From: Halopseudomonas sabulinigri
Lineage (GTDB): Bacteria; Pseudomonadota; Gammaproteobacteria; Pseudomonadales; Pseudomonadaceae
DNA: 64,000 bases
Reading direction: 5' to 3'
Assembly (NCBI RefSeq): GCF_900105255.1
Contig: NZ_LT629763.1
Span: 3,606,001-3,670,000, forward strand
Of the stretch, positions 1 to 64,000 are shown one piece after another. Under the pieces are notes generated by a model. That model searched no databases and was not told where the DNA came from. It worked only from the letters and a program-made list of their open reading frames with translations. Positions within the stretch are counted from its first letter, which is position 1, and every line of letters begins with the position of its first letter. The position numbers and the translations under genes are program-made.

Positions 1-1
1 A

Positions 2-355
2 GAAATCGGCTTACTGCCCGAGCTGGTTGACGTGGTCGGCCCCATGGACTCGCTGGTATCGCGCTTCGGGATCAAGGTCACACCTTATGTCGGCATAGTG
101 CCGGATGTGTTCGATCTGGTGCCCAACAGCGGCGAAATTGAAGAGGTGTTTCGGGTGCCGGTAGAGTTTTTTCTTAACGACCCGCGCGAGATGACCCACC
201 GCATCGACTATGAGGGGCGCAGCTGGTATGTGCCCAGCTACCGCTACGAGGGCTTCAAGATCTGGGGTCTGACTGCACTGATGCTGGCCGAGCTGATGAA
301 CACCGGCTTTGACGCCGGTATACCCTTGCACACCCCCTACGACGGCCACAAATAA
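2..355 (+). CDS. Nudix hydrolase, CoA pyrophosphatase-like (3' part)
   Basis: The gene enters from the left edge, so only the last 117 residues are visible. The first residues, EIGL, look like the end of a Nudix box (REx2EExGx). They are followed by a [10 protein letters not shown] segment and a WGLTALML segment near the C-terminus, both typical of the Nudix branch that cleaves coenzyme A and related diphosphates to phosphopantetheine and 3',5'-ADP. It ends 11 bp before the gamma carbonic anhydrase gene and is probably co-transcribed with it. The family call rests on C-terminal similarity because most of the catalytic box is outside the window. Confidence 0.75.
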
Positions 356-366
356 GAGGTAAAGCC

Positions 367-890
<524 letters not shown>

Positions 891-891
<1 letters not shown>

Positions 892-1109
892 TGGGCGCGC
901 AATCGCCGGTGCGTTCACCCTGTGTGAGCATTTGCGCACTGGACGATAACGACATCTGCACCGGCTGCCAGCGCAGCGGTATGGAGATCGCGACCTGGGG
1001 CCGCATGAGCGACGCCCAGCGCCTGGAGGTGCTGCAGCGTTGCGAGGCGCGCGCCCGTGACCAGGGCCTCTGGCTGGGCACGCTTAACCAACAAGGATAC
1101 AAGGCATGA
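891..1109 (+). CDS. DUF1289 domain protein
   Basis: A 72-residue protein with four cysteines in the DUF1289 arrangement: C11 and C15 in PCVSIC, and C23 and C26 in ICTGC. They are followed by a TW segment and a helix ending in QGLWLG. The cysteine pattern suggests metal or Fe-S binding, but no function is established for the family. Its ATG overlaps the preceding stop by one base, and its stop overlaps the purT start in an ATGA arrangement, so three genes are translated as a coupled string. I chose this ATG because the long upstream open frame is only a shadow of the carbonic anhydrase gene. Confidence 0.85.
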
Positions 1110-2290
1110 ATGTAATCATCGGCACCCCGCAGGCGGAAGATGCCACCCGGGTACTGCTATTGGGTGCGGGCGAACTGGGCAAGGAGCTGGCCATCGAGTT
1201 GCAACGCCTGGGCTGTGAGGTGATAGCAGTGGACCGCTACGCCAAGGCGCCGGCGATGCAGGTAGCGCACCGCAGCCACGTGATCAGCATGCTGGATGGG
1301 CAGGCGCTGCGTGAGGTAATCGAGGCTGAGCAACCTGATTACATAGTGCCGGAAATCGAAGCCATCGCCACACCCACCCTGGTGGAGCTGGAAAGCGAGG
1401 GCTACCGCGTTGTACCAACCGCCGAGGCGACGCGCCTGACCATGGACCGCGAAGGCATCCGCCGGCTGGCAGCAGAAACCCTGGGCTTGCCTACGTCGGC
1501 CTATCAGTTTGCCGAGACCCTGGAGGATTACCGGGCGGCGGTGGCTGCCGTTGGCTTGCCCTGCGTGGTCAAGCCGGTAATGAGTTCCTCCGGCAAGGGG
1601 CAGAGTCTGGTGCGCGAAAGTGCCGATATCGAATCGGCCTGGGAATACGCCCAGGCGGGTGGTCGCGCAGGCAAGGGTCGGGTGATCGTTGAGGGCTTCG
1701 TTGATTTCGAGTACGAGATTACCCTGCTGACGGTGCGCCATGTAGACGGCACCAGTTTCTGCGCACCCATTGGCCACCGTCAGGAGGCCGGCGATTACCG
1801 CGAGTCGTGGCAGCCGCAGGCGATGTCCGAGGCAGCGCTGGCCGAAGCCCAGCGCGTGGCCAGAGAGGTGACCGAGGCGCTGGGCGGGCGAGGCCTGTTT
1901 GGCGTGGAGCTGTTCGTTAAAGGCGATCAGGTGTGGTTCAGCGAGGTCTCGCCGCGGCCGCACGATACCGGTCTGGTGACGCTGGTCTCCCAGGATTTGT
2001 CCGAGTTTGCGTTGCACGCGCGGGCGATTCTCGGCTTGCCGATACCAGCAATCCGTCAGCTGGGGCCGGCGGCGTCGGCGGTTATCCTGGTTGAGGGGCA
2101 GTCGGCGAATGTCAGCTACGGCAATCTACGCGAGGCGTTGGCCGAGCCGGATACTCAGCTGCGTTTGTTCGGCAAGCCGGAAGTGGACGGTCAGCGCCGC
2201 ATGGGGGTGGCCCTGGCGCGAGATGAAAGCATCGAACTGGCGGTCGAGAAGGCCGTGCGTGCCGCCACTGCTGTCCAGGTCAAGCTCTGA
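1106..2290 (+). CDS. purT: Formate-dependent phosphoribosylglycinamide formyltransferase
   Basis: A 394-residue ATP-grasp enzyme matching PurT in length and order. It has an N-terminal nucleotide-binding [10 protein letters not shown] loop, then [14 protein letters not shown] in the ATP-grasp core, and [25 protein letters not shown] with the metal-binding glutamates. It makes formyl-GAR from GAR, formate and ATP, the folate-independent third step of purine synthesis in the cytoplasm. It starts inside the stop of the DUF1289 gene. Its stop overlaps the probable CTG start of the SGNH hydrolase. Confidence 0.97.
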
Positions 2291-3042
2291 GCCGTTGGTG
2301 GTATCTGGTCGCGCCAGCGCTGCCGCTACTGCTGCCGCAGGCGCTTTGGGTCAAGCGTACCGCACTGCGTTTGCCGGACGCCGCCGCGCCCTGGCACGGC
2401 CTGGTTGCCGGCAGCGAGTCCGTTGCACCGCCGCTCAGGTTGTTGCTACTGGGTGAATCCACGGTCAGCGGTGTGGGGGTAGCGCAGCAGACGGATGGGT
2501 TGGCTGGGCAGCTCGCCGCCCAGTTGGCGAATGCTACCGGCCGGGCGGTGCAATGGCGGGCAGTGGGCCGCAATGGCGCGGATGCGCGCCTCGCGTTGCA
2601 GGCGCTGTTACCCCAGGCGCTAGATCAGCAATGGGATATGGCGTTGCTGGTGCTCGGGGTAAACGACACCACCCATCTGACCTCTCGACGGCACTGGCGT
2701 CAGCGTATGCAGCAACTGATTGCAGGCTTGCACGGCTGCGCTGAGCGGGTGCTGGTCACCGCGGTACCGCCGCTTGGGCACTTCAGCGCCTTGCCGCAGC
2801 CGCTGCGCGGCTGGTTTGGTCTGCGGGCCAATTTGCTGGATGGCGATTTGCGCGCGGTCGCTGCGCAGCAGCGGGCAGGCTATCTGGCGCTGGACATACC
2901 CTTTCAGCCCGCCTATCTAGCCTGCGATGGCTTTCACCCGTCGGCGGCAGGTTACCGCCTTTGGGCTGACGGTATTGTTCGTCAGCTGGGATTGCCAGCA
3001 TCGTCCGCTGGCGCAGAGGTGTCGGCCGGCACGGGCACCTGA
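2287..3042 (+). CDS. SGNH/GDSL-family hydrolase with N-terminal membrane segment
   Basis: A lipase/esterase-like SGNH fold. Block I is [13 protein letters not shown] (nucleophile Ser in GES), followed by GRNGAD, LVLGVND (block III) and the catalytic DGFHPS near the C-terminus. The first usual start in this frame is TTG at 2371, but the frame is open upstream and encodes [18 protein letters not shown], a hydrophobic signal or anchor. I therefore place the start at CTG 2287, overlapping the purT stop (CTGA), with AGG about 8 bp upstream, giving 251 residues. There is no ATG or GTG in the extension. The substrate is unknown. The 3' end overlaps the convergent CorC-like gene by 61 bp. Confidence 0.8.
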
Positions 3043-4301
3043 TCCCGCGCGCGGTCCCAGACGCGTACACTTTTCACCATGTTGTCCTTGGTCTGCAGGA
3101 TTTCCATGCGGTAGGCGCCGGTGGTCAGGCAGACGCTGGTTTCCGGAATGCTTTCCAGTTGCTCGGTGATCAGGCCATTGAGCGTCTTGGGGCCATCGGC
3201 GGGCAACTTCCAATGCAGGTGGCGGTTGATATCGCGAATGGCAGCGCTGCCATCGATCACATAGGTGCCGTCTTCCTGGGGGTGGATGTCCTGGCTGGGG
3301 ATCAGCATGTCGGTGGTAAATTCGCCGACGATCTCTTCCAAAATGTCCTCCAGGGTTACCAGACCAATTACATCGCCGTACTCGTCTACCACGATGGCGA
3401 TGCGGCGCTTCTGTTTTTGAAAGTTGAACAGTTGCGTATGCAGGGGCGTGCTTTCCGGGATGAAGTAGGGCTCCTTGCAGGCGCCGATCAGCGCTTCCTT
3501 GGTCAGCTCGCCGCGGCTCAGCAGGCGGGCGATGGAGCGCATGTGTACCAGACCGGTAATGTTGTTGATATCGCCGTGGTACACCGGCAGCCGTGTGTAA
3601 TGGCAGCTGCGCAGTTGCTGATTGATCACGGTCATGCTGTCTTCCAGGTCAATACCCACGGCCTCGTTGCGCGGGATCATGATGTCATTGACCGTCATCT
3701 TTTCCAGATCGAGGATGCCCAGCAGCATGTTCTGACGGCTGCGGGTGATGCCCAGCCCAGCCTCACGCACCACGGTGCGCAGCTCTTCGGTGGTGAGCTG
3801 GTCGCCATCCTTGTCGTTCGGGTTAACGCCTATCAGACGCAACAGCATGTTGCTCATCGCGCTGCACACCCAGACCACCGGATAGAGCAGGCGCTGCAAG
3901 AGGGCCAGCACCGCGCTGGCCGGGAAGGCGATCAGTTCAGGTCGCAGGGCGGCCAGGGTCTTGGGCGTGATTTCGCCAAAAATCAGGATCACTACGGTCA
4001 GCAGCATGGTTGCAATGGCGATGCCGGCCTCGCCCCATAGCTCGACGGCCACGACGGTGGCAATCGAGGCCGCAAGGATGTTGACGATGTTGTTGCCGAC
4101 CAGAATGGTGCCAAGCAGCCGGTCCGGACGCTCAAGCAGGCGCGAGGCGCGCTTGGCAGCGCGGTGCCCCTCCTTGCTCATGTGCTTCAGGCGGTAGCGG
4201 TTCAGGCTCATCATGCTGGTCTCCGAACTGGAGAAGAATGCAGACAGGATGATCAGCAGCGCCAATAACAGCAGCAGCAGGCCAGTATGGGATTCGTTCA
4301 A
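2982..4301 (-). CDS. HlyC/CorC-family (CNNM/CorB-like) transporter with CBS pair
   Basis: A 439-residue inner-membrane protein. Its DUF21/CNNM transmembrane domain covers about residues 1-190, including AFFSSSETSMMSLN and the FGEITPKTLA signature. A paired CBS domain (about 200-330, ending VVDEYGDVIGLVTLEDILEEIVGE) and a CorC_HlyC C-terminal domain follow. Relatives move Mg2+ or Co2+. The start is TTG at 4301; a GAGG motif 7 bp upstream supports it and no closer ATG fits the first membrane helix. The last 61 bp lie over the end of the convergent SGNH hydrolase gene. It is probably transcribed after the CcsA-like gene. Confidence 0.9.
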   Translation of the reverse strand: MNESHTGLLLLLLALLIILSAFFSSSETSMMSLNRYRLKHMSKEGHRAAKRASRLLERPDRLLGTILVGNNIVNILAASIATVVAVELWGEAGIAIATMLLTVVILIFGEITPKTLAALRPELIAFPASAVLALLQRLLYPVVWVCSAMSNMLLRLIGVNPNDKDGDQLTTEELRTVVREAGLGITRSRQNMLLGILDLEKMTVNDIMIPRNEAVGIDLEDSMTVINQQLRSCHYTRLPVYHGDINNITGLVHMRSIARLLSRGELTKEALIGACKEPYFIPESTPLHTQLFNFQKQKRRIAIVVDEYGDVIGLVTLEDILEEIVGEFTTDMLIPSQDIHPQEDGTYVIDGSAAIRDINRHLHWKLPADGPKTLNGLITEQLESIPETSVCLTTGAYRMEILQTKDNMVKSVRVWDRARDQVPVPADTSAPADDAGNPS

Positions 4302-4335
4302 GAGCGTGCCTCAAACAGGTTGGTATGAAAGGAGG

Positions 4336-5136
4336 TCAGGCGCCGACCAGCAGGTGGCGGACCAGCTTGCTGCCAAAGTAGGCCAGCATCAGCAGCAGGA
4401 AGCCGGCGAGTGTCCAGCGTATGGCGTTGCTGCCGCGCCAGCCACGGAAGTGACGGCCCCAGAGCAGCACACCAAAGACCACCCAGGCCAGGCAGGACAG
4501 CAAGGTTTTGTGCGCCAGGTGCTGGGCAAACATGTTTTCCAGAAACACGAAGCCGGAAATCAGCGCCAGGGTAAGCAGTACTTCGCCGCAGAGCAAAAAC
4601 TGGAACAGCAGGCGTTCCATGGTTTGCAGTGGCGGGAAGGTGCGTATGAAGCGGGTAGGGTGCTTGTGCTTGAGCTGATAATCCTGCACCGCCAGTAGCG
4701 TGGCCTGGAAGGCGGCGATGGTCAAAATGCCATAGGCCAGCACGGACAGCAGAATATGCACCAGCAACCCGCTCTGGCCCGAGGGCAGGGTAGTAGCCTC
4801 GTGCGGGAACAGGCCCGCCAGTAGCGCGGTAATCAGCGCCAGTGGGTACAGGCCCAGCAGCAGGCTGGTGACCGGCGCGCGCAGGCTCGACAGCAGGGTC
4901 AGGGCAACGATCAGCCAGGCAATCAGCGAGGCGATGTTGAACAACCCCAGGGCAAAGCCCTGATCCGTCATCAGCTGCAAATACAGACTGGCCGCGTGGG
5001 CCACCAAGGCGACCAGACCGATGCCCCGCAGCAGCCCGGTATTGACCGTCAGGCGTTTGCCCAGACAAAGCATCTGGTAAAGCATGCCACCGAAGTAGAA
5101 AAAGGCGGCCAGCAGGCTGGGAGTGAGGGCTGTCAT
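4336..5136 (-). CDS. CcsA/CcmC-like inner-membrane protein (YpjD family)
   Basis: A 266-residue protein with about eight hydrophobic helices and the CcsA-type cytochrome c assembly fold. The conserved block HILLSVLAYGILTIAAFQA carries the likely haem-ligand histidine, and the C-terminus reads KTLLSCLAWVVFGVLLWGRHFRGW with further conserved His and Trp. In gammaproteobacteria this YpjD-type gene is usually divergent from ffh and next to a CorC-like gene, exactly as here. It lacks the partner genes of a cytochrome c maturation system, so a role in haem delivery is not shown. I chose ATG 5136 (AAGGA just upstream) over an upstream start that would intrude into the ffh promoter region. Confidence 0.85.
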   Translation of the reverse strand: MTALTPSLLAAFFYFGGMLYQMLCLGKRLTVNTGLLRGIGLVALVAHAASLYLQLMTDQGFALGLFNIASLIAWLIVALTLLSSLRAPVTSLLLGLYPLALITALLAGLFPHEATTLPSGQSGLLVHILLSVLAYGILTIAAFQATLLAVQDYQLKHKHPTRFIRTFPPLQTMERLLFQFLLCGEVLLTLALISGFVFLENMFAQHLAHKTLLSCLAWVVFGVLLWGRHFRGWRGSNAIRWTLAGFLLLMLAYFGSKLVRHLLVGA

Positions 5137-5239
5137 ACGTCCTTGAGAGCGGTTATCAACAAACCCGCAGTGTGGCACAAGCCGCGCGCCGGTTAAAGCG
5201 CTTCGATGGGCTTCCCTATCATCACCCAAAGCACGCGGG

Positions 5240-5245
5240 TATACT
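5240..5245 (+). promoter_or_regulatory. Candidate -10 element for ffh
   Basis: TATACT, five of six matches to the sigma-70 -10 consensus, lies 58 bp before the ffh ATG in the divergent gap with the CcsA-like gene. No convincing -35 is present at the right distance (TATCAT is the nearest), so this is only a candidate. Confidence 0.35.
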
Positions 5246-5303
5246 GCGCAGCTTAACTGCTTCGCCCCTGCGGCGGGGGTCGAGAAGCTCAGGAGAGTTA
5301 GAG

Positions 5304-6716
5304 ATGTTCGAGAATCTTACCGAGCGCCTGTCACACAGCCTGCGTGGCGTGACCGGTCAGGCCAAACTCACAGAAGACAATATCAAGGACACCCTGCGCG
5401 AAGTGCGCATGGCGCTGCTTGAGGCCGACGTGGCGCTGCCCGTGGTCAAAACCTTTGTTGATCAGGTGCGCGAGCGCGCCGTGGGTCACGAGGTGTCACG
5501 CAGCCTGTCGCCGGGGCAGGTGTTCGTCAAGATCGTCAAATCCGAGCTCGAAGCCGTCATGGGGCAGACCGAAGGTCTGAACCTGGCTGTGTCGCCGCCG
5601 GCGGTGATTCTGATGGCCGGTCTGCAGGGCGCGGGTAAGACCACCAGTGTGGCCAAGCTGGCCAAGACGCTGCGTGAGCGTGAAAAGAAAAAGGTCATGG
5701 TGGTCAGCGTCGACGTTTATCGTCCGGCGGCCATCAAGCAGCTGGAAACCCTGGCGGGTGAGGTAGACGTTACCTTCTTCCCGTCTGACCTTGCGCAACA
5801 GCCGGTGGCCATCGTCGAGGCGGCGCTGCGCGAAGCCAAGAACCGCTTCATGGACGTGCTGATCGTCGATACCGCCGGTCGTCTGCACGTCGATGCCGAG
5901 ATGATGGCTGAGATCAAGCAGGTGCACGCGGCAGCCAAGCCGGCGGAAACCCTGTTCGTGGTGGATGCCATGACCGGCCAGGACGCGGCCAACACGGCGC
6001 AGGCGTTTAACGAGGCGCTGCCGCTGACCGGGGTGATTCTCACCAAAGTTGACGGTGATGCCCGCGGTGGTGCGGCGCTGTCGGTGCGGCACATCACCGG
6101 TAAGCCGATCAAGTTCCTCGGTATGGGTGAGAAGGTCGATGCCCTTGAGGTGTTCCACCCTGATCGTGTGGCCTCGCGCATTCTCGGCATGGGCGACGTG
6201 CTCAGCCTGATCGAGCAGGCCGAGCAGAAGCTGGACAAGGACAAGGCCGAGAAACTGGCCAAGAAGCTGAAAAAAGGCAAGGGCTTCGATCTTGAAGACT
6301 TCCGTGATCAGCTGCAGCAGATGAACAGCATGGGCGGTTTGGGCTCAATGATGGAAAAGCTGCCGATGATGGGCGGCAAGCTCAACGCAGCGCAGATGGA
6401 AACGGCGCAAACCGAAGCAACCAAACAGTTCAAGCGCATGGAGGCGATCATCAACTCGATGACGCCGGCCGAGCGCCGCAACCCCGACATCATCAGCGGG
6501 TCGCGCAAACGCCGCATTGCAGCCGGTTCCGGCTCGCAGATTCAGGACATAGGTCGCGTGCTGAAGCAGCACAAACAGATGCAGAAGATGATGAAGAAAG
6601 TCACCGGCAAGGGCGGTATGGCCAAGCTGATGCGCGGTATGGGTGGCATGGGCGGCGGTGGCATGGGCGGCGGCGGTGGCATGCTGCCACCGGGCGGCGG
6701 TATGCCCCGATTCTGA
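5304..6716 (+). CDS. ffh: Signal recognition particle protein Ffh
   Basis: A 470-residue SRP GTPase. The N domain (about 1-95) is followed by the G domain with GLQGAGKTT (P-loop from residue 106), DTAGRLH, TKVDGDARGGAAL and the SRP-type DVYRPAA insertion box. The methionine-rich M domain that binds 4.5S RNA and signal sequences follows, ending in a Gly/Met tail (MGGMGGGGMGG). It targets membrane proteins co-translationally to FtsY and SecYEG. The ATG at 5304 follows AGGAGAG and matches the family N-terminus MFENLTERLS. The frame is open upstream but those codons are the promoter region. Confidence 0.98.
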   Translation: MFENLTERLSHSLRGVTGQAKLTEDNIKDTLREVRMALLEADVALPVVKTFVDQVRERAVGHEVSRSLSPGQVFVKIVKSELEAVMGQTEGLNLAVSPPAVILMAGLQGAGKTTSVAKLAKTLREREKKKVMVVSVDVYRPAAIKQLETLAGEVDVTFFPSDLAQQPVAIVEAALREAKNRFMDVLIVDTAGRLHVDAEMMAEIKQVHAAAKPAETLFVVDAMTGQDAANTAQAFNEALPLTGVILTKVDGDARGGAALSVRHITGKPIKFLGMGEKVDALEVFHPDRVASRILGMGDVLSLIEQAEQKLDKDKAEKLAKKLKKGKGFDLEDFRDQLQQMNSMGGLGSMMEKLPMMGGKLNAAQMETAQTEATKQFKRMEAIINSMTPAERRNPDIISGSRKRRIAAGSGSQIQDIGRVLKQHKQMQKMMKKVTGKGGMAKLMRGMGGMGGGGMGGGGGMLPPGGGMPRF

Positions 6717-6743
6717 GCTGTTCAGGCTTTAATCAAAAAAGAG

Positions 6744-6780
6744 TTTTCATCGGTCGCGATATTCCGTAGAATACGCGACC
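6744..6780 (+). promoter_or_regulatory. Sigma-70 promoter of the rpsP operon, overlapped by an inverted repeat
   Basis: The -35 hexamer TTTTCA (6744-6749) and -10 TAGAAT (6767-6772) are separated by exactly 17 bp, 94 bp before rpsP. A perfect 7-bp inverted repeat, GGTCGCG (6752-6758) and CGCGACC (6774-6780), spans the spacer and the expected transcription start. It could be a regulator site or form a 5' hairpin. The promoter match is seen; the operator idea is inference. Confidence 0.55.
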
Positions 6781-6865
6781 TTTCGGGCTGTAGGTGTATG
6801 CATAATTGCTGCGCTGCCCGTGATGAATTTTGTAGCGTTACTCAAACACAGGAAATAATGTCCAC

Positions 6866-7114
6866 ATGGTAACCATTCGTCTTGCTCGTGGTGGCTCCAA
6901 GAAGCGCCCCTTCTATCATTTGACTGTTGCCAACAGCCGTAACGCCCGTGACGGTCGTTTTGTTGAGCGCGTTGGTTTCTTCAACCCGGTTGCTGCCGGT
7001 GCCGAAGTTCGTCTGTCGGTCAATGAAGAGCGCGTTCAGTACTGGCTGGGTCAAGGCGCACAGCCTTCCGAGCGCGTTGCTGCTCTGCTGAAGGAAGCTC
7101 AGGCCGCTGCCTGA
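6866..7114 (+). CDS. rpsP: 30S ribosomal protein S16
   Basis: An 82-residue protein with the S16 signature [19 protein letters not shown] at the N-terminus and [10 protein letters not shown] in the middle. It is a structural protein of the 30S subunit needed for body assembly. It is the first gene of the rpsP-rimM-trmD-rplS operon, two bases before rimM. Codon choice is strongly biased, as expected of a highly expressed gene. Confidence 0.98.
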
Positions 7115-7116
7115 AT

Positions 7117-7659
7117 ATGACTGCTGCTCCTGAATCGACTGAATCACCACGGGTGATTCTCGGCAAGATCGTATCGGTTCAAGGGCTGCGCGGGGCGGTC
7201 AAGGTGTATTCACACACCGACCCGCTGGACAACGTGCTGGAGTATGCCGAGTGGACCCTCACCAGGGGTTCCGAGCAACGCACAGTGTCTGTTCTCGGTG
7301 GTCGCCTGCAAGGGCGCGTGCTGGTAGTTCAGCTCAAGGGCGTGAACGACCGCAATCAGGCCGAGGAACTGGTAAATTTCGAGATCAGTGTAGAGGCCGA
7401 AGCCCTGCCCGAACTCGAGGAAGGTGAGTTTTACTGGTATCAGCTGGAAGGCTTACAGGTAATCAACCTGGAAGGTCAGCTGTTCGGCAAGGTGGATCAC
7501 CTGCTGGAAACCGGTTCCAACGACGTCATGGTGGTCAAACCCTGCGCAGGCAGTATTGATCAGCGTGAGCGGTTGTTGCCCTACTTGCCGGGCCAGTTTG
7601 TATTGAATATTGATCTGGACGCTGCGGTGATTCAGGTCGACTGGGATGCGGAGTTCTGA
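7117..7659 (+). CDS. rimM: Ribosome maturation factor RimM
   Basis: A 180-residue RimM. The N-terminal beta-barrel begins VILGKIVSVQGLRGAVKVYS, and the C-terminal PRC-barrel includes EFYWYQLEGLQVIN and ends LLPYLPGQFVLNIDLD. It binds S19 and the 16S rRNA head during late 30S assembly. It sits 2 bp after rpsP and 3 bp before trmD, in the usual operon order. Confidence 0.97.
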   Translation: MTAAPESTESPRVILGKIVSVQGLRGAVKVYSHTDPLDNVLEYAEWTLTRGSEQRTVSVLGGRLQGRVLVVQLKGVNDRNQAEELVNFEISVEAEALPELEEGEFYWYQLEGLQVINLEGQLFGKVDHLLETGSNDVMVVKPCAGSIDQRERLLPYLPGQFVLNIDLDAAVIQVDWDAEF

Positions 7660-7662
7660 CCG

Positions 7663-8412
7663 GTGTGGGCCGGTGTAGTTACCCTGTTTCCCGAGATGTT
7701 TGCAGCGCTGACCGAGTCCGGGGTAACCGGGCGTGCCGTCAAGCGCGGGCAGCTGGAGGTCAGCTTCAGCAACCCACGTGAACACGCACATGATCGTCAC
7801 CGTACGGTGGATGATCGCCCCTTCGGCGGCGGCCCCGGCATGCTGATGAAGGTGGAGCCCTTGCTTGAGTCGATTGCGGCCATCAAGCAGCAGGCACCCT
7901 CGCCACCCCGGGTGATCTATTTGTCACCGCAGGGGCAGCCACTCACTCAGAAACGGGTCGAGCAGCTGGCCGAACTGGACAGCCTGGTTTTGTTGTGCGG
8001 GCGCTACGAAGGCATCGACGAGCGCATCATTGAGCGTTGTGTCGATGAAGAGATATCCATCGGTGACTATGTGTTGTCCGGTGGCGAACTGGGAGCCATG
8101 GTGCTCCTGGACGCGGTAACCCGCCTGATTCCCGGTGTACTGGGGCATGCGGATTCTGCGGTGGAAGATTCGTTTTCGGCGGGGTGGCTGGATTGCCCAC
8201 ACTATACCCGGCCGGAAGAGTTTGACGGGCAGCGCGTACCGGAGGTGCTGCTCAGCGGTAATCACGAACTGATCCGGCGCTGGCGTCTCAAGCAGTCTTT
8301 GGGAAGAACCTGGCAACGTCGGCCAGAGTTGCTCGAAGAGCTGGAATTGAGCAAAGAACAGCAGAAGCTGTTGGCGGAATACATCCGCGAACAGGAAACC
8401 GATAACCATTAA
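7663..8412 (+). CDS. trmD: tRNA (guanine-N1)-methyltransferase TrmD
   Basis: A 249-residue SPOUT methyltransferase making m1G37 in tRNAs that read CNN and some other codons, which prevents frameshifting. Visible motifs are VVTLFPEMF at the N-terminus, [28 protein letters not shown], and the SAM-binding trefoil-knot segment [17 protein letters not shown]. The start is GTG at 7663; no ATG precedes the conserved N-terminal motif. Confidence 0.98.
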
Positions 8413-8444
8413 CAGGTCCGACGGCCTGTGCAGGAGAAGCAACG

Positions 8445-8792
8445 ATGTCCAATATTATTGCCCAGCTTGAAGCTGAACAGATGTCCAAGGAAATCCCCGC
8501 GTTCGCGCCGGGTGATACCGTAATCGTCCAGGTCAAGGTGAAAGAAGGCGATCGCTCGCGTCTGCAGGCCTTTGAAGGCGTGGTTATCGGTAAGCGTAAC
8601 CGTGGTCTGAACTCTGCTTTCACCGTTCGCAAGATCTCCAGCGGTGTAGGTGTTGAGCGTACTTTCCAGACCTACTCGCCGCTGATCGACAGCATCTCTG
8701 TCAAGCGTCGCGGTGACGTACGCAAAGCGAAGCTGTACTACCTGCGTGCCCTGTCTGGTAAGGCAGCACGTATCAAGGAAAAGCTGTCCTGA
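8445..8792 (+). CDS. rplS: 50S ribosomal protein L19
   Basis: A 115-residue L19 protein located at the 30S-50S interface. It shows [28 protein letters not shown] and [20 protein letters not shown]. An AGGAGAAGC ribosome-binding site precedes the ATG. It is the last gene of the operon, directly followed by a strong intrinsic terminator. Confidence 0.98.
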
Positions 8793-8804
8793 TCGGACGC
8801 CTTC

Positions 8805-8842
8805 CCCACAAAAAAGCAGCCTGAGGGCTGCTTTTTTGTGGG
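8805..8842. terminator. Bidirectional Rho-independent terminator after rplS
   Basis: A perfect 17-bp inverted repeat, CCCACAAAAAAGCAGCC (8805-8821) and GGCTGCTTTTTTGTGGG (8826-8842), with a TGAG loop. A run of A in the left arm and T in the right arm supplies a T-tract in either direction. It ends 13 bp before an alternative ATG for xerD and 42 bp before the start chosen here. Confidence 0.92.
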
Positions 8843-8884
8843 CGAGTGTTTTTAATGGCTATTCCCTCGCACAGTGAGCAGATC

Positions 8885-9805
8885 ATGCCTGCAGACAGCT
8901 CCCCGCCGGTTGCCCCGGCTGACCAGCAGTTGATTGCCGAGTTTCTCGACAGTCTATGGCTGGAGCGCGGGTTGTCGAAGCATACCCTGAGCGCCTACCG
9001 CACCGACTTGAATCTACTGGCTGGATGGCTGGGCCAGCGCCGCAGTGATCTGTTGCAGGCCTCGCGCGGGGATCTGATGGAGCACCTGGGCTGGCGCCTC
9101 GCCCAGGGCTATCAGGCGCGTTCCAGTGCACGCTTATTGTCCTGCTTGCGCGGTTTCTATCGGCACCTGGTGCGGCTGGGACGGTTGTCCGCCGATCCCA
9201 CGCTGGATGTGGCTATGCCCAAGTTGGGCCGGCCGTTGCCCAAAGCCCTCAGCGAGCAGGATGTCGAACGCCTGCTCGCTGCGCCGGATGTCGAGGACAG
9301 TCTGGGGTTGCGTGATCGCTGCATGCTTGAAGTGCTGTATGCCTGCGGGCTGCGGGTCAGCGAGCTGGTTGGGTTGCGGCTGGATCAGGTTAACCTGCGC
9401 CAAGGCATAGTGCGCATCACCGGCAAGGGTAACAAGGAAAGGTTGGTGCCCTTGGGCGAGGAGGCGATGCTCTGGCTGGAGCGCTATGTGCAATTGGCGC
9501 GGCCCGCGCTGCTCGCCGGCAAGCCCAGCGATGTGGTATTCCCCAGTCGCCTGGGCCGCGAGATGACTCGGCAGACCTTCTGGCACCGGATCAAGCTCCA
9601 CGCACAGCAGGCGGGTATCAATGCTGCGTTGTCGCCGCATACCCTGCGACATGCCTTTGCTACGCACCTGCTCAATCATGGGGCGGATTTGCGAGTAGTG
9701 CAGATGCTGTTGGGCCACAGTGATCTGTCGACTACACAAATCTACACACATATCGCCCGTCAGCGCCTGCGCGATATGCATGCGGAGCACCATCCCCGTG
9801 GGTGA
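8885..9805 (+). CDS. xerD: Site-specific tyrosine recombinase XerD
   Basis: With the ATG at 8885 this is a 306-residue recombinase with all catalytic residues: R157 (ACGLRVSEL), K181 (TGKGNKERL), H252 and R255 (SPHTLRHAFATHLL), H278 (LLGHSDLST) and nucleophile Y287 (IYTHIARQRL). With XerC it resolves chromosome dimers at dif under FtsK control. An upstream ATG (8855) would add ten residues but abuts the terminator and lengthens the protein beyond the usual ~298. It overlaps no mobile element and sits in the housekeeping xerD-dsbC order. Confidence 0.96.
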   Translation: MPADSSPPVAPADQQLIAEFLDSLWLERGLSKHTLSAYRTDLNLLAGWLGQRRSDLLQASRGDLMEHLGWRLAQGYQARSSARLLSCLRGFYRHLVRLGRLSADPTLDVAMPKLGRPLPKALSEQDVERLLAAPDVEDSLGLRDRCMLEVLYACGLRVSELVGLRLDQVNLRQGIVRITGKGNKERLVPLGEEAMLWLERYVQLARPALLAGKPSDVVFPSRLGREMTRQTFWHRIKLHAQQAGINAALSPHTLRHAFATHLLNHGADLRVVQMLLGHSDLSTTQIYTHIARQRLRDMHAEHHPRG

Positions 9806-9852
9806 TGGGGATGTTTCATGATAAGCTTTGCCGTCTTCTAGAGGATCGGATT

Positions 9853-10575
9853 ATGCGACTGAGATACGGCGTGACCTGCCTGCTCGCCCTGTGGGGTTCG
9901 CACGCAATGGCAGATACCCAGACTGCAATTACCGAAGGTCTGGCAAAACTCAAATTCGATGTGCCGGTAACCGCCGTGGCGGAAACGCCGGTCGACGGTC
10001 TTTATCAGGTGCAGCTGGAAACCGGTCGGGTGCTGTATGCCAGCGCCGACGGTAAATACTTCATGCAGGGCACCCTCATTGAAGTAAACGACGGCCAGCC
10101 ACGGAACTTGACTTCAGCTGCTGAAGCACGGGGTATTGGCCAGGTGCTCGACAAGGTCGAAACCAAGGACATGGTGGTGTTTGCGCCGGAAAAGCCGCAG
10201 ACCCACATTACCGTGTTCACCGATGTGGACTGCGGCTACTGTCGCAAGCTGCACAGCGAAGTGGAAGAGTTGAACGAGCTGGGTGTTGAAGTCCGCTATA
10301 TGGCGTTTCCGCGGGGCGGTATGCAGTCGCCGGCCGCGCAGGTGATGCAGTCGGTCTGGTGTGCCGATGACCGCCAGCAGGCCATGACCTCTGCCAAGCA
10401 GGGCAAGCGGGTGGAAGACAAGACATGCGCTAACCCGGTCGCTCAGGAATACCAGCTGGGTCAGCAGTTGGGCGTGCAGGGCACCCCAGCCATCTTCCTC
10501 GCCAATGGCACCATGATCCCAGGCTACCAGCCAGCCGAGCAGCTGGCGGCAATGGCGCTGGAAAATAAAGAGTAA
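9853..10575 (+). CDS. dsbC: Thiol:disulfide interchange protein DsbC
   Basis: A 240-residue periplasmic disulfide isomerase. The signal peptide covers residues 1-20, ending SHAMA. An N-terminal dimerisation domain precedes a thioredoxin-like domain with the active site C127-G-Y-C130 in TDVDCGYCRK. The structural cysteine pair is VWC and KTC, and the cis-proline loop is GVQGTPAIF. I chose ATG 9853, preceded by GAGGA, because it gives a clean signal peptide. It follows xerD by 47 bp as in other pseudomonads. Confidence 0.95.
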   Translation: MRLRYGVTCLLALWGSHAMADTQTAITEGLAKLKFDVPVTAVAETPVDGLYQVQLETGRVLYASADGKYFMQGTLIEVNDGQPRNLTSAAEARGIGQVLDKVETKDMVVFAPEKPQTHITVFTDVDCGYCRKLHSEVEELNELGVEVRYMAFPRGGMQSPAAQVMQSVWCADDRQQAMTSAKQGKRVEDKTCANPVAQEYQLGQQLGVQGTPAIFLANGTMIPGYQPAEQLAAMALENKE

Positions 10576-10646
10576 TAACGGCACCGGTGGCGCTGCTGCC
10601 GGCCAGCCAATCATTTTCGAACAGACAATCAAGTGGGGACCAACGT

Positions 10647-11951
10647 TTGAAACCGGTCAAAGTAGGCATCTGTGGTTTGGGCACCGTCGGTGGTGGCACC
10701 TTTAACGTCCTGCAGCGCAACGCGGCGGAAATTGCCCGCCGCGCGGGGCGTGGTATTGATGTGGCGCAGATTGCGACCCGTCACCCGAACCCGGCCTGCA
10801 ATATTGGCGTTACCCCGACCACGGACGATGTATTCGAGGTGGTGAACAACCCCGAGATCGACATCGTCGTCGAATTGATCGGTGGTTACACGCTGGCCAA
10901 GGACGTGGTCATGGGCGCCATCGCCAACGGCAAGCATGTGGTTACTGCCAATAAGGCGCTGATCGCTGTGCACGGCAACGAAATTTTTGCTGCCGCCAGC
11001 GAGAAGGGCGTGATGGTCGCGTTCGAGGCTTCGGTGGCGGGCGGTATTCCGATCATCAAGGCGCTGCGTGAAGGCCTCGCAGCCAACCAGATTGATTGGG
11101 TTGCCGGCATCATCAACGGTACCGGCAACTTCATCCTTACCGAGATGCGCGACAAGGGCCGTACCTTTGAAGACGTGCTCGCCGAGGCGCAGGCGCTGGG
11201 TTATGCCGAGGCCGACCCGACCTTCGACGTCGAAGGCATAGATGCCGCGCACAAGCTGACCATTCTGGCGTCCATCGCCTTTGGCATCCCGCTGCAATTC
11301 GATAAGGCGTACACCGAAGGCATCACCAAGCTGACCACCGCCGATGTGAACTACGCCGAAGCCTTGGGTTACCGCATCAAGCATTTGGGCGTCGCGCGCC
11401 GCACCGGCGATGGCGTGGAGCTGCGCGTGCATCCGACGCTGATTCCGGCTGACCGTCTATTGGCCAACGTTAACGGCGTGATGAACGCGGTCATGGTCAA
11501 CGGCGATGCCGTAGGTTCAACGCTGTATTACGGCGCAGGCGCCGGTGCCGAGCCAACCGCTTCAGCGGTGGTCGCTGACATCATCGACGTGGTGCGGACG
11601 CTGACCACCGATCCGAACAACCGCGTGCCGCATTTGGCGTTCCAGGCTGATGCGCTGTCCGATCTGCCGGTGCTGTCGGTCGAGGATGTGGAAACCGCGT
11701 ACTACCTGCGGCTGCAGGCCAAGGATCGCCCCGGTGTGCTGGCCAAGGTAGCGACCATACTGTCGGAGCGCGGTATCAATATCGAATCCATCATGCAGAA
11801 GGAAGCGGAAGAGCAGGACGGCCTGGTGCCGATCATTCTGCTGACCCACCGCGTGCTTGAACGCGACATGAACGTGGCCATTGCCGCACTGGAAGCACTG
11901 GATGATATCGCCGGCCCGTTGATGCGGGTGCGGGTAGAACAACTGAACTAA
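10647..11951 (+). CDS. hom: Homoserine dehydrogenase
   Basis: A 434-residue enzyme reducing aspartate semialdehyde to homoserine in the threonine/methionine branch. It shows the NAD(P)-binding VGICGLGTVGGGTFNVL, the catalytic region FEASVAGGIPIIKALREGL with GIINGTGNFIL, and a C-terminal ACT domain (YYLRLQAKDRPGVLAKVATI) for threonine feedback. The start is TTG at 10647, preceded by GGGGA 6 bp upstream. It gives the family N-terminus (M)KPVKVG and the expected length; an earlier frame start lacks support. Confidence 0.96.
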   Translation: MKPVKVGICGLGTVGGGTFNVLQRNAAEIARRAGRGIDVAQIATRHPNPACNIGVTPTTDDVFEVVNNPEIDIVVELIGGYTLAKDVVMGAIANGKHVVTANKALIAVHGNEIFAAASEKGVMVAFEASVAGGIPIIKALREGLAANQIDWVAGIINGTGNFILTEMRDKGRTFEDVLAEAQALGYAEADPTFDVEGIDAAHKLTILASIAFGIPLQFDKAYTEGITKLTTADVNYAEALGYRIKHLGVARRTGDGVELRVHPTLIPADRLLANVNGVMNAVMVNGDAVGSTLYYGAGAGAEPTASAVVADIIDVVRTLTTDPNNRVPHLAFQADALSDLPVLSVEDVETAYYLRLQAKDRPGVLAKVATILSERGINIESIMQKEAEEQDGLVPIILLTHRVLERDMNVAIAALEALDDIAGPLMRVRVEQLN

Positions 11952-11953
11952 AC

Positions 11954-12031
11954 CAGCGGCAAGCGCCAAGCTGCAAGCCGCAAGCGGTCGAGCGATGACC
12001 GCCTTGCAGTTTGCAGCGCGCAACTTGCAGC
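11954..12031. repeat. AAGCTGCAAGC-type intergenic repeat with hairpin
   Basis: The hom-thrC spacer is filled by CAGCGGCAAGCG (11954-11965), then short tandem variants of AAGCTGCAAGC. An imperfect hairpin pairs GCTGCAAGCCGCAAGCGG (from 11970) with the segment from 11997 to 12017 around GACCGCCTTGC. The same words recur downstream of lysS and next to the CoA-transferase gene. Confidence 0.7.
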
Positions 12032-12052
12032 TCAAACCGAAGGTTTGTAGAA

Positions 12053-13462
12053 ATGCGCTATATCAGCACTCGCGGCCAGGCTCCGGCCCTGAATTTTGAA
12101 GATGTTCTGCTGGCCGGTCTGGCCTCCGATGGCGGCCTTTATGTACCCGAGAACCTGCCCCGCTTCACCCAGGAGCAGATAGCCTCATGGGCTGATCTGC
12201 CGTACCACGAACTGGCGTTCAACGTGATGCGCCCGTTTGTTACGGACAGCATCCCGGACGCCGATTTCAAACAGATTCTGCAGGAAACCTATGGGGTCTT
12301 CGCGCATAGCGCAGTAGCACCGCTGCGCCAGTTGGACAGCAACGAGTGGGTGCTGGAGCTGTTCCACGGCCCGACGTTGGCGTTCAAGGACTTTGCCCTG
12401 CAACTGCTTGGCCGCCTGCTTGATTATTTCCTGCAGAAGCGGGGCGAGCGCGTAGTCATCATGGGCGCCACGTCCGGCGATACCGGCTCGGCGGCGATTG
12501 AAGGCTGTCGCCGTTGCGAGAATGTGGATATCTTCATCCTGCATCCGCATAACCGCGTGTCCGAGGTGCAACGTCGCCAGATGACCACCATCATGGGCGA
12601 GAACATCCATAACATCGCCATTGAAGGCAATTTCGACGACTGCCAGGAAATGGTCAAGGCCAGCTTCGCCGATCAGGGTTTCCTCAAGGGCACTCGGCTG
12701 GTGGCGGTCAACTCGATCAACTGGGCGCGCATCATGGCGCAGATCGTCTACTACTTCCATGCTGCGCTGCAGCTGGGCGGCCCGGCGCGCTCCATTGCCT
12801 TCTCGGTGCCGACCGGTAACTTTGGCGATATCTTTGCCGGTTACCTGGCGCGCAACATGGGCTTGCCTATCAGTCAGCTGGTGGTTGCGACCAACCGCAA
12901 TGACATCCTGCATCGCTTCATGAGCGGTAACCAGTACAACAAGGACACCCTGCACCCCTCGCTATCACCGTCGATGGATATCATGGTGTCGTCCAACTTC
13001 GAGCGTCTGCTGTTCGACCTGCATGGGCGCAACGGCGCTCTGGTCGCTGAACTGCTGAATGAGTTCAAGCAGACCGGCAAACTGTCGGTAGCGGAAGACC
13101 GCTGGACCGAGGCGCGCAAGTTGTTCGACTCGCTGGCGGTGGATGATGAACAGACCTGCGCGACCATTGCCAAGGTCCATGCCGAGAGTGGTGAATTGCT
13201 GGATCCGCATACGGCCATTGGCGTGCACGCGGCGCGTGAATGCCGCCGTTCGTTGAGCACACCTATGGTGACGCTGGGCACCGCGCATCCGGTCAAATTC
13301 CCGGATGCGGTACGTGAAGCGGGCGTGGGCCAGGAACTGCACCTGCCGGCGCACTTGAGTGATCTGTTTGAGCGCGAGGAGCGCTGCACCGTACTGGAAA
13401 ATAGCCTGGCGGCGGTACAGCAGTTCGTCGCTGCCCACGGCAATCGCGGCAAACCTCTCTAA
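12053..13462 (+). CDS. thrC: Threonine synthase
   Basis: A 469-residue PLP enzyme converting O-phosphohomoserine to threonine. The N-terminus MRYISTRG is typical. The PLP lysine lies in GPTLAFKDFALQ, the phosphate loop region in GATSGDTGSAAIEG, and VNSINWARIMAQ and the glycine loop FSVPTGNFGDIFAGY follow. The ATG at 12053 gives the standard length. It is the partner of hom, separated by a repeat-filled 101-bp gap. Confidence 0.97.
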   Translation: MRYISTRGQAPALNFEDVLLAGLASDGGLYVPENLPRFTQEQIASWADLPYHELAFNVMRPFVTDSIPDADFKQILQETYGVFAHSAVAPLRQLDSNEWVLELFHGPTLAFKDFALQLLGRLLDYFLQKRGERVVIMGATSGDTGSAAIEGCRRCENVDIFILHPHNRVSEVQRRQMTTIMGENIHNIAIEGNFDDCQEMVKASFADQGFLKGTRLVAVNSINWARIMAQIVYYFHAALQLGGPARSIAFSVPTGNFGDIFAGYLARNMGLPISQLVVATNRNDILHRFMSGNQYNKDTLHPSLSPSMDIMVSSNFERLLFDLHGRNGALVAELLNEFKQTGKLSVAEDRWTEARKLFDSLAVDDEQTCATIAKVHAESGELLDPHTAIGVHAARECRRSLSTPMVTLGTAHPVKFPDAVREAGVGQELHLPAHLSDLFEREERCTVLENSLAAVQQFVAAHGNRGKPL

Positions 13463-13487
13463 ACAGGTCTTTTCGGGATGGCAGGCG

Positions 13488-13724
13488 ATGGAATTCTTTA
13501 GATACATAAAAGCGTCTGCGCCTGCCGACGAATGCCATCCCGTTGGCCTGACAGGGGTTACTATTTCAGCATCGCCTGTTGAGATAACGGCCATAGCTCA
13601 GTTCCTTCCCCATTGCGCGAAAGAGATCGAGGCTTTGGGTGATGGGTCTGAGCATGAGCACTTTGCTTGCGAACGCGAAGGCGACCCGCCGTTGTTGGTG
13701 TTCAACCCTGGCGCGGGCGAGTGA
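13488..13724 (+). CDS. Orphan Imm32-like small protein
   Basis: A 78-residue predicted protein starting MEFFRYIKAS. Its layout is a short N-terminal strand (VTISASP), a helix (EITAIAQFLPHCAKEIEAL), an EHEHF motif and a final strand LLVFNP. From memory this matches Imm32-type immunity proteins, which protect against secreted toxins. The assignment is by pattern only and no toxin gene lies nearby. Codons such as AGA, ATA and ACA, rare in neighbouring genes, hint at acquisition. The ribosome-binding site is weak. An upstream in-frame extension runs into thrC and is a shadow. Confidence 0.55.
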   Translation: MEFFRYIKASAPADECHPVGLTGVTISASPVEITAIAQFLPHCAKEIEALGDGSEHEHFACEREGDPPLLVFNPGAGE

Positions 13725-13815
13725 GACGTTGAACTGGCCATCGGGTACTCTCTGGCGCAGGTAAATGTACCTGCGTGTCAGGATTCGGTTTCCCGGCACC
13801 TGAAGGAGTAGCGCA

Positions 13816-14400
13816 GTGGCGGAAGCCCCACAGAATCTTGAACAGATGCTGGACCACATAGCCAGTTTGACTGGCGATGATCAGCGCATTTCGATGGGCG
13901 AGGTAGTCGAGTCGGTAGGCAGTCGCTCCTTTGGCCCCTTGCTGCTGATTATGGGGGTCACGCTGTTTTCGCCTTTGAGTGGTATTCCCGGCATGGCGGT
14001 GTTTGCCGGGCTGTTCGTCATGTTGATCGCCGTACAGATGCTGATTGGCCGCAAGAATTTCTGGCTGCCTGCGTTCATTCTCGACCGCTCGGTACCGCAG
14101 CAAAAGCTGCACAAGGCGATCGACTGGGTCAAACCGGCCGCGCGGCGAATCGATCGTCTGATCAAGCCGCGGCTGAACTTTATGCTGCACCCTTCCTCTA
14201 CCTATTTACTGGCCGGCTTGTGTGTTGTCGTAGCGGCGGGCTTGCCGTTTCTCGAGCTGGTGCCCTTTTCTTCATCCATCGTTGGTTTGGCGCTGGCCAT
14301 TCTGGGCTTGGCACTGGTGGCGCGCGATGGACTGCTGGTGTTGATCGCCGTGGTTTTTATTGTGCTGGCGGGAGGCCTGCTGGCCGCCAAACTGTTGTAA
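13816..14400 (+). CDS. ExoD family membrane protein
   Basis: A 194-residue protein with the ExoD layout: a soluble N-terminus containing ISMGEVVESVGSRSFGPLLL, then helices around PLSGIPGMAVFAGL and a hydrophobic C-terminal half (ALAILGLALVARDGLLVLIAVVF). ExoD was named for an exopolysaccharide phenotype in rhizobia; its molecular role is unknown. The start is GTG at 13816 with GAAGGAG 7 bp before. It stands alone and is probably transcribed separately from thrC. Confidence 0.85.
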   Translation: MAEAPQNLEQMLDHIASLTGDDQRISMGEVVESVGSRSFGPLLLIMGVTLFSPLSGIPGMAVFAGLFVMLIAVQMLIGRKNFWLPAFILDRSVPQQKLHKAIDWVKPAARRIDRLIKPRLNFMLHPSSTYLLAGLCVVVAAGLPFLELVPFSSSIVGLALAILGLALVARDGLLVLIAVVFIVLAGGLLAAKLL

Positions 14401-14460
14401 TACAAGACCGGGAAGCCCTACCACGGGGCTCGCAAAAGCATACAAGGAGTTGTTTGAGCG

Positions 14461-14892
14461 ATGCTCTGGATTCTTGTTCTGCATATCGCCGCGTTACTCT
14501 TCTGGGGCGCCTGCCTGCTGTATTTACCTGCGTTGATTGCCGGTGTGACGCGGGATAATTCGGCGATCGAGGAAAACCCCGACCCGTTCGATTCCCTTAC
14601 CCGGTTTGTCTTTACGCGCGTGGCCACGCCGGCGGCTTTGTTGGCGATCATTGCTGGCAGCCTGGTGTTTGTTGTTGATCACACCATTACCGTCTGGTTG
14701 ATTGCCAAACTCACGCTGGTGGTGGGGCTGGTGTTTGTTCACACCGGATTGGGGCTACTGGTGCTCAGGCTGGAGGCGCGCAACGGCAAACCGCTGCGTC
14801 GCTGGTGTCTGGTGGCAGGCCTGACCGGGGCCAGCCTGATGGCACTGATTATCTGGATAGTGCTGGCCAAGCCGCCGCTGGAGCTGTGGTGA
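14461..14892 (+). CDS. HemJ/CopD-like four-helix membrane protein
   Basis: A 143-residue protein with four membrane segments. The first carries LHIAALLFWGACLLYLPAL, resembling the His/Trp-containing first helix of HemJ (protoporphyrinogen oxidase) and CopD-like proteins. The third carries another histidine (VGLVFVHTGLGLL). Proteins of this type often accompany cytochrome oxidase genes, and here the cox cluster begins 0.5 kb downstream. A haem or copper role is inference from family and context. It faces the DUF2231 gene end to end with an 8-bp gap. Confidence 0.65.
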   Translation: MLWILVLHIAALLFWGACLLYLPALIAGVTRDNSAIEENPDPFDSLTRFVFTRVATPAALLAIIAGSLVFVVDHTITVWLIAKLTLVVGLVFVHTGLGLLVLRLEARNGKPLRRWCLVAGLTGASLMALIIWIVLAKPPLELW

Positions 14893-14900
14893 TGCCCCGC

Positions 14901-15407
14901 TCAGGACGCCTTGGCTTTCTCGATCTTGCGGTTGCGCAGCGCGCGCTCTTCGGTTTTCTCCGGGGCCACGCCCACCGCGTGATCGTAGACCAGCTGCCCG
15001 CCCAGCACGCTGGCAAGCGCGATCAACAGGCCGCAGAGCAGCGACAGATACAACCCCCAGGGCATTATCAACGCGTCAGGCTGGTCGAGTCTGCTGAGCC
15101 AGTTGAGGGTGGCCAGCGACAGCAACATGACCGCCAGGATGGCATGGCACCAAGCGGTAATCAGGCGGCGAATCTGTTTGACGATCAGCAGGTCCAGCAG
15201 GCCGATGGTGCCGGATATCCAACCGCCGAGTACGCCGATTCCCGACAACCAGAGACCGGCGCGCGCCCAGAAAAAGTCGTTGCTGATAACGTAGGCGATG
15301 TCGCTGCCGATCAGTCCCAGCAGCGCCGCCACGGGGAAATGAATCACCATGGGATGCAGCGGGTGTCCGGCGATGGCCATCTTGCTGATAATCGGGGCGC
15401 TTGCCAT
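14901..15407 (-). CDS. DUF2231 family inner-membrane protein
   Basis: A 168-residue, four-helix membrane protein. The N-terminus AGHPLHPMVIHFPVALL-like segment (HPLHPMVIHFPVA) is the DUF2231 signature, with two histidines that could bind haem or metal. Later segments are LSGIGVLGGWISGTIGLLDL and AWCHAILAVML. The C-terminal tail is charged (EERALRNRKIEKAK). Members often sit beside cytochrome oxidase genes; it is divergent from coxB with only 33 bp between the two starts. Function is otherwise unknown. Confidence 0.85.
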   Translation of the reverse strand: MASAPIISKMAIAGHPLHPMVIHFPVAALLGLIGSDIAYVISNDFFWARAGLWLSGIGVLGGWISGTIGLLDLLIVKQIRRLITAWCHAILAVMLLSLATLNWLSRLDQPDALIMPWGLYLSLLCGLLIALASVLGGQLVYDHAVGVAPEKTEERALRNRKIEKAKAS

Positions 15408-15440
15408 CAGAATCCTCGTTACGTTGCGGGTAAGGCGCTG

Positions 15441-16142
15441 TTGGCAAGATTAGCAGCCAGCGCGCTGTGTGGCACGGGCTTGTCGCTCGCTGGCTGCGAC
15501 GGCCCCATGTCGACCCTGCAGCCGGCAGGCCCCAGCGCCCAGGCCAGCGCCTGGCTATGGTGGGGCATGTTTGCCTTTTTCGGGTTCGTGCTGGTGGCTC
15601 TGGTGTTGCTGTGGCTGCATGCACTGCGCCGCGAACCAGGGCAAGTCAGTGACCGAGAGGCGCAGCGGCTGCAGAACCGTTGGGTGGTTGGTGGCGGTCT
15701 CATATTGCCGATCCTCAGTATCAGTGTGGTGCTGGTGGTGGGTATCGCACTGGGCCAGCGCATGCTGGCGCTGCCGCTGGCCGAGGGCCAACCGCTACGC
15801 ATTGAGGTGGTGGCGCATCAGTGGTGGTGGGAGGTGCGCTATCCGGAGAGTGGCGTGGTGTTGAAAGACAAGCTGCATATCCCGGCGGGCCAACCAGTCA
15901 ATCTGCACCTGATCAGCGAGGATGTGGTGCATTCGTTCTGGGTGCCGCGCCTGGCCGGCAAGATGGATATGTTCCCTGGTCGCACCAATGTGCTGCGGCT
16001 GGAAGCCGATGCACCCGGAACCTATCACGGTATGTGCAGCGAGTTCTGCGGTGTGGGTCATGCGCGCATGCATTTTACTGTCGAAGCTCACACGCCGGCG
16101 GAATTCGAAGCCTGGCTGCAGCAGGAACAAGCCAATGACTAA
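15441..16142 (+). CDS. coxB: Cytochrome c oxidase subunit II (lipoprotein, no cytochrome c domain)
   Basis: A 233-residue subunit II. A lipoprotein signal ends in the lipobox LSLAGC, two transmembrane helices follow, then the cupredoxin domain with QWWWEVRYP and the CuA ligands: a His in VVHSFWVPRLAGKMDM and the set CSEFCGVGHARM. No haem-binding CxxCH follows, so this is an aa3- rather than a caa3-type subunit. The frame has no usable ATG or GTG. TTG 15441, with AAGG 5 bp upstream, gives the right signal peptide. Its stop overlaps the coxA start by 8 bp. It receives electrons from cytochrome c. Confidence 0.9.
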   Translation: MARLAASALCGTGLSLAGCDGPMSTLQPAGPSAQASAWLWWGMFAFFGFVLVALVLLWLHALRREPGQVSDREAQRLQNRWVVGGGLILPILSISVVLVVGIALGQRMLALPLAEGQPLRIEVVAHQWWWEVRYPESGVVLKDKLHIPAGQPVNLHLISEDVVHSFWVPRLAGKMDMFPGRTNVLRLEADAPGTYHGMCSEFCGVGHARMHFTVEAHTPAEFEAWLQQEQAND

Positions 16143-18651
16143 TCGCACCAACCAACCGGCAGAAGACCTGCACGAAGAGCTTGAGCGCGTCTGGGGTAAC
16201 CAGCCGGGATGGCGCGCCGGGTCTGCAGTCAATCACACCACGGTTGGATTACGTTTTCTGGTAACCGGGCTGGGCTTCTTTCTGGTTGGCGGCCTGTTGG
16301 CGATGCTGGTGCGCACCCAGTTGGCCCTGCCCGAGCAGGACATTATCGGCCCTGAACTCTACAACCAGCTGTTCACCATGCATGGCACGGTGATGATGTT
16401 CCTGTTTGCGATTCCGGTGCTGGAAGGCGCCGCCATGTACCTCATTCCCAAGATGATAGGCACACGGGACCTGGTGTTCCCCAGGCTCAGTGCACTTGGT
16501 TATTACTGTTACCTGTTTGGCGGCCTGATCATTCTCTCGAGCCTGGTGCTGCAGATAGCGCCGGATGCCGGCTGGTTCATGTACACGCCACTGAGTAACG
16601 CCGAGTTTTCGCCGGGCAAGGGCCCGGACTTCTGGTTGCTGGGGATCACCTTCGTGGAAATCTCGGCGATTTCCGCCGGGGTGGAGCTGGTGGTATCCAT
16701 TCTGCGCACCCGGGCCAACGGCATGGCATTGAACAAGATGCCGATCTTCTGTTGGTACATATTGGCGATGGCGCTGATGATCATCTTCGGCTTTCCACCG
16801 CTGATTCTGGGCAGCATCCTGCTCGAGCTTGAGCGCGCCGCCGGTTGGGTATTCTTCGATGTGGCGGGCGGCGGCGATCCGCTGCTCTGGCAGCACCTGT
16901 TCTGGTTGTTCGGCCACCCCGAGGTCTACATCATCTTCCTGCCCGCTGCGGGCATTGTCTCAACCCTGATCCCGGTGTTTGCCCAGCGCCCGCTGGTGGG
17001 TTATCGCTGGATAGTGCTGGCGATCATTGTTATGGGCTTCATCAGTTTCGGGCTTTGGGTACACCACATGTTTACCGTCGGCATTCCGCAGCTGGCGTTG
17101 GCGTTTTTCTCGATTGCCAGCATGCTGGTGGCGATTCCTACCGCTATTCAGATTTTCGCCTGGCTGGCCACATTGTGGACCGGCAAGGTGGCGTTTCGCC
17201 TGCCGATGCTCTGGGTGTGCGGTTTTTTGATGGTGTTTGTAGCCGGCGGCCTGACCGGGGTGATGCTGGCGCTTGTGCCATTCAACTGGCAGGTGCATGA
17301 CACCCATTTTGTGGTCGCCCATATGCACTATGTACTGGTGGGCGGCATGTTGTTTCCGCTGGTGGCCGGTTTCTACTACTGGCTGCCCCACGTGTCTGGG
17401 CGCATGCCCTCGGATACGCTGGGGCGCTGGGGGTTCTGGCTGTTTTTCGGCGGTTTCAACATGACCTTTCTGCTGATGCATCTCACCGGTCTGCTGGGGA
17501 TGCCACGACGGGTGTACACCTATGACGCCGAGATGGGCTGGGGTTGGCTGAACTTGTTGTCGTCGGTTGGCGGTTTTGTCATGGCCATCGGGGTGGCGGT
17601 GATCATTCTGGATATCACGCTGCACTTTCGCTTTGGTCGCAAGGCAGAGTGCAACCCCTGGAACGCAGATACCCTGGAATGGGCCACGCCAATGCCGGCC
17701 AGTGCCTACAATTTTGCCAGCCTGCCCGATATCGACACCCGGCATCCGATGTGGGAGCACCCGGATCTGCCGCACACTATTGAACAGGGACACCATGGTT
17801 TGGGTGAGGTGATGTACGAGCGGCGCGATATTTTTGGCTCGGACGCCATCACCGGCAGGGTACGCGAGGTGATCCACCTGCCCACCAACTCCTGGCTGCC
17901 ATTGCAAACCGCAGCGGTGATCGCGGTGGTGTGCATCAGCTTGCTGGTCAAGGCCTATACGGCGGCGTTGATTGCCCTGTGCGGCGTGTTGTTCTTTGCC
18001 TTGCGCTGGAGCTGGCATAACGGTGCGCATCCGGTGGCGTCACCGTGGCGCGAGGATGACCCGGTCGATCCGCCCTTGCACTCGCGCACCTTCGACGGTC
18101 CAGGCTTGTGGGGCATGGTGGTCAGCCTGATGGCCAACGGCACCCTTTACGTCTCGCTGTTGTTCGGCTGGTTCTACCTGTGGACGGCGGCGCCGCAATG
18201 GTCGATGCCCGCGCAAGCGCCAATCAGCCTGTGGCCGCTGCTCGCCAGCGGAGCGGCGCTGGTGCTGGCGGTTGTGGTATATCGCCGCGGCGTGGCGCAG
18301 TTGCGCAATGGCAGTGATGCGCCACTGCAGGGCGCGTTGTGGCTGGCAACCGGGCTGGGGGCGCTGCACGTTGGCCTGCTGGTGTGGGTGTTGATCTCAG
18401 CGCCGCTGAATCCGGGTGACCTCGCGCATGACGCGGTGCTCACGGTCATGCTCTATTACCTGCTGCTGCATGGAAACCTGGCGTCGATTGTCACTGCGCT
18501 GCAGGCACTGCGTGTGCGCATCGGCTACGTCAGCCTGCGGCTGCCCTATGAGCCGGTGGTGGTACAGCCGCTCTGGATTTATACGCTTGGCGTATTCTGG
18601 ATGAGCTTCGCCGCATTCGTTGTGCTGCCGATGGTCTGGGGGGCAGGCTAG
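16135..18651 (+). CDS. ctaD: Cytochrome c oxidase subunit I fused to subunit III
   Basis: An 838-residue protein. Residues to about 560 are subunit I, with the low-spin haem ligand region FTMHGTVMMFLF, the CuB His-Tyr pair in GHPEVYIIFLP, the two CuB histidines in WVHHMFTVG, and haem ligands in HDTHFVVAHMHYVLVGG. Residues from about 650 form a subunit III domain (TFDGPGLWGMVVSLMANGT, then five hydrophobic helices ending FWMSFAAFVVLPM). It is the proton-pumping core of an aa3 oxidase in the inner membrane. A fused I/III chain is known in some bacteria, but in many pseudomonads the two are separate genes. The ATG at 16135 overlaps coxB. Confidence 0.92.
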   Translation: MTNRTNQPAEDLHEELERVWGNQPGWRAGSAVNHTTVGLRFLVTGLGFFLVGGLLAMLVRTQLALPEQDIIGPELYNQLFTMHGTVMMFLFAIPVLEGAAMYLIPKMIGTRDLVFPRLSALGYYCYLFGGLIILSSLVLQIAPDAGWFMYTPLSNAEFSPGKGPDFWLLGITFVEISAISAGVELVVSILRTRANGMALNKMPIFCWYILAMALMIIFGFPPLILGSILLELERAAGWVFFDVAGGGDPLLWQHLFWLFGHPEVYIIFLPAAGIVSTLIPVFAQRPLVGYRWIVLAIIVMGFISFGLWVHHMFTVGIPQLALAFFSIASMLVAIPTAIQIFAWLATLWTGKVAFRLPMLWVCGFLMVFVAGGLTGVMLALVPFNWQVHDTHFVVAHMHYVLVGGMLFPLVAGFYYWLPHVSGRMPSDTLGRWGFWLFFGGFNMTFLLMHLTGLLGMPRRVYTYDAEMGWGWLNLLSSVGGFVMAIGVAVIILDITLHFRFGRKAECNPWNADTLEWATPMPASAYNFASLPDIDTRHPMWEHPDLPHTIEQGHHGLGEVMYERRDIFGSDAITGRVREVIHLPTNSWLPLQTAAVIAVVCISLLVKAYTAALIALCGVLFFALRWSWHNGAHPVASPWREDDPVDPPLHSRTFDGPGLWGMVVSLMANGTLYVSLLFGWFYLWTAAPQWSMPAQAPISLWPLLASGAALVLAVVVYRRGVAQLRNGSDAPLQGALWLATGLGALHVGLLVWVLISAPLNPGDLAHDAVLTVMLYYLLLHGNLASIVTALQALRVRIGYVSLRLPYEPVVVQPLWIYTLGVFWMSFAAFVVLPMVWGAG

Positions 18652-19004
18652 TGTCGCCATGGTTGCCTGTGCATCCGGCCCAACTGGTGTTTGGGCTGGT
18701 GATCTGGAGTGGCTGGTTTGTGCTCTTGTACGGCGGCCTCTCAGTTGCCTGTGAACTGGTCCCGCCAGCGGAAAAACGCGGCGCCATGACCTGGCTGAAT
18801 GGTCTGATTTTGCTGCTGGGAGCAGCGCTGGCGGTGTTTTTGCTTTGGTTGGCCAGACGCTGCTGGCGGGCGGCACCGGTGAGCGATCAGGGTACCGATA
18901 GCGGCCGCTTTGTGGCGCGCATTGCCGCCGGCGTTTACCTGACGTCTGCCCTGGCCGCGTTCGCACTGACCTTGCCCAGCGTCGTTATGGCGCCCTGTCT
19001 CTGA
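18651..19004 (+). CDS. Small membrane protein of the oxidase cluster
   Basis: A 117-residue protein with three hydrophobic helices: LVFGLVIWSGWFVLLYGGLSV, LNGLILLLGAALAVFLLWLA and VYLTSALAAFALTLPSVV. The start is GTG at 18651, sharing one base with the ctaD stop, and its own stop shares one base with ctaG. It must therefore be made with the oxidase. I do not recognise a named family; a role in assembly or as a small subunit is inferred from position only. Confidence 0.75.
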   Translation: MSPWLPVHPAQLVFGLVIWSGWFVLLYGGLSVACELVPPAEKRGAMTWLNGLILLLGAALAVFLLWLARRCWRAAPVSDQGTDSGRFVARIAAGVYLTSALAAFALTLPSVVMAPCL

Positions 19005-19801
19005 TGCTGCGCCTTGGCCTGGTGTTGATGATGCTGGTTGCGCCAGCGGCCTGGGCGCACAGCCCGGTGTCGGGCGGCGGGCATGAGCAGTTGGCGGCGC
19101 TGCTAAGTGCGCTGGTATTGGCGGCGGCCTGGGTGCTATATCTGGTCGGTGCCTGGCGTGTGCGCCCAGGATGTTGGTCGCTGGGCTTATTCAGCCTGGG
19201 TATGGCGCTGGCGTTCTCTGCTGTGCTGGGGCCGCTCGACACCTGGGCGGAGACCAGCACCAGCTGGCATATGGTGCAGCACATGCTGTTTATGGTGGTG
19301 ATCGCACCGCTGTGGGTGCTGGCGCGGCCGTTGCCGCAGATCGTCGGTGGAGCAGGGCGCTACGCCGCTGTGGTCTGGAACCCGCCACTGCGCCTGGTCC
19401 AGCATCCGATGCTGACCGCCTATTTGCACGGGCTGGTGATCTGGTTCTGGCATGTTCCGCGCTTCTACGTGCTGGCGCTGGATAATCCCTGGTGGCATGT
19501 GTTCGAGCATGCCTGCTTTCTGCTGACGGCCGGATTGTTCTGGTGGGCGGTATTGAAAACTAGCGCACGCCGCGTACATTGGGCGCTGTTTGCGCTGCTG
19601 TTTACCCTGATGCACACCGGCTTTCTTGGCGCCATGTTGACGTTTGCCCAGTCGTCGCTCTATGGGCCGGAGCGCTCGCTGGAAGATCAGCAACTGGCTG
19701 GCATGATCATGTGGGTGTTGGGGGCCTTCCCCTATCTGCTGGCATCTGCCTGGATAGGTTATCGCTGGTATCAACAGGTACAGGCCCGGCTCAATAGCTG
19801 A
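19004..19801 (+). CDS. ctaG: Cytochrome c oxidase assembly factor, CtaG (caa3-type) family
   Basis: A 265-residue protein with a signal-like first helix (ending AAWAHSPVSGGGH) and about seven membrane helices. Conserved histidines lie in STSWHMVQHMLFMVVIAPL, VIWFWHVPRFY and WHVFEHACF, the pattern of the Bacillus-type CtaG family needed for caa3 oxidase assembly, distinct from the Cox11-type CtaG. It is the last gene of the cox operon. No haem A synthase, SURF1 or Cox11 gene is present in the window. Confidence 0.85.
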   Translation: MLRLGLVLMMLVAPAAWAHSPVSGGGHEQLAALLSALVLAAAWVLYLVGAWRVRPGCWSLGLFSLGMALAFSAVLGPLDTWAETSTSWHMVQHMLFMVVIAPLWVLARPLPQIVGGAGRYAAVVWNPPLRLVQHPMLTAYLHGLVIWFWHVPRFYVLALDNPWWHVFEHACFLLTAGLFWWAVLKTSARRVHWALFALLFTLMHTGFLGAMLTFAQSSLYGPERSLEDQQLAGMIMWVLGAFPYLLASAWIGYRWYQQVQARLNS

Positions 19802-19825
19802 GCCGAGCCTGGACTGTGCGGCTCA
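19799..19825. terminator. Hairpin at the convergent ctaG/ohr ends
   Basis: TGAGCCG (19799-19805) and CGGCTCA (19819-19825) form a perfect 7-bp stem whose arms contain the stop codons of ctaG and of ohr. There is no T-run in either direction, so termination is uncertain. Confidence 0.35.
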
Positions 19826-20248
19826 CACCCGGGTCAGGGTAACGTCGATGTTGCCGCGGGTAGCGTTGGAGTACGGGCAAACCTGGTGCGCGCTATCGAT
19901 CAGTTGGCTGGCCTGTGCATCGTCCATCCCGGGCAGGCTGATGCGCAGCTCCACTTCAATGCCAAAACCGTTGGGGATCTGACCGATCCCGACTACACCC
20001 TCAACGGACGCATCTGCCGGCATGGGCAGTTTGTCGCGTCCGGCCACGAACTTCATGGCGCCGATAAAACAGGCTGAGTAACCCGCGGCGAACAGCTGTT
20101 CCGGGTTGGTACCCTTGCCGCCAGCGCCGCCCAGCTCTTTGGGCGTGGTCAGCTCGACGTCCAGCACGCCGTCGGATGAGATGGCGCGGCCGTCACGGCC
20201 GCCGGTGGCTTCAGCGTAAGCACGGTACACAACGTTTTCTACAGACAT
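19823..20248 (-). CDS. ohr: Organic hydroperoxide resistance protein Ohr
   Basis: A 141-residue OsmC/Ohr-fold peroxidase that reduces organic and fatty-acid hydroperoxides using lipoylated partners. The two redox cysteines lie in [10 protein letters not shown] and in [13 protein letters not shown]. The glycine-rich [10 protein letters not shown] and the N-terminal [15 protein letters not shown] are typical. ATG 20248, with GGGAG upstream, fits the family start. The regulator gene ohrR lies upstream on the same strand, with a repeat-rich operator region between. Confidence 0.96.
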
Positions 20249-20270
20249 GGTATTTCTCCCGGTGCATTTA

Positions 20271-20336
20271 ATTTTGCGCAATATATTTGCGCGCTAACTA
20301 AAAAAGGAGATTAGTCGTAATTTAGTTTGCGCGCAA
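20271..20336 (-). promoter_or_regulatory. Probable OhrR operator cluster upstream of ohr
   Basis: An AT-rich region carries repeated TTTGCGC/GCGCAAA words. The clearest structure is TTGCGCGCTAACTAAA (20287-20302) and TTTAGTTTGCGCGCAA (20321-20336), a 16-bp inverted repeat with one mismatch and an 18-bp gap. A further copy, ATTTTGCGCAATAT, is at 20271-20284. A related word lies before ohrR itself. Binding by OhrR is inferred from position and repetition. Confidence 0.6.
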
Positions 20337-20391
20337 GATAAAATTTCAGGAGAGTCTGTGTGATCAGATCGCGACTTATCGATTCAGGGGG

Positions 20392-20856
20392 TCAGTCGTC
20401 GCTGCCGCCCAGACTGCGCTGCAGCGACTGACGCAAGTTGAGTAACTGATTGCGGAGATCGACCAGCTCGTCCAGCGATTGATCAGAGGCTTCGACAATG
20501 CAGCGCGGCACGGCCCTGGCGCGCTGCTTGAGTGCTTCGCCAGCGGGCGTCAGAAACAACTCGACCACGCGCTCATCCTGGCTGCTACGCTGGCGCTTGA
20601 GCAGGCCTTCGGCCTCCAGGCGCTTGAGTAGCGGTGTCAGCGAACCGGGGTCGGTCAGCAAACGCTTGCTGATCTCGCCTACGGTAATGCCATCGCCCTC
20701 CCACAGCACCAGCATCGCCAGATACTGCGGGTAGGTCAGCGACAGCGCTTTGAGCAGAGGCTTGTAGACTTTGGTCATCAGCAGTGAGGTGGAGTGCAGG
20801 GCGAAGCACAGCTGGTTGTCCAGCATCAACTCGGGGCAGGTTTGTGGCTTCGGCAT
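20392..20856 (-). CDS. ohrR: MarR-family organic peroxide sensor OhrR
   Basis: A 154-residue MarR-type repressor. The N-terminal LDNQLCFALHS holds the reactive cysteine used by OhrR to sense hydroperoxides. The winged helix follows: LTYPQYLAMLVLWEGDGITVGEISKRL, then DPGSLTPLLKRLEAEGLLKR and RSSQDERVVELFLT. Oxidation releases it from the ohr promoter. ATG 20856 is chosen because upstream residues lack homology and cover the promoter. It is 143 bp upstream of ohr on the same strand. Confidence 0.93.
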   Translation of the reverse strand: MPKPQTCPELMLDNQLCFALHSTSLLMTKVYKPLLKALSLTYPQYLAMLVLWEGDGITVGEISKRLLTDPGSLTPLLKRLEAEGLLKRQRSSQDERVVELFLTPAGEALKQRARAVPRCIVEASDQSLDELVDLRNQLLNLRQSLQRSLGGSDD

Positions 20857-20917
20857 GGGCGTATCCTGGTGCGAAAGCGGGCGATGTAGGCGCGAGGTAA
20901 ATACGCGCGAGGCGATC

Positions 20918-20932
20918 ATTTAGTGCGCAAAT
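20918..20932 (-). promoter_or_regulatory. OhrR-like operator before ohrR
   Basis: ATTTAGTGCGCAAAT lies 61 bp upstream of the ohrR start and shares the TTTAGT and GCGCAAA words with the ohr upstream region, suggesting autoregulation. A single, imperfectly palindromic copy. Confidence 0.45.
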
Positions 20933-21030
20933 AGTCTGGCAGATAGGTCTGTTACCGGCAAGCCGGACGCTAGGCCGTGAGCCGGCGCGGGCATGTCGGT
21001 ATACTCGCGTCTTTTGTGCGGCGAGATCCC

Positions 21031-21903
21031 ATGCCTTTTCTTATTGCGGTTACCCTTTTGTGGGCACTGTCTTTCAGCCTGATTGGCGAATACCTGGCGG
21101 GGCAGGTCGACAGCTACTTCGCCGTGCTCACGCGCACGGCACTGGCCAGCCTGCTGTTTCTGCCGCTGTTGCGGCTGCGCGCCTTGCCGCGGCCGATGAT
21201 CGGCGGTCTCCTTTTGGTGGGGGCGCTGCAGTTCGGTGTGACTTACATCTGCCTCTATCTCTCGTTCGAATACATTTCAGTTCCCGAAGTGCTGCTGTTT
21301 ACCATTTTCACGCCGCTGCATATCGCGCTGGTGGATAACCTGATTCGCCGGCGCTTCAGCCTGGGGCCACTGGTGGCCGCGAGCATCGCCGTGGTGGGGG
21401 CGGGAATTATCCGCTACGACGGCCTGAGCGACAGCTTCGTGCGCGGCTTTCTGATCATGCAGCTGGCCAACCTGACCTTCGCCGCCGGGCAGGTGGGTTA
21501 CGCGCACATGGTGCGCCGTTACCAGCTGCCGGCGCGGGTGCAGTGGCAGGGTTTTGGCTTATTTTTTATTGGCGCCTTCATGGTGGTATTGCCAGCCTGG
21601 CTGTTGCTGGGGGATCACAGCCGCCTGCCGCACACCAGCTTGCAGTGGGGTGTGCTGGGCTGGTTGGGGCTGGTAGCCTCGGGCTTGGGATTCTTCTTCT
21701 GGAATCGCGGCGCGGCACAGGTCGACGCCGGCACCTTGGGGGTGATGAATAACGCCTTGGTGCCCGCCGGGCTAGTGGTCAACCTGGTGATCTGGAACCA
21801 TGACGCTGATCTTGCGCGCTTGGCCGCCGGCTCGGCGGTGATCGGCCTGTCGCTGTGGGTCAATGCCCGTTGGGACCGTTGGCGGGGTACCCAGCTGCCC
21901 TGA
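21031..21903 (+). CDS. EamA/DMT-family transporter
   Basis: A 290-residue protein with about ten membrane helices in two EamA repeats. The N-terminus LIAVTLLWALSFSLIGEYLAG and the second-repeat region GFFFWNRGAAQVDAGTLGVMNNALVP are typical of the drug/metabolite transporter group. It resembles the YigM-like branch, but a substrate cannot be named. ATG 21031 begins the first helix; an upstream extension adds only charged residues. It converges on the YpfJ gene with a 3-bp gap. Confidence 0.85.
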   Translation: MPFLIAVTLLWALSFSLIGEYLAGQVDSYFAVLTRTALASLLFLPLLRLRALPRPMIGGLLLVGALQFGVTYICLYLSFEYISVPEVLLFTIFTPLHIALVDNLIRRRFSLGPLVAASIAVVGAGIIRYDGLSDSFVRGFLIMQLANLTFAAGQVGYAHMVRRYQLPARVQWQGFGLFFIGAFMVVLPAWLLLGDHSRLPHTSLQWGVLGWLGLVASGLGFFFWNRGAAQVDAGTLGVMNNALVPAGLVVNLVIWNHDADLARLAAGSAVIGLSLWVNARWDRWRGTQLP

Positions 21904-21906
21904 GCG

Positions 21907-22815
21907 TCAATTGGCGGTGGCCGAAAAGGTATCGCAGGCGGCCACCTGACCAGACTCAAAACCCCGCTTGAACCAGCGCACGCGCTGCGCCGAGCTGCCG
22001 TGGGTGAAGCTGTCGGGCACTACATCCTGCCCGGCCTGGCGCTGCAGGCGATCATCGCCAATGGCTGAGGCAGCGGTAAGCGCTTCTTCCAAGTCATCAG
22101 GGTCAAGTAGCTGGCGCTGGTTGTCGGCGTGGTAACCCCAGACGCCAGCAAAGCAATCGGCTTGCAGCTCCTGCTTCACTGACAGGGCGTTGACCGTGGC
22201 TTGCGACTTGCCCGCGCCGGCCTGGCGAACCTGCTGACTGATGCCCAACAGATTCTGCACATGATGGCCGACCTCGTGGGCAATCACGTAGGCCTGAGCA
22301 AAGTCGCCGGGCGCGCCGAGCTGCTGACGCATGTCGTTGAAAAACGAGAGGTCGAGATACACCTGGTTGTCACCGGGGCAGTAGAAGGGCCCGACCGCCG
22401 AACTGGCGGTGCCGCAGGCTGAGTTCACTCGGTTGGAAAACAGCACCAGGCGTGGCTCCTGATAAGTCTTGCCCGCTGCGCTGAACAACTGGTGCCAGGT
22501 GGTTTCGGTATCGGCCAGTACCACCGAGACGAACTGCGCCAGCTCCTGCTCCTGCGGGCTCATCTCGCGTTGGTTCTGGCTGACGCTCTGGGTGCCGCCG
22601 CCCAGCAGCATGGGCAGAATGTCTATGCCGAGCATCTTGCCGCCAAAGATCACCACGGCGCCCAGAATCAGCACGATGCGCCCGGTCTTGCTGCGCAGCA
22701 TCATCGGCAGAAAGCGCACCAACAGCAGGGCCGCGCCGCCACCGCTGGCGCGCTGTACGTCCTGGCCACGGCGATCTTCCACGTTGCTGCTCTGTTTTCG
22801 GCCGCGCCAATCCAT
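21907..22815 (-). CDS. ypfJ: Neutral zinc metallopeptidase YpfJ family
   Basis: A 302-residue putative metallopeptidase. The charged N-terminus (MDWRGRKQSSNVEDRRG) is typical of the family. It is followed by one membrane helix (GRIVLILGAVVIFGGKMLGI) and a catalytic domain with the zinc motif HEVGHH in YVIAHEVGHHVQNLLG. A downstream glutamate lies in ELQADCFAGVWG, as in the family, and FYCPGDNQVYLDLSFF precedes the zinc helix. Substrates are unknown; it is anchored with the catalytic part probably in the periplasm. Confidence 0.92.
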   Translation of the reverse strand: MDWRGRKQSSNVEDRRGQDVQRASGGGAALLLVRFLPMMLRSKTGRIVLILGAVVIFGGKMLGIDILPMLLGGGTQSVSQNQREMSPQEQELAQFVSVVLADTETTWHQLFSAAGKTYQEPRLVLFSNRVNSACGTASSAVGPFYCPGDNQVYLDLSFFNDMRQQLGAPGDFAQAYVIAHEVGHHVQNLLGISQQVRQAGAGKSQATVNALSVKQELQADCFAGVWGYHADNQRQLLDPDDLEEALTAASAIGDDRLQRQAGQDVVPDSFTHGSSAQRVRWFKRGFESGQVAACDTFSATAN

Positions 22816-22914
22816 TGCTCTGCTCCTGCGTTTGTTGGTAAGAGGCGTTATTGCACAGCATAGCTCGCGATAAGCAAAGCAAAACCAGCGTGGATCGTCG
22901 TCCGTTTGCCGGGC

Positions 22915-23748
22915 TCAGCAGCTCAGTGGCACGTGGGGCTGCTGATACAGTTGCTCAAACAGCTGGCGAGCCTGTTCCTTGTCTGCCTGTTTCTGTTCTT
23001 CAAGTACAACCAGAACCTGCGCCACACTGTTGCCCAGCTCCGGTACCTGGGCGGCCTCACTCTGCAGGCTGTCTTCCAGTACGCAGTGATCCTGAAACAG
23101 GCCCAACCGCTCGCCCAGCTGTTTTAGTAGTTCGATGCTGGCTTTGGCGGCCTTGCGGTTACAGAGCAGCTGAGCCTGATAGAGGTAGTACTTACTCCAC
23201 TTGCGGCACTGGTGATAGGTCTCATCTTCACCGCCATCGTGGGCTTCCAGTGCCAGAGCGCGGGCGCGTCTGTAGGTGTAGTCCAGCCCCTTAACCGGAT
23301 CCTTGCGGTGTTTGAGCTTCAGCCTGGTTTGCCAGTCGGCGAGTATCTCGGCAAAGCCCTGGTGCGGGTCTTCGGGGGTGATCTGGCTGCCGGCCGCACT
23401 GGCCGCTGAAGCAAAGTAGGCGAACAGCGGCTGCATCGCGGCCTGCTGCTGCGGCGGCAGGCGGGTAATCAGCCGGGCCAGGGTTTTCTCCTGCACGTGG
23501 GCGTCGCGCAGCCCGGCGTAGGAAGCCGCCAGTTGCTTCAGGCGTTGCTCAACCTGCTTGATGTCTGCCTTGGCGCAGCCGGGACGATAGAGCTGCAGCA
23601 GGGCACGCAGTTTTTTGCTGCACACGCGGATGGCGTGAATATCTTCATCGCTGGGAGTCGCATCCGCTGGCAGGGCTTTGAGCGCCTTGCGCACCTGTTT
23701 GCGGGCGGCCTGGAAAATAGGGTCGGGTTTATCGGCACTGTGTTTCAT
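22915..23748 (-). CDS. CHAD domain protein
   Basis: A 277-residue all-helical protein with regularly spaced histidine and arginine residues: DEDIHAIRVCSKKLRALLQLYRP, LRDAHVQEKTLARL, YQCRKW-like segments and FQDHCVLEDSL. This is the CHAD fold, whose basic face binds inorganic polyphosphate. It lacks the CYTH phosphatase domain often fused to it. It is encoded alone, downstream of the MATE gene on the same strand. Polyphosphate binding is family knowledge, not shown here. Confidence 0.85.
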   Translation of the reverse strand: MKHSADKPDPIFQAARKQVRKALKALPADATPSDEDIHAIRVCSKKLRALLQLYRPGCAKADIKQVEQRLKQLAASYAGLRDAHVQEKTLARLITRLPPQQQAAMQPLFAYFASAASAAGSQITPEDPHQGFAEILADWQTRLKLKHRKDPVKGLDYTYRRARALALEAHDGGEDETYHQCRKWSKYYLYQAQLLCNRKAAKASIELLKQLGERLGLFQDHCVLEDSLQSEAAQVPELGNSVAQVLVVLEEQKQADKEQARQLFEQLYQQPHVPLSC

Positions 23749-23791
23749 GTCGGTAGTCTAGCCGAGCCAGCTTGCAAACAGATGACCTGGC

Positions 23792-25213
23792 TCACCGATA
23801 ACCTTCCTCGCTCAGGGCCTCGTCAGTCACCTTGACGGTCTGGCGTTCGTCTTCGGTCAGGCGTGTGTTCTTCCAGCTGCCGCGGGCGAACCAGCACAAC
23901 GAAATGACCGCGACCAGAATGTTGGTGATCGGGAAGGACCACCAGATACCCTCGGCGCCCAGCGTAGTGTGTTTGGATAGCACATACGCGAGCGGAAACT
24001 GCAGCATCCACTGGGTCACCAGGGCGATAACCATGGCGCTGACCATGTTGCCCGAGGCGCGGAACGCTGCCACTAAGCACAGCTGAATGCCGATTCCACC
24101 CCAGGCCAGCGCCATGATGCGGATAAAGCGCGCGCCCTCGCTGATCACGCCGGCATCGCCCGGTACGAAGAAGGCGACAATCTGGGGTGCCACCGCATAC
24201 ACCAGCAGCCCCACCAGACTCAGGCCGATAAACGCATAGAGCGCGGCCAACTGGGTGATCTTGCTGGCGCGTTGCACGTTACCCGCGCCCATGTTCTGAC
24301 CCACCAACGTGGAGACTGCCATCGACAGGCCCATGGCGGGGATGGTGATGACCTGCAGTATGTTGGAGCCGATACCGTAGGCGGCGATGGTCAATGTGCC
24401 GAAGCTGGCCACCAGAAAGGACATTACCATCAGCCCCAGGCCACGGGTCGACAGTTCTACCGAACCCGGAAAACCAAGGAAGAACGCCTTGCGGATATAG
24501 ACCATATCCGGCTTCAGCCCGCGCCAGGCGAGCTGGATGCCGTGCCGCCCGCGCAAAAAGATGATCAGGCCGATACCGGCGGCTATCGCCTGTGTGGTCA
24601 GCGTCGCCATGGCGGCGCCCATTACGCCATATCCCGGTAGCGGGCCCCAGCCAAAGATGAACAGCGGGTCCAGGCCAAAGTTGAGAATCACCGTACCCAG
24701 CACGATCAGCAGCGGCACCCTGGTCTGACCCACCCCGCGCATCAGCGATTGGAACATGATGTAGATGAACACGAAGATCACGCAGATGAACGACACCCGC
24801 ATAAAGCCGAGCGCGCCGGCGTAGACCGCGTCAGTAACGCCCAACAGGCGCAGTAGGTGTGGCGCCAGGATGAAACCGATCGCGCCCAGCACAACGGAGG
24901 TGATGGTCACCATCAGCATGGTTTGCGCTGCCACGTGATTGACCAGATCCGGACGCCCGGCGCCCATGTATTGCGCGGTCAGGGTCGCGCCGGCCATCGC
25001 CAGCCCCGAGCCCATGGCAATCACCAGGAAGGTCACCGGCATACTGACCGACACCGCTGCGACGGCGTCGGCACCCAGCCGGCCAACCCAGAAGGCGTCG
25101 GTCAATTGGTAACCCGACTGCAGAATATTGGCGAGCATGATCGGCACGGCCAAGGTGAGCAGGGCACGGGGAATGGAGCCGGTGAGAAAGAGTTGCTGGC
25201 GGTGGCTGGGCAT
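23792..25213 (-). CDS. MATE-family multidrug/toxin efflux protein
   Basis: A 473-residue protein with twelve predicted helices and the MATE layout. It contains LAVPIMLANILQSGYQLTDAFWVGRLG in the first repeat, FQSLMRGVGQTRVPL, and the second-repeat start LGFPGSVELSTRGLGLMVM with ASKITQLA. It expels cationic drugs or metabolites by Na+ or H+ antiport. The C-terminal tail (TRLTEDERQTVKVTDEALSEEGYR) is polar. Substrate and coupling ion are not readable. Confidence 0.93.
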   Translation of the reverse strand: MPSHRQQLFLTGSIPRALLTLAVPIMLANILQSGYQLTDAFWVGRLGADAVAAVSVSMPVTFLVIAMGSGLAMAGATLTAQYMGAGRPDLVNHVAAQTMLMVTITSVVLGAIGFILAPHLLRLLGVTDAVYAGALGFMRVSFICVIFVFIYIMFQSLMRGVGQTRVPLLIVLGTVILNFGLDPLFIFGWGPLPGYGVMGAAMATLTTQAIAAGIGLIIFLRGRHGIQLAWRGLKPDMVYIRKAFFLGFPGSVELSTRGLGLMVMSFLVASFGTLTIAAYGIGSNILQVITIPAMGLSMAVSTLVGQNMGAGNVQRASKITQLAALYAFIGLSLVGLLVYAVAPQIVAFFVPGDAGVISEGARFIRIMALAWGGIGIQLCLVAAFRASGNMVSAMVIALVTQWMLQFPLAYVLSKHTTLGAEGIWWSFPITNILVAVISLCWFARGSWKNTRLTEDERQTVKVTDEALSEEGYR

Positions 25214-25337
25214 GCGGTCCTCTGGGCGATTTGCAGGTAAGGCTGGAGACCTGCAACGGGTGGACTACAGCATAGCTGTATCCGTTCCGCTTTTCCGGCA
25301 GCACTCAGGTGCGTGTAATGCTGCTGCCGCCGGCGGC

Positions 25338-26159
25338 TCAGGGCAGTCCGAGCGCCTGCGCGACAGCAGGATCAATATCGTCACGCAGCGCTACGCCCAG
25401 CTGCCGGTCAAGTAGTTCGGGCGGCACCAGGCCGTGCAGGCTGTGCGGTTGAACGTCCGTTGGCAGGCTGTCGGCATCGTCACCCAGGGCCATCACGGTC
25501 ACGCCCTGCTGATGCTGTACCAGGCTGAGGGCGAGGTCTTCGGTATCGACCTGCAGCAGACAGTGCTCGGCCAGCTGCGGCAGGCGGCTGAGCAAGGCGG
25601 CGCGCTGCTCGCAATCGAGTCGATCGATCCACGGGTAGTCGAGTGCCGCCTGCAGGGTCAACGGCTGGGGCAGTGGCCAACCGCGTGGTGCCAGCAGGTG
25701 ATATTGCTGATCTAGCAGGCTGACGAAGCGATAGCCGGCCGGCACACGGCGCGCACTGGTCAGCCAGAGCGCGGGTGGTGTTTGTGGTTGGCTGCGCACC
25801 TCCAATTGATGGTCTGGCAGGCTGCGGCTGAGCAGCTGTACCAGCCAGGCGCTATCGCGGCTGGCCAGTTCACGCTGAATGCCCAGCTGCAGTGGGCTGC
25901 GCCGGCGCTGCTTGAAGCGTGCCTCGACCTGTTCGGCATTACGCAACAGTTGGCGCACCTGCTGATGAAAGTCGCTGCCGGCTGGCGTCAGGGTCACGCC
26001 TTTGCGGCCGCGGTTGAACAACCGCAGGGAAAACTCCGCCTCCAGCTGCGCGATGGCATTGGAAATGGAGGGTTGTGCTACATGGCAGTGCTCGGCAGCC
26101 GCCGTGATGCTGCCGAGCTCCGCCGCCGCGCAGAAGTAGCGCAGACTGCGCAAATCCAT
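25338..26159 (-). CDS. LysR-family transcriptional regulator
   Basis: A 273-residue regulator. The N-terminal winged helix MDLRSLRYFCAAAELGSITAAA, followed by CHVAQPSISNAIAQLEAE and RLFNRGRKGVTLTPAG, is classic LysR. The effector domain from about residue 90 is short and ends LGVALRDDIDPAVAQALGLP. ATG 26159 has GAGG 7 bp upstream. It starts 2 bp after the stop of the secreted hydrolase gene on the same strand. Most LysR proteins are divergent from their target, so this co-directional order is unusual. Confidence 0.88.
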   Translation of the reverse strand: MDLRSLRYFCAAAELGSITAAAEHCHVAQPSISNAIAQLEAEFSLRLFNRGRKGVTLTPAGSDFHQQVRQLLRNAEQVEARFKQRRRSPLQLGIQRELASRDSAWLVQLLSRSLPDHQLEVRSQPQTPPALWLTSARRVPAGYRFVSLLDQQYHLLAPRGWPLPQPLTLQAALDYPWIDRLDCEQRAALLSRLPQLAEHCLLQVDTEDLALSLVQHQQGVTVMALGDDADSLPTDVQPHSLHGLVPPELLDRQLGVALRDDIDPAVAQALGLP

Positions 26160-26161
26160 GG

Positions 26162-27055
26162 TCAATCCTCGAATTGTGGAAAATGAGCCAGTTGCCGGGC
26201 GACCTGCTCGTCGTGGGCCGGCACGATCAACAGCTCGGGTTGCTGCTGGTGCAACTGGTGAATCTGCTGCAACACCCGGGCATTGGCCTCACGGTCGCTG
26301 TCGACATGGGCAATCCACTGCACAAACTGCGGCCGGGATCGGTTCTGCTCCACGCCGCGTAGCGTCCAGCTGGTATCGCCAATGAAGAACAGCCTGCGGC
26401 CGGAGTCGAGGTTGACGAACAGTCCCACCTGCCCGGCGGTGTGTCCGCTAAGGTCAACCACCACCAGGCGTTGATCGCCAAACAGATCGAGGCTGCGGGC
26501 AAAACCCGCATAGGGGGTGTCGCGCAATGACAGTGTTTGCCACTCGCGCGGGCCAGCCAAATGCTCTGGCAGAAACGCTGGGCGTTGGCCGTGCTCGCGG
26601 GCTTCCTGCAGGCCGCTTGGCAGCACCTTGACGGGCGTGTGCGGGAAGTCGGGCAGGCCGCCCAGATGATCCCAGTGTAGGTGGCTGGGCAGGATGAAGT
26701 CGATATCCTCGGCCTGGTAACCGGCCCGTTCCAGTTGATCCAACGCCGGGTCGAGCTGCTCGTAGGCCAGTAGCGTGCGATTGAGCCAGTTGTTGGCGGC
26801 AAAGGCGCTGTCGATCTCGCGGCCCAGTCCGCTATCGAAGAGAAAGCGCCCCTGTGGATGATCGACCAGCAGCGCTGTATGCACCAGTTTACGCTCGGTC
26901 CGCCAGCGCCCTCCGCTGACGGTGAAGGCTTCCGGTGAGCCAGCCGACTGCGCGGTGATCAGCAGGGCGATGCGCAAATGTTGCGGCCGCTCAGCCGCCT
27001 GGGCGGCGCTGCCGAATAGCAGCGCGAATAAGGTTAAAGCGATCAGGCGGGGCAT
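26162..27055 (-). CDS. Secreted metallo-beta-lactamase-fold hydrolase
   Basis: A 297-residue protein with signal peptide MPRLIALTLFALLFGSAAQA. Zinc ligands fit the lactonase-like MBL pattern: SHLHWDHLGG (HxHxDH), a His in LSGHTAGQVG, an Asp in FIGDTSW, and a His in VPAHDEQ. The relatives I can name include N-acyl-homoserine lactonases and similar periplasmic hydrolases; the substrate is unknown. I chose ATG 27055 with AAGGA upstream, since it starts at the signal peptide. It is followed within 2 bp by the LysR gene. Confidence 0.85.
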   Translation of the reverse strand: MPRLIALTLFALLFGSAAQAAERPQHLRIALLITAQSAGSPEAFTVSGGRWRTERKLVHTALLVDHPQGRFLFDSGLGREIDSAFAANNWLNRTLLAYEQLDPALDQLERAGYQAEDIDFILPSHLHWDHLGGLPDFPHTPVKVLPSGLQEAREHGQRPAFLPEHLAGPREWQTLSLRDTPYAGFARSLDLFGDQRLVVVDLSGHTAGQVGLFVNLDSGRRLFFIGDTSWTLRGVEQNRSRPQFVQWIAHVDSDREANARVLQQIHQLHQQQPELLIVPAHDEQVARQLAHFPQFED

Positions 27056-27138
27056 GGGTGGCTGTCCTTGTTGAGATGAAGTCATACTCTGGCAGCCGTT
27101 AAAGCATAGGTTAAATAGTGTTTTTTGAGCATTAGGCA

Positions 27139-27173
27139 ATAAAAATCCGAGGGAAGGCGTGCCTCTCCCTCGG
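27139..27173 (-). terminator. Intrinsic terminator of the pspA-like operon
   Basis: On the minus strand CCGAGGGA (27173-27166) pairs with TCCCTCGG (27154-27147) across an 11-nt loop and is followed by ATTTTTATT. It lies 28 bp beyond the pspA-like stop. Confidence 0.8.
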
Positions 27174-27200
27174 TTATCGTGCGGGCGGCGCAGGGGCGGC

Positions 27201-27899
27201 TTAGGCTGTTCCGTTCTGCTGGCTGCGTAACCTGGCCAGTACCTGATTCGCGTCGCTGGCGCCAGTGCTGATGCCGGCCCGTTGCAGTCTGCTGTCCAGG
27301 GCGCTGCCGTCGTCTTCCTGTTGCAGTTCGCGCAGGGCGCTGTCGACGTCGCTGAAGCGGTGCTGCTGTTGGCGAATACGCTGCAGTGAACTGGCCAGGT
27401 CGCCCAACTGGGCGTGCAGGCCCTGCTTATGGCCGCCGAGGTTGCGCAGCACCTGTTCGGCGTTGCGGTTGGCCCGGGCCAGCTGCCATTCCCGGCGGTA
27501 TTGTTGATGGCTTTGCGCGGCGTCGCGCAGGTGCTGGCGCAGACTGGTTTCCTGTCGGCGCAGATGCTCGGCCTGCTGGCGCTGCTGTTGCAGCTGGTTC
27601 TCGTGCGCGGCTATCCACTCGGCCAGCTCGTAAGCCAGCCCGGCTTCGCCTTTTTCCAGCGCTTGGCTGGCTTGTTCTTCGCGCTGCGCCAACGCCTCGC
27701 CGAGTTGCTGGTTGCTGCGCAGCAGTTCCTTGCCGCTGGCCATCAGACAGGCCAGCTCGCGCTTGGCACGCAGCATGGCTTGCTCGGTATCGCGTAGCTC
27801 CTGCTCCATGATCCGCAGGGCGTTGGCATCGACCAGGTGTTCCAGCGGCTCCTGTGCGCTGGCGCGAAATAAAGTGCCTACCTTTCTCCAGATCGTCAT
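27201..27899 (-). CDS. pspA: PspA/IM30 family protein
   Basis: A 232-residue, largely coiled-coil protein. It starts MTIWRKVGTLFRASAQEPLEHL, the amphipathic membrane-binding helix of the PspA/Vipp1 group, then ANALRIMEQELRDTEQAML and long heptad-rich helices to about residue 185. It is an ESCRT-III-like membrane-repair protein acting on the inner face of the cytoplasmic membrane. No pspB, pspC or pspF neighbours are present. A YiaAB protein precedes it by 5 bp and is co-transcribed. Confidence 0.88.
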   Translation of the reverse strand: MTIWRKVGTLFRASAQEPLEHLVDANALRIMEQELRDTEQAMLRAKRELACLMASGKELLRSNQQLGEALAQREEQASQALEKGEAGLAYELAEWIAAHENQLQQQRQQAEHLRRQETSLRQHLRDAAQSHQQYRREWQLARANRNAEQVLRNLGGHKQGLHAQLGDLASSLQRIRQQQHRFSDVDSALRELQQEDDGSALDSRLQRAGISTGASDANQVLARLRSQQNGTA

Positions 27900-27904
27900 G
27901 GCGA

Positions 27905-28174
27905 TTACTCCGTGTATTCTTTCAGCAGTTGTTGGGCGCGGGCGTCGGAAATGCGGTTGTAAATGCGTTTGCCTTCGTGCTCGTCGCGCAGCGTCTTCGA
28001 CAGGGTGATGGTGGTGCTGACCAGAAAGAGCGCGCAGACCGCCATATAGCCTTTCACCAATAGATCAGTAGGCGAGAAGATCACGCCGGCGCCGGTGGCC
28101 AGCAGTGCCACGGCAAAGGACACCTTGACGAAGAATATCCAGCCGCTGGAGTTGCTGTTGATCTCGTTTTCCAT
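27905..28174 (-). CDS. YiaA/YiaB-family two-helix membrane protein
   Basis: An 89-residue protein with two membrane helices: WIFFVKVSFAVALLATGAGV and GYMAVCALFLVSTTITLSKTL. A polar tail follows (RDEHEGKRIYNRISDARAQQ). This fits the YiaAB two-helix domain of unknown function. It is first in the operon with pspA and divergent from the HTH-MscS operon. A role as the membrane anchor or partner of PspA is inferred from adjacency. Confidence 0.78.
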   Translation of the reverse strand: MENEINSNSSGWIFFVKVSFAVALLATGAGVIFSPTDLLVKGYMAVCALFLVSTTITLSKTLRDEHEGKRIYNRISDARAQQLLKEYTE

Positions 28175-28219
28175 CGCTTGCTACCTCGCAGTGAATGAGT
28201 GCGGCTGGTTGGTCGCCGC

Positions 28220-28235
28220 TGGAAGGCAATCTGCA
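28220..28235 (+). promoter_or_regulatory. Candidate sigma-54 promoter before the HTH-mscS operon
   Basis: TGGAAGGCAATCTGCA keeps the GG-N10-GC core and nine of twelve positions of the -24/-12 consensus, 103 bp before the HTH start. A weak sigma-70 alternative, TTGCAT (28272) and TATTAC (28294) with 16 bp between, is also present. No enhancer-binding protein gene is nearby. Confidence 0.35.
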
Positions 28236-28337
28236 TTAACCGCTACCTGAAGGCGAGGTAAACCGCAAAAGTTGCATTCGCGGGCGCCGTGGGTATTACT
28301 AGGCAATACTTTTTCTCTCCGGAATGGGTTAACGAGC

Positions 28338-29105
28338 ATGGCGCAGACCACGGCAATCGTTGAGGTATTGAAGAAGTTGCTGAAGGAGCAGGGCGTAACT
28401 TACCTGCAGGTGGCGCAGGCGCTCGACCTGTCGGAGGCCAGCGTCAAGCGGCTGTTTGCCGAACGACAGTTCTCGCTGCAGCGGCTGGATCGGGTATGCG
28501 CGTTGTTGGGGGTGGAAATCAGCGATCTGGTCAGGCGGCTGGAGCAGGAGATGCGCATTGACGCTTTGGCCCCGGCGCAGGAGCAGGAACTGGTTTCCGA
28601 CAGCAAATTGCTGCTGGTGGCCATCTGCGCGCTGAATCGCTGGAGCCTGGCGCAGATGCTGGAGAACTACCGCCTTAGCGAGCCCGAAGCCATCAGCAAG
28701 CTGGCGCGCCTGGATCGCATGGGATTGATCGAGCTGCTGCCGGGCAACCGCATCAAGCCGCTGATCAGCCATGATTTCAATTGGCAGAAGAACGGGCCCA
28801 TCCAACGCTTTTTCGAGTCGCAGGTGCAAGCCGATTTCTTTCAGTGCCACTTCAATCGGCCGGGCGAGCTGCGGCTGTTTCTCAACGGCATGTTGTCGCC
28901 ACGCAGCAACGAAGCCATGCAGCAAAAGCTGCGGCGCCTGGCGCTGGAGTTCCGCCACAGTCATCAGGAGGACCTGGCCTTGCCGCTGGAGCAGCGTTAC
29001 GGCGTCAGCATGATATTGGCCATTCGCCCCTGGGAAGTGGCAGTATTCCAGCAGTACCGGCGTGACGACGCCGAAAAGTACTACCCAGGCCATGCCGGTG
29101 CATGA
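28338..29105 (+). CDS. XRE-type HTH regulator with C-terminal extension
   Basis: A 255-residue protein. Residues about 10-65 form an XRE helix-turn-helix (VTYLQVAQALDLSEASVKRLF, then SLQRLDRVCALLGVEISDL). The middle, LLVAICALNRWSLAQMLENYRLSEPEAISKLARLDRMGL, looks like a second helix-turn-helix. The C-terminal 120 residues contain FFQCHFNRPGELRLFLNGML and are of no known fold to me. It starts at ATG 28338 and lies 32 bp before mscS, so it likely regulates this operon. Confidence 0.8.
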   Translation: MAQTTAIVEVLKKLLKEQGVTYLQVAQALDLSEASVKRLFAERQFSLQRLDRVCALLGVEISDLVRRLEQEMRIDALAPAQEQELVSDSKLLLVAICALNRWSLAQMLENYRLSEPEAISKLARLDRMGLIELLPGNRIKPLISHDFNWQKNGPIQRFFESQVQADFFQCHFNRPGELRLFLNGMLSPRSNEAMQQKLRRLALEFRHSHQEDLALPLEQRYGVSMILAIRPWEVAVFQQYRRDDAEKYYPGHAGA

Positions 29106-29137
29106 GCTGAATACACTCTTGAAAGGATGGAGGCGCT

Positions 29138-30214
29138 GTGGCTTTTCTGCAGGATGTGATGGACGCCATTGGTCATGCCGTACCGCTGCTGGAAACTCTG
29201 CTCGTGGTGGCGCTGGTACTCTGGTGCGCAGACTATCTGCTGATCCGCCGACATGGTGGTCTGGGTAACGAGAAGCTGTTCTCTCGCCAATTGGTGATGC
29301 TGGGGTTGACCCTGGTAGGCGTGGTAGCCGTGGTACTGGCGCTGCCGGTCAACGAGGGGTCGCGCAACCAGATCATCGCCTTGCTGGGCTTGTTGATCTC
29401 CGGCGTGTTCGCCTTTTCTTCCAGCAACATTTTCGCCAACCTGGCGTCGGGGATTCTGCTGCGGATCACCAAACCCTTCGGCATCGGCGATTTTATCTCT
29501 GTCGGCAGCCATTTCGGTCGGGTGGCCGAGCGCGGTCTGTTTGATACCGAGATCCAGTCCGAGAGCGGCGAGCTGATCGCGCTGCCCAATACCTACCTCA
29601 CCACCAATCCGGTCTCCGCGCTGCGTAGCGACGGCGCGCTGGTGTCTGCCTCGTTGTCATTGGGTTATGACGTGCATCACGCGCAGGTCGAGCCGCTGCT
29701 GATCGAGGCAGCGCAGAGCAGCCAGCTGGAAGACGTTTTTGTGCAGATTCTCGAATTGGGCAACTTTGCCATCACTTACCGCGTCTCGGGGGTATTGCCG
29801 GAGGCCAAGGGGCTGATTACCGCGCGCTCCAATTTGCACAAGGCGATTCTCGATCAGTTGCACGGCGCGGGCATTGAAATCATGTCGGCGACCATCATGA
29901 ACCAGCGCCCGGTTGATGCTGGTTACAGCTTCATTCCCGCGCCGGCCCGCAGCCGTCCAGCGACGCCGCAGGCCGCGCCGGAAAAAATCGCTGAGAAAGT
30001 GCTGTTTGATAAAGCCGAGTTGGCGCAGCAGTTACAGCAGCGCAAGGCCGAGCTGGCGAAGAGCATGGAGGCGCTGGAGCAGCAGGCCAAGCAGGCGGAC
30101 GGTGACGAGAAGCAGCGCTTGAAGGACCGCATGGAGCAATTGCGTGAAGAGCGCAAACAGCTGGATAAGGCCGAAGAGGAACCGCTCAAGGTTGTCAGCG
30201 GCAAGGGCGAGTAG
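29138..30214 (+). CDS. MscS-family mechanosensitive channel with charged C-terminal tail
   Basis: A 358-residue channel. Three N-terminal helices end in the pore helix region LLISGVFAFSSSNIFANLASGILLRITKPFGIGDFI, followed by the beta domain (GRVAERGLFDTEIQSESGELIALPNT) and the alpha/beta domain. Residues about 285-358 are a highly charged, probably coiled-coil extension (DKAELAQQLQQRKAELAKSM and so on) that the E. coli MscS lacks. It should open on membrane tension during osmotic downshift. The start is GTG at 29138 with GGAGG before it. The half-MreB gene follows by 24 bp. Confidence 0.9.
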   Translation: MAFLQDVMDAIGHAVPLLETLLVVALVLWCADYLLIRRHGGLGNEKLFSRQLVMLGLTLVGVVAVVLALPVNEGSRNQIIALLGLLISGVFAFSSSNIFANLASGILLRITKPFGIGDFISVGSHFGRVAERGLFDTEIQSESGELIALPNTYLTTNPVSALRSDGALVSASLSLGYDVHHAQVEPLLIEAAQSSQLEDVFVQILELGNFAITYRVSGVLPEAKGLITARSNLHKAILDQLHGAGIEIMSATIMNQRPVDAGYSFIPAPARSRPATPQAAPEKIAEKVLFDKAELAQQLQQRKAELAKSMEALEQQAKQADGDEKQRLKDRMEQLREERKQLDKAEEEPLKVVSGKGE

Positions 30215-30238
30215 CCAAACCCCAGGAACAAAGTAACG

Positions 30239-30838
30239 ATGCTGAAAAGTCTGCAGCGCAAGCTGACGCCCACCTACTATGTACAACTCGGTAGCGACGA
30301 GATGCGCATTACCGATGTCAGCACCGCCCAGGTACTGACCGAGCGTACCGTGCTGGCCCTGGAGACTGACGCCAAGGGCGTCAAGCAGGTGCTGGCCGTG
30401 GGGCGCGAGGCCAGTGCGCTGCCCGCGGGGAACGGCCGCGAGGTGCTCAAGGTGTTTGATCATCCGCGCATGTTGGTGGCGGATTTCGCGCTGGCGGAAA
30501 AGTTTTTGCAGTTGATGCTGAAAAAAGCCGTGGGCAAGCGTTTCCTGCGCGCTTCACCCAATGTGATCATGCACCCGATGGAGAAGCTGGAGGGCGGGCT
30601 TACTGAGGTGGAGCACCGGGTGTTACGTGAGCTGGCGCTGGGCGCCGGCGCCCATAAGGTGTGCGTCTACACGGGCGCGCCCCTGGCGGCACAGCAACTG
30701 GATTTTGCCGCGCTTCATCAACGGGAGTTGGAGGCGCTGGCGGTGCCGTCTCGGCGGGGAGGATTGAGCGGCGGGGCGCTACTGCTGCTGTCTTTGCTGG
30801 CGGCGGGCTTGTTACTGTGGTCGCGCTCGCAAAGCTGA
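30239..30838 (+). CDS. MreB-like N-terminal half with C-terminal membrane anchor
   Basis: A 199-residue protein. VLAVGREA, then HPRMLVADFALAEKFLQLML and TEVEHRVLRELALGAGAHKV followed by TGAPLAAQQL, align in order with the first half of MreB (AVGxxA, the VIADF segment, VERRAIRESAxGAGAREV, EEPMAAAIG). The phosphate-1 loop DLGTANT of MreB is replaced by QLGSDEM. The second half (domain II) is missing, replaced by a linker (SRRGGLSGG) and one helix, ALLLLSLLAAGLLLW. It cannot form a normal ATP site alone. It lies in the mscS operon. Function is unknown. Confidence 0.78.
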   Translation: MLKSLQRKLTPTYYVQLGSDEMRITDVSTAQVLTERTVLALETDAKGVKQVLAVGREASALPAGNGREVLKVFDHPRMLVADFALAEKFLQLMLKKAVGKRFLRASPNVIMHPMEKLEGGLTEVEHRVLRELALGAGAHKVCVYTGAPLAAQQLDFAALHQRELEALAVPSRRGGLSGGALLLLSLLAAGLLLWSRSQS

Positions 30839-30868
30839 CCGGGCGCCGCAGAGCGACGCCCGTGAGCG

Positions 30869-31585
30869 TCAGAACTCGGCGTTGTGGTAGATGTTCTGCA
30901 CGTCGTCCAGCTCGTTGAGCATGTCGGTGAACTTCTCGAACATGGCCACGTCGTCACCGCTGATCTCGGTGGTGGTCTGCGGCAGGAACTGAATCAGGTC
31001 GACCTCAAAATCCATTTCACCAAGGGCATCGGTCAGCGCCTGTTTGGCCTTGAAGTATTCGGTGCTGGGGGTGAACACGGTGATCAGGCCGTCTTCGTTC
31101 TCGATGTCGGTGACATCCACGTCGGCCATCATCAGCGCTTCCAGCGTAGCCTCTTCGTCATCGCCCTTGAATGCCAGAATCGCGCAATGATCGAACATGT
31201 GGCTGACGCTGCCCTCGGTGCCGATCTTGCTCTTGGTCTTGGTGAAGCAGTTGCGCACGTCGGCAAAGGTGCGGTTGGGGTTGTCGGTCAGGCAGTCGAC
31301 AATCACCATGCAGTTGCCTGGGCCAAAGCCTTCGTAGCGCGCCTTGGAAAAGTCTTCGCCGCCGCCGCCCTTGGCCTTGTCGATGGCCTTGTCGATCACG
31401 TGGCTAGGCACCTGATCCTTCTTGGCGCGGTCGATCAGGCCGCGCAGGGCCAGGTTGCCGTCGGGGTCAAAGCCGCCGGATTTGGCGGTGACGTAAATTT
31501 CACGCGCGTATTTGCTGTAGACCTTGGTTTTGGCATCAGCCGTTTTGGCCATGGACTCTTTGCGGTTCTGATAGGCGCGACCCAT
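30869..31585 (-). CDS. YebC/PmpR-family protein (YeeN-like)
   Basis: A 238-residue protein starting [15 protein letters not shown], with the family blocks [50 protein letters not shown] and [13 protein letters not shown]. YebC proteins were described as transcription regulators and, more recently, as factors that relieve ribosome stalling at proline stretches. The length and N-terminus resemble the YeeN branch rather than the RuvC-linked YebC. ATG 31585 removes a non-homologous upstream extension. Confidence 0.93.
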
Positions 31586-31727
31586 GTTTTTATCCTGTCG
31601 ATTGGCGAAAAACAGCGATTCTAACCGCACTTGCCGCCGGATATCCACGTCTGGCGACGCGTGGCAAAAGAAAGCCGGCTGGCGGCCTCAGCTGGCATAA
31701 GATGGGATTTTACCGGGGGGCACAAGA

Positions 31728-32384
31728 ATGATTTCCAGATTGCCGCGCTGGGTTGAAGGCGGCGCCTTTGCCCTGGCCTTTGTGGCGGGCAACGTCAATG
31801 CGATTGGCCTGCTGGGTTTCAGCCATCAGGCGGTATCGCATCTGAGCGGGACTTCAACCCTGCTTGGGCTGGAGCTGGCCCGCCTGGACGCCGCGGCGGC
31901 GCTGCACCTGCTGCTGGTGCTGTTGAGCTTTGTGCTGGGCGCGGTATTCAGCGGCGTATTGATCGACAGCAGCGCGCTGCAATCGGGGCGGCGTTATGGC
32001 GTGGCGCTCTGGGTAGAGACCGGCTTGTTAGTGCTTGCCATGCTGGCGCTGCATTACAACAGCGTGGCGGGGCATTATCTGGCCTCCGCCGCCTGTGGTT
32101 TGCAAAATGCGATGGTCACCACCTACAGCGGCGCGATTATTCGGACTACCCATGTCACCGGGCTGTTTACCGATCTGGGGTTGATGCTGGGTGCACGGCT
32201 GCGTGGTCAGGCGCTCGATCGGCGCAAGCTGTTGCTGTTTCTGCTGTTGATTGGCGGCTTCATCAGTGGCGGCCTTGTGGGCGCGCTGGTGTATGCGCTG
32301 CTGCACTTCAAGGCGCTCCTGTTACCTGCGCTGCTCACTGCACTCCTGGCGGTGCTGTATCAGCGTTACCTGCGGCGCCGCTGA
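31728..32384 (+). CDS. DUF1275 (YoaK-like) membrane protein
   Basis: A 218-residue protein with six hydrophobic helices. The N-terminal AFALAFVAGNVNAIGLLGF and the internal CGLQNAMVTTYSGAIIRTTHVTG are DUF1275 signatures. The role is unknown; the fold is transporter-like. It ends one base before the end of the convergent histidine kinase gene. No partner gene suggests a substrate. Confidence 0.88.
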   Translation: MISRLPRWVEGGAFALAFVAGNVNAIGLLGFSHQAVSHLSGTSTLLGLELARLDAAAALHLLLVLLSFVLGAVFSGVLIDSSALQSGRRYGVALWVETGLLVLAMLALHYNSVAGHYLASAACGLQNAMVTTYSGAIIRTTHVTGLFTDLGLMLGARLRGQALDRRKLLLFLLLIGGFISGGLVGALVYALLHFKALLLPALLTALLAVLYQRYLRRR

Positions 32385-33695
32385 TCAGCCACGGCGCGCC
32401 GCGGCGTCGGCATGCGGTGGCTGCAACCAGAGCTCAGCCAACTGGCGGCGTTGCTTTCGCTGGTTGTTGTAGCGCCAGCCCAGCTTGGTGGTCAGTTGGG
32501 TGGTCAGCTGCTGCCCCAGGCCAAACCCCAGCTCCTCGCCCGCATTTTTCTCATCGCTTGGCAGGGTATTACTGATGCGTACGCAGTTGTGCAGTTGCAG
32601 AATTTTCACCTGACCTTCGCGGCTGTGCTGGAAGGCATTGCGGATCAGGTTGCCGAGCACGATACGCGCCGGCGCCTCAGCCAGCTTCATGCTGTAAGGG
32701 TCGGTTTTGACCTGCACGTCCACGTCCTTGCCGCGCAGCAAATAGCGCATCTGCTCTACCAGTTCGTGCATCAGCGTATCGAGCTGCACTGGCTGGGCCG
32801 GCAGGCTGTCCATATTGTCGCGGCTCAACCACAGCAGTGTTTCGGTCAGATGCAGCATGGACTGGCTGGCCCCATCGATGCGCTCAATGGCCTGCAGCTG
32901 ACGCAGGTCGACCTGCTGATCACTGCTCTCCTGTAGCCGGTTCAGCAGTTCTACGTTGTTGCGTACCACGCTGATCGGGGTGCGCAGTTCGTGGCTGGTG
33001 TGGCGCAGGAAACGATGCTCGCGCGCCAGGCCGTGCTGTGCAGAACTGAGGCTGCTGCGCACCCGTTCGGCAAAGTCATTCAGCTCCGGATAGTGAAAGT
33101 CCGGCGGGGGCTGGTTGAGGGTTTGCTCGTTCAGGCCGCGCGCCCAGTTGCCGAGGGCGCTTATGGGCCGCGATACCCGCCGCATCACCAGCCAGATCAG
33201 CAAACCCAGCGTCAGTGCACTGCCCAGACTGATCAGCAACAGGGTGTTCAGGCTGCCGCGGTGCTCGGTCAGCAGGCGTGGCTCTACGCCGGGTATCACC
33301 TGATGGCTGAGGAAACGATCGCCGGCAGGGCTGGTAAAGCGGATGGCGAAGTAAATCGCACTGGGTTTAGCCAGAAAGTTTGGTTGATCGAGCTCTTTAT
33401 AGAGCACGCCTTCGCGCTCCGGTGGGCTGGCGAAGGCCTGCTGAATGGCCTGCGGCTGTTCGCGCCACTGGCTGGTAACCGGATAGTCGTCGAACAGTTG
33501 CGCGGCGGTCGCCGGATCGGTCAGATAACTCTGCGCGACCTTTCCCATATTGCGGCCCATGGATGCATCCATGCCGTTGATAAAGTAGTTGATCGACAGC
33601 AGGGTGTAGCCCACCACCAGCAAGATACCGAGCGATAGAAACGCCAGCGCAACAAACCATCTAAGGCTGATCTGGCGCTTCTTTGGTGCTTTCAT
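32385..33695 (-). CDS. Sensor histidine kinase lacking a canonical G1 box
   Basis: A 436-residue kinase. Helices span about residues 14-32 and 149-170 around a periplasmic sensor region, then HAMP-like RRVSRPISALGNWARGLN. The phospho-acceptor H235 lies in HTSHELRTPISVVRNN, and the N box is LGNLIRNAFQHS. The usual DxGxG lid segment is replaced by VRISNTLPSDEKNAGEELGF, and GFGLGQQL stands for G2. I chose ATG 33695, overlapping the response-regulator remnant by 35 bp. The signal is unknown, and no intact regulator lies next to it. Confidence 0.88.
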   Translation of the reverse strand: MKAPKKRQISLRWFVALAFLSLGILLVVGYTLLSINYFINGMDASMGRNMGKVAQSYLTDPATAAQLFDDYPVTSQWREQPQAIQQAFASPPEREGVLYKELDQPNFLAKPSAIYFAIRFTSPAGDRFLSHQVIPGVEPRLLTEHRGSLNTLLLISLGSALTLGLLIWLVMRRVSRPISALGNWARGLNEQTLNQPPPDFHYPELNDFAERVRSSLSSAQHGLAREHRFLRHTSHELRTPISVVRNNVELLNRLQESSDQQVDLRQLQAIERIDGASQSMLHLTETLLWLSRDNMDSLPAQPVQLDTLMHELVEQMRYLLRGKDVDVQVKTDPYSMKLAEAPARIVLGNLIRNAFQHSREGQVKILQLHNCVRISNTLPSDEKNAGEELGFGLGQQLTTQLTTKLGWRYNNQRKQRRQLAELWLQPPHADAAARRG

Positions 33696-33843
33696 GTAAT
33701 ACAAACCCGTGTCCTGGAACTGTGTGCAATAGCGCGGTGAAGAAAGGCGCGTTGAGCCCCTTGCGCAGGTGAAGCCTATGTACTTTGAGACTGTTGCTGT
33801 CGGGTAGTTCATCGCCCAGGCGCGCTTCTTCGCGCTGTTGCAA
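33661..33843 (-). pseudogene. Remnant of an OmpR-type response regulator (C-terminus only)
   Basis: The minus-strand frame encodes LPDSNSLKVHRLHLRKGL and TALLHTVPGHGFVLHE. These are the recognition helix and wing of an OmpR/PhoB-type DNA-binding domain (compare SNxLEVLVxRLRKKL and IxTVRGxGYxL). The receiver domain and the first half of the output domain are absent. Upstream sequence is open but unrelated for about 20 codons, then blocked by a stop near 33909. It overlaps the kinase start, as two-component pairs do. I read it as a deletion remnant. Confidence 0.7.
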
Positions 33844-33950
33844 CGGATAAGCGGTGGGTAAGGGTATGCAGGCGAGAGGCGCGAGAGAAAGGGTAAGGCT
33901 GGCGGGTTAAGCAGCCCGGCCTGCCGCGTGGCTGGCCGGGTGAGGGTAGG

Positions 33951-34280
33951 TCAGTCGATGTCATCCAGGGTGAAGGTTACGTCGCGCTTGGCGATATCTA
34001 CATCCCAGAGGGTGTAGGTGTCGCCGTCTTCATCTTCGGCGCGAATGTCGTACACCGATCCCTTGGCCTTGCGCACGGTGACGCGCACGGTATGGCCGTC
34101 AGGCAGGATGTCCTCGTCGAGAACGTCTTCCTGCCAGTCGCCGGCGTGGGCCGGGCTGACGTACAGGTAGTGGATGTCATAGCCAGTGTCGTTGGTGACC
34201 TCCACGTAGCCGTTGAAGGCGGCGGCAGCGCTGCTGAACAGGCAGCCGACGGCCAGCAACGCAAGTGCGCGTGTGATCAT
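33951..34280 (-). CDS. Small secreted protein of unknown function
   Basis: A 109-residue protein with a signal peptide (MITRALALLAVGCLFSSAAAA) and a mature domain of alternating strands: YVEVTNDTGYDIHYLYVSP, TVRVTVRKAKGSVYDI and the acidic EDEDGDTYTLWDVDI. There are no cysteines in the mature part. Similar short periplasmic proteins occur in many Proteobacteria without an assigned role, and the acidic loop could bind a cation. It lies directly upstream of the response-regulator remnant on the same strand. Confidence 0.75.
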   Translation of the reverse strand: MITRALALLAVGCLFSSAAAAFNGYVEVTNDTGYDIHYLYVSPAHAGDWQEDVLDEDILPDGHTVRVTVRKAKGSVYDIRAEDEDGDTYTLWDVDIAKRDVTFTLDDID

Positions 34281-34499
34281 GCTTTGTCTCCTTGGCGGCC
34301 GGGAATCAAGATCCAGGCAAGTGCCAGATTGCAGAAATGGGGTTGCCTTGCCCTGCAAACCAATGACCTATGGTGAGGTTAACCGACCGGCAGGGCTGAC
34401 GGGGAACAGGCGTTTGCGCGATTGCAAAACGCCATAAATGATAAGGAGGGGTTCTTTTCTGCGGCAATTACTTGAACTGGGTATTGCCAGAGTAGCTGT

Positions 34500-36602
34500 T
34501 CAGGTGGTGCGAATGCGCCGCGCCAATATCTGACCCCAGCGGCTTTGCGGATCGGCCTGCCAAACCTGGGTATGCAGCCACTGCAGGGAGCGGGCATCGC
34601 TGGCCAGCAGGTTGCGTTCTGCGCTGGATAGCGCGGCGGGACCGTCTTGCAGGCAGCGCTGGGCGAGCAGCTGCAGCTCACTTTGCTGGCGCTGAGCGCG
34701 CGGGGCGTGGGCCAGGCGGGTCTGCAGTCGGTTGGTTTGCGGATGCACTATTGCCTCGTTGAAGGCCGGCTGCTGCTCTGCCGTCAACAGATTGCTCGGG
34801 GTTTCGAGGTCGTCGAGCAGGCTGCTGCCGCTGGCTTCTTCGGGGATCTGCAGCCAGCGCTTACGCATCAGGCCTTCGCCCCAGCTGACCTTGCTCAGCA
34901 ATACGAAAATGGGTGCGGCCAGCACCAGCGGCAGGGCAACCGGCAGCGACCAGACAAAGAACATGGGGTCCAGCCACCAGGCAAAGCCGGCCCAGGCCAA
35001 CGCCATCAGGCTGCCGATGCCCTGATTCAGCACCGCCGCCAGCCAGCTGGTCTCCCCGCTACGATTCTGCCCGGCCCAGCGCAGGTTGACGTTGAACAGT
35101 GCCTCCAATACGTAGCGGCAGTGCGACAGCATGCGGATGGGCGCCAGCAGAGCGGAAATCAGCATCTCCAGCAAGACGCTGCAAAACAGCTTTATACCGC
35201 CACCAAAAGCCTTTCTGCGCCCCCGCAGCAGCACATCCGCAATGGCCAGAAACTTGGGCAGAAACAGCAGGGTGAGGGTGATGCTGACCATCCACACCGC
35301 ACGCTGCGGATGCCATTCCGGCCACAGTGGGAACAACTGGTTCTGCTCGGGAAAATAGTTGATCGGCCAGAGAATCAGACGGGCGACTTCAATGGTCGTC
35401 AGCACCAGAAAGGTGAACCACAGGGGTGAGGCTACATAGCCCATGATGCCGTTGAGGAAGGCCATGCGATGGGCCAGCTTCAGGCGGCGGCTGAACAGCA
35501 TCAGCCACAGATGCTGCAGGTTGCCCTTGGCCCAGCGGCGGTCGCGGGTGAGTTCATCCGACAGGGTGGGGGGCGATTCTTCGTAGCTTTGCGCCAGCTC
35601 CGGTTCCAGCCAGACCTCAAGACCGGCGCGGCCCATGTAGGCAGCCTCGGCAAAGTCGTGGCTGAGCACCGGGCCCTTGAACAGACCCCAGCCGGGCAGC
35701 TTGCGCAAGCCGCAATGCTGCATGAACGGGCGCACGCGCAGTATCGCGTTGTGGCCCCAGAATGCGGCATGGCCCAGTTGTATGGCGGCCAAGCCGGTGG
35801 TAAATAGCGGGCCGTACAGCTGATTGGAGAACTGCTGCAGGCGGGCGAACAGCGAGCGCCCGTTGAGCAGGCTGGGGCTGGATTGCAAGATGCCTACCTG
35901 CGGGTGGCGCTGCATCAGTTGCACCATGCGTACCAGCGTCTCGCCGGCCATCAGGCTGTCGGCATCCAGCACCACCATGTAGTCGTAGGCTTTGCCCCAG
36001 CGGCGCAGAAAGTCGCCGATGTTGCCACTCTTGTAATTCAGGTTAAGCGGACGGCGACGGTAAAACAGCTGGTCCTCTAATCCCAGCTCCTCACGCAGCG
36101 CATGCCAGGCTGCCTGCTCGGCCAGCCAGACATCGGGGTCGCGGCTGTCGGATAGGATGAAAAAATCGAAATCGGCCAGTTTGCCGGTGCGTTGCAGGCT
36201 GAGAATCACGCTTTTCAGCCCCTGGAGGCTACGGCCAACCGGCTCGTGATAGATCGGCATGACCACGGCGGTGCGGCCCAGCGGCGTGCCGCGTAGCGTG
36301 GCTTCGTCCTGCTGGCGTAGCAAACTGCGGGGATCACCGCCGAAGCGACGCAGGCAGAAACCGATCAGGCCAATCCAGAAGCCGACGCTGATCCAGGCAA
36401 ATAGCAGGGAGAACACCAGCGCCATGCTGGCCTCGACCAGATTGCCGCCGTGGTAGGGCAGCACGGACAGCATGAAGTAGGTTGCGATCAACGTTTGCGC
36501 CAAGACCGCCAGTGCCAGCAAGCCTCGACGCACGGTCGCGGCCAGCCGCCAGCGCGGACGCTGCTGCATTATTTCCGGGGGCAGTTCGGCCGGGTGGTTC
36601 AT
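34500..36602 (-). CDS. opgH: Osmoregulated periplasmic glucan glucosyltransferase OpgH
   Basis: A 700-residue family 2 glycosyltransferase of the inner membrane that polymerises beta-1,2-linked glucose and exports the chain to the periplasm. It shows GRTAVVMPIYHEP, YMVVLDADSLMAG (DxD), LSHDFAEAAYMGRAG and the DRRWAKGNLQHLWL product-binding motif, with flanking membrane helices. It is about 150 residues shorter than E. coli OpgH and starts directly before the first helix. An 82-residue ORF immediately upstream may supply the missing cytoplasmic part. The ATG overlaps that ORF's stop. Confidence 0.94.
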   Translation of the reverse strand: MNHPAELPPEIMQQRPRWRLAATVRRGLLALAVLAQTLIATYFMLSVLPYHGGNLVEASMALVFSLLFAWISVGFWIGLIGFCLRRFGGDPRSLLRQQDEATLRGTPLGRTAVVMPIYHEPVGRSLQGLKSVILSLQRTGKLADFDFFILSDSRDPDVWLAEQAAWHALREELGLEDQLFYRRRPLNLNYKSGNIGDFLRRWGKAYDYMVVLDADSLMAGETLVRMVQLMQRHPQVGILQSSPSLLNGRSLFARLQQFSNQLYGPLFTTGLAAIQLGHAAFWGHNAILRVRPFMQHCGLRKLPGWGLFKGPVLSHDFAEAAYMGRAGLEVWLEPELAQSYEESPPTLSDELTRDRRWAKGNLQHLWLMLFSRRLKLAHRMAFLNGIMGYVASPLWFTFLVLTTIEVARLILWPINYFPEQNQLFPLWPEWHPQRAVWMVSITLTLLFLPKFLAIADVLLRGRRKAFGGGIKLFCSVLLEMLISALLAPIRMLSHCRYVLEALFNVNLRWAGQNRSGETSWLAAVLNQGIGSLMALAWAGFAWWLDPMFFVWSLPVALPLVLAAPIFVLLSKVSWGEGLMRKRWLQIPEEASGSSLLDDLETPSNLLTAEQQPAFNEAIVHPQTNRLQTRLAHAPRAQRQQSELQLLAQRCLQDGPAALSSAERNLLASDARSLQWLHTQVWQADPQSRWGQILARRIRTT

Positions 36603-36850
36603 CAGTAGGCACCGTAGCGCATACTGCCACGGCGCAGTGGCGGGTAGGCGTTAGCGAGTTCAGGGCTCGGCGGCATGGCCGCCTGCAGCGTTCGCAGACA
36701 AAAGCTCAGACGCTCCTCGGCGGGTTCTTGCAGGGCCTGCGTGACGATGACCAGTGCTCGCTGCTGGGCGGCGGCGTCTATGGTCACGCCGCTCCAGGCC
36801 CAGTAGGCGAGAATGCGCTGTAACAGAAGTTCGCTGATCGGCTGGGTCAT
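36602..36850 (-). CDS. Small ORF between opgG and opgH
   Basis: An 82-residue soluble helical protein starting MTQPISELLLQRILAYWAW and ending PLRRGSMRYGAY. It lies 10 bp after opgG and shares its stop (TGATG) with the opgH start, so all three are coupled. I recognise no family. Because this OpgH lacks the N-terminal cytoplasmic region of enteric OpgH, the peptide may be a split-off equivalent or an OpgH partner. The start was set at ATG 36850, removing ten upstream residues that reach into the opgG end. Confidence 0.7.
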   Translation of the reverse strand: MTQPISELLLQRILAYWAWSGVTIDAAAQQRALVIVTQALQEPAEERLSFCLRTLQAAMPPSPELANAYPPLRRGSMRYGAY

Positions 36851-36860
36851 GGTCACACTT

Positions 36861-38405
36861 CTATTTGCCGCGGCCAAGCAGCCGGTTGTTGGCGGGCAAC
36901 TCGTACTGCCAGGTTTCGGTCAGAGCCTGCTCCTCGTCTTTCAGAAAGGCGCGCAAGCTGAGCGGACGGTCGGGCGCAGGGCGTGCCAGAATCGACAAGC
37001 GCCAGCGCTTGAGCGGCTCCACGTATTCGACGAAATGCTCAATCAATTCGCCGTCCTGTTGCACGCTGACATCACCCAGCACCGGCGCGCCGGCTTTGAG
37101 CTTGTCCAGTGGGCCGCCGGCAAAGTCGATGATCAGGCGCACAGCGCCCTTTTCGCTGCCGCCGCCGATCCGCATGCCGTCACCGAGAAAGCTTTGCTGG
37201 GTGCGGCCCAACGGCGATCGGGTAATATCGGGGCCGCCGAAGTGCACGTTGTAATCGTATTTCAGTGCCTGACCTTGCTCGACCTGCGCTTCGGGTTTCC
37301 AGAAGGCGACAATGTTGTCATTGGTTTCATCCGGGGTGGGGATCTGCACCAACACTACATTGCCCTTGCCCCAGTCCCCCTTGGGCGCAACCCAGGCGCT
37401 GGGGCGGCCGTCGTAACGGGCTTCCAGATCCATGTAGTTGTGGAAATCGGTATCGCGTTGCAACAGGCCAAAGCCGCGCAGGTTCTGAGTTGCGAAGTAG
37501 TCCATCTGCAGTGCTTCGGGGTTGCGCAATGGGCGCCACAGCCACTCATCGGAGGGGCCATCGTGAATCAGCAGGCCATCGGAGTCATGCACCTGCGGGC
37601 GCCATTCGCCCTCCGGGCGGAACGTGTTCTCGCCGTAAAAGAACATGCTGGTCAGCGGTGCAACGCCCAGCAGTTCAACCGACTGCCGCGGGAACAGTAT
37701 CGATTGCACCTCGAGCACGGTTTCATCGCCAGGGATGACGGTAAAGCGATACGCGCCGGCCAGGCTTTCGCCGTTGAGCAGGCCGTAAAAGGTCAGGCGG
37801 TCGGCGTCGGGTTTGGGGCGCTCCAGCCAGAACTCGACAAAGTCGGGAAACTCCTCGCCGCCGGGCAATCCGGTATTGAGCGCCAGGCCACGGCCGGAGA
37901 TACCAAAGTTGTTATCGCGGCCCACGGCGCGGAAATAGCTCGCGCCGGCAAATACCAGAAACTGGTTTTGCACGTCATCGCCCTTCAGCGGAAAGGTCAG
38001 CTTGAAGCCGGCGTAGCCCAAATCAGCCGGCACCAGGCGTTCAACCTCGGTATTCGGATAGCTGAACTGACTTTTATCAAACTTGAGCGGGTGCACACCC
38101 TCGGCATCAATCACGTGCACCTGAACCGGGTGCTTGTAGAACAGCCCCGGGGGAACCGGCATGACCTGGAAGGCGGAATTGCTTTCATGCCACAGGCTGT
38201 TCTCCGGCTTGAAGCGGATGCCCTGATAATCGTCGAAGCTGAGTTCCTGAAGAAACTGCGGAACCGGTTTGGGAGCCTGGTAAGGTTCAGCGGCGAGCGC
38301 TTTGGCCTTATCAACAACATCGGAAAATTCGAAGTTTGCAGCACTGGCGTGCAGGGGTAACCACAAGCCGAGCAAGCCGGCAAATAGTGAAATCCCTTTG
38401 GTCAT
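36861..38405 (-). CDS. opgG: Periplasmic glucan biosynthesis protein OpgG
   Basis: A 514-residue secreted protein with signal peptide MTKGISLFAGLLGLWLPLHASA. The OpgG/OpgD beta-sandwich contains FKPENSLWHESNSAFQVM, SPLTSMFFYGENTFRPEGEW-type segments, EWLWRPLRNPEALQ, GFGLLQRDTDFHNYMDLEARYD and a C-terminal Ig-like domain. It acts in the periplasm on the glucan backbone made by OpgH. It is first in the opgG-ORF-opgH operon. ATG 38405 is placed at the signal peptide. Confidence 0.95.
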   Translation of the reverse strand: MTKGISLFAGLLGLWLPLHASAANFEFSDVVDKAKALAAEPYQAPKPVPQFLQELSFDDYQGIRFKPENSLWHESNSAFQVMPVPPGLFYKHPVQVHVIDAEGVHPLKFDKSQFSYPNTEVERLVPADLGYAGFKLTFPLKGDDVQNQFLVFAGASYFRAVGRDNNFGISGRGLALNTGLPGGEEFPDFVEFWLERPKPDADRLTFYGLLNGESLAGAYRFTVIPGDETVLEVQSILFPRQSVELLGVAPLTSMFFYGENTFRPEGEWRPQVHDSDGLLIHDGPSDEWLWRPLRNPEALQMDYFATQNLRGFGLLQRDTDFHNYMDLEARYDGRPSAWVAPKGDWGKGNVVLVQIPTPDETNDNIVAFWKPEAQVEQGQALKYDYNVHFGGPDITRSPLGRTQQSFLGDGMRIGGGSEKGAVRLIIDFAGGPLDKLKAGAPVLGDVSVQQDGELIEHFVEYVEPLKRWRLSILARPAPDRPLSLRAFLKDEEQALTETWQYELPANNRLLGRGK

Positions 38406-38579
38406 TATCGGGCTCCTTGCGAGGTGGGCGGGCCGACCGAGGGTTATCACGGTCTGCTATCAATGTCTGCCTGTTTAGGCCGCAAATCGCGGCGACAGTT
38501 CCCAGCGCGGAGCCCATATGGGCAGCGCCCCAGCCACTAGTAACGAAACCACCTACAGTGGCCGGGGCGAATGCGGTGC

Positions 38580-39002
38580 TTACTCGACCGTGATGGTGAT
38601 TTTTTCAGAGGTGACCGAGGGTTGCAGTGGCACGTGGTTCTGGTCGCCCATGATCAGTTGCAGCGTGTGTTCGCCTGGCGGCAAGTCCAGGCTGACCTGG
38701 GTCTGGCCACCACCAAAATGTTTGTGATTGTCGTCGGTGGGAATCGGCTGGCCGGCAGCGGGCAGGCTCTTGGCGTCAACCAGCAGGTGGTGATGGCCGG
38801 TGCCAGCGCGCTCGACGCCGGCGGGGGCGACGCCCATGCCACTGAGGCCAAATTGCACGGTAACCGGGGAACTCACCGTCGCGCCGTCAGCTGGGCTGAT
38901 GATAAAGGCGCTTGGGGTTTCAGCGTTACTGTCGGCCAGGGCCAGAGTGCTGAGCGAGCCTAGTAGCAGGGCGCTCAGGGTACGAGTGAGAGTCTTTGGC
39001 AT
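38580..39002 (-). CDS. DUF4399 secreted protein
   Basis: A 140-residue protein with signal peptide MPKTLTRTLSALLLGSLSTLALA. The mature domain has SPADGATVSSPVTVQFGLSGM, then GHHHLLVD, HFGGGQTQVSLDLPPGEHTL and GDQNHVPL. The histidine pattern matches DUF4399, a small beta-sandwich family, possibly metal-binding, with no assigned role. ATG 39002 has an AAGGAG site (with the minus-strand TCACAAGGAGTATTCC context). It is probably transcribed alone. Confidence 0.85.
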   Translation of the reverse strand: MPKTLTRTLSALLLGSLSTLALADSNAETPSAFIISPADGATVSSPVTVQFGLSGMGVAPAGVERAGTGHHHLLVDAKSLPAAGQPIPTDDNHKHFGGGQTQVSLDLPPGEHTLQLIMGDQNHVPLQPSVTSEKITITVE

Positions 39003-39336
39003 GGAATACTCCTTGTGATTGAGGCGGCCTGAGGTCTGACGTGAGTCAGGGGCGCCGCCGATTCGCACGGGTTTGCTATGACCGTCGCTGCCTTGGCCAT
39101 CCTGCATCTGACTGCGGAAAGTGTATTGGGTTCGCTGCCGTTTGGCGGTTTGCTTCCGTCGCCAAATCTGCCTAGTCTGGAAGGGTATCAAGTTCAGTTG
39201 TCCGCGTTGGCGGACCCGCTCTGCGCTGCTGTGATAGCGCCCTGTTGATCAATTTGGAGGCAAGCCCGTTTGCGTTGCGCTCTGGCCAGACGCTGCTCCT
39301 TGCCTCCTGCTAATGACTGTTTTGAGGAGTTCGTCC
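39003..39336. other. Gene-free divergent spacer with inverted repeat
   Basis: 334 bp between divergent DUF4399 and the catabolic operon contain no credible ORF. TTTGGCG (39141-39147) and CGCCAAA (39160-39166) form a perfect 7-bp inverted repeat with a 12-bp gap, a plausible regulator site for the catabolic genes. I see no clear sigma-70 promoter. Confidence 0.5.
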
Positions 39337-40797
39337 ATGTCTGTATCTCGCCTGAAAACCGCACGTCTTTTCCGTCAGCAGTGTTACGTGGGAGGCCAGT
39401 GGGTAGGCGCCAGTGATGGCAGCAGCATTGACGTGGATAACCCGGCCAATGGCGAGATTCTGGGTACCGTGCCGGTGCTGAGTGAAGCCGAACTGCAAGA
39501 TGCCATCAAGCAGGCCGATGCCGGTTACAAGCTATGGCGCAAAAAGACCGCGCAGGAGCGCGCCGACCTGCTGTTGCGCTGGCATGACCTGATGCTGGAG
39601 CACAAGGACGACATTGCCAGCCTGATGACCCTGGAGCAGGGCAAGCCGCTGACCGAATCGCGGGGCGAGGTTGATTACGCGGCCTCGTTCATTCGCTGGT
39701 TTGCCGAAGAGGCGCGCCGGGTGTATGGCGAAACCATTCCCGGCGCCAAGCCCGGCCAGCATATTGTGGTGACCAAGCAACCGATTGGCGTTACGGCCGC
39801 CATTACGCCCTGGAATTTCCCCGCCGCGATGATCACCCGCAAGGCGGGCGCCGCGCTGGCAGCCGGTTGTTCGATGATCGTCAAGCCGGCCAGTGCGACC
39901 CCTTACACCGCGCTGGCGCTCGCTGAACTGGCGGATGAAGCCGGCATCCCCGCCGGGGTGTTCAACGTGGTGACGGGCAAGGCGTCGGTCATCAGCGATG
40001 TGCTGACCGGTAGTTCAACGGTGCGCAAGCTGAGCTTTACCGGCTCCACCAGTGTCGGCAGTCAGCTGATGGCACAGTGCGCCGAGCACATTCAAAAGGT
40101 CTCGTTGGAGCTGGGCGGCAACGCGCCTTTTATCGTCTTTGATGATGCCGATGTCGAGCGTGCAGTTGAAGGCGCAATGATCTGCAAGTTCCGCAACACT
40201 GGGCAAACCTGCGTCTGTGCCAACCGCTTCCTGGTGCAGGCCGGCATTCACGACCGCTTTGTCGAGAAGCTGGCCGAGGCCATGGGCAAACTCAAGCTGG
40301 GCGACGGCTTTGAAGAGGGCGTTACCCAGTCGGCGCTGATCAATCGCGCGGCGGTGAAGAAGGTGCAGGAGCATTTCAACGACGCGCTGAGCAAGGGCGC
40401 CCAACATGTGGCTGGCGCGGCGCCGGAAGGTAACAATGGCAACTTCGTCGAGCCGGTGCTGATCACTGGCGTGACCCGCGACATGCAGCTGTGCGAAGAC
40501 GAGACCTTTGGGCCCTTGGCTGCCGTGATCAAGTTCGAAACCGAAGAACAGGCCATCGAGATTGCCAACGACACGCCCTTCGGTTTGGCGGCTTACTTCT
40601 ACAGCACCAACATCCACCGCGTCTGGCGCGTAGCTGATGAATTGGAAGCCGGCATCATCGGCGTCAACGAAGGTGCCGTTTCCAACGCCGCAGCGCCCTT
40701 TGGCGGGGTCAAGGAGTCAGGTCTGGGGCGTGAGGGTTCCAGCCACGGCATCGAAGAATACATGGAGATCAAATATCTCTGCATGGGCGCGGAGTAA
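39337..40797 (+). CDS. gabD: NAD(P)-dependent succinate-semialdehyde dehydrogenase-like aldehyde dehydrogenase
   Basis: A 486-residue aldehyde dehydrogenase. It shows ITPWNFPAAMITRKAGAALAAG, the coenzyme loop FTGSTSVG, the general-base glutamate in LELGGNAPFIVFDDA, and the catalytic cysteine in FRNTGQTCVCANR. The closest match is GabD, which oxidises succinate semialdehyde to succinate after GABA transamination. The exact aldehyde in this cluster is not proven. ATG 39337 follows GAGGAG. It is the first of six co-directional genes. Confidence 0.85.
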   Translation: MSVSRLKTARLFRQQCYVGGQWVGASDGSSIDVDNPANGEILGTVPVLSEAELQDAIKQADAGYKLWRKKTAQERADLLLRWHDLMLEHKDDIASLMTLEQGKPLTESRGEVDYAASFIRWFAEEARRVYGETIPGAKPGQHIVVTKQPIGVTAAITPWNFPAAMITRKAGAALAAGCSMIVKPASATPYTALALAELADEAGIPAGVFNVVTGKASVISDVLTGSSTVRKLSFTGSTSVGSQLMAQCAEHIQKVSLELGGNAPFIVFDDADVERAVEGAMICKFRNTGQTCVCANRFLVQAGIHDRFVEKLAEAMGKLKLGDGFEEGVTQSALINRAAVKKVQEHFNDALSKGAQHVAGAAPEGNNGNFVEPVLITGVTRDMQLCEDETFGPLAAVIKFETEEQAIEIANDTPFGLAAYFYSTNIHRVWRVADELEAGIIGVNEGAVSNAAAPFGGVKESGLGREGSSHGIEEYMEIKYLCMGAE

Positions 40798-40801
40798 ACC
40801 G

Positions 40802-41938
40802 ATGGCTGAACAGGCCGCAATCAAGAAAATCGCGCTGATGCCCGGCGACGGCATTGGCCATGAAGTCATGGCGGCGGCGGAGGCGGTGCTACTGGCGCTG
40901 CACGCAAGCGAGCCGTTGCCGCTGGAATGGGAAACCCTGGCATGGCCGAGCACCGGCTGGCATCAGCAACACGCTGAAATGATGCCAGCCGATGCGCTCG
41001 AGCAGGTGCAGCGTTACGACGCGCTGCTGCTCGGTGCACTAGGCGATCCGGGCCCTGCCAGCGACCCGCAGCGTTACCGGCTGCCCGACAGTATCTCGCT
41101 GGCGCCGCTGCTGACCTTCCGCAAGGGCCTGCAACTCTGGGCTTGTGAGCGCCCGGCGCGCTTGCTGCCGGGGGCGCCGCAGTATCTGGCCGACCCGCGC
41201 GCGGCGGAGGTCGACATGCTGGTGATTCGCGAGAACAGCGAGGGTGAGTACGTCAATCAGGGAGGGCGGCTGAACCGCGGTACGCCGCAGGAGGTTGCCA
41301 CCCAGTTGGAAGTGTTTACCCGCCACGGCACCGAACGGCTGATTCGCCATGCTTTCCGCCGCGCCCAAGCCCGACTGGATGCTCGCCCGCGAGGCAGCAA
41401 AGCGTTTTTCTGCGCCGAGAAGGGCACTGCTGGTGCACAGGTTTGCTTGATCACCAAACGCAACGCGCAGCCTTTCTGGGGTGATATGTACACCGAAGTC
41501 TTTGCCGAGGTGGCCAGCGAGTTCCCTGAAATTGGCGTGCACCATGAACTGGTCGATGCCGCCTGTATGAAATTTGTACAGTCGCCCTGGGCCTTCGACG
41601 TGGTGGTGGCGAGCAACTTGCATGGTGACATATTGACGGATCTAGCCGCGGTACTCTCGGGTGGGCTTGGGCTGGCGCCGTCTTGCAATATCAATCCAGA
41701 CAGCCGGGATATGCCCGCACTGTTTGAACCGACACATGGCAGCGCACCGGATATCGCCGGTCAGGGGAAAGCCAATCCTGCTGCCATGCTGCTCACCACA
41801 GCCATGATGTTGGACTGGGTGGGCTGCGCACAAGCCGCCGAGCGCCTGCGCATGGCCGTTGCCAAGGATCTGGTGACGGCTGCAGGGGCCCAGCGAACTT
41901 GTCAGGAAGTTACCGCTGGCGTGATTGCCGGGCTGTAA
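40802..41938 (+). CDS. Isocitrate/isopropylmalate dehydrogenase family protein (tartrate/malate type)
   Basis: A 378-residue beta-decarboxylating dehydrogenase. It has the N-terminal LMPGDGIGHEVM, the substrate-site VIRENSEGEYVNQGG, SNLHGDILTDLAAVLSGGLGLAPS with metal-binding aspartates, and EPTHGSAPDIAGQGKANPAA. ENSEGEY places it near the tartrate and D-malate dehydrogenase (TtuC/DmlA) branch rather than LeuB. It starts 4 bp after gabD. It would oxidise a 2-hydroxy diacid to a keto acid with CO2 loss. The actual substrate is unknown. Confidence 0.83.
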   Translation: MAEQAAIKKIALMPGDGIGHEVMAAAEAVLLALHASEPLPLEWETLAWPSTGWHQQHAEMMPADALEQVQRYDALLLGALGDPGPASDPQRYRLPDSISLAPLLTFRKGLQLWACERPARLLPGAPQYLADPRAAEVDMLVIRENSEGEYVNQGGRLNRGTPQEVATQLEVFTRHGTERLIRHAFRRAQARLDARPRGSKAFFCAEKGTAGAQVCLITKRNAQPFWGDMYTEVFAEVASEFPEIGVHHELVDAACMKFVQSPWAFDVVVASNLHGDILTDLAAVLSGGLGLAPSCNINPDSRDMPALFEPTHGSAPDIAGQGKANPAAMLLTTAMMLDWVGCAQAAERLRMAVAKDLVTAAGAQRTCQEVTAGVIAGL

Positions 41939-42057
41939 CGTCCTTCCAGAGTGTCAGGGCTCGCGCATGTGGTTTTGACGAGTAGCGAGCCACTGACCTA
42001 TCACATTTTTCCGCACGGACGGGCGCGACGCTCGCTGAAAAGGAAAGGAGACAGGTT

Positions 42058-43311
42058 ATGAGTCATTTGTCACCGCTGCTGAAACAGGCCAGCAAGGTAT
42101 TGGTAGAACGCGGCGAAGGCAGCTGGTTGTTTGATGTCGACGGCAAGCGTTATCTGGACTTCACCTCGGGTATTGGTGTCACCAGTACCGGTCACTGTCA
42201 CCCCACTGTGGTTGCAGCGGCGCGCGAGCAGGTCGGCAAGATCGTGCATGCGCAGTACACCACCGTTGCCCACCAACCGATGCTGGATCTGTCGGATCAA
42301 CTCGCCGAGCGCATGCCCGGCCCCATCGACTCCGTGGCCTTTGCCAACTCCGGCTCAGAAGCAGTAGAAACGGCGCTGCGCCTGGCCCGGCATGCGACCA
42401 GCCGTGCCAATATCATCGTCTTCGATGGTGGCTTTCATGGCCGCACCATGGCGGCCGCCTCGCTTACCACCTCGGGCACCAAGGTGCGCACCGGCTTTCA
42501 TCCGATGATGGCCGGGGTGGTGGTGTCGCCGTTCCCGCACGCCTACCGCTATGGCTGGTCGGAAGAACAGGCGACTGACTTTGCCCTGCGCGAACTGGAC
42601 CATATCTTCAAAACCCAATCTGCCCCCAGCGATACCGCGGCGATGATCATCGAGCCAGTGCAGGGCGAATTTGGCTATTACCCGGCCAACACCGCTTTCA
42701 TGCAGGGGTTGGCCGAGCGCTGCAAGCAGCACGGCATTCTGCTCATTTGTGACGAGATTCAGGCCGGTTACGGGCGCACCGGCAAGTTCTGGGCGCACGA
42801 CCATTTTGCCGTGCAGCCCGATGTAGTGATTACCGCCAAGGGCCTGGCCAGCGGTTTCCCGCTCTCGGCCATTGCCGCCTCGGCTGACCTCATGAGCAAG
42901 GGTATGCCGGGTTCGCAGGGCGGCACCTACGGCGCCAACGCCGTGGCCTGCGCTGCGGCACTGGCAACGCTCAAGGTGATTGATGACGAGCAATTGGTTG
43001 CCAATGCGGCGCGGCAGGGTGAGCGCCTGCTCAGCCAGTTGACCGAGCTGCAGCAGCGTTACAGCTGCATCGACACCCTTCGCGGCAAGGGCCTGATGCT
43101 GGGTATGGAGATCGCCGATGACTACCGCACCCCGCGCGCCGACCTCGCCGGTGATCTGAGCGCAGCTGCCGAAGCGCAGGGTCTGTTGCTGCTGCGCTGC
43201 GGTACCGATGGCCAGATTGTGCGCTGGCTGCCGCCGCTCACCGTCTCTGCCGAGGAGGTCGACGACGCGGTTGCCCGTTTCGCCAAGGCGCTACAGCAGG
43301 TGGCCGCATGA
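42058..43311 (+). CDS. Class III aminotransferase (GABA aminotransferase-like)
   Basis: A 417-residue PLP enzyme of the ornithine/GABA aminotransferase class. Visible are DFTSGIGVTSTGHCHP, NSGSEAVETALRLARHAT, FHGRTMAAASLT, ICDEIQAGYGRTGKFWAHDHF and the PLP lysine in VVITAKGLASGFPLSA. It could convert an omega-amino acid to a semialdehyde for the gabD product. It overlaps the next gene by 4 bp. The ATG follows AGGAGACAGGTT. Substrate by family only. Confidence 0.88.
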   Translation: MSHLSPLLKQASKVLVERGEGSWLFDVDGKRYLDFTSGIGVTSTGHCHPTVVAAAREQVGKIVHAQYTTVAHQPMLDLSDQLAERMPGPIDSVAFANSGSEAVETALRLARHATSRANIIVFDGGFHGRTMAAASLTTSGTKVRTGFHPMMAGVVVSPFPHAYRYGWSEEQATDFALRELDHIFKTQSAPSDTAAMIIEPVQGEFGYYPANTAFMQGLAERCKQHGILLICDEIQAGYGRTGKFWAHDHFAVQPDVVITAKGLASGFPLSAIAASADLMSKGMPGSQGGTYGANAVACAAALATLKVIDDEQLVANAARQGERLLSQLTELQQRYSCIDTLRGKGLMLGMEIADDYRTPRADLAGDLSAAAEAQGLLLLRCGTDGQIVRWLPPLTVSAEEVDDAVARFAKALQQVAA

Positions 43312-44258
43312 CGCGTGTGCTGGTGCTGGTGGCACCTGGCGAGCCACCGCTGCCGGGGTTGGAGCCTCTGCCAGACCGCGTCGAGCTGACCACTGTCAGC
43401 GCCGAAACCGAGTTGCGTGAGCAGTTGCCGAACACCGACATTCTGGTGGTGACCGATTTTCGTACCGGTTTGCTGGAACGCTGCTGGCCGGCAAAGCACC
43501 GCATCAAGTGGGTCCACGCCACCAGCGCTGGCGTGGATGCATTGCTGTTTCCGGCACTGGCAAACAGCAACGTGTTGCTGACCAACGCCCGCGGCGTATT
43601 CGATCTGGGCATTGCCGAGTATGTGCTCGGCGCAGTGCTGCTGTTTGCCAAGGATACCCTCGGCAACCTGCGGCACCAGCGTGCGCACCAATGGCAACAC
43701 CGCGAGACCGAACTGATCAGGGGCAAGCAGGCGTTGATTATCGGCGCTGGCTCAATCGGCGGTGAGGTTGCGCGCTTGCTTGGCGCTTTGGGGCTGGAGG
43801 TGACCGGGGTTGCCCGCAGCGCGCGTGAAGCGCCGAATTTCCAGCAGGTGGTTGCCAACGATGACCTCGACATGTACCTGCCGAGAGCCGATTACGTGGT
43901 GATAACCGCGCCGCTGACAGCGGCCACCGAAGGGCTGATCAACCGCCGCAGACTGGCGCTGTTGCAGCCCCACGCGGTGCTGATCAATGTTGGGCGTGGG
44001 GCTGTGGTGGTGACCGAGGACCTGGTCGAGGCGCTACAGCAGCAAACCATTGCCGGCGCTGCGCTGGATGTAGTCGAGCCCGAACCCCTGCCGGAGCAGC
44101 ACGCACTGTGGGAGATGCCCAACGTGATGCTGTCGGCGCACATGTCCGGTGATTTCGTTGGCTGGCGCCGCGCACTGGGCGAGCAGTTCAAGGCCAATCT
44201 TGCGCGTTGGCTGGCTGGAGAAGACCTGTTCAATCAGGTTGATAAAGGCAAGGCCTGA
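43308..44258 (+). CDS. D-2-hydroxyacid dehydrogenase
   Basis: A 316-residue NAD(P)-dependent dehydrogenase. It has HATSAGVDALLFP, the Rossmann loop IIGAGSIGGEVARLLGALG, NVGRGAVVVTEDL with the substrate-binding arginine, VVEPEPLPEQHALWEMPNV and a histidine in LSAHMSGD. It interconverts 2-keto and D-2-hydroxy acids. It overlaps the aminotransferase in an ATGA junction and so belongs to the same operon. The role may be to handle the keto acid produced by a neighbouring enzyme. Confidence 0.85.
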   Translation: MTRVLVLVAPGEPPLPGLEPLPDRVELTTVSAETELREQLPNTDILVVTDFRTGLLERCWPAKHRIKWVHATSAGVDALLFPALANSNVLLTNARGVFDLGIAEYVLGAVLLFAKDTLGNLRHQRAHQWQHRETELIRGKQALIIGAGSIGGEVARLLGALGLEVTGVARSAREAPNFQQVVANDDLDMYLPRADYVVITAPLTAATEGLINRRRLALLQPHAVLINVGRGAVVVTEDLVEALQQQTIAGAALDVVEPEPLPEQHALWEMPNVMLSAHMSGDFVGWRRALGEQFKANLARWLAGEDLFNQVDKGKA

Positions 44259-44318
44259 GCGCGCAGTAGCAGAAGGCGCTCGGTTTATACGATTTGTTTT
44301 CCACCTGAGGAGGCGGAT

Positions 44319-45728
44319 ATGTCCCAGGACATTCTTAAGATGACAGCAGTACAACTTCGGGAACAGTTTGCCGACAAGCAGTTGTCCCCGGTTGAAGTCG
44401 CCAGTGCGATGCTGGATCAGATTGAAAAGGTGGATAAACAAACCAACGGCTTCTGTCTGGTCGACCGGGAAACTTCTTTGGATTTTGCCCGTGAGTCAGA
44501 GCAGCGCTATCAACGTGGTGAGGCCAATGGCCTGCTGGATGGCGTGCCCGTGGCGGTCAAGGATGTATTTCTGACCCCCATGTGGCCCACCATCAAGGGC
44601 TCGCACACGGTCGACCCGCAAAGCACAATGGGTAAGTCCGCGCCCTGTACCGCCGCGCTGGCGCGCCACGGTTATGTGCCGATCGGCAAAACCACCACGC
44701 CGGAACTGGGCTGGAAAGGCGTGACCGACAACCCGGTAACCGGGGTGACTAATAACCCCTGGAACCCCGATACCACCTCCGGTGGCTCCAGCGGGGGCAG
44801 TGGCGTGGCGGTTGCCTTGGGCATGGCGCCCATCGCGCTGGGTACCGATGCCGGTGGTTCAATCCGCATTCCGGCGGCCTTCTGCGGCATTGTTGGCCTC
44901 AAGCCATCGTTTGGTGAAGTGCCGCACTGGCCCTCCAGCCCCTTCGGCACTTTGGCTCACGCCGGGCCGATGACCTGGACGGTGGAAGACTGCGCGCTGA
45001 TGATGAACGTGCTGTGTGAGGCCGACCACCGCGACACCAACGCCGTGCCGCGGCGCAACATCGATTATCTGGCGAAGCTGAAAAACGGCGTGAAAGGCCT
45101 GAAGATCGCCTACAGCCCCAACCTGGGTTACGTCGACGTGGATAAGGAAGTAGAGGCGGCGGTAGCGGAGGCAGCGCGGGTATTCGAGTCGCTGGGAGCC
45201 GAAGTAGTGCGCGTCGATCCCGGTTTCAGTGATCCGCTGGCTGCGTTCGGCCATCTGTTCTACGGCGGCGCGGCCAATGCCATCCGCGATCTGGGCGCCA
45301 AGAAGCGCGCGGTCATGGATCCCGAGTTGGTCAAGGTCGCTGAGAAGGCGTCACGCTTGAGCATGCTCGATTACATGGGCGCGGTGAACGAGTCGATGGC
45401 GCTGCGCGAGCGCATGGCCGGCTTTCACCAGAAGTACGATCTGCTGCTCACGCCCACGTTGCCGATCACTGCCTTCAAGACCGGCCGCGAGGTGCCGGAA
45501 GACTGGCCCAGCACGCGCTGGCCTACGTGGACGCCCTTCACCTACCCCTTCAACATGACCGGCCAGCCGGGCCTCTCGGTGCCCTGCGGTTTCGACAGCA
45601 AGGGCCTGCCAATTGGCTTGCAGCTGGTTGGCGCGCGCTTCAACGATGCCCTGGTGTTACAGGCCGGTTATGCCTACCAGCAGGCCGCTCCTTTGACCGA
45701 CCGTCGTCCACAGCTGTTTGGCGCCTGA
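44319..45728 (+). CDS. Amidase-signature family amidase
   Basis: A 469-residue amidase with the Ser-cisSer-Lys triad context: Lys in GVPVAVKDVFL, and the serines in TSGGSSGGSGVAVALG, plus GTDAGGSIRIPAAFCG. It hydrolyses an amide or related bond to the acid and ammonia or an amine. It sits between a D-hydroxyacid dehydrogenase and an aminotransferase, so it may open an amide-bearing growth substrate. No signal peptide is present. Substrate unknown. Confidence 0.88.
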   Translation: MSQDILKMTAVQLREQFADKQLSPVEVASAMLDQIEKVDKQTNGFCLVDRETSLDFARESEQRYQRGEANGLLDGVPVAVKDVFLTPMWPTIKGSHTVDPQSTMGKSAPCTAALARHGYVPIGKTTTPELGWKGVTDNPVTGVTNNPWNPDTTSGGSSGGSGVAVALGMAPIALGTDAGGSIRIPAAFCGIVGLKPSFGEVPHWPSSPFGTLAHAGPMTWTVEDCALMMNVLCEADHRDTNAVPRRNIDYLAKLKNGVKGLKIAYSPNLGYVDVDKEVEAAVAEAARVFESLGAEVVRVDPGFSDPLAAFGHLFYGGAANAIRDLGAKKRAVMDPELVKVAEKASRLSMLDYMGAVNESMALRERMAGFHQKYDLLLTPTLPITAFKTGREVPEDWPSTRWPTWTPFTYPFNMTGQPGLSVPCGFDSKGLPIGLQLVGARFNDALVLQAGYAYQQAAPLTDRRPQLFGA

Positions 45729-45743
45729 GCAGGGGAGATTGTT

Positions 45744-46949
45744 ATGGCACTTGGCACAAGCGATGTTGATCTGTACGAATCCGAGGACCCGATCTGGAAC
45801 CCGGCGCTGCTGACCATCCCGATCCCCGGTATCCGCAAGATGGTCAACCTGGCCTCCAGCCTGGAGGATGTAATTCATCTGTCGATCGGGCAGCCTGACC
45901 TGCCGGCCCCGAAGAATGTGGTGGATGCGGCGGTAGAGGCGCTGCAGGCAGGGCAAACCGGTTACACCATGGATGCCGGGCTGCCGGAGCTGCTGGAATC
46001 GCTGGCGACCTATTACGGTGATCGTTATCAGCGCACTTTGACGGCGGATAATATTCTGATTACCACCGGCGCGACCGAGGCGATTTATTTGGCGCTCACC
46101 GCCGTGGCGGCGCCAGGCCGGCACTTCATCGTACCGGACCCGGCGTTCATGCTGTATGCGCCGCTGATTCGCATGAACGGCGGCGAGGTGACCGAGATTG
46201 CGACGCGGGCGGAAAATAACCACCAGCTCGACCCGCAGGAAGTGATAGACGCGATCGAGCCGCACACCCACGCCATCGTCCTCAACTCACCCAGTAACCC
46301 GACCGGGACGTTGTATCCCAAGGAAACCCTGGAGGCGATTCTGGAGGAGGCGGCCTATCGCGGCATTCACGTGATCAGCGATGAGGTCTACGACCACCTG
46401 ATCTACGACGGTAAGGAATATCCTTCGGTGCTGTCGTGCTGCAGCGATCTGGATCACGTGATGGTAGTCAGTAGCTTCTCCAAGACCTACAGCATGGCGG
46501 GCATGCGCATCGGTTGGCTGATCGCCAGTCAGGCGGCGATCAAGAAGCTGCGGCGTTATCACATGTTCACCACCACGGTAGCCAATACCCCGTTTCAGTG
46601 GGCCGGGGTCGCTGCGCTGCGGGGCGGTACCGAGTTTACCGATCATATGCTGGCCGAATACACGCGGCGCCGCGATCGCCTGGTGGAGCTGGTAGAGCAG
46701 ACGCCGCACCTCACCGGGTATAAGCCCGAAGGCGCCTTCTACCTGTTCCCGTCGCTACCCGAAGGCGTCAATGGTACCAATGTGGCGCTGCGTCTGCTGA
46801 AGGAGACCGGGGTGTGCACCATACCCGGCGAGACCTTCGGCAATAGCTGTAACAATGCGCTGCGCCTGAGTTATTCAACGTCGCTGGCGAATATCGAGGA
46901 GGCGTTCGAACGCATTATTCCGTGGATGGCTAAGCAGGACTTTGGCTAA
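45744..46949 (+). CDS. Class I/II pyridoxal-phosphate aminotransferase
   Basis: A 401-residue fold-type I aminotransferase. It shows LSIGQPDLPAP, TTGATEAIYLAL, LNSPSNPTGTLYP, ISDEVYDHLIYDG and the PLP lysine in SFSKTYSMAGMRIGW. The family covers aspartate-type and aromatic enzymes; specificity is not readable. It is the last of the six genes, 15 bp after the amidase. Its stop precedes a repeat-rich non-coding region. Confidence 0.88.
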   Translation: MALGTSDVDLYESEDPIWNPALLTIPIPGIRKMVNLASSLEDVIHLSIGQPDLPAPKNVVDAAVEALQAGQTGYTMDAGLPELLESLATYYGDRYQRTLTADNILITTGATEAIYLALTAVAAPGRHFIVPDPAFMLYAPLIRMNGGEVTEIATRAENNHQLDPQEVIDAIEPHTHAIVLNSPSNPTGTLYPKETLEAILEEAAYRGIHVISDEVYDHLIYDGKEYPSVLSCCSDLDHVMVVSSFSKTYSMAGMRIGWLIASQAAIKKLRRYHMFTTTVANTPFQWAGVAALRGGTEFTDHMLAEYTRRRDRLVELVEQTPHLTGYKPEGAFYLFPSLPEGVNGTNVALRLLKETGVCTIPGETFGNSCNNALRLSYSTSLANIEEAFERIIPWMAKQDFG

Positions 46950-47093
46950 TGGTGTCGGTATTTATATTCGATTTGTGAGCTGGTTAACAAAAGGGCGGAT
47001 GCAAACCAATCTTTTGCTCTGATGGGTGTCTTTCAAGATAGGCCGCTGTGGTTAACGCCATGGCGGTTCTATACACCCAAAGGAGAAAACCTG

Positions 47094-47168
47094 ATGAATA
47101 GGATTATTTATATCGTTGGTGCCGTTGTGATCGTGTTGGCTATCCTGTCATTTCTCGGCTTTCGTTAG
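47094..47168 (+). CDS. 24-residue single-helix membrane peptide
   Basis: A very short ORF starting MNRIIYIVGAVV and ending SFLGFR. It consists of one membrane helix with a basic residue near each end. The ATG is preceded by AAAGGAGAAAACCTG, a strong ribosome-binding site at good spacing. Short proteins of this pattern (MNRIIYIVGxVVIV) recur in pseudomonads and other Proteobacteria as far as I recall. It is followed by a palindrome and a hairpin. No function is known. Confidence 0.7.
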   Translation: MNRIIYIVGAVVIVLAILSFLGFR

Positions 47169-47191
47169 TACCTCGTCCCGCCGGGTATTAA

Positions 47192-47247
47192 CTATCCCGG
47201 GATAGATGGAACAAGCGGTTCGTCGTGCTTTGTCGGCGTGACCGCTT
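47192..47247. terminator. 14-bp palindrome and following hairpin
   Basis: CTATCCCGGGATAG (47192-47205) is a perfect 14-bp palindrome. Next, AAGCGGT (47213-47219) pairs with ACCGCTT (47241-47247), ending in TTT. The second hairpin could terminate the small-peptide transcript; the T-run is short. Confidence 0.4.
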
Positions 47248-47340
47248 TGCCAATCAAAAATTTGCCCAATGGCAGTGGTATCTACGCCCTCCTCGCTGCC
47301 CCCCCGGTTCAACGTTTAACCTGCGATTGCCAAAATATCT

Positions 47341-47372
47341 AGCTTGCAGCTTGCAGCTTGCAGCTTGCAGCT
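47341..47372. repeat. Tandem heptamer repeat AGCTTGC x4
   Basis: Four exact head-to-tail copies of AGCTTGC plus AGCT, 6 bp beyond the CoA-transferase stop. The word matches the AAGCTGCAAGC-type repeats near hom-thrC and lysS. Too short for CRISPR or a gene. Confidence 0.9.
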
Positions 47373-47378
47373 GGAGCC

Positions 47379-48575
47379 TCATATCACCCCTTCTTTGCGC
47401 AAACGCTGCACATCCTCACGGCTATAACCCAGCTGCTTCAGCAGCGCGTCGGTATGCTCGCCCAACGCCGGGCCAGTCCACTGCACGCTGCCAGGCGTCG
47501 CGGTCAGCTTGGGGATGATGCCCGGCATCTTGAACGCCTTGCCGTCAGGCAGGGTGGCGTTTAGAAACATCTCGCGGGCCAGATACTGCGGGTCGGCGAA
47601 CATATCGGCGGCCGAGTAGATCTTGCTGGCCGGTACCTCGGCGCGATTCAGTATCTCCAGCACCTCGGCCTGGGTGCGCCGTGCGGCCCAGCTGTCGATC
47701 AAGGCGTAGAGTTCGTCGCGCCGCGCATCGCGTCCGGCGTTATCCGCCAGGCTGGGGTCCTCGGCCAGGTCATCGCGGCCCATGGCGCGCATGCAGCGCT
47801 GAAAGATGGCGTCGCCGTTAGCGCCAATCTGTACGGCCTTGCCGTCGTTACAGGTGTGAATAGAGGAGGGCGTGATGCCCGGCATGATGTTGCCACTGCG
47901 CTCACGCACAAACCCCATCACGTCAAACTCGGGCACCATGCTCTCCATCATGGCGAAAACGGCTTCGTACAGTGCAACATCCACCACTTGTCCCTTGCCC
48001 TGATTGACTTCGCGGTGACGCAGCGCCATGAGGGCGCCTATCACACCCCAAAGCGCAGCAATGGAATCGCCGATGGATATGCCGGTACGGACCGGTGGGC
48101 GGTCAGTAAAACCGGTGATGTATCGCAGGCCGCCGACCGATTCGCCCACGGCGCCAAAGCCGGGCTGATCCTTATAGGGGCCGGTCTGACCAAAGCCGGA
48201 CAGCCGCACCATGACCAGACCCGGATTCAACGCGTGTAGCACGTCCCAGCCCAGGCCGAGCTTTTCCAGAGTGCCAGGGCGAAAGTTCTCGATCAGGATG
48301 TCGGCATCGCGCAGCAGTTGCTTGAGTATCGCCAGGCCTTCGGGCGCTTTCAGGTTAAGCGTCAGCGACTGCTTGTTGCGCGCCTGAACAAACCACCACA
48401 ATGAGGTGCCTTCATACAGCTTGCGCCATTTGCGCAGCGGATCGCCGCCGTTGGGGGACTCAACCTTGATGACTTCCGCACCGAACTCGGCGCAGATGCG
48501 CGCGGCAAAGGGGCCGGCGATCAGAGTGCCCAGCTCAACGACCTTGAGTCCAGCCAGTGGTTTGGCGGCGTCCAT
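47379..48575 (-). CDS. CaiB/BaiF (class III) CoA-transferase
   Basis: A 398-residue family III CoA-transferase. It has the N-terminal KVVELGTLIAGPFAARICAEFGAEVIKVE, IENFRPGTLEKLGLG, RLSGFGQTGPYKDQPGFG and the catalytic aspartate in GKGQVVDVALYEAVF. It moves CoA between carboxylic acids such as formyl/oxalyl or succinyl/citramalyl pairs. Its partner acid is unknown. It faces the catabolic cluster but is on the other strand, so a pathway link is only a suggestion. Confidence 0.9.
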   Translation of the reverse strand: MDAAKPLAGLKVVELGTLIAGPFAARICAEFGAEVIKVESPNGGDPLRKWRKLYEGTSLWWFVQARNKQSLTLNLKAPEGLAILKQLLRDADILIENFRPGTLEKLGLGWDVLHALNPGLVMVRLSGFGQTGPYKDQPGFGAVGESVGGLRYITGFTDRPPVRTGISIGDSIAALWGVIGALMALRHREVNQGKGQVVDVALYEAVFAMMESMVPEFDVMGFVRERSGNIMPGITPSSIHTCNDGKAVQIGANGDAIFQRCMRAMGRDDLAEDPSLADNAGRDARRDELYALIDSWAARRTQAEVLEILNRAEVPASKIYSAADMFADPQYLAREMFLNATLPDGKAFKMPGIIPKLTATPGSVQWTGPALGEHTDALLKQLGYSREDVQRLRKEGVI

Positions 48576-48643
48576 GCAATCTCCTGTTCATTAGCGTGCG
48601 GGCTGAACAGTGTAGGTGATTGCAGGCAGCGGGAAAATCCGCT

Positions 48644-49018
48644 TCAGGCCGCTTTCTGCAGGGCTTTTACCAGCTCGGCCTTGCGCATGCTGGAACGACC
48701 GGAAATAGCCTTGGCGCGTGCCATGCGCCGCAGCTCGGCGACGGTTTCTTCCTGCAGTGACTGCTTGCGCGGCACACCACGCCGGCTGGCGGCAGCGCGG
48801 CGGGCGGAGCCTTCGCGCGACTGCTGCTTTGCCTTTGCGCTTTTTTGCTTGCCGGAACCGCCGCTGCGGTTGCCGCCGCCAGACTGCTTGTTGACGGTAG
48901 CCCAGGCGCGGGCCTCGGCCTCATGTTCCGGAACGCCAGCCTCACGGTAGCTGTCTTCAATGTGTTCGGCCTTGCGTTTCTGCTTGTCGGTGTACTTGTC
49001 TTTGCTGCCTCGGCTCAT
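48644..49018 (-). CDS. Basic protein with Rho-N/SAP-like C-terminal motif
   Basis: A 124-residue, very basic protein. The N-terminus SRGSKDKYTDKQKRKAEHIE is followed by EHEAEARAWATVNKQSGGG, a Gly/Ser/Lys-rich linker (SGKQKSAKAKQQSREGS) and a C-terminal helix pair EETVAELRRMARAKAISGRS then MRKAELVKAL, like Rho N-terminal or SAP motifs. It probably binds nucleic acid. It is often annotated as plasmid-stabilisation-like, but no toxin partner is present. ATG 49018 is preferred to 49030. Confidence 0.75.
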   Translation of the reverse strand: MSRGSKDKYTDKQKRKAEHIEDSYREAGVPEHEAEARAWATVNKQSGGGNRSGGSGKQKSAKAKQQSREGSARRAAASRRGVPRKQSLQEETVAELRRMARAKAISGRSSMRKAELVKALQKAA

Positions 49019-49151
49019 GGGGGCCTCCACTCGTTACTCGTTCGGGACCGCGGATTTGCCAGTCCGAAGTGTCAACACGTTGGATGCCGCGTGACCAGAG
49101 GGGTTCCGCACTTTCTATCGCTGGCACAGGCGGGCTGGGTGCGTCAGGGTC

Positions 49152-50468
49152 TCAATCCTGAATGGCGTCGGCGAACTGGCCGATGGCATCGACTACGCGC
49201 TGGGCCTCGTCGCGAATATCGAGCATGACTTCACCAGCCTTGTTGGCAGACGCGACGCCTTGTTCAGCCTTTTCCTGGCTGCCACTCATGCCGTTGACCG
49301 CTTGCTGGGCCAGGTCCATGTTCTGCTGCACCACATCATTGATTTCTACCGTCGCCTGGCTGGTGCGGGCGGCCAAATTGCGCACCTCGTCCGCCACTAC
49401 GGCGAAGCCGCGGCCCTGCTCGCCGGCGCGAGCGGCCTCGATGGCGGCGTTCAATGCCAGCAGGTTGGTCTGCTCTGCGATGCCACGAATGACCTGCACG
49501 ATGCTATTGATGCGCTCGGATTGAGTGCTGAGTGCGCTGATGTGCGTGGCTACCGAGTCGAGATCGCTGGCAATGCCACGGACCACCTCGACCGTCTGCT
49601 CGACCGCGCCGGCGCCCTTGCGCGCGCTCTCGTCGGTTTCGGCGGCGATTTCAAACGCCAGCTTGGCCGCGGCCGATTCGGCAAGCCGGCTTTCTACCTG
49701 GGCAGTGATGTCGCTGGCGAACTTGACCACGCCGTAGAGTTTGCCGGTCGCGTCGTAGAGGGGGTTGTAGGTGGCGCGTAACCAGACTTCCTGTCCATCC
49801 TTGCTGATGCGTTTGAAGCGATCGGAAATGAACTCGCCGCTATTCAGACGTTGCCAGAAGCGTCGATAGGCCTCGCTGCCGGCCTCAACCGGATCGCAGA
49901 ACAGGCGGTGGTGCTTGCCGCGAATCTCTTCCAGACGGTAACCCATGGTGTGCAAAAAATTGCCGTTGGCGGTGACGATTTCACCGTCGGCGTTGAACTC
50001 GATGACCGCCATGGAGCGATCAATCGCGTTGAGCAAGCTTTGGTGTTCCTGCTCGGCCTCAACCTGCTTGGTTATGTCGGTGGCCAGTTTGATCACCCGA
50101 ACCACCTGTCCGTCAACATCCTTTACCGGCAGATAACTGGCTTCAAGCCAGACGTGTCTGCCGCCTTTGGCCAGCCGCATGAAACGGTCGCTGAAACTGT
50201 CGCCGTTGGCCAGCCGCTGCCAGAAACGACTGTATTCGGCGCTGGCCAGTAGATCGGGTGGGCAGAACAGGCGGTGGTGCTGGCCGCGTATTTCGTCCAG
50301 TTGATAGCCCATGCAGCTGAGGAAAGATGGGTTGGCGTCGAGCACCTCGCCGGTGGGAGTGAACTCGATCATTGCAAGGTTCTGCCGGATCGCGGCGAGG
50401 ATCTGCTCATGCATGTGCAGCGCCGATTTGCATTCATCCAGTTCGTGACGCAGACCTGATCCGAACAT
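49152..50468 (-). CDS. Soluble PAS-PAS chemoreceptor, BdlA-like
   Basis: A 438-residue protein without membrane helices. Two PAS domains (about 20-130 and 140-255) share [13 protein letters not shown] and [10 protein letters not shown] segments, with PAC-like endings [11 protein letters not shown] and [12 protein letters not shown] chemoreceptor signalling tip follows ([35 protein letters not shown]). This is the layout of BdlA, a biofilm-dispersion regulator of P. aeruginosa, and of Aer-like sensors. I chose ATG 50468 because GAGG lies 6 bp before it. Confidence 0.85.
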
Positions 50469-50669
50469 ACGTGACCTCATACGCAGCTTGTTGGAATAAC
50501 GAGCGCAATCCTGTGCTCTTAAGGAGTAGATCGGCGTTACAGATTGTTTCTTGAGTGAACAATTGCTCAGTTTAGCAGGGCGCGGCGGATGCGCGCGGCG
50601 CGCAAACTGCGCATACTGTCGGGCGAACCGGCTTGACCGACTTTGCCCATGTGAACAAGGAGTGCCCCC

Positions 50670-51584
50670 GTGGCTACCAGTCTGCTCGTACTGATTGACG
50701 ATATTGCGTCGCTACTGGATGACGTGTCGCTGATGACCAAAGTAGCGGCTAAAAAAACCGCCGGTGTGCTCGGTGATGACCTGGCCCTGAATGCCCAGCA
50801 GGTCACTGGGGTCAAGGCCGACCGTGAGTTGCCGGTAGTCTGGGCGGTGGCCAAGGGCTCGTTTCGCAACAAGCTGATTCTGGTGCCAGCGGCCTTGCTG
50901 ATCAGCGCGGTGGCGCCCTGGCTGATTACCCCTATTCTCATGTTGGGCGGCGCCTTCCTCTGCTACGAAGGCGCCGAGAAGCTGGCCCACAAGTTTCTGC
51001 ATGACACCAAGGCTGAGCATGCGCAAACGGTGCAGAACCTGTCGCACGAGCCCAAGGATGTGGTGGCCAGAGAAAAGGCCAAGATTGCCGGCGCCGTGCG
51101 CACCGACCTCATACTCTCTGCTGAAATTATTGCCATCACGCTGGGCACCGTGGCGCAAGCCGAGTTCATGCAGCAGGTCATCGTGGTGTCGGGCATTGCG
51201 CTGGTGATGACGGCAGGAGTGTATGGGCTGGTCGCGGGTATCGTCAAACTGGACGATGCCGGGCTGGCGCTGGCGCAGAAAAGCAGCGCCGCGGCGCAGA
51301 AATTGGGCGCCGGGATTCTCTGGTTCGCACCCTGGCTGATGCGCACGCTCTCGGTTGTGGGAACGGCGGCCATGTTCATGGTCGGCGGTGGCATTCTGAC
51401 CCACGGCGTGGGTGTGGTACATCATTGGATTGAGCACAGTGCGGCCTCGGCCACCGAACTGCCCTTTGTCGGGACTGTGCTGGGCGGCTTGTTGCCGACC
51501 CTGTTGAACGCCGGGATCGGCATTGTCGCCGGGGCGGTGATTCTGGGCGTGATTACTCTGATTGGCCGCCTGCGGCGCGGCTGA
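50670..51584 (+). CDS. DUF808 (YedI-like) membrane protein
   Basis: A 304-residue membrane protein. [39 protein letters not shown] is the DUF808 start, then helices around [32 protein letters not shown] and a C-terminal WIEHSAAS segment. Function is unknown. The start is GTG 50670 with AAGGAG before it. The 3' end overlaps the convergent GGDEF gene by 32 bp. Confidence 0.88.
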
Positions 51585-52905
51585 CCTCGGGCGTGGGGGC
51601 ATGGGCGTGGGTGGTCAGGTCGCTAGCCAGGCGGTACTGGTTGTTGCCACTGCGCTTGGCAGCGTACATGGCCAGATCGGCCGCATGAATCAGTTTGTCC
51701 AGGGTCAGCGCGTGATCCGGGAACACCGCAACGCCCAGACTGGCGCCGATGCGGTGCTGTCTGCCGTCGAGTAATACGGGTGTGGCCAGCTCGGTAAACA
51801 GTTTTTCGCAGATGGCATGGGCTTCGTCATTGAGGCGATGCTGCTGCGACAGGCCCTCCATCAGCACCACAAACTCGTCGCCGCCCAGGCGTGCCACCAT
51901 ATCACTGGTGCGCAGTGCATTGCGCAGGCGCTCGGCAACGGCAACCAGCACCTGATCGCCGGTAGCATGGCCATGCTGGTCATTGATGTACTTGAAGTTG
52001 TTCAGGTCGATGAAGACCAAGGCGACGCGGCTGTCTTGCCGGCGCGCCAAGGTGAGGGCCTGCTGCAATTGCTGCTCCAGCACCACACGGTTGGGCAGGC
52101 CGGTCAGGGCATCGTGATGCGCCAGTTGTTCCAGGGCGCGGGTTGAGCGTTTGTCTTCGGTGATATCGCGCACCACGCCCATCATCTTGAACGGCTGGCC
52201 CTGCGCGTTGCTGATGACGTTGCCGGTCTCGCGCAGCCAGTGCACGCTGCCATCGGGCCAGACCACGCGGTATTCCTCGTCATGGTTTTGCCCGGTTTCG
52301 ATGCAGCGTCGCTCGCCTTCACGCACCCGCTCCTGATCGTCCGGGTGCACGCTGTCACAAAACAGCTGATAGCTCGGAGTGATCTCGCCGGGCTGGTAGC
52401 CGAACATACCGTAGATGGCTTCCGACCAGTACAGCCGATCGGTGCCGATGTCCCAATCCCAAGTGCCGATCTGGGCAAAGTACTGGCTGCGCTTGAGCCG
52501 CTCCATCGCTTCATTGCTGGATTGGTGCGCCGGGTCAGGGTGAATGAGCACTACAGCGGTGCGCCGGGCAACGTCCGGCAGGCGTGTTATGTCTACCTGC
52601 TGGCGCTCGCCCTTGGCGTTCTGCGCCAAGGTTTCCTGACGCTGCAGTGGCTCAGGCATGGCGTTCAGCATTGGCAGCCAGCGGCTGAGTGGGCTGCCGG
52701 TCAGCTGTTTGCGCGGGCAGTTCAGCAGTTTGGCTGCCGCTGGGTTATGCCAGATGATGTTGCGCTTCGCATCGAGCATCAACATGCCATTGGGGGACAT
52801 GTCGAGTAGCGTGCGGTAGCGCTTGAGCTGCCGTCGGGCGTGCAGCAGCCAACCCGCCGATACGAGGGCGGCCAGTATAGCGGCGGCAATCAAAAACAGA
52901 TCCAT
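51553..52905 (-). CDS. Membrane-anchored PAS-GGDEF diguanylate cyclase
   Basis: A 450-residue protein. One N-terminal helix ([19 protein letters not shown]) is followed by a PAS domain ([19 protein letters not shown]), a second PAS domain ([27 protein letters not shown] end VVRDITEDK) and a GGDEF domain. The active site [10 protein letters not shown] is intact and an RTSD inhibitory site lies five residues before it, so it should make c-di-GMP with product inhibition. I chose ATG 52905 over an upstream GTG. Co-directional with the BdlA-like gene but separated by DUF808. Confidence 0.88.
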
Positions 52906-53056
52906 TGGGAGGCATCGTTTCACTGTGCTTTACCGCAGTATACCCATGAACCGGGGCATTGCGACCGAATACTGGCGATCTGGAATCGTGCGTATGGCAG
53001 GTGAACCATGAATGCTAAGGTGACTCTGATTAGCAAAGTGCAATGGCAACAGTGAG

Positions 53057-53566
53057 ATGAACATGTCCTGGACCCAGGAAACGCTGAATGTGATTGGCAG
53101 TACGCTGCTGGATGAGTTCTCCGACCTATCGGATATCGAGCAGGGTACGCGCATAACCTTGCGCCTGGTACTTGCCGTGCTGCTGGGTGGCCTGCTTGGC
53201 CTGGAGCGCGAGCAGCAGGGTAAGGAGGCGGGTGTGCGCACTCACATGCTGGTCTCGCTTGGCGCTGCGCTGTTTGTGCTGGTACCGGACATCGCCGGTG
53301 CCATGGACGATGCCATGAGCCGCGTAATACAGGGGGTGGTCGCCGGGGTCGGCTTTCTCGGTGCGGGCACTATTCTGAAGCGCAACGCCAACGATGAGGT
53401 CAAGGGGCTGACTACCGCCGCGGGTATCTGGCTCACTGCCGCGATCGGCGTCACTATCGGCCTGGGCCATGAGTCGACCGCATTACTGGCTGCGGGCATG
53501 GCATTCATCATTCTTCATCTGGTGCCTTTGTTGATTAAACGCATGCCGGCCTCGGGTGATGAGTAG
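53057..53566 (+). CDS. MgtC/SapB family membrane protein
   Basis: A 169-residue protein with the MgtC transmembrane domain: RLVLAVLLGGLLGLEREQQGKEAGVRTHMLVSLGAAL, then VVAGVGFLGAGTILKRNANDEVKGLTTAAGIWLTAAIG. It lacks the long C-terminal ACT-like domain of virulence MgtC. Relatives help growth at low Mg2+ by affecting ATP synthase or transport. The ATG has GTGAGA upstream. Confidence 0.88.
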   Translation: MNMSWTQETLNVIGSTLLDEFSDLSDIEQGTRITLRLVLAVLLGGLLGLEREQQGKEAGVRTHMLVSLGAALFVLVPDIAGAMDDAMSRVIQGVVAGVGFLGAGTILKRNANDEVKGLTTAAGIWLTAAIGVTIGLGHESTALLAAGMAFIILHLVPLLIKRMPASGDE

Positions 53567-53647
53567 CTGATTTCTGTCGGATCTGGCGCGGGCTGAGGGG
53601 GCAGTTGGGTTACACTGCAGCCCTATTCGAATCAGGATGCTTACCCC

Positions 53648-54187
53648 ATGGCGTTGCAGGCTACACCCTATAAAGTCCAGCTGAACATCACCGACACCGA
53701 TCTGGGTGTGTACGAAAATGTGCGCATGACGGTAGCGCGGCATCCGTCGGAAACCGAGCAACGGCTGGCGGCGCGGATTCTGGCTTATGCGATCTGGTAT
53801 CAGGAGCGACTGGCTTTCGGTCGCGGCCTGTCGGATGTGGATGAGGCCGCGTTGTGGCACAAGAGCCTCGACGACCGTATCGAGCACTGGATCGAAGTCG
53901 GTCAGCCAGACTCGGATCGTCTGATCTGGTGTTCTCGTCGCGCTGAGAAGGTCTCGCTGCTGGCCTACGGCAACACCAAGGTGTGGGTTACCAAGCAGCT
54001 GCCAGCGGTAGCTGGGCTGAAGAACCTGCACATTGCCGCGCTGCCGGTCGAAGAGCTGGACGCGCTAGCCGACAACATGGGCCGCACCATTGATTGGGGG
54101 GTGATGATCAGTGATGGCGTGCTTTACGTCAGTGATGGCGAGGCGCAGCACGAGCTGGCGCTTGAGTGGCTGCAGGGCGAGCGTTGA
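53648..54187 (+). CDS. yaeQ: YaeQ family protein
   Basis: A 179-residue protein. The N-terminus ATPYKVQLNITDTDLGVYEN, the segment HPSETEQRLAARILAYAIWY and the core LWHKSLDDRIEHWIEVGQP with CSRRAEKVSLLAYG are YaeQ signatures. The fold resembles PD-(D/E)xK nucleases but no activity is established. It is 6 bp upstream of recJ, a conserved pairing in pseudomonads, which suggests a DNA-related role. Confidence 0.93.
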   Translation: MALQATPYKVQLNITDTDLGVYENVRMTVARHPSETEQRLAARILAYAIWYQERLAFGRGLSDVDEAALWHKSLDDRIEHWIEVGQPDSDRLIWCSRRAEKVSLLAYGNTKVWVTKQLPAVAGLKNLHIAALPVEELDALADNMGRTIDWGVMISDGVLYVSDGEAQHELALEWLQGER

Positions 54188-54193
54188 GGTTTT

Positions 54194-55933
54194 ATGCTGA
54201 TCGAGTCGCGTCAAACACCTGAGCAACTGCCCGATCTGGGTGATATTTCCCCGCTGTTGACCCGCCTTTACGCCGCCCGTGGCGTGCAAAGCAGCGCCGA
54301 GCTGGATCGCGGGCTGCGCGCGCTCCTGCCCTACCAGCAACTGGCTGGCATTGACGCCGCGGTTGCCGTGCTCTGCGCGGCGCTGGAGCAGCAGCAGTCG
54401 ATCCTGATAGTCGGTGATTTTGATGCCGATGGTGCCACTGCCAGTAGTGTGGCAGTACTGGCGCTGCGCATGCTGGGCGCGGCGCAGGTTGATTATCTGG
54501 TGCCCAATCGTTTCGAGTACGGCTATGGCCTCACGCCGGAAATTGTCGCGGTTGCGTTGCAGCGCCAGCCGGATCTGCTGGTGACCGTGGATAACGGCAT
54601 TTCCAGCATCGAAGGTGTAGCGGCCGCTAAGGCAGCGGGTTTGCGCGTGCTGGTGACCGATCACCATCTGCCTGGCGAACAGCTGCCGCAGGCCGATGCA
54701 ATCGTCAATCCGAGCCAGCCCGGCTGCGCTTTTCCAAGCAAGGCGATGGCCGGCGTCGGGGTTATTTTCTATGTGATGCTGGCGCTGCGCGCGGCGTTGC
54801 GTGAGCGTGGCTGGTTTGCCGGCCGGGGTGAGCCGAGTCTGGCCGAACCGAATCTGGCTGAGCTGCTCGATCTGGTCGCGCTCGGCACTGTGGCTGATGT
54901 AGTGCCGCTGGATGCCAATAATCGAATTCTGGTGCATCAGGGGCTGGCCCGCATTCGTGCCGGGCGCTGCCGGCCGGGTATCCGAGCCTTGCTTGAGGTC
55001 GCCGGGCGCGCTGCGGATAAACTGGTTTCCAGCGATCTTGGTTTCATTGTCGGCCCGCGTTTGAATGCGGCCGGACGGCTGGATGATATGAGCCTGGGCA
55101 TTGAGTGCCTGCTGACAGAGGACGAGGGGCTGGCGCTGGATATGGCGCGCGAGCTAGACGGCCTCAATCGGGATCGCAAGAGCATCGAGCGCGACATGCA
55201 GCAGCAGGCGCTGAAAACGCTCGATGCCATGCAGCTGGATGAGGCTGATCTGCCCTTTGGGTTGTGCCTGTTTGACGCTGAGTGGCACCAGGGGGTTATT
55301 GGTATTCTGGCTTCGCGGCTGAAGGATCGTTTTCACCGCCCGGTCATCGCGTTCGCCGATGCGGGCGGCGGCCAGATCAAGGGTTCTGCGCGCTCGGTCG
55401 CCGGTCTGCATATTCGCGATGCGTTGGATGCGGTTGCTGCGCAGCATCCCCAGCTCATCAGCAAGTTTGGCGGTCACGCGATGGCGGCCGGTCTGTCGCT
55501 GGCGGTGGAGCATTTCGATGCTTTTCGCCAAGCCTTTGATGCCGAGGTGCGACGCCAGCTGAGTGCGGCCGACCTGACCGGGCGCTTGCTGTCTGACGGC
55601 GATTTGCAGAGCCATGAGCTTTGCATGCAGACCGCAGGGCAACTGCGGGAGGCTGGACCCTGGGGCCAGCATTTCCCGGAGCCGCTGTTTCACGGCGACT
55701 TCAAGCTGGTGCAGCAGCGTCTTGTCGGTGAGCGGCATCTCAAAATGCTATTACAGTTGCCGGCTGGCAACGAACTGTACGATGCTATCGCCTTCAATAT
55801 AGATCCGCAGTGCTGGCCGAACCCGCAGGCTACCCTGGTTCGCGTGGCTTATACCCTGGATATCAATGAGTTCCGCGGGCGCCAGAGCTTGCAACTGATG
55901 GTGCGTCACGTGGAAGCTTTACCTCTAGGCTGA
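54194..55933 (+). CDS. recJ: Single-stranded-DNA-specific 5'-3' exonuclease RecJ
   Basis: A 579-residue DHH-family nuclease. The metal-binding motifs are GDFDADGATAS, VTVDNGIS, VLVTDHHLPGE, and the DHHA1 region SKFGGHAMAAGLSL. A C-terminal OB-like domain ends QSLQLMVRHVEAL. Motif I reads GDFDADGATA, with Ala after DG where E. coli has Ile or Val, which is common. It works in RecF-type repair, base-excision and mismatch repair. It is the last gene of the yaeQ-recJ pair. Confidence 0.96.
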   Translation: MLIESRQTPEQLPDLGDISPLLTRLYAARGVQSSAELDRGLRALLPYQQLAGIDAAVAVLCAALEQQQSILIVGDFDADGATASSVAVLALRMLGAAQVDYLVPNRFEYGYGLTPEIVAVALQRQPDLLVTVDNGISSIEGVAAAKAAGLRVLVTDHHLPGEQLPQADAIVNPSQPGCAFPSKAMAGVGVIFYVMLALRAALRERGWFAGRGEPSLAEPNLAELLDLVALGTVADVVPLDANNRILVHQGLARIRAGRCRPGIRALLEVAGRAADKLVSSDLGFIVGPRLNAAGRLDDMSLGIECLLTEDEGLALDMARELDGLNRDRKSIERDMQQQALKTLDAMQLDEADLPFGLCLFDAEWHQGVIGILASRLKDRFHRPVIAFADAGGGQIKGSARSVAGLHIRDALDAVAAQHPQLISKFGGHAMAAGLSLAVEHFDAFRQAFDAEVRRQLSAADLTGRLLSDGDLQSHELCMQTAGQLREAGPWGQHFPEPLFHGDFKLVQQRLVGERHLKMLLQLPAGNELYDAIAFNIDPQCWPNPQATLVRVAYTLDINEFRGRQSLQLMVRHVEALPLG

Positions 55934-56074
55934 ATGGGTACGTTTCTCAATAGGGGGATTGACGGCCTGACCGCTTTCCGCTTTTATGACGGTACAAAAA
56001 CGCCAAGTGCGTCACAGTTTGGTACCTAAACAGACTGTGGCTCATGAATAAACGCATGCTCAAGGAAGTCGCGG

Positions 56075-58330
56075 GTGCCGGACCTTAAACAACAACTGGT
56101 TACGATGCAGCGCAGTCTTGGGCTGGGCCCCGACGATATTCGTCAGCGCCTGCGAATGCTGCTGATAACCGAGGCAGGTTTGCCAGCGCTACACGCCAAT
56201 CTGCAGCAGCTGGATGCCCTGCATTGCGACTGTATTCAGGCACTGTTTTCTCACCTTGATGGTTTCGAGCAACCTGCGCAGCTACTCCGCGACCCGCAGC
56301 GTCTGCAGTACCTCAAAGCCCAGCAGCAACGCTATTTCAGCCAGCTGCTGCGCGGCCCCTACGATCTGCAATATGCCCGTCTGCGACTATTGGTTGGCCT
56401 GACCCATCAGCGCCATGGCCTGGATCTGAAGTGGTATCTCGGCGCCTTCCACTTTTACCTCGACTATATGCACTTGGCCATCCGCCGCACCTGGGCTGAA
56501 CAGCCAGAACTGGCCGAGCAGCTGTACGCCAGCTTGCTGAAGGCGGCGTTTTTTGACATCGCACTGACCGTAGACAGCTACGCCAGTGCCGATAAGATGG
56601 CGCTGCAGGCCAGCCAGGATCGCTACTCCAGGGCGTTGCACGGGGCCAATGACGGGATCTGGGAATGGCATGTTGATGAGGATCGTCTGCATCTCTCCGA
56701 ACGCTGGCTGGCGATGCTGGGGCTCGATAGCCAGCGTGCTCCAGTGACGCTTGAGCAATGGGCCATGCTCATGCCGGAGGCGCAGCGGCTGACCTTTCGA
56801 GCTGCGGTCCAGGCCCATTTGGAGGGGCGTCAGGCCTTTCTGCACCTGGAGTGTCAGCTACGTGACAGCTGGGGGCAACTGGTCTGGGTACTGATACGCG
56901 GGGTGGTGAGTACCGATCTGTATGGTCAGCGGTTGCTGGCGGGTTCGCAGACAGATATCGGTCAGCGCAAGCAGGCCGAGCAGGAGCTGGCGCATGCCAC
57001 GCTGCACGACAGTCTCACCGGTCTGCCCAACCGGCAAAGTGCCGGCCAGCTGATTGCTCAGGCCTTGCAGCGTCAGGTCAAGCCGGGTGCACGGCACGCC
57101 GCTGTACTCTTTATTGATCTGGACCGTTTCAAGTTGATCAATGACAGCCTGGGCCACCAGACGGGTGATCAGGTGCTCATTCAGGTCGCCAAGCGTATTG
57201 AGCGTTGCCTGCGTCCTGGTGACCATCTGTGCCGGTTTGGCGGTGATGAATTTGTGGTGCTGCTGGATGACATGGCCTTGGCACATGATGCTGAGCTGGT
57301 CGCCAAGCGCATCATGCACGCGTTGCATTATCCGATTATTGCCGGCTCACGCCGCCTCAGTGTCAGCGTCAGCATCGGCGTGGCGCCGCTCAAGGGTGAG
57401 GGCGAGCAGCAGGATGCGCTACGTGAAGCCGATCTTGCTCTGTATCGGGCCAAGGCCTTTGGAAAAGCGCAGCTGGCGCTCTACAACGACAGCCTGCAGG
57501 AAGAGGTGCATCAGCGCCTGAACCTGGAGAATGCATTGAGTGAGGCGCTGGCCCGCAAGCAGTTTGAGCTTTATTACCAGCCGATTGTGCAGGTGTCTGC
57601 CGGTCGCTCCCATGTGGTGGGCGTCGAAGCCCTGCTGCGCTGGTGGCAGGGTGAGCGCCTGGTGCCGCCGGATGAGTTTATCCCGGCGCTGGAAGAAACC
57701 GGCGAGATTGTCGAGGTTGGTGATTGGGTGCTGCAGCAGGCTTGCGCTCAGGTTCAGCAGTGGCAACAGGATGGGCTGGCCGGGTTGCGGTGTTCGGTGA
57801 ACCTGTCCAGTCGTCAACTGCAGGAAGACGGGTTTGCCCAGCGCGTCGCGACCATCCTGAAGGAAACGGGTTTGCCGGCTGCTAGCCTGGTGCTGGAAAT
57901 TACCGAGAGCCTGCTGATGCGTGATGTCCCTGATACCCTGGCCACCCTGCGTGAGCTGGAAAGCATGGGCGTGCGCATTGCGCTGGATGATTTCGGCACC
58001 GGCTTCTCGTCGCTGGGTTACCTGCATCGTTATCCGCTGCACATCATCAAGGTGGATAAAAGCTTCATCACCAAGGCGCCGGATGACGACCGTCTGAAGG
58101 CGATCAGTCGGGCCATCATCGGTCTGGGTCGTGGTCTGGAAATGGACGTTATCGCCGAGGGTATTGAAACCCCCGAGCAGATGGACTTTCTGCATACCGA
58201 GGGCTGCAACTTCGTGCAGGGATACTGGTTCAGTCGTCCGCAGTCGGCCAGCATGATTCACCCCATCCTGGTAAAACTCTCAGCAGTGGCCTACGACGCC
58301 TCGCCGGCTGAAGAAGTGCTGCTTGGCTGA
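56075..58330 (+). CDS. Globin-coupled sensor with PAS, GGDEF and EAL domains
   Basis: A 751-residue cytoplasmic c-di-GMP enzyme. A protoglobin domain (about 1-170) has the likely proximal haem ligand H111 in VGLTHQRHGLDLKWYLGAF. A PAS domain spans about 180-295. The GGDEF domain has FGGDEF (388-392) with RPGD inhibitory site at 379-382. The EAL domain carries E517AL and intact LEITES, DDFGTGFSSLGYL, IIKVDKSFI, AEGIET and QGYWFS. It should sense O2 or redox and make or break c-di-GMP; which prevails is unclear. GTG 56075 with AAGGAA upstream. Confidence 0.9.
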   Translation: MPDLKQQLVTMQRSLGLGPDDIRQRLRMLLITEAGLPALHANLQQLDALHCDCIQALFSHLDGFEQPAQLLRDPQRLQYLKAQQQRYFSQLLRGPYDLQYARLRLLVGLTHQRHGLDLKWYLGAFHFYLDYMHLAIRRTWAEQPELAEQLYASLLKAAFFDIALTVDSYASADKMALQASQDRYSRALHGANDGIWEWHVDEDRLHLSERWLAMLGLDSQRAPVTLEQWAMLMPEAQRLTFRAAVQAHLEGRQAFLHLECQLRDSWGQLVWVLIRGVVSTDLYGQRLLAGSQTDIGQRKQAEQELAHATLHDSLTGLPNRQSAGQLIAQALQRQVKPGARHAAVLFIDLDRFKLINDSLGHQTGDQVLIQVAKRIERCLRPGDHLCRFGGDEFVVLLDDMALAHDAELVAKRIMHALHYPIIAGSRRLSVSVSIGVAPLKGEGEQQDALREADLALYRAKAFGKAQLALYNDSLQEEVHQRLNLENALSEALARKQFELYYQPIVQVSAGRSHVVGVEALLRWWQGERLVPPDEFIPALEETGEIVEVGDWVLQQACAQVQQWQQDGLAGLRCSVNLSSRQLQEDGFAQRVATILKETGLPAASLVLEITESLLMRDVPDTLATLRELESMGVRIALDDFGTGFSSLGYLHRYPLHIIKVDKSFITKAPDDDRLKAISRAIIGLGRGLEMDVIAEGIETPEQMDFLHTEGCNFVQGYWFSRPQSASMIHPILVKLSAVAYDASPAEEVLLG

Positions 58331-58369
58331 ACGCTGCTATAGTCAGTAGTCATTGATCAGAGGTGATTT

Positions 58370-58780
58370 ATGCGACATTGGCTACTGGCGTTCACGGCGG
58401 GTTTTCTGGCGGTTCTGTGTTTTCATCAGGTGGCATTGGGCTTGCTGCATGCGGCAGGCATTGTGCCCTTTGCGCCTTTCTCGCTGGCGGCCACCGCACC
58501 GCTTGGCGTGCCTGCGGTGCTTTCTGCCTGCTTCTGGGGTGGCCTCTGGGGGCTGGTGCTGGTTTGGGTCCTGGCACGGCTGGGCAACCAGTTGGTCTGG
58601 TTAAAGGCGGCACTCTTCGGTGGTGTCGCTCTGACCGTAGTGGCGCTGCTGGTGGTGTTTCCGCTCAAGGGCTACGGCTTCGATCCGGCGCAGCTGCCCG
58701 CGCGCTTCATTATCGGCTTTATTCTCAACGCCTTCTGGGGCGTCGGCACCCTGGTGTTTTTGCGCTGCTTCGGACGCTAA
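58370..58780 (+). CDS. Hypothetical four-helix membrane protein
   Basis: A 136-residue protein with four hydrophobic helices, starting MRHWLLAFTAGFLAVLCFHQV and containing FWGGLWGLVLVWVLARLG and FIIGFILNAFWGVGTLVFLRC. The ATG is preceded by AGAGGTGATTT. I do not recognise a characterised family; similar small hypothetical membrane proteins occur in pseudomonads. It follows the c-di-GMP gene by 39 bp and may share its transcript. Confidence 0.7.
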   Translation: MRHWLLAFTAGFLAVLCFHQVALGLLHAAGIVPFAPFSLAATAPLGVPAVLSACFWGGLWGLVLVWVLARLGNQLVWLKAALFGGVALTVVALLVVFPLKGYGFDPAQLPARFIIGFILNAFWGVGTLVFLRCFGR

Positions 58781-59064
58781 TGCCGTTACCGAGGCACTCC
58801 ATCAGGCTGCGTTAGCCGCCGCAGTTGCCGGTGGTTGTCCCCGCTTTTCTGGACTGATTTGTCTGCGTTGCCGCCCGGCCGCGGTCGCCTCGATGACGGT
58901 GCCCAGCGTCGCCCGCTAATCGGCCAAGCAACGTGGGATATTTGTGGTATAACGCCGCTGCCGCGTAGCGTGGCGTTGTTGTCGCCCTTTTCCGCAGGCG
59001 ACTTAGCCGCTGCTGTCAGCAGTACGCCGGCGCCGATCGGTAGTGAAAAATCAGTGGAGGGGAG

Positions 59065-60693
59065 ATGTTGATCAGACGTGCCAATATTGGACTCAGAGCC
59101 GCCGCGTGCTTCGCCGCGCTGGCGTTGTTGATGGTCATGCTCGGTGCCATGTCGCTGGTTCAGATGCAGCGTATGGATCATATGGCCAAGCAGGTTGATG
59201 AAAACTGGCTGCCGGCGATCCTGGAAACCAATGATATGGGCATCGCCATTGCCCGCGTTCGCGCTCTGACCTTGCGCTCCATCACGCTCAGTAACGGCGC
59301 TGAGCTTACCGATACCCTGCAGCGTATGCAGGGCGCTGAAACCGATATGCTGGCTGCTGAAAAGCGCTATGAAGCACTTATTGCATCTGAGCAGGAGCGC
59401 GCCGCCTTCAACGAATTCAAGACGGCGTCAGATCGCTATTTAGCGCAGCAGCATCTGGTGGTGGAACTGGTCAAGGCGGGGCGGACGGAGGAGGCCGAGG
59501 CGGCGGTTTCCAGCGGGCTGAACCAGTATGCCGATGAGATGATGCTGCGGCTAAGACGGCTGACCGAGCTGAACCAGCAGGGCGCCACAGCGGCTGCCAA
59601 GGCGGCAGATGCCAGCTATCAGAATGGCTTTACGGTGGTGGTGGGGCTACTGGTGGTCACTCTGCTGTTGACTGTTGGGCTGGCCGTGCTGCTCACCCGC
59701 AGCATTGTCCGCCCGTTGGCTGAGGCGCTGGGCGTGGCCAAAGTGATCGCCGCGGGCGACCTGACCCAAAGGTTTACCATCGAGGGTCGCGACGAACCTG
59801 CGCAATTACTGGTCGCGCTGCGCGACATGCAACGCAGCTTGAGCGACACCATTCAAGGCATCAGTAACTCCTCCACCCAGCTGGCCTCGGCGGCGGAAGA
59901 GTTGAACGCTGTCACTGAGGACGCGACCCGAGGCTTGCGGCAGCAGAACAATGAAATGGAGCAGGCGGCTACCGCCGTCAACGAGATGACCGCGGCGGTG
60001 GAAGAGGTCGCGCGTAATGCGGTGAGCACCTCTGAGGCCTCCCGCGAGACCGATAACAATGCCCGCGACGGCGGCGAAAAGGTACGTCAGACGGTGGCCT
60101 CCATCAATACCCTGGCTGGCGATGTAACCGCGACGGCTGACAGCGTTGAAGATCTGGCCAAGGATGTGCACAACATATCCCAGGTGCTGGATGTTATCCG
60201 CGCGGTGGCTGAGCAGACTAACCTGCTGGCGCTGAACGCCGCAATTGAAGCGGCCCGTGCCGGCGAGCAGGGGCGTGGTTTTGCTGTGGTCGCGGACGAA
60301 GTGCGCGCACTGGCACACCGTACGCAGCAGTCGACGGAGGAAATCGAACGCATGATTTCCGCGGTGCAGCAGGGCGCCGCCGGCGCGGTTACGGCGATGC
60401 AGAAGAGCATGGGGCAGGCCAGCCATACCTTGGGGCTGGCGCAAGCGGCCGGTGAGGCGCTGGAAGACATAACCCGCGCCGTCGGCTCGATCAACGAGCG
60501 CAATATGGTGATCGCCAGCGCCTCCGAAGAGCAGGCGCAAGTCGCTCGGGAAGTGGATCGCAACCTGATCAATATCCGGGATCTGTCGATGCAGACGGCT
60601 GCCGGTGCCGAGCAGACCAATGCCGCCAGCCAGGAGCTGTCGCGCCTGGCCGTGACCTTGAACCAGCTGGTTGCACGCTTCAAGCTGCAGTGA
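59065..60693 (+). CDS. Methyl-accepting chemotaxis protein (4HB sensor)
   Basis: A 542-residue chemoreceptor. The first membrane helix is at about 8-30, the periplasmic four-helix bundle runs to about 185, the second helix ([22 protein letters not shown]) is followed by HAMP ([24 protein letters not shown]), then a long coiled coil with the tip [20 protein letters not shown]. It lacks the CheR/CheB docking pentapeptide NWETF and ends QLVARFKLQ. The ligand is unknown. The ATG has GGAGGGGAG before it. Confidence 0.93.
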
Positions 60694-60809
60694 GGTTGGA
60701 GGGCGGGTCCCCGGGCTGGCAATTGCCGGCCTGGGCACCGCCTGACGCGGTCACCGTGGACGCTCGCTTGCCAGGCAAGCAGGCCCTGCACTCTGCGCCT
60801 TAATTCCGC

Positions 60810-60815
60810 TACAAT
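60810..60815 (+). promoter_or_regulatory. Candidate -10 element for prfB
   Basis: TACAAT, five of six to consensus, 31 bp before the prfB ATG. No good -35 at 16-18 bp (TGCACT is nearest). Confidence 0.4.
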
Positions 60816-60845
60816 GGCGGCTTTTTCCTGCCGGGACGAGTCAAC

Positions 60846-61941
60846 ATGGAAATCAATCCGATTCTGAACACCATCAAAGATCTGCGTAGTCGCTCCGAAA
60901 CCATTCGGGGGTATCTTTGACTACGATCAAAAGCACGAACGGCTGATCGAAGTAGAGCGCGAACTGGAAGATCCCAGCGTCTGGAACGAGCCCGAACGGG
61001 CACAGAACCTGGGGCGTGAGCGCGCGCAGCTGGCGCAGATTGTAGAAACCCTGGATCAGATGAGCAGCGGCCTGGCCGACGCCTCCGACCTGCTGGAAAT
61101 GGCAGCGGAAGAAGAAGATCAGGGCGCCGTGGATGACGTGGTGGTCGAGCTGGAGCGCCTGCAGGCGGCGCTGGAAAAGCTGGAGTTCCGCCGCATGTTC
61201 AGCGGCGAGATGGACGCCAGCAACTGCTATCTGGATATTCAGGCCGGCTCTGGCGGTACCGAGGCGCAGGACTGGGCCAATATGCTGCTGCGCATGTACC
61301 TGCGCTGGGCCGACCAGCGCGGCTTTGAAACCGAGATCGTGGAGCTGTCCGAAGGCGAGGTGGCCGGTATCAAGAGTGCCACCGTGCACATCAAGGGCGA
61401 ATACGCTTTTGGCTGGTTGCGCACCGAGATTGGTGTACATCGCCTGGTGCGCAAGAGCCCTTATGACTCGGGCAACCGCCGGCACACCTCGTTTTCCGCT
61501 GTGTTCGCCGCGCCGGAAATCGATGACGATATCGAAATCGACATCAACCCGGCTGACCTGCGCGTCGATACCTACCGCTCCTCAGGCGCCGGCGGTCAGC
61601 ACGTAAACACCACCGACTCGGCAGTACGTATTACCCACGTGCCGACCAATACCGTGGTGAGCTGCCAGAACCAGCGTTCCCAGCACGCCAACCGTGACAC
61701 CGCCATGAAAATGCTGCGGGCCAAGTTGTACGAGCTGGAAATGATGAAGCGCAACGAAGCGGCGCAGGCGCTGGAGGATACCAAATCCGACATCGGCTGG
61801 GGTCACCAGATTCGCTCCTACGTACTGGATCAGTCGCGCATCAAGGATTTGCGCACCGGTATCGAGAACAGCAACTGCAACGCGGTGCTGGACGGTGATC
61901 TGGACGAGTTTATCGAGGCCAGTCTGAAGCAGGGGCTCTAA
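60846..61941 (+). CDS. prfB: Peptide chain release factor 2 (with programmed +1 frameshift)
   Basis: RF2 made from two frames: ATG 60846 to codon 60915-60917 (24 codons), then +1 shift at the in-frame TGA (60918-60920) into the frame reading GAC TAC, ending 61941. The product is 364 residues. The GGQ loop that triggers peptide release is in [20 protein letters not shown]. The codon-recognition tripeptide is SPY (61456-61464) in [17 protein letters not shown] rather than SPF as in E. coli. It is upstream of lysS, as in most gammaproteobacteria. Confidence 0.96.
60907..60921 (+). promoter_or_regulatory. RF2 autoregulatory frameshift site
   Basis: GGGGGTATCTTTGAC: a Shine-Dalgarno-like GGGGG, the slippery CTT codon and the in-frame TGA with a C after it, the standard RF2 site. 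Low RF2 slows reading of TGA C and favours the +1 shift, raising RF2 synthesis. Confidence 0.95.
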
Positions 61942-62002
61942 GCCCCGCGCGTTTTGTCCGCAGCCAACCTATATTGAATTGATTTTCCGGGATTTCACCG
62001 AC

Positions 62003-63508
62003 ATGACCGATCAGCAGCAAGACCCGCAAGCGCAACACGAGGAAGAAAACCAGCTCATCGCACTGCGCAAGGCCAAACTGGCCGCCGCGCGTGAAAAGGG
62101 TGCGGTCTTCCCCAACGATTTTCGTCCCGACAGCTATTGCGGCGAGCTGCAGCAGGCCTATGCCGACAAGAGCAAGGAAGAGCTGGCCGAAAGCGCCATC
62201 CCGGTAAAAATCGCTGGCCGCATCATGCTCAACCGTGGAGCCTTCATGGTGCTGCAGGATATGAGCGGTCGTCTGCAGGTCTATGTTGATCGCAAGGGTT
62301 TGCCGGCGCAGACGCTGGAAGAGATCAAACACTGGGACCTGGGCGACATTATTGCTGCCGAAGGTACCCTGGCGCGTTCCGGCAAGGGTGATCTGTACGT
62401 GCACATGACGGCGGTCACGCTGCTGACCAAGTCACTGCGCCCGCTGCCCGACAAGCACCACGGTCTCACCGACACCGAGCAGCGCTATCGTCAGCGCTAC
62501 GTTGACTTGATCGTCAACGAAGACACCCGCAATACCTTCATGGTGCGCTCCAAGGTCATCGGCCATATCCGCAAATTCCTCAACGAGCGCAACTTCCTCG
62601 AAGTGGAAACGCCCATGCTGCAGACCATTCCCGGTGGCGCTGCAGCCAAGCCGTTCGAGACCCATCACAACGCGCTGGATTTGCCGATGTTCCTGCGGAT
62701 TGCGCCCGAGCTGTATCTCAAGCGTCTGGTGGTCGGGGGCTTCGAGCGCGTGTTCGAGATCAACCGCAACTTCCGGAACGAGGGCGTTTCAACGCGCCAC
62801 AATCCGGAATTCACCATGTTGGAGTTCTATCAGGCCTACGCCGATTACGAAGACAACATGGACCTGACCGAAGAGCTGTTCCGCGAGCTCGCACAACTGG
62901 TGCTGGGCAGCACCGATGTGCCCTACCAGGGCAAGGTGTTCCACTTTGGCGAACCCTTTGCGCGGTTGTCGGTGTTCGACTCCATCCTCAAGTACAACGA
63001 CGATATCAGCGCTGACGACCTGCGTGATCTGGAGAAGGCGCGCGCGATTGCCAAGAAGGCCGGCGCCGATGTGAAAGGCTTTGAGGGCCTGGGCAAGCTG
63101 CAGACCATGATTTTTGAAGAGCTGGTTGAGCACCGGTTGGAGCAGCCGACTTTCATTACGCGCTACCCGTTCGAAGTCTCGCCGCTGGCGCGCCGCAGTG
63201 ATGACGATCCGAGCGTCACCGATCGCTTTGAGCTGTTCATCGGTGGCCGGGAGATCGCCAACGCCTACTCGGAGCTTAACGACGCCGAAGATCAGGCGGA
63301 GCGCTTCCATGCGCAGGTCAAGGACAAGGATGCCGGCGACGATGAAGCCATGCATTTCGATGCCGACTTCGTGCGTGCGCTAGAGTTTGGCATGCCGCCA
63401 ACGGCAGGTGAGGGCATTGGCATCGACCGTCTGGTGATGCTGCTGACCGACGCGCCTTCGATTCGTGACGTCATCCTGTTTCCGCACATGCGGCCCGAAA
63501 CGGCATAG
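62003..63508 (+). CDS. lysS: Lysyl-tRNA synthetase (class II)
   Basis: A 501-residue class IIb synthetase. An OB-fold anticodon-binding domain ([22 protein letters not shown]) is followed by the catalytic core with motif 1 ([21 protein letters not shown]), motif 2 ([32 protein letters not shown]) and motif 3 ([20 protein letters not shown]). ATG 62003 is chosen; an upstream TTG would add eight residues without support. It charges tRNA-Lys in the cytoplasm. Confidence 0.97.
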
Positions 63509-63514
63509 CCATTT

Positions 63515-63662
63515 CAGCGGCAAGCGACTACAAGCTTCAAGCTGCACGTTATAAGCTACAAGCAGCACCTGCTCTCCGGACGCTACCGTGATTTATATTT
63601 GCTGTTCTCGGTAGCGGGCAAGACAGTCAGAATGCAGGGACTGCTTGCCGCTTGAAGCTGCG
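63515..63662. repeat. Imperfect inverted repeat between lysS and the DUF1704 gene
   Basis: The outer word CAGCGGCAAGCG (63515-63526) is identical to one after hom. Its core AGCGGCAAGC pairs with GCTTGCCGCT (63643-63652). Inside, CGCTACCG (63581-63588) pairs with CGGTAGCG (63609-63616). Further AAGCTTCAAGCTGC words lie in both arms. It may form a long cruciform or transcript hairpin. Confidence 0.65.
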
Positions 63663-63678
63663 ACCAAAGGGAGCCCTC

Positions 63679-64000
63679 GTGAAACAGAACGAACAGTATC
63701 AGTTGGTTATCCGCAGCTTGTCGGACCGCATAGTCGAGGCGCAGGCGCCGATTCGGGTGCTGGATGCGATCAAGTGGGACGACAGCGTACGCGACGCTTT
63801 CTTCCAGAAGCGCTGCAAAGCCTTGCCCGATGTGACGGCCGATTATTATGCCCAGCGCCCGCTGGGCTATAACCCCGGCGAACTGCGTCAGGCATTTCAG
63901 GATATCGAGCGCGACATTACTCGGCAGTTGGGGACCTTCAACCCGGTTGGTCAGATCATGCGCCGTATGTGCCGTGAGTACCGCATGGTCATTCGCATGC
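63679..64000 (+). CDS. DUF1704 (QEGLA-motif) protein, 5' part
   Basis: The first 107 codons are visible; the gene leaves the window at the right edge. Translation gives VIRSLSDRIVEAQAPIRVLD, AIKWDDSVRDAFF, DITRQLGTFNPVGQIMRRMC and REYRMVIRM, matching the N-terminal part of DUF1704/TIGR02421 proteins once named flavohaemoglobin expression modulators, which are probable metallopeptidase-like proteins. The start is GTG 63679 with AAGGGAG 6 bp upstream. Confidence 0.8.
   Translation, partial: MKQNEQYQLVIRSLSDRIVEAQAPIRVLDAIKWDDSVRDAFFQKRCKALPDVTADYYAQRPLGYNPGELRQAFQDIERDITRQLGTFNPVGQIMRRMCREYRMVIRM

Follow-up and report, generated by a model that had tools for sequence, protein, structure and literature searches.

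A half-length relative of MreB with a predicted membrane helix and its scattered family, mainly in Gamma- and Betaproteobacteria

The 64,000-nucleotide stretch of Halopseudomonas sabulinigri DNA analyzed here, called the window below, carries on its forward strand a gene (30239..30838, +) that encodes a protein of 199 residues made of MreB domain I and a predicted C-terminal transmembrane helix. A preliminary description, made from the sequence, had presented this half-MreB as a membrane-anchored paralogue of the first half of MreB that might link tension sensing, through the mscS gene in front of it, to cell-wall growth. The locus therefore raises the question of whether such a protein is the remnant of a complete mreB gene or a protein in its own right and, in the latter case, what half of an actin could do. 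As a natural half of an actin, half-MreB also tests which MreB surfaces matter without polymerization.

MreB domain I without domain II

Kinship with MreB was analyzed by profile searches. The Pfam model PF06723 (MreB_Mbl) matched residues 15-151 of half-MreB with positions 6-134 of its 327 (E 1.3e-10; 41.1 bits for a cut-off of 27), which bears out the claim that only the first half of MreB is aligned, and the family profile matched eight distinct PDB sequences (E up to 1), all of them MreB, the best at 7.6e-14. The full-length MreB model TIGR00904 gave 40.5 bits, below its cut-off of 365.75. The gene starts with an ATG, so that the good start attributed to it stands, though the AGGA found 11 nucleotides ahead lies rather far for a ribosome site. 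When PF06723 was run over the whole genome, a complete mreB was found elsewhere (488 bits) and nothing beyond profile positions 6-134 was matched at the half-MreB locus, where the next gene, yebC, lies on the opposite strand in convergent orientation. On these two grounds we rejected a frameshift hiding the second half, a possibility that the preliminary description had left standing. Since the second half is not nearby, neither a frameshift nor an interruption accounts for the length of half-MreB; its second domain is lost, as had been proposed.

The AlphaFold2 model of half-MreB, computed from an alignment of 53 family sequences (pLDDT 91.4, pTM 0.80), shows in order a helix at residues 2-9, the strands and helices of actin domain I, a helix at residues 156-168 and a helix at residues 179-198. 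Foldseek placed MreB on top (4cze, E 2.8e-9, 28% identity). With VIA-align the model was superposed on Caulobacter MreB 4cze with a Z of 17.0 (138 aligned residues, rmsd 2.0) and on the modelled chain 9a5t_B with a Z of 18.3 (151 aligned residues, rmsd 2.5), and this comparison confirmed the domain I fold expected of an MreB relative. The top 20 rows contained MreB or Mbl only; below them came BeeR and MamK (Z 13.4 to 13.2), further Spiroplasma MreBs (13.1 to 12.6), then Arp and actin (12.5 and lower). The model of a 127-residue family member, L179, had a pLDDT of 88.1 and reached a Z of 12.7 against 4cze. For the window protein, the last aligned chain residue of the top 20 rows falls at 328-345, in the C-terminal part of MreB, and because of this half-MreB looks like domain I closed by the usual last helix, which would here be residues 156-168 (30704..30742, +). 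As far as the end points of these ranges can tell, this suggests that half-MreB is a domain I from which domain II has been removed rather than a chain cut in the middle.

Retention of the MreB motifs was scored on an alignment of the 53 halves and 34 distinct MreB N-terminal parts. At the phosphate-1 site (residues 14-22, 30278..30304, +) the SIDLGTANT of the genome's own MreB is replaced by YVQLGSDEM, and its retention over the 53 halves is 0.08, in agreement with the loss of this loop noticed beforehand in the window protein. The catalytic EEPMA has a mean retention of 0.02, and from its second E onward all 53 halves have a gap. Half-MreB keeps MreB domain I without domain II or recognizable nucleotide motifs. 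Because domain II and these motifs were looked for and not found, we do not count it as MreB proper; it may work like half of an MreB subunit.

A scattered family under purifying selection, and E. coli YjaA

A profile scan of the named genomes led to the identification of 58 half-MreB loci, nearly all of them in Gamma- and Betaproteobacteria, in genera that include Halopseudomonas, Pseudomonas, Shewanella, Microbulbifer, Alteromonas, Paucibacter and Polaromonas; one is labelled Acaryochloris. The alignment of 53 sequences comprises the window protein and 52 of these loci. Two loci from which no ORF was extracted (L155 and L186) and four more, which were long, cut short or set aside for other reasons (L154, L166, L181 and L184), were left out. 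The family has three forms, of about 199 residues with a membrane helix, about 164 residues and about 100-130 residues, the mid-length and short forms being without a transmembrane helix. Many mid-length forms (e.g. L144, L164 and L169) have in common a C-terminal tail like SRxxPxxGGxxL. At L122 (G240) two short half-MreB genes lie about 11 kb apart (2621-2941 and 13906-14226). The Acaryochloris case (L157) is a half-MreB on an 8.9-kb contig of a MAG and lies near the Shewanella and Pseudidiomarina forms, which points to transfer or contamination.

Within the order, a half-length frame was present in at least 21 of 390 genomes among the matches listed, with up to 8 candidates scored per genome, and a full-length frame was also visible in at least 16 of these 21. 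The half form was found in 10 of the 37 genomes of the genus sample, own genome included. An MreB match at E 1e-8 was obtained in 382 of the 390 genomes of the order and, as nearly all of them have MreB, the co-occurrence of half-MreB and MreB says nothing. Wherever both genes could be placed, full mreB was on another contig or more than 100 kb away from half-MreB. Viral contigs gave no confirmed half-MreB relative. Most matches on plasmids (26 records, 15 of them listed) and in phages (8 records) stop close to residue 151 and resemble complete MreB; one match, on a Comamonas plasmid, spans residues 9-162. A single-sequence scan of genome contigs returned 598 stretches, none of which was confirmed.

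In a quick tree of 75 rows, one branch (SH-aLRT 100) split 12 MreBs from 63 half-MreBs, and the short forms grouped together (SH-aLRT 92, below the level at which branches were starred). The membrane-helix label, which was set by length (190 residues or more) and not by prediction, changed four times on this tree. Pairwise dN/dS was 0.084-0.171 in eight of eight close pairs, all drawn from other family members because the window gene has no near enough relative. This indicates purifying selection and upholds the earlier view that half-MreB is not a random truncation. The half-MreB family, so far uncharacterized, is old, selected, scattered and akin to MreB. Some copies do look broken, one being in two frames (G620) and another cut short (L181), as would be expected of decaying remnants of a duplicated mreB, but the dN/dS values refute this explanation for the family, which forms one deep group with invariants of its own, and we give it hardly any credence.

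The search also bears on YjaA of E. coli, known mainly as a strain-typing marker encoded by a phylogroup-typing gene. The best NCBIfam match of the window protein was the YjaA family NF041448 (56.6 bits, E 2.5e-15), and the short form L179 reached 83.5 bits with the same model, both scores being below the 125-bit cut-off. E. coli K-12 YjaA (b4011) aligned with the half-MreB family profile in hhalign at 98.9% (E 3e-17), and it fell inside the short group of the tree, on a long branch. YjaA itself matched none of the MreB models in Pfam (E up to 1) or NCBIfam (E up to 0.01), and the full MreB of the window genome had no match to the YjaA model (E up to 1). Because the intermediates match both models while YjaA and the tested MreB do not match each other's, the half-MreBs bridge YjaA and MreB. 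Judged by profiles and tree, E. coli YjaA is a short member of the half-MreB family, and it would gain a structural identity through these intermediates. Among 5426 complete E. coli genomes, yjaA was found at megablast sensitivity in 2583, at a coverage of 80% or more in 2576. In NZ_CP116411.1, a divergent yjaA-like stretch (4488234-4488495; 89.7% over 73% of the query) is annotated as hypothetical. A role in the response to peroxide, cadmium and acid has been attributed to YjaA (PMC3050900). No title or abstract start found in the literature presented it as an MreB relative.

Neighbours of half-MreB genes

In the window, half-MreB does follow mscS, as the preliminary description pointed out: the ORF of the MscS-family channel (29138..30214, +) ends 24 nucleotides ahead of it. 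This position is not conserved in relatives. The H. aestusnigri locus repeats the order of the window, with an XRE regulator, half-MreB, yebC and the gene after it (79%, 44%, 90% and 72% identity, respectively); half-MreB starts 17 nucleotides behind the regulator match, and only mscS is absent. In a survey of 86 distinct loci with a home-made three-sequence profile, which may miss divergent channels, three had an MscS-family gene no more than about 6 kb away, where about one is expected by simple arithmetic from 227 MscS matches in 47 genomes. The three are the window (adjacent), L136 (two genes upstream) and L044 (about 4.2 kb away), the last two being weak single-sequence matches that Pfam showed to be MscS genes. 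There was no MscS match within 20 kb in any of 13 other half-MreB genomes, the nearest lying at about 23 kb (G620). A partnership with a mechanosensitive channel, by which tension would be coupled to wall growth, can draw on the adjacency in the window and on the channels near L136 and L044. The H. aestusnigri locus, which preserves the gene order yet has no mscS, and a count close to chance nevertheless make such a partnership highly improbable, and as a general rule we rejected it. The channel gene is a neighbour in H. sabulinigri and no conserved partner. At its C-terminus, the MscS-family protein encoded in the window is extended by about 80 residues; this extension is charged and is matched only weakly by unrelated coiled-coil models.

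Beyond close relatives, no conserved neighbours were found with greedy longest-ORF gene calls; such calls misplace genes in GC-rich DNA and hid yebC at the H. aestusnigri locus, where it was recovered by tblastn, and an LprI gene at L170. One association, with lysozyme inhibitors, is suggestive. In a Marinobacter MAG a single ORF (L130:5998-6957) consists of half-MreB, a membrane helix and an LprI lysozyme-inhibitor domain (E 1.2e-13), which fits a cytoplasmic half-MreB with its C-terminus outside. In Paucibacter an LprI gene lies just upstream of half-MreB (E 1.5e-11), and in a Burkholderiales MAG MliC stands directly behind half-MreB in the same frame (L154:6481-6867, E 2.3e-17); because this frame crosses a run of G at the join, we counted it as an adjacency and not as a sure fusion. 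Altogether, 3 of 47 genomes have LprI or MliC joined or next to half-MreB, with 0.03 expected if 4500 genes per genome are assumed and 25 MliC matches are used (26 exceed the cut-off). The link is post hoc, having been sought after one fusion was found; minus that case two remain (p 4e-4), a figure that is still post hoc.

A further explanation is that half-MreB serves as a decoy and draws off toxins or phage proteins directed against MreB, a known toxin target (PMC5624674). The patchy spread of the half forms, both in the genus sample and among the E. coli genomes with yjaA, would suit a decoy, but PADLOC returned no match for the window protein, YjaA or L179, viral contigs were without a confirmed relative, and just one of ten upstream genes scanned with Pfam was Mrr-like, namely an Mrr-type restriction endonuclease gene just upstream of half-MreB in a Hydrogenophaga MAG (L165:4932-5987). 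Moreover, the numbering of the CbtA-related MreB residues E196 and E262 places them in domain II, which half-MreB lacks. We consider a decoy function improbable.

Conserved surfaces and a proposed role at the MreB filament

The segment of half-MreB that aligns with the main antiparallel dimerization helix of MreB and the AGA behind it (residues 122-138, 30602..30652, +) is the best-conserved element. In the alignment of halves and MreBs, MreB-invariant columns are retained at 0.71 in this segment (15 columns) versus 0.26 elsewhere (97 columns; Mann-Whitney p 1e-4). At the site of V124, the counterpart of CcMreB V118, all 53 sequences have I, V, M or L; E125 and E131 do not vary, and position 127 holds R or K. 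The main dimerization helix of Caulobacter MreB is Ala117-Ala130, and the V118E substitution leads to single protofilaments, while EcMreB-V121E does not restore rod shape and cells stay spherical (PMC4051119). DnaK of the same genome, aligned to an MreB profile, shows the reverse of the half-MreB pattern: it has 6 of 9 phosphate-1 residues, 3 of 5 EEPMA residues, the EP among them, and 4 of 17 residues of the helix segment, versus 2 of 9, 0 of 5 and 12 of 17 in the window half-MreB. A single remote sequence makes a crude control, and the helix belongs to the core of the domain as well, so that this comparison does not decide the argument from the helix. The dimer helix may be kept for packing the core of domain I.

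Several elements bear on the location of the protein. The N-terminal MLKSLQRKL (residues 1-9, 30239..30265, +) is predicted to form an amphipathic helix as in Gram-negative MreB; its hydrophobic moment of 0.72 lies at the 98th percentile among the N-termini of 988 neighbour ORFs called mechanically. Mean moments were 0.540 in the 53 halves, 0.567 in 21 MreBs and 0.328 in the 988 neighbour ORFs (p 8e-14), a contrast that is perhaps overstated because family starts were picked for agreement with the profile, whereas background starts were mechanical. A hydrophobic loop (residues 99-106, 30533..30556, +) lies at the site of the MreB membrane-insertion loop, its F102 and L103 aligning with F102 and I103 of the genome's own MreB. 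The N-terminal stretch of E. coli MreB binds the membrane, and a membrane-insertion function has been described for the hydrophobic loop of MreB (PMC3163269). The C-terminal anchor announced by the preliminary description holds as a prediction, hydropathy reaching 2.26 over residues 176-193 and the last AlphaFold2 helix coinciding with the predicted transmembrane segment (residues 179-198, 30773..30832, +). Because of the amphipathic N-terminus, the hydrophobic loop and, here, also the transmembrane helix, half-MreB is predicted to lie on the inner face of the cytoplasmic membrane in MreB's own orientation.

Other conserved residues are the family's own. A (P)FxHPR motif stands in place of the MreB PMKDG (residues 72-77, 30452..30469, +), with H75 in 52 and R77 in 53 of the 53 sequences, and the family-specific loop HPMEKLEGG (residues 112-120, 30572..30598, +), four residues longer than that of MreB, has H112 in 48, G119 in 53 and G120 in 52. 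F73, H75, R77, H112 and G119 are nearly invariant in the 53 halves and, save for one G, absent from these positions in the 34 MreBs; the short forms in one of the alignments keep R77 and most of the EGG, without H75. From topology, the loops that carry these residues should border the former nucleotide cleft, where they may form a new binding site. They are the least explained part of the protein.

We tentatively propose, at somewhat less than an even chance, that half-MreB is a nucleotide-free half-actin held at the membrane, where it docks on the MreB flat face and modulates MreB double filaments. The amphipathic N-terminus, the hydrophobic loop and, in this protein, the transmembrane helix would hold it at the inner membrane face, and the kept dimer helix would let it dock on the flat face of the MreB filament, where an antiparallel protofilament would pair. 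Half-MreB should neither bind ATP nor polymerize lengthwise, and would therefore limit or locally modify the formation of double filaments; wall elongation would in this way be tuned, probably in response to stress on the envelope or of another kind. Binding to the MreB filament, one of the two modes put forward earlier, is plausible because the best-conserved element corresponds to the MreB inter-protofilament dimer helix. The other, a lengthwise cap, we favour less, since half-MreB has lost the domain-II side of the lengthwise interface (CcMreB S283); its domain I might nevertheless contact the other end. If half-MreB binds MreB, it would be an elongasome regulator, testable in E. coli through one small gene.

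Several observations speak against docking: the invariants peculiar to the family hint at another partner, full mreB is remote from half-MreB, neighbourhoods are not conserved beyond close relatives, the mid-length and short forms are without the transmembrane helix, and YjaA diverges in the GAGA segment and at the site of H112. It is possible, though we would not call it probable, that half-MreB is a half-actin scaffold that no longer touches MreB, with the former cleft binding another protein or a ligand and the membrane elements serving as an anchor. Nearly invariant residues unlike those of MreB, on loops that should face the cleft, would suit such a scaffold, as would an orphan gene without shared neighbours, but the strong retention of the dimer helix would then need a second reason. 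A broader version of the docking proposal, in which the half-actin of Gamma- and Betaproteobacteria, YjaA included, is a stand-in for the second protofilament whose rebuilt cleft holds a second partner, linking elongation with envelope stress and, in certain lineages, with the inhibition of lysozyme, seems doubtful to us as a whole.

Among known systems, MreB (PF06723, TIGR00904) has in common with half-MreB the domain I fold, the dimer helix, the N-terminal amphipathic helix and the hydrophobic loop. MreB has domain II, the phosphate-1 loop and the catalytic EEP, which half-MreB lacks, whereas half-MreB has the FxHPR and HPMEKxEGG motifs and, directly behind domain I, a helix that takes the place of domain II. 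BeeR, MamK, FtsA, PilM, Arp and actin share the actin domain fold with lower Z values than MreB; the matched structures are two-domain proteins, and half-MreB is nearest to MreB by sequence and by fold. YjaA (NF041448, b4011), assigned to the same family by profile, has 127 residues and, unlike the window protein, is without a piece of about 30 residues that bears AVGxEA and without the membrane helix; its GAGA segment diverges and S replaces H112. CbtA is a small E. coli toxin that binds MreB, and changes on the flat side of MreB alter this interaction (PMC5624674). Half-MreB may be likened to it as a small protein for which the MreB flat side would matter, the likeness being one of functional analogy only.
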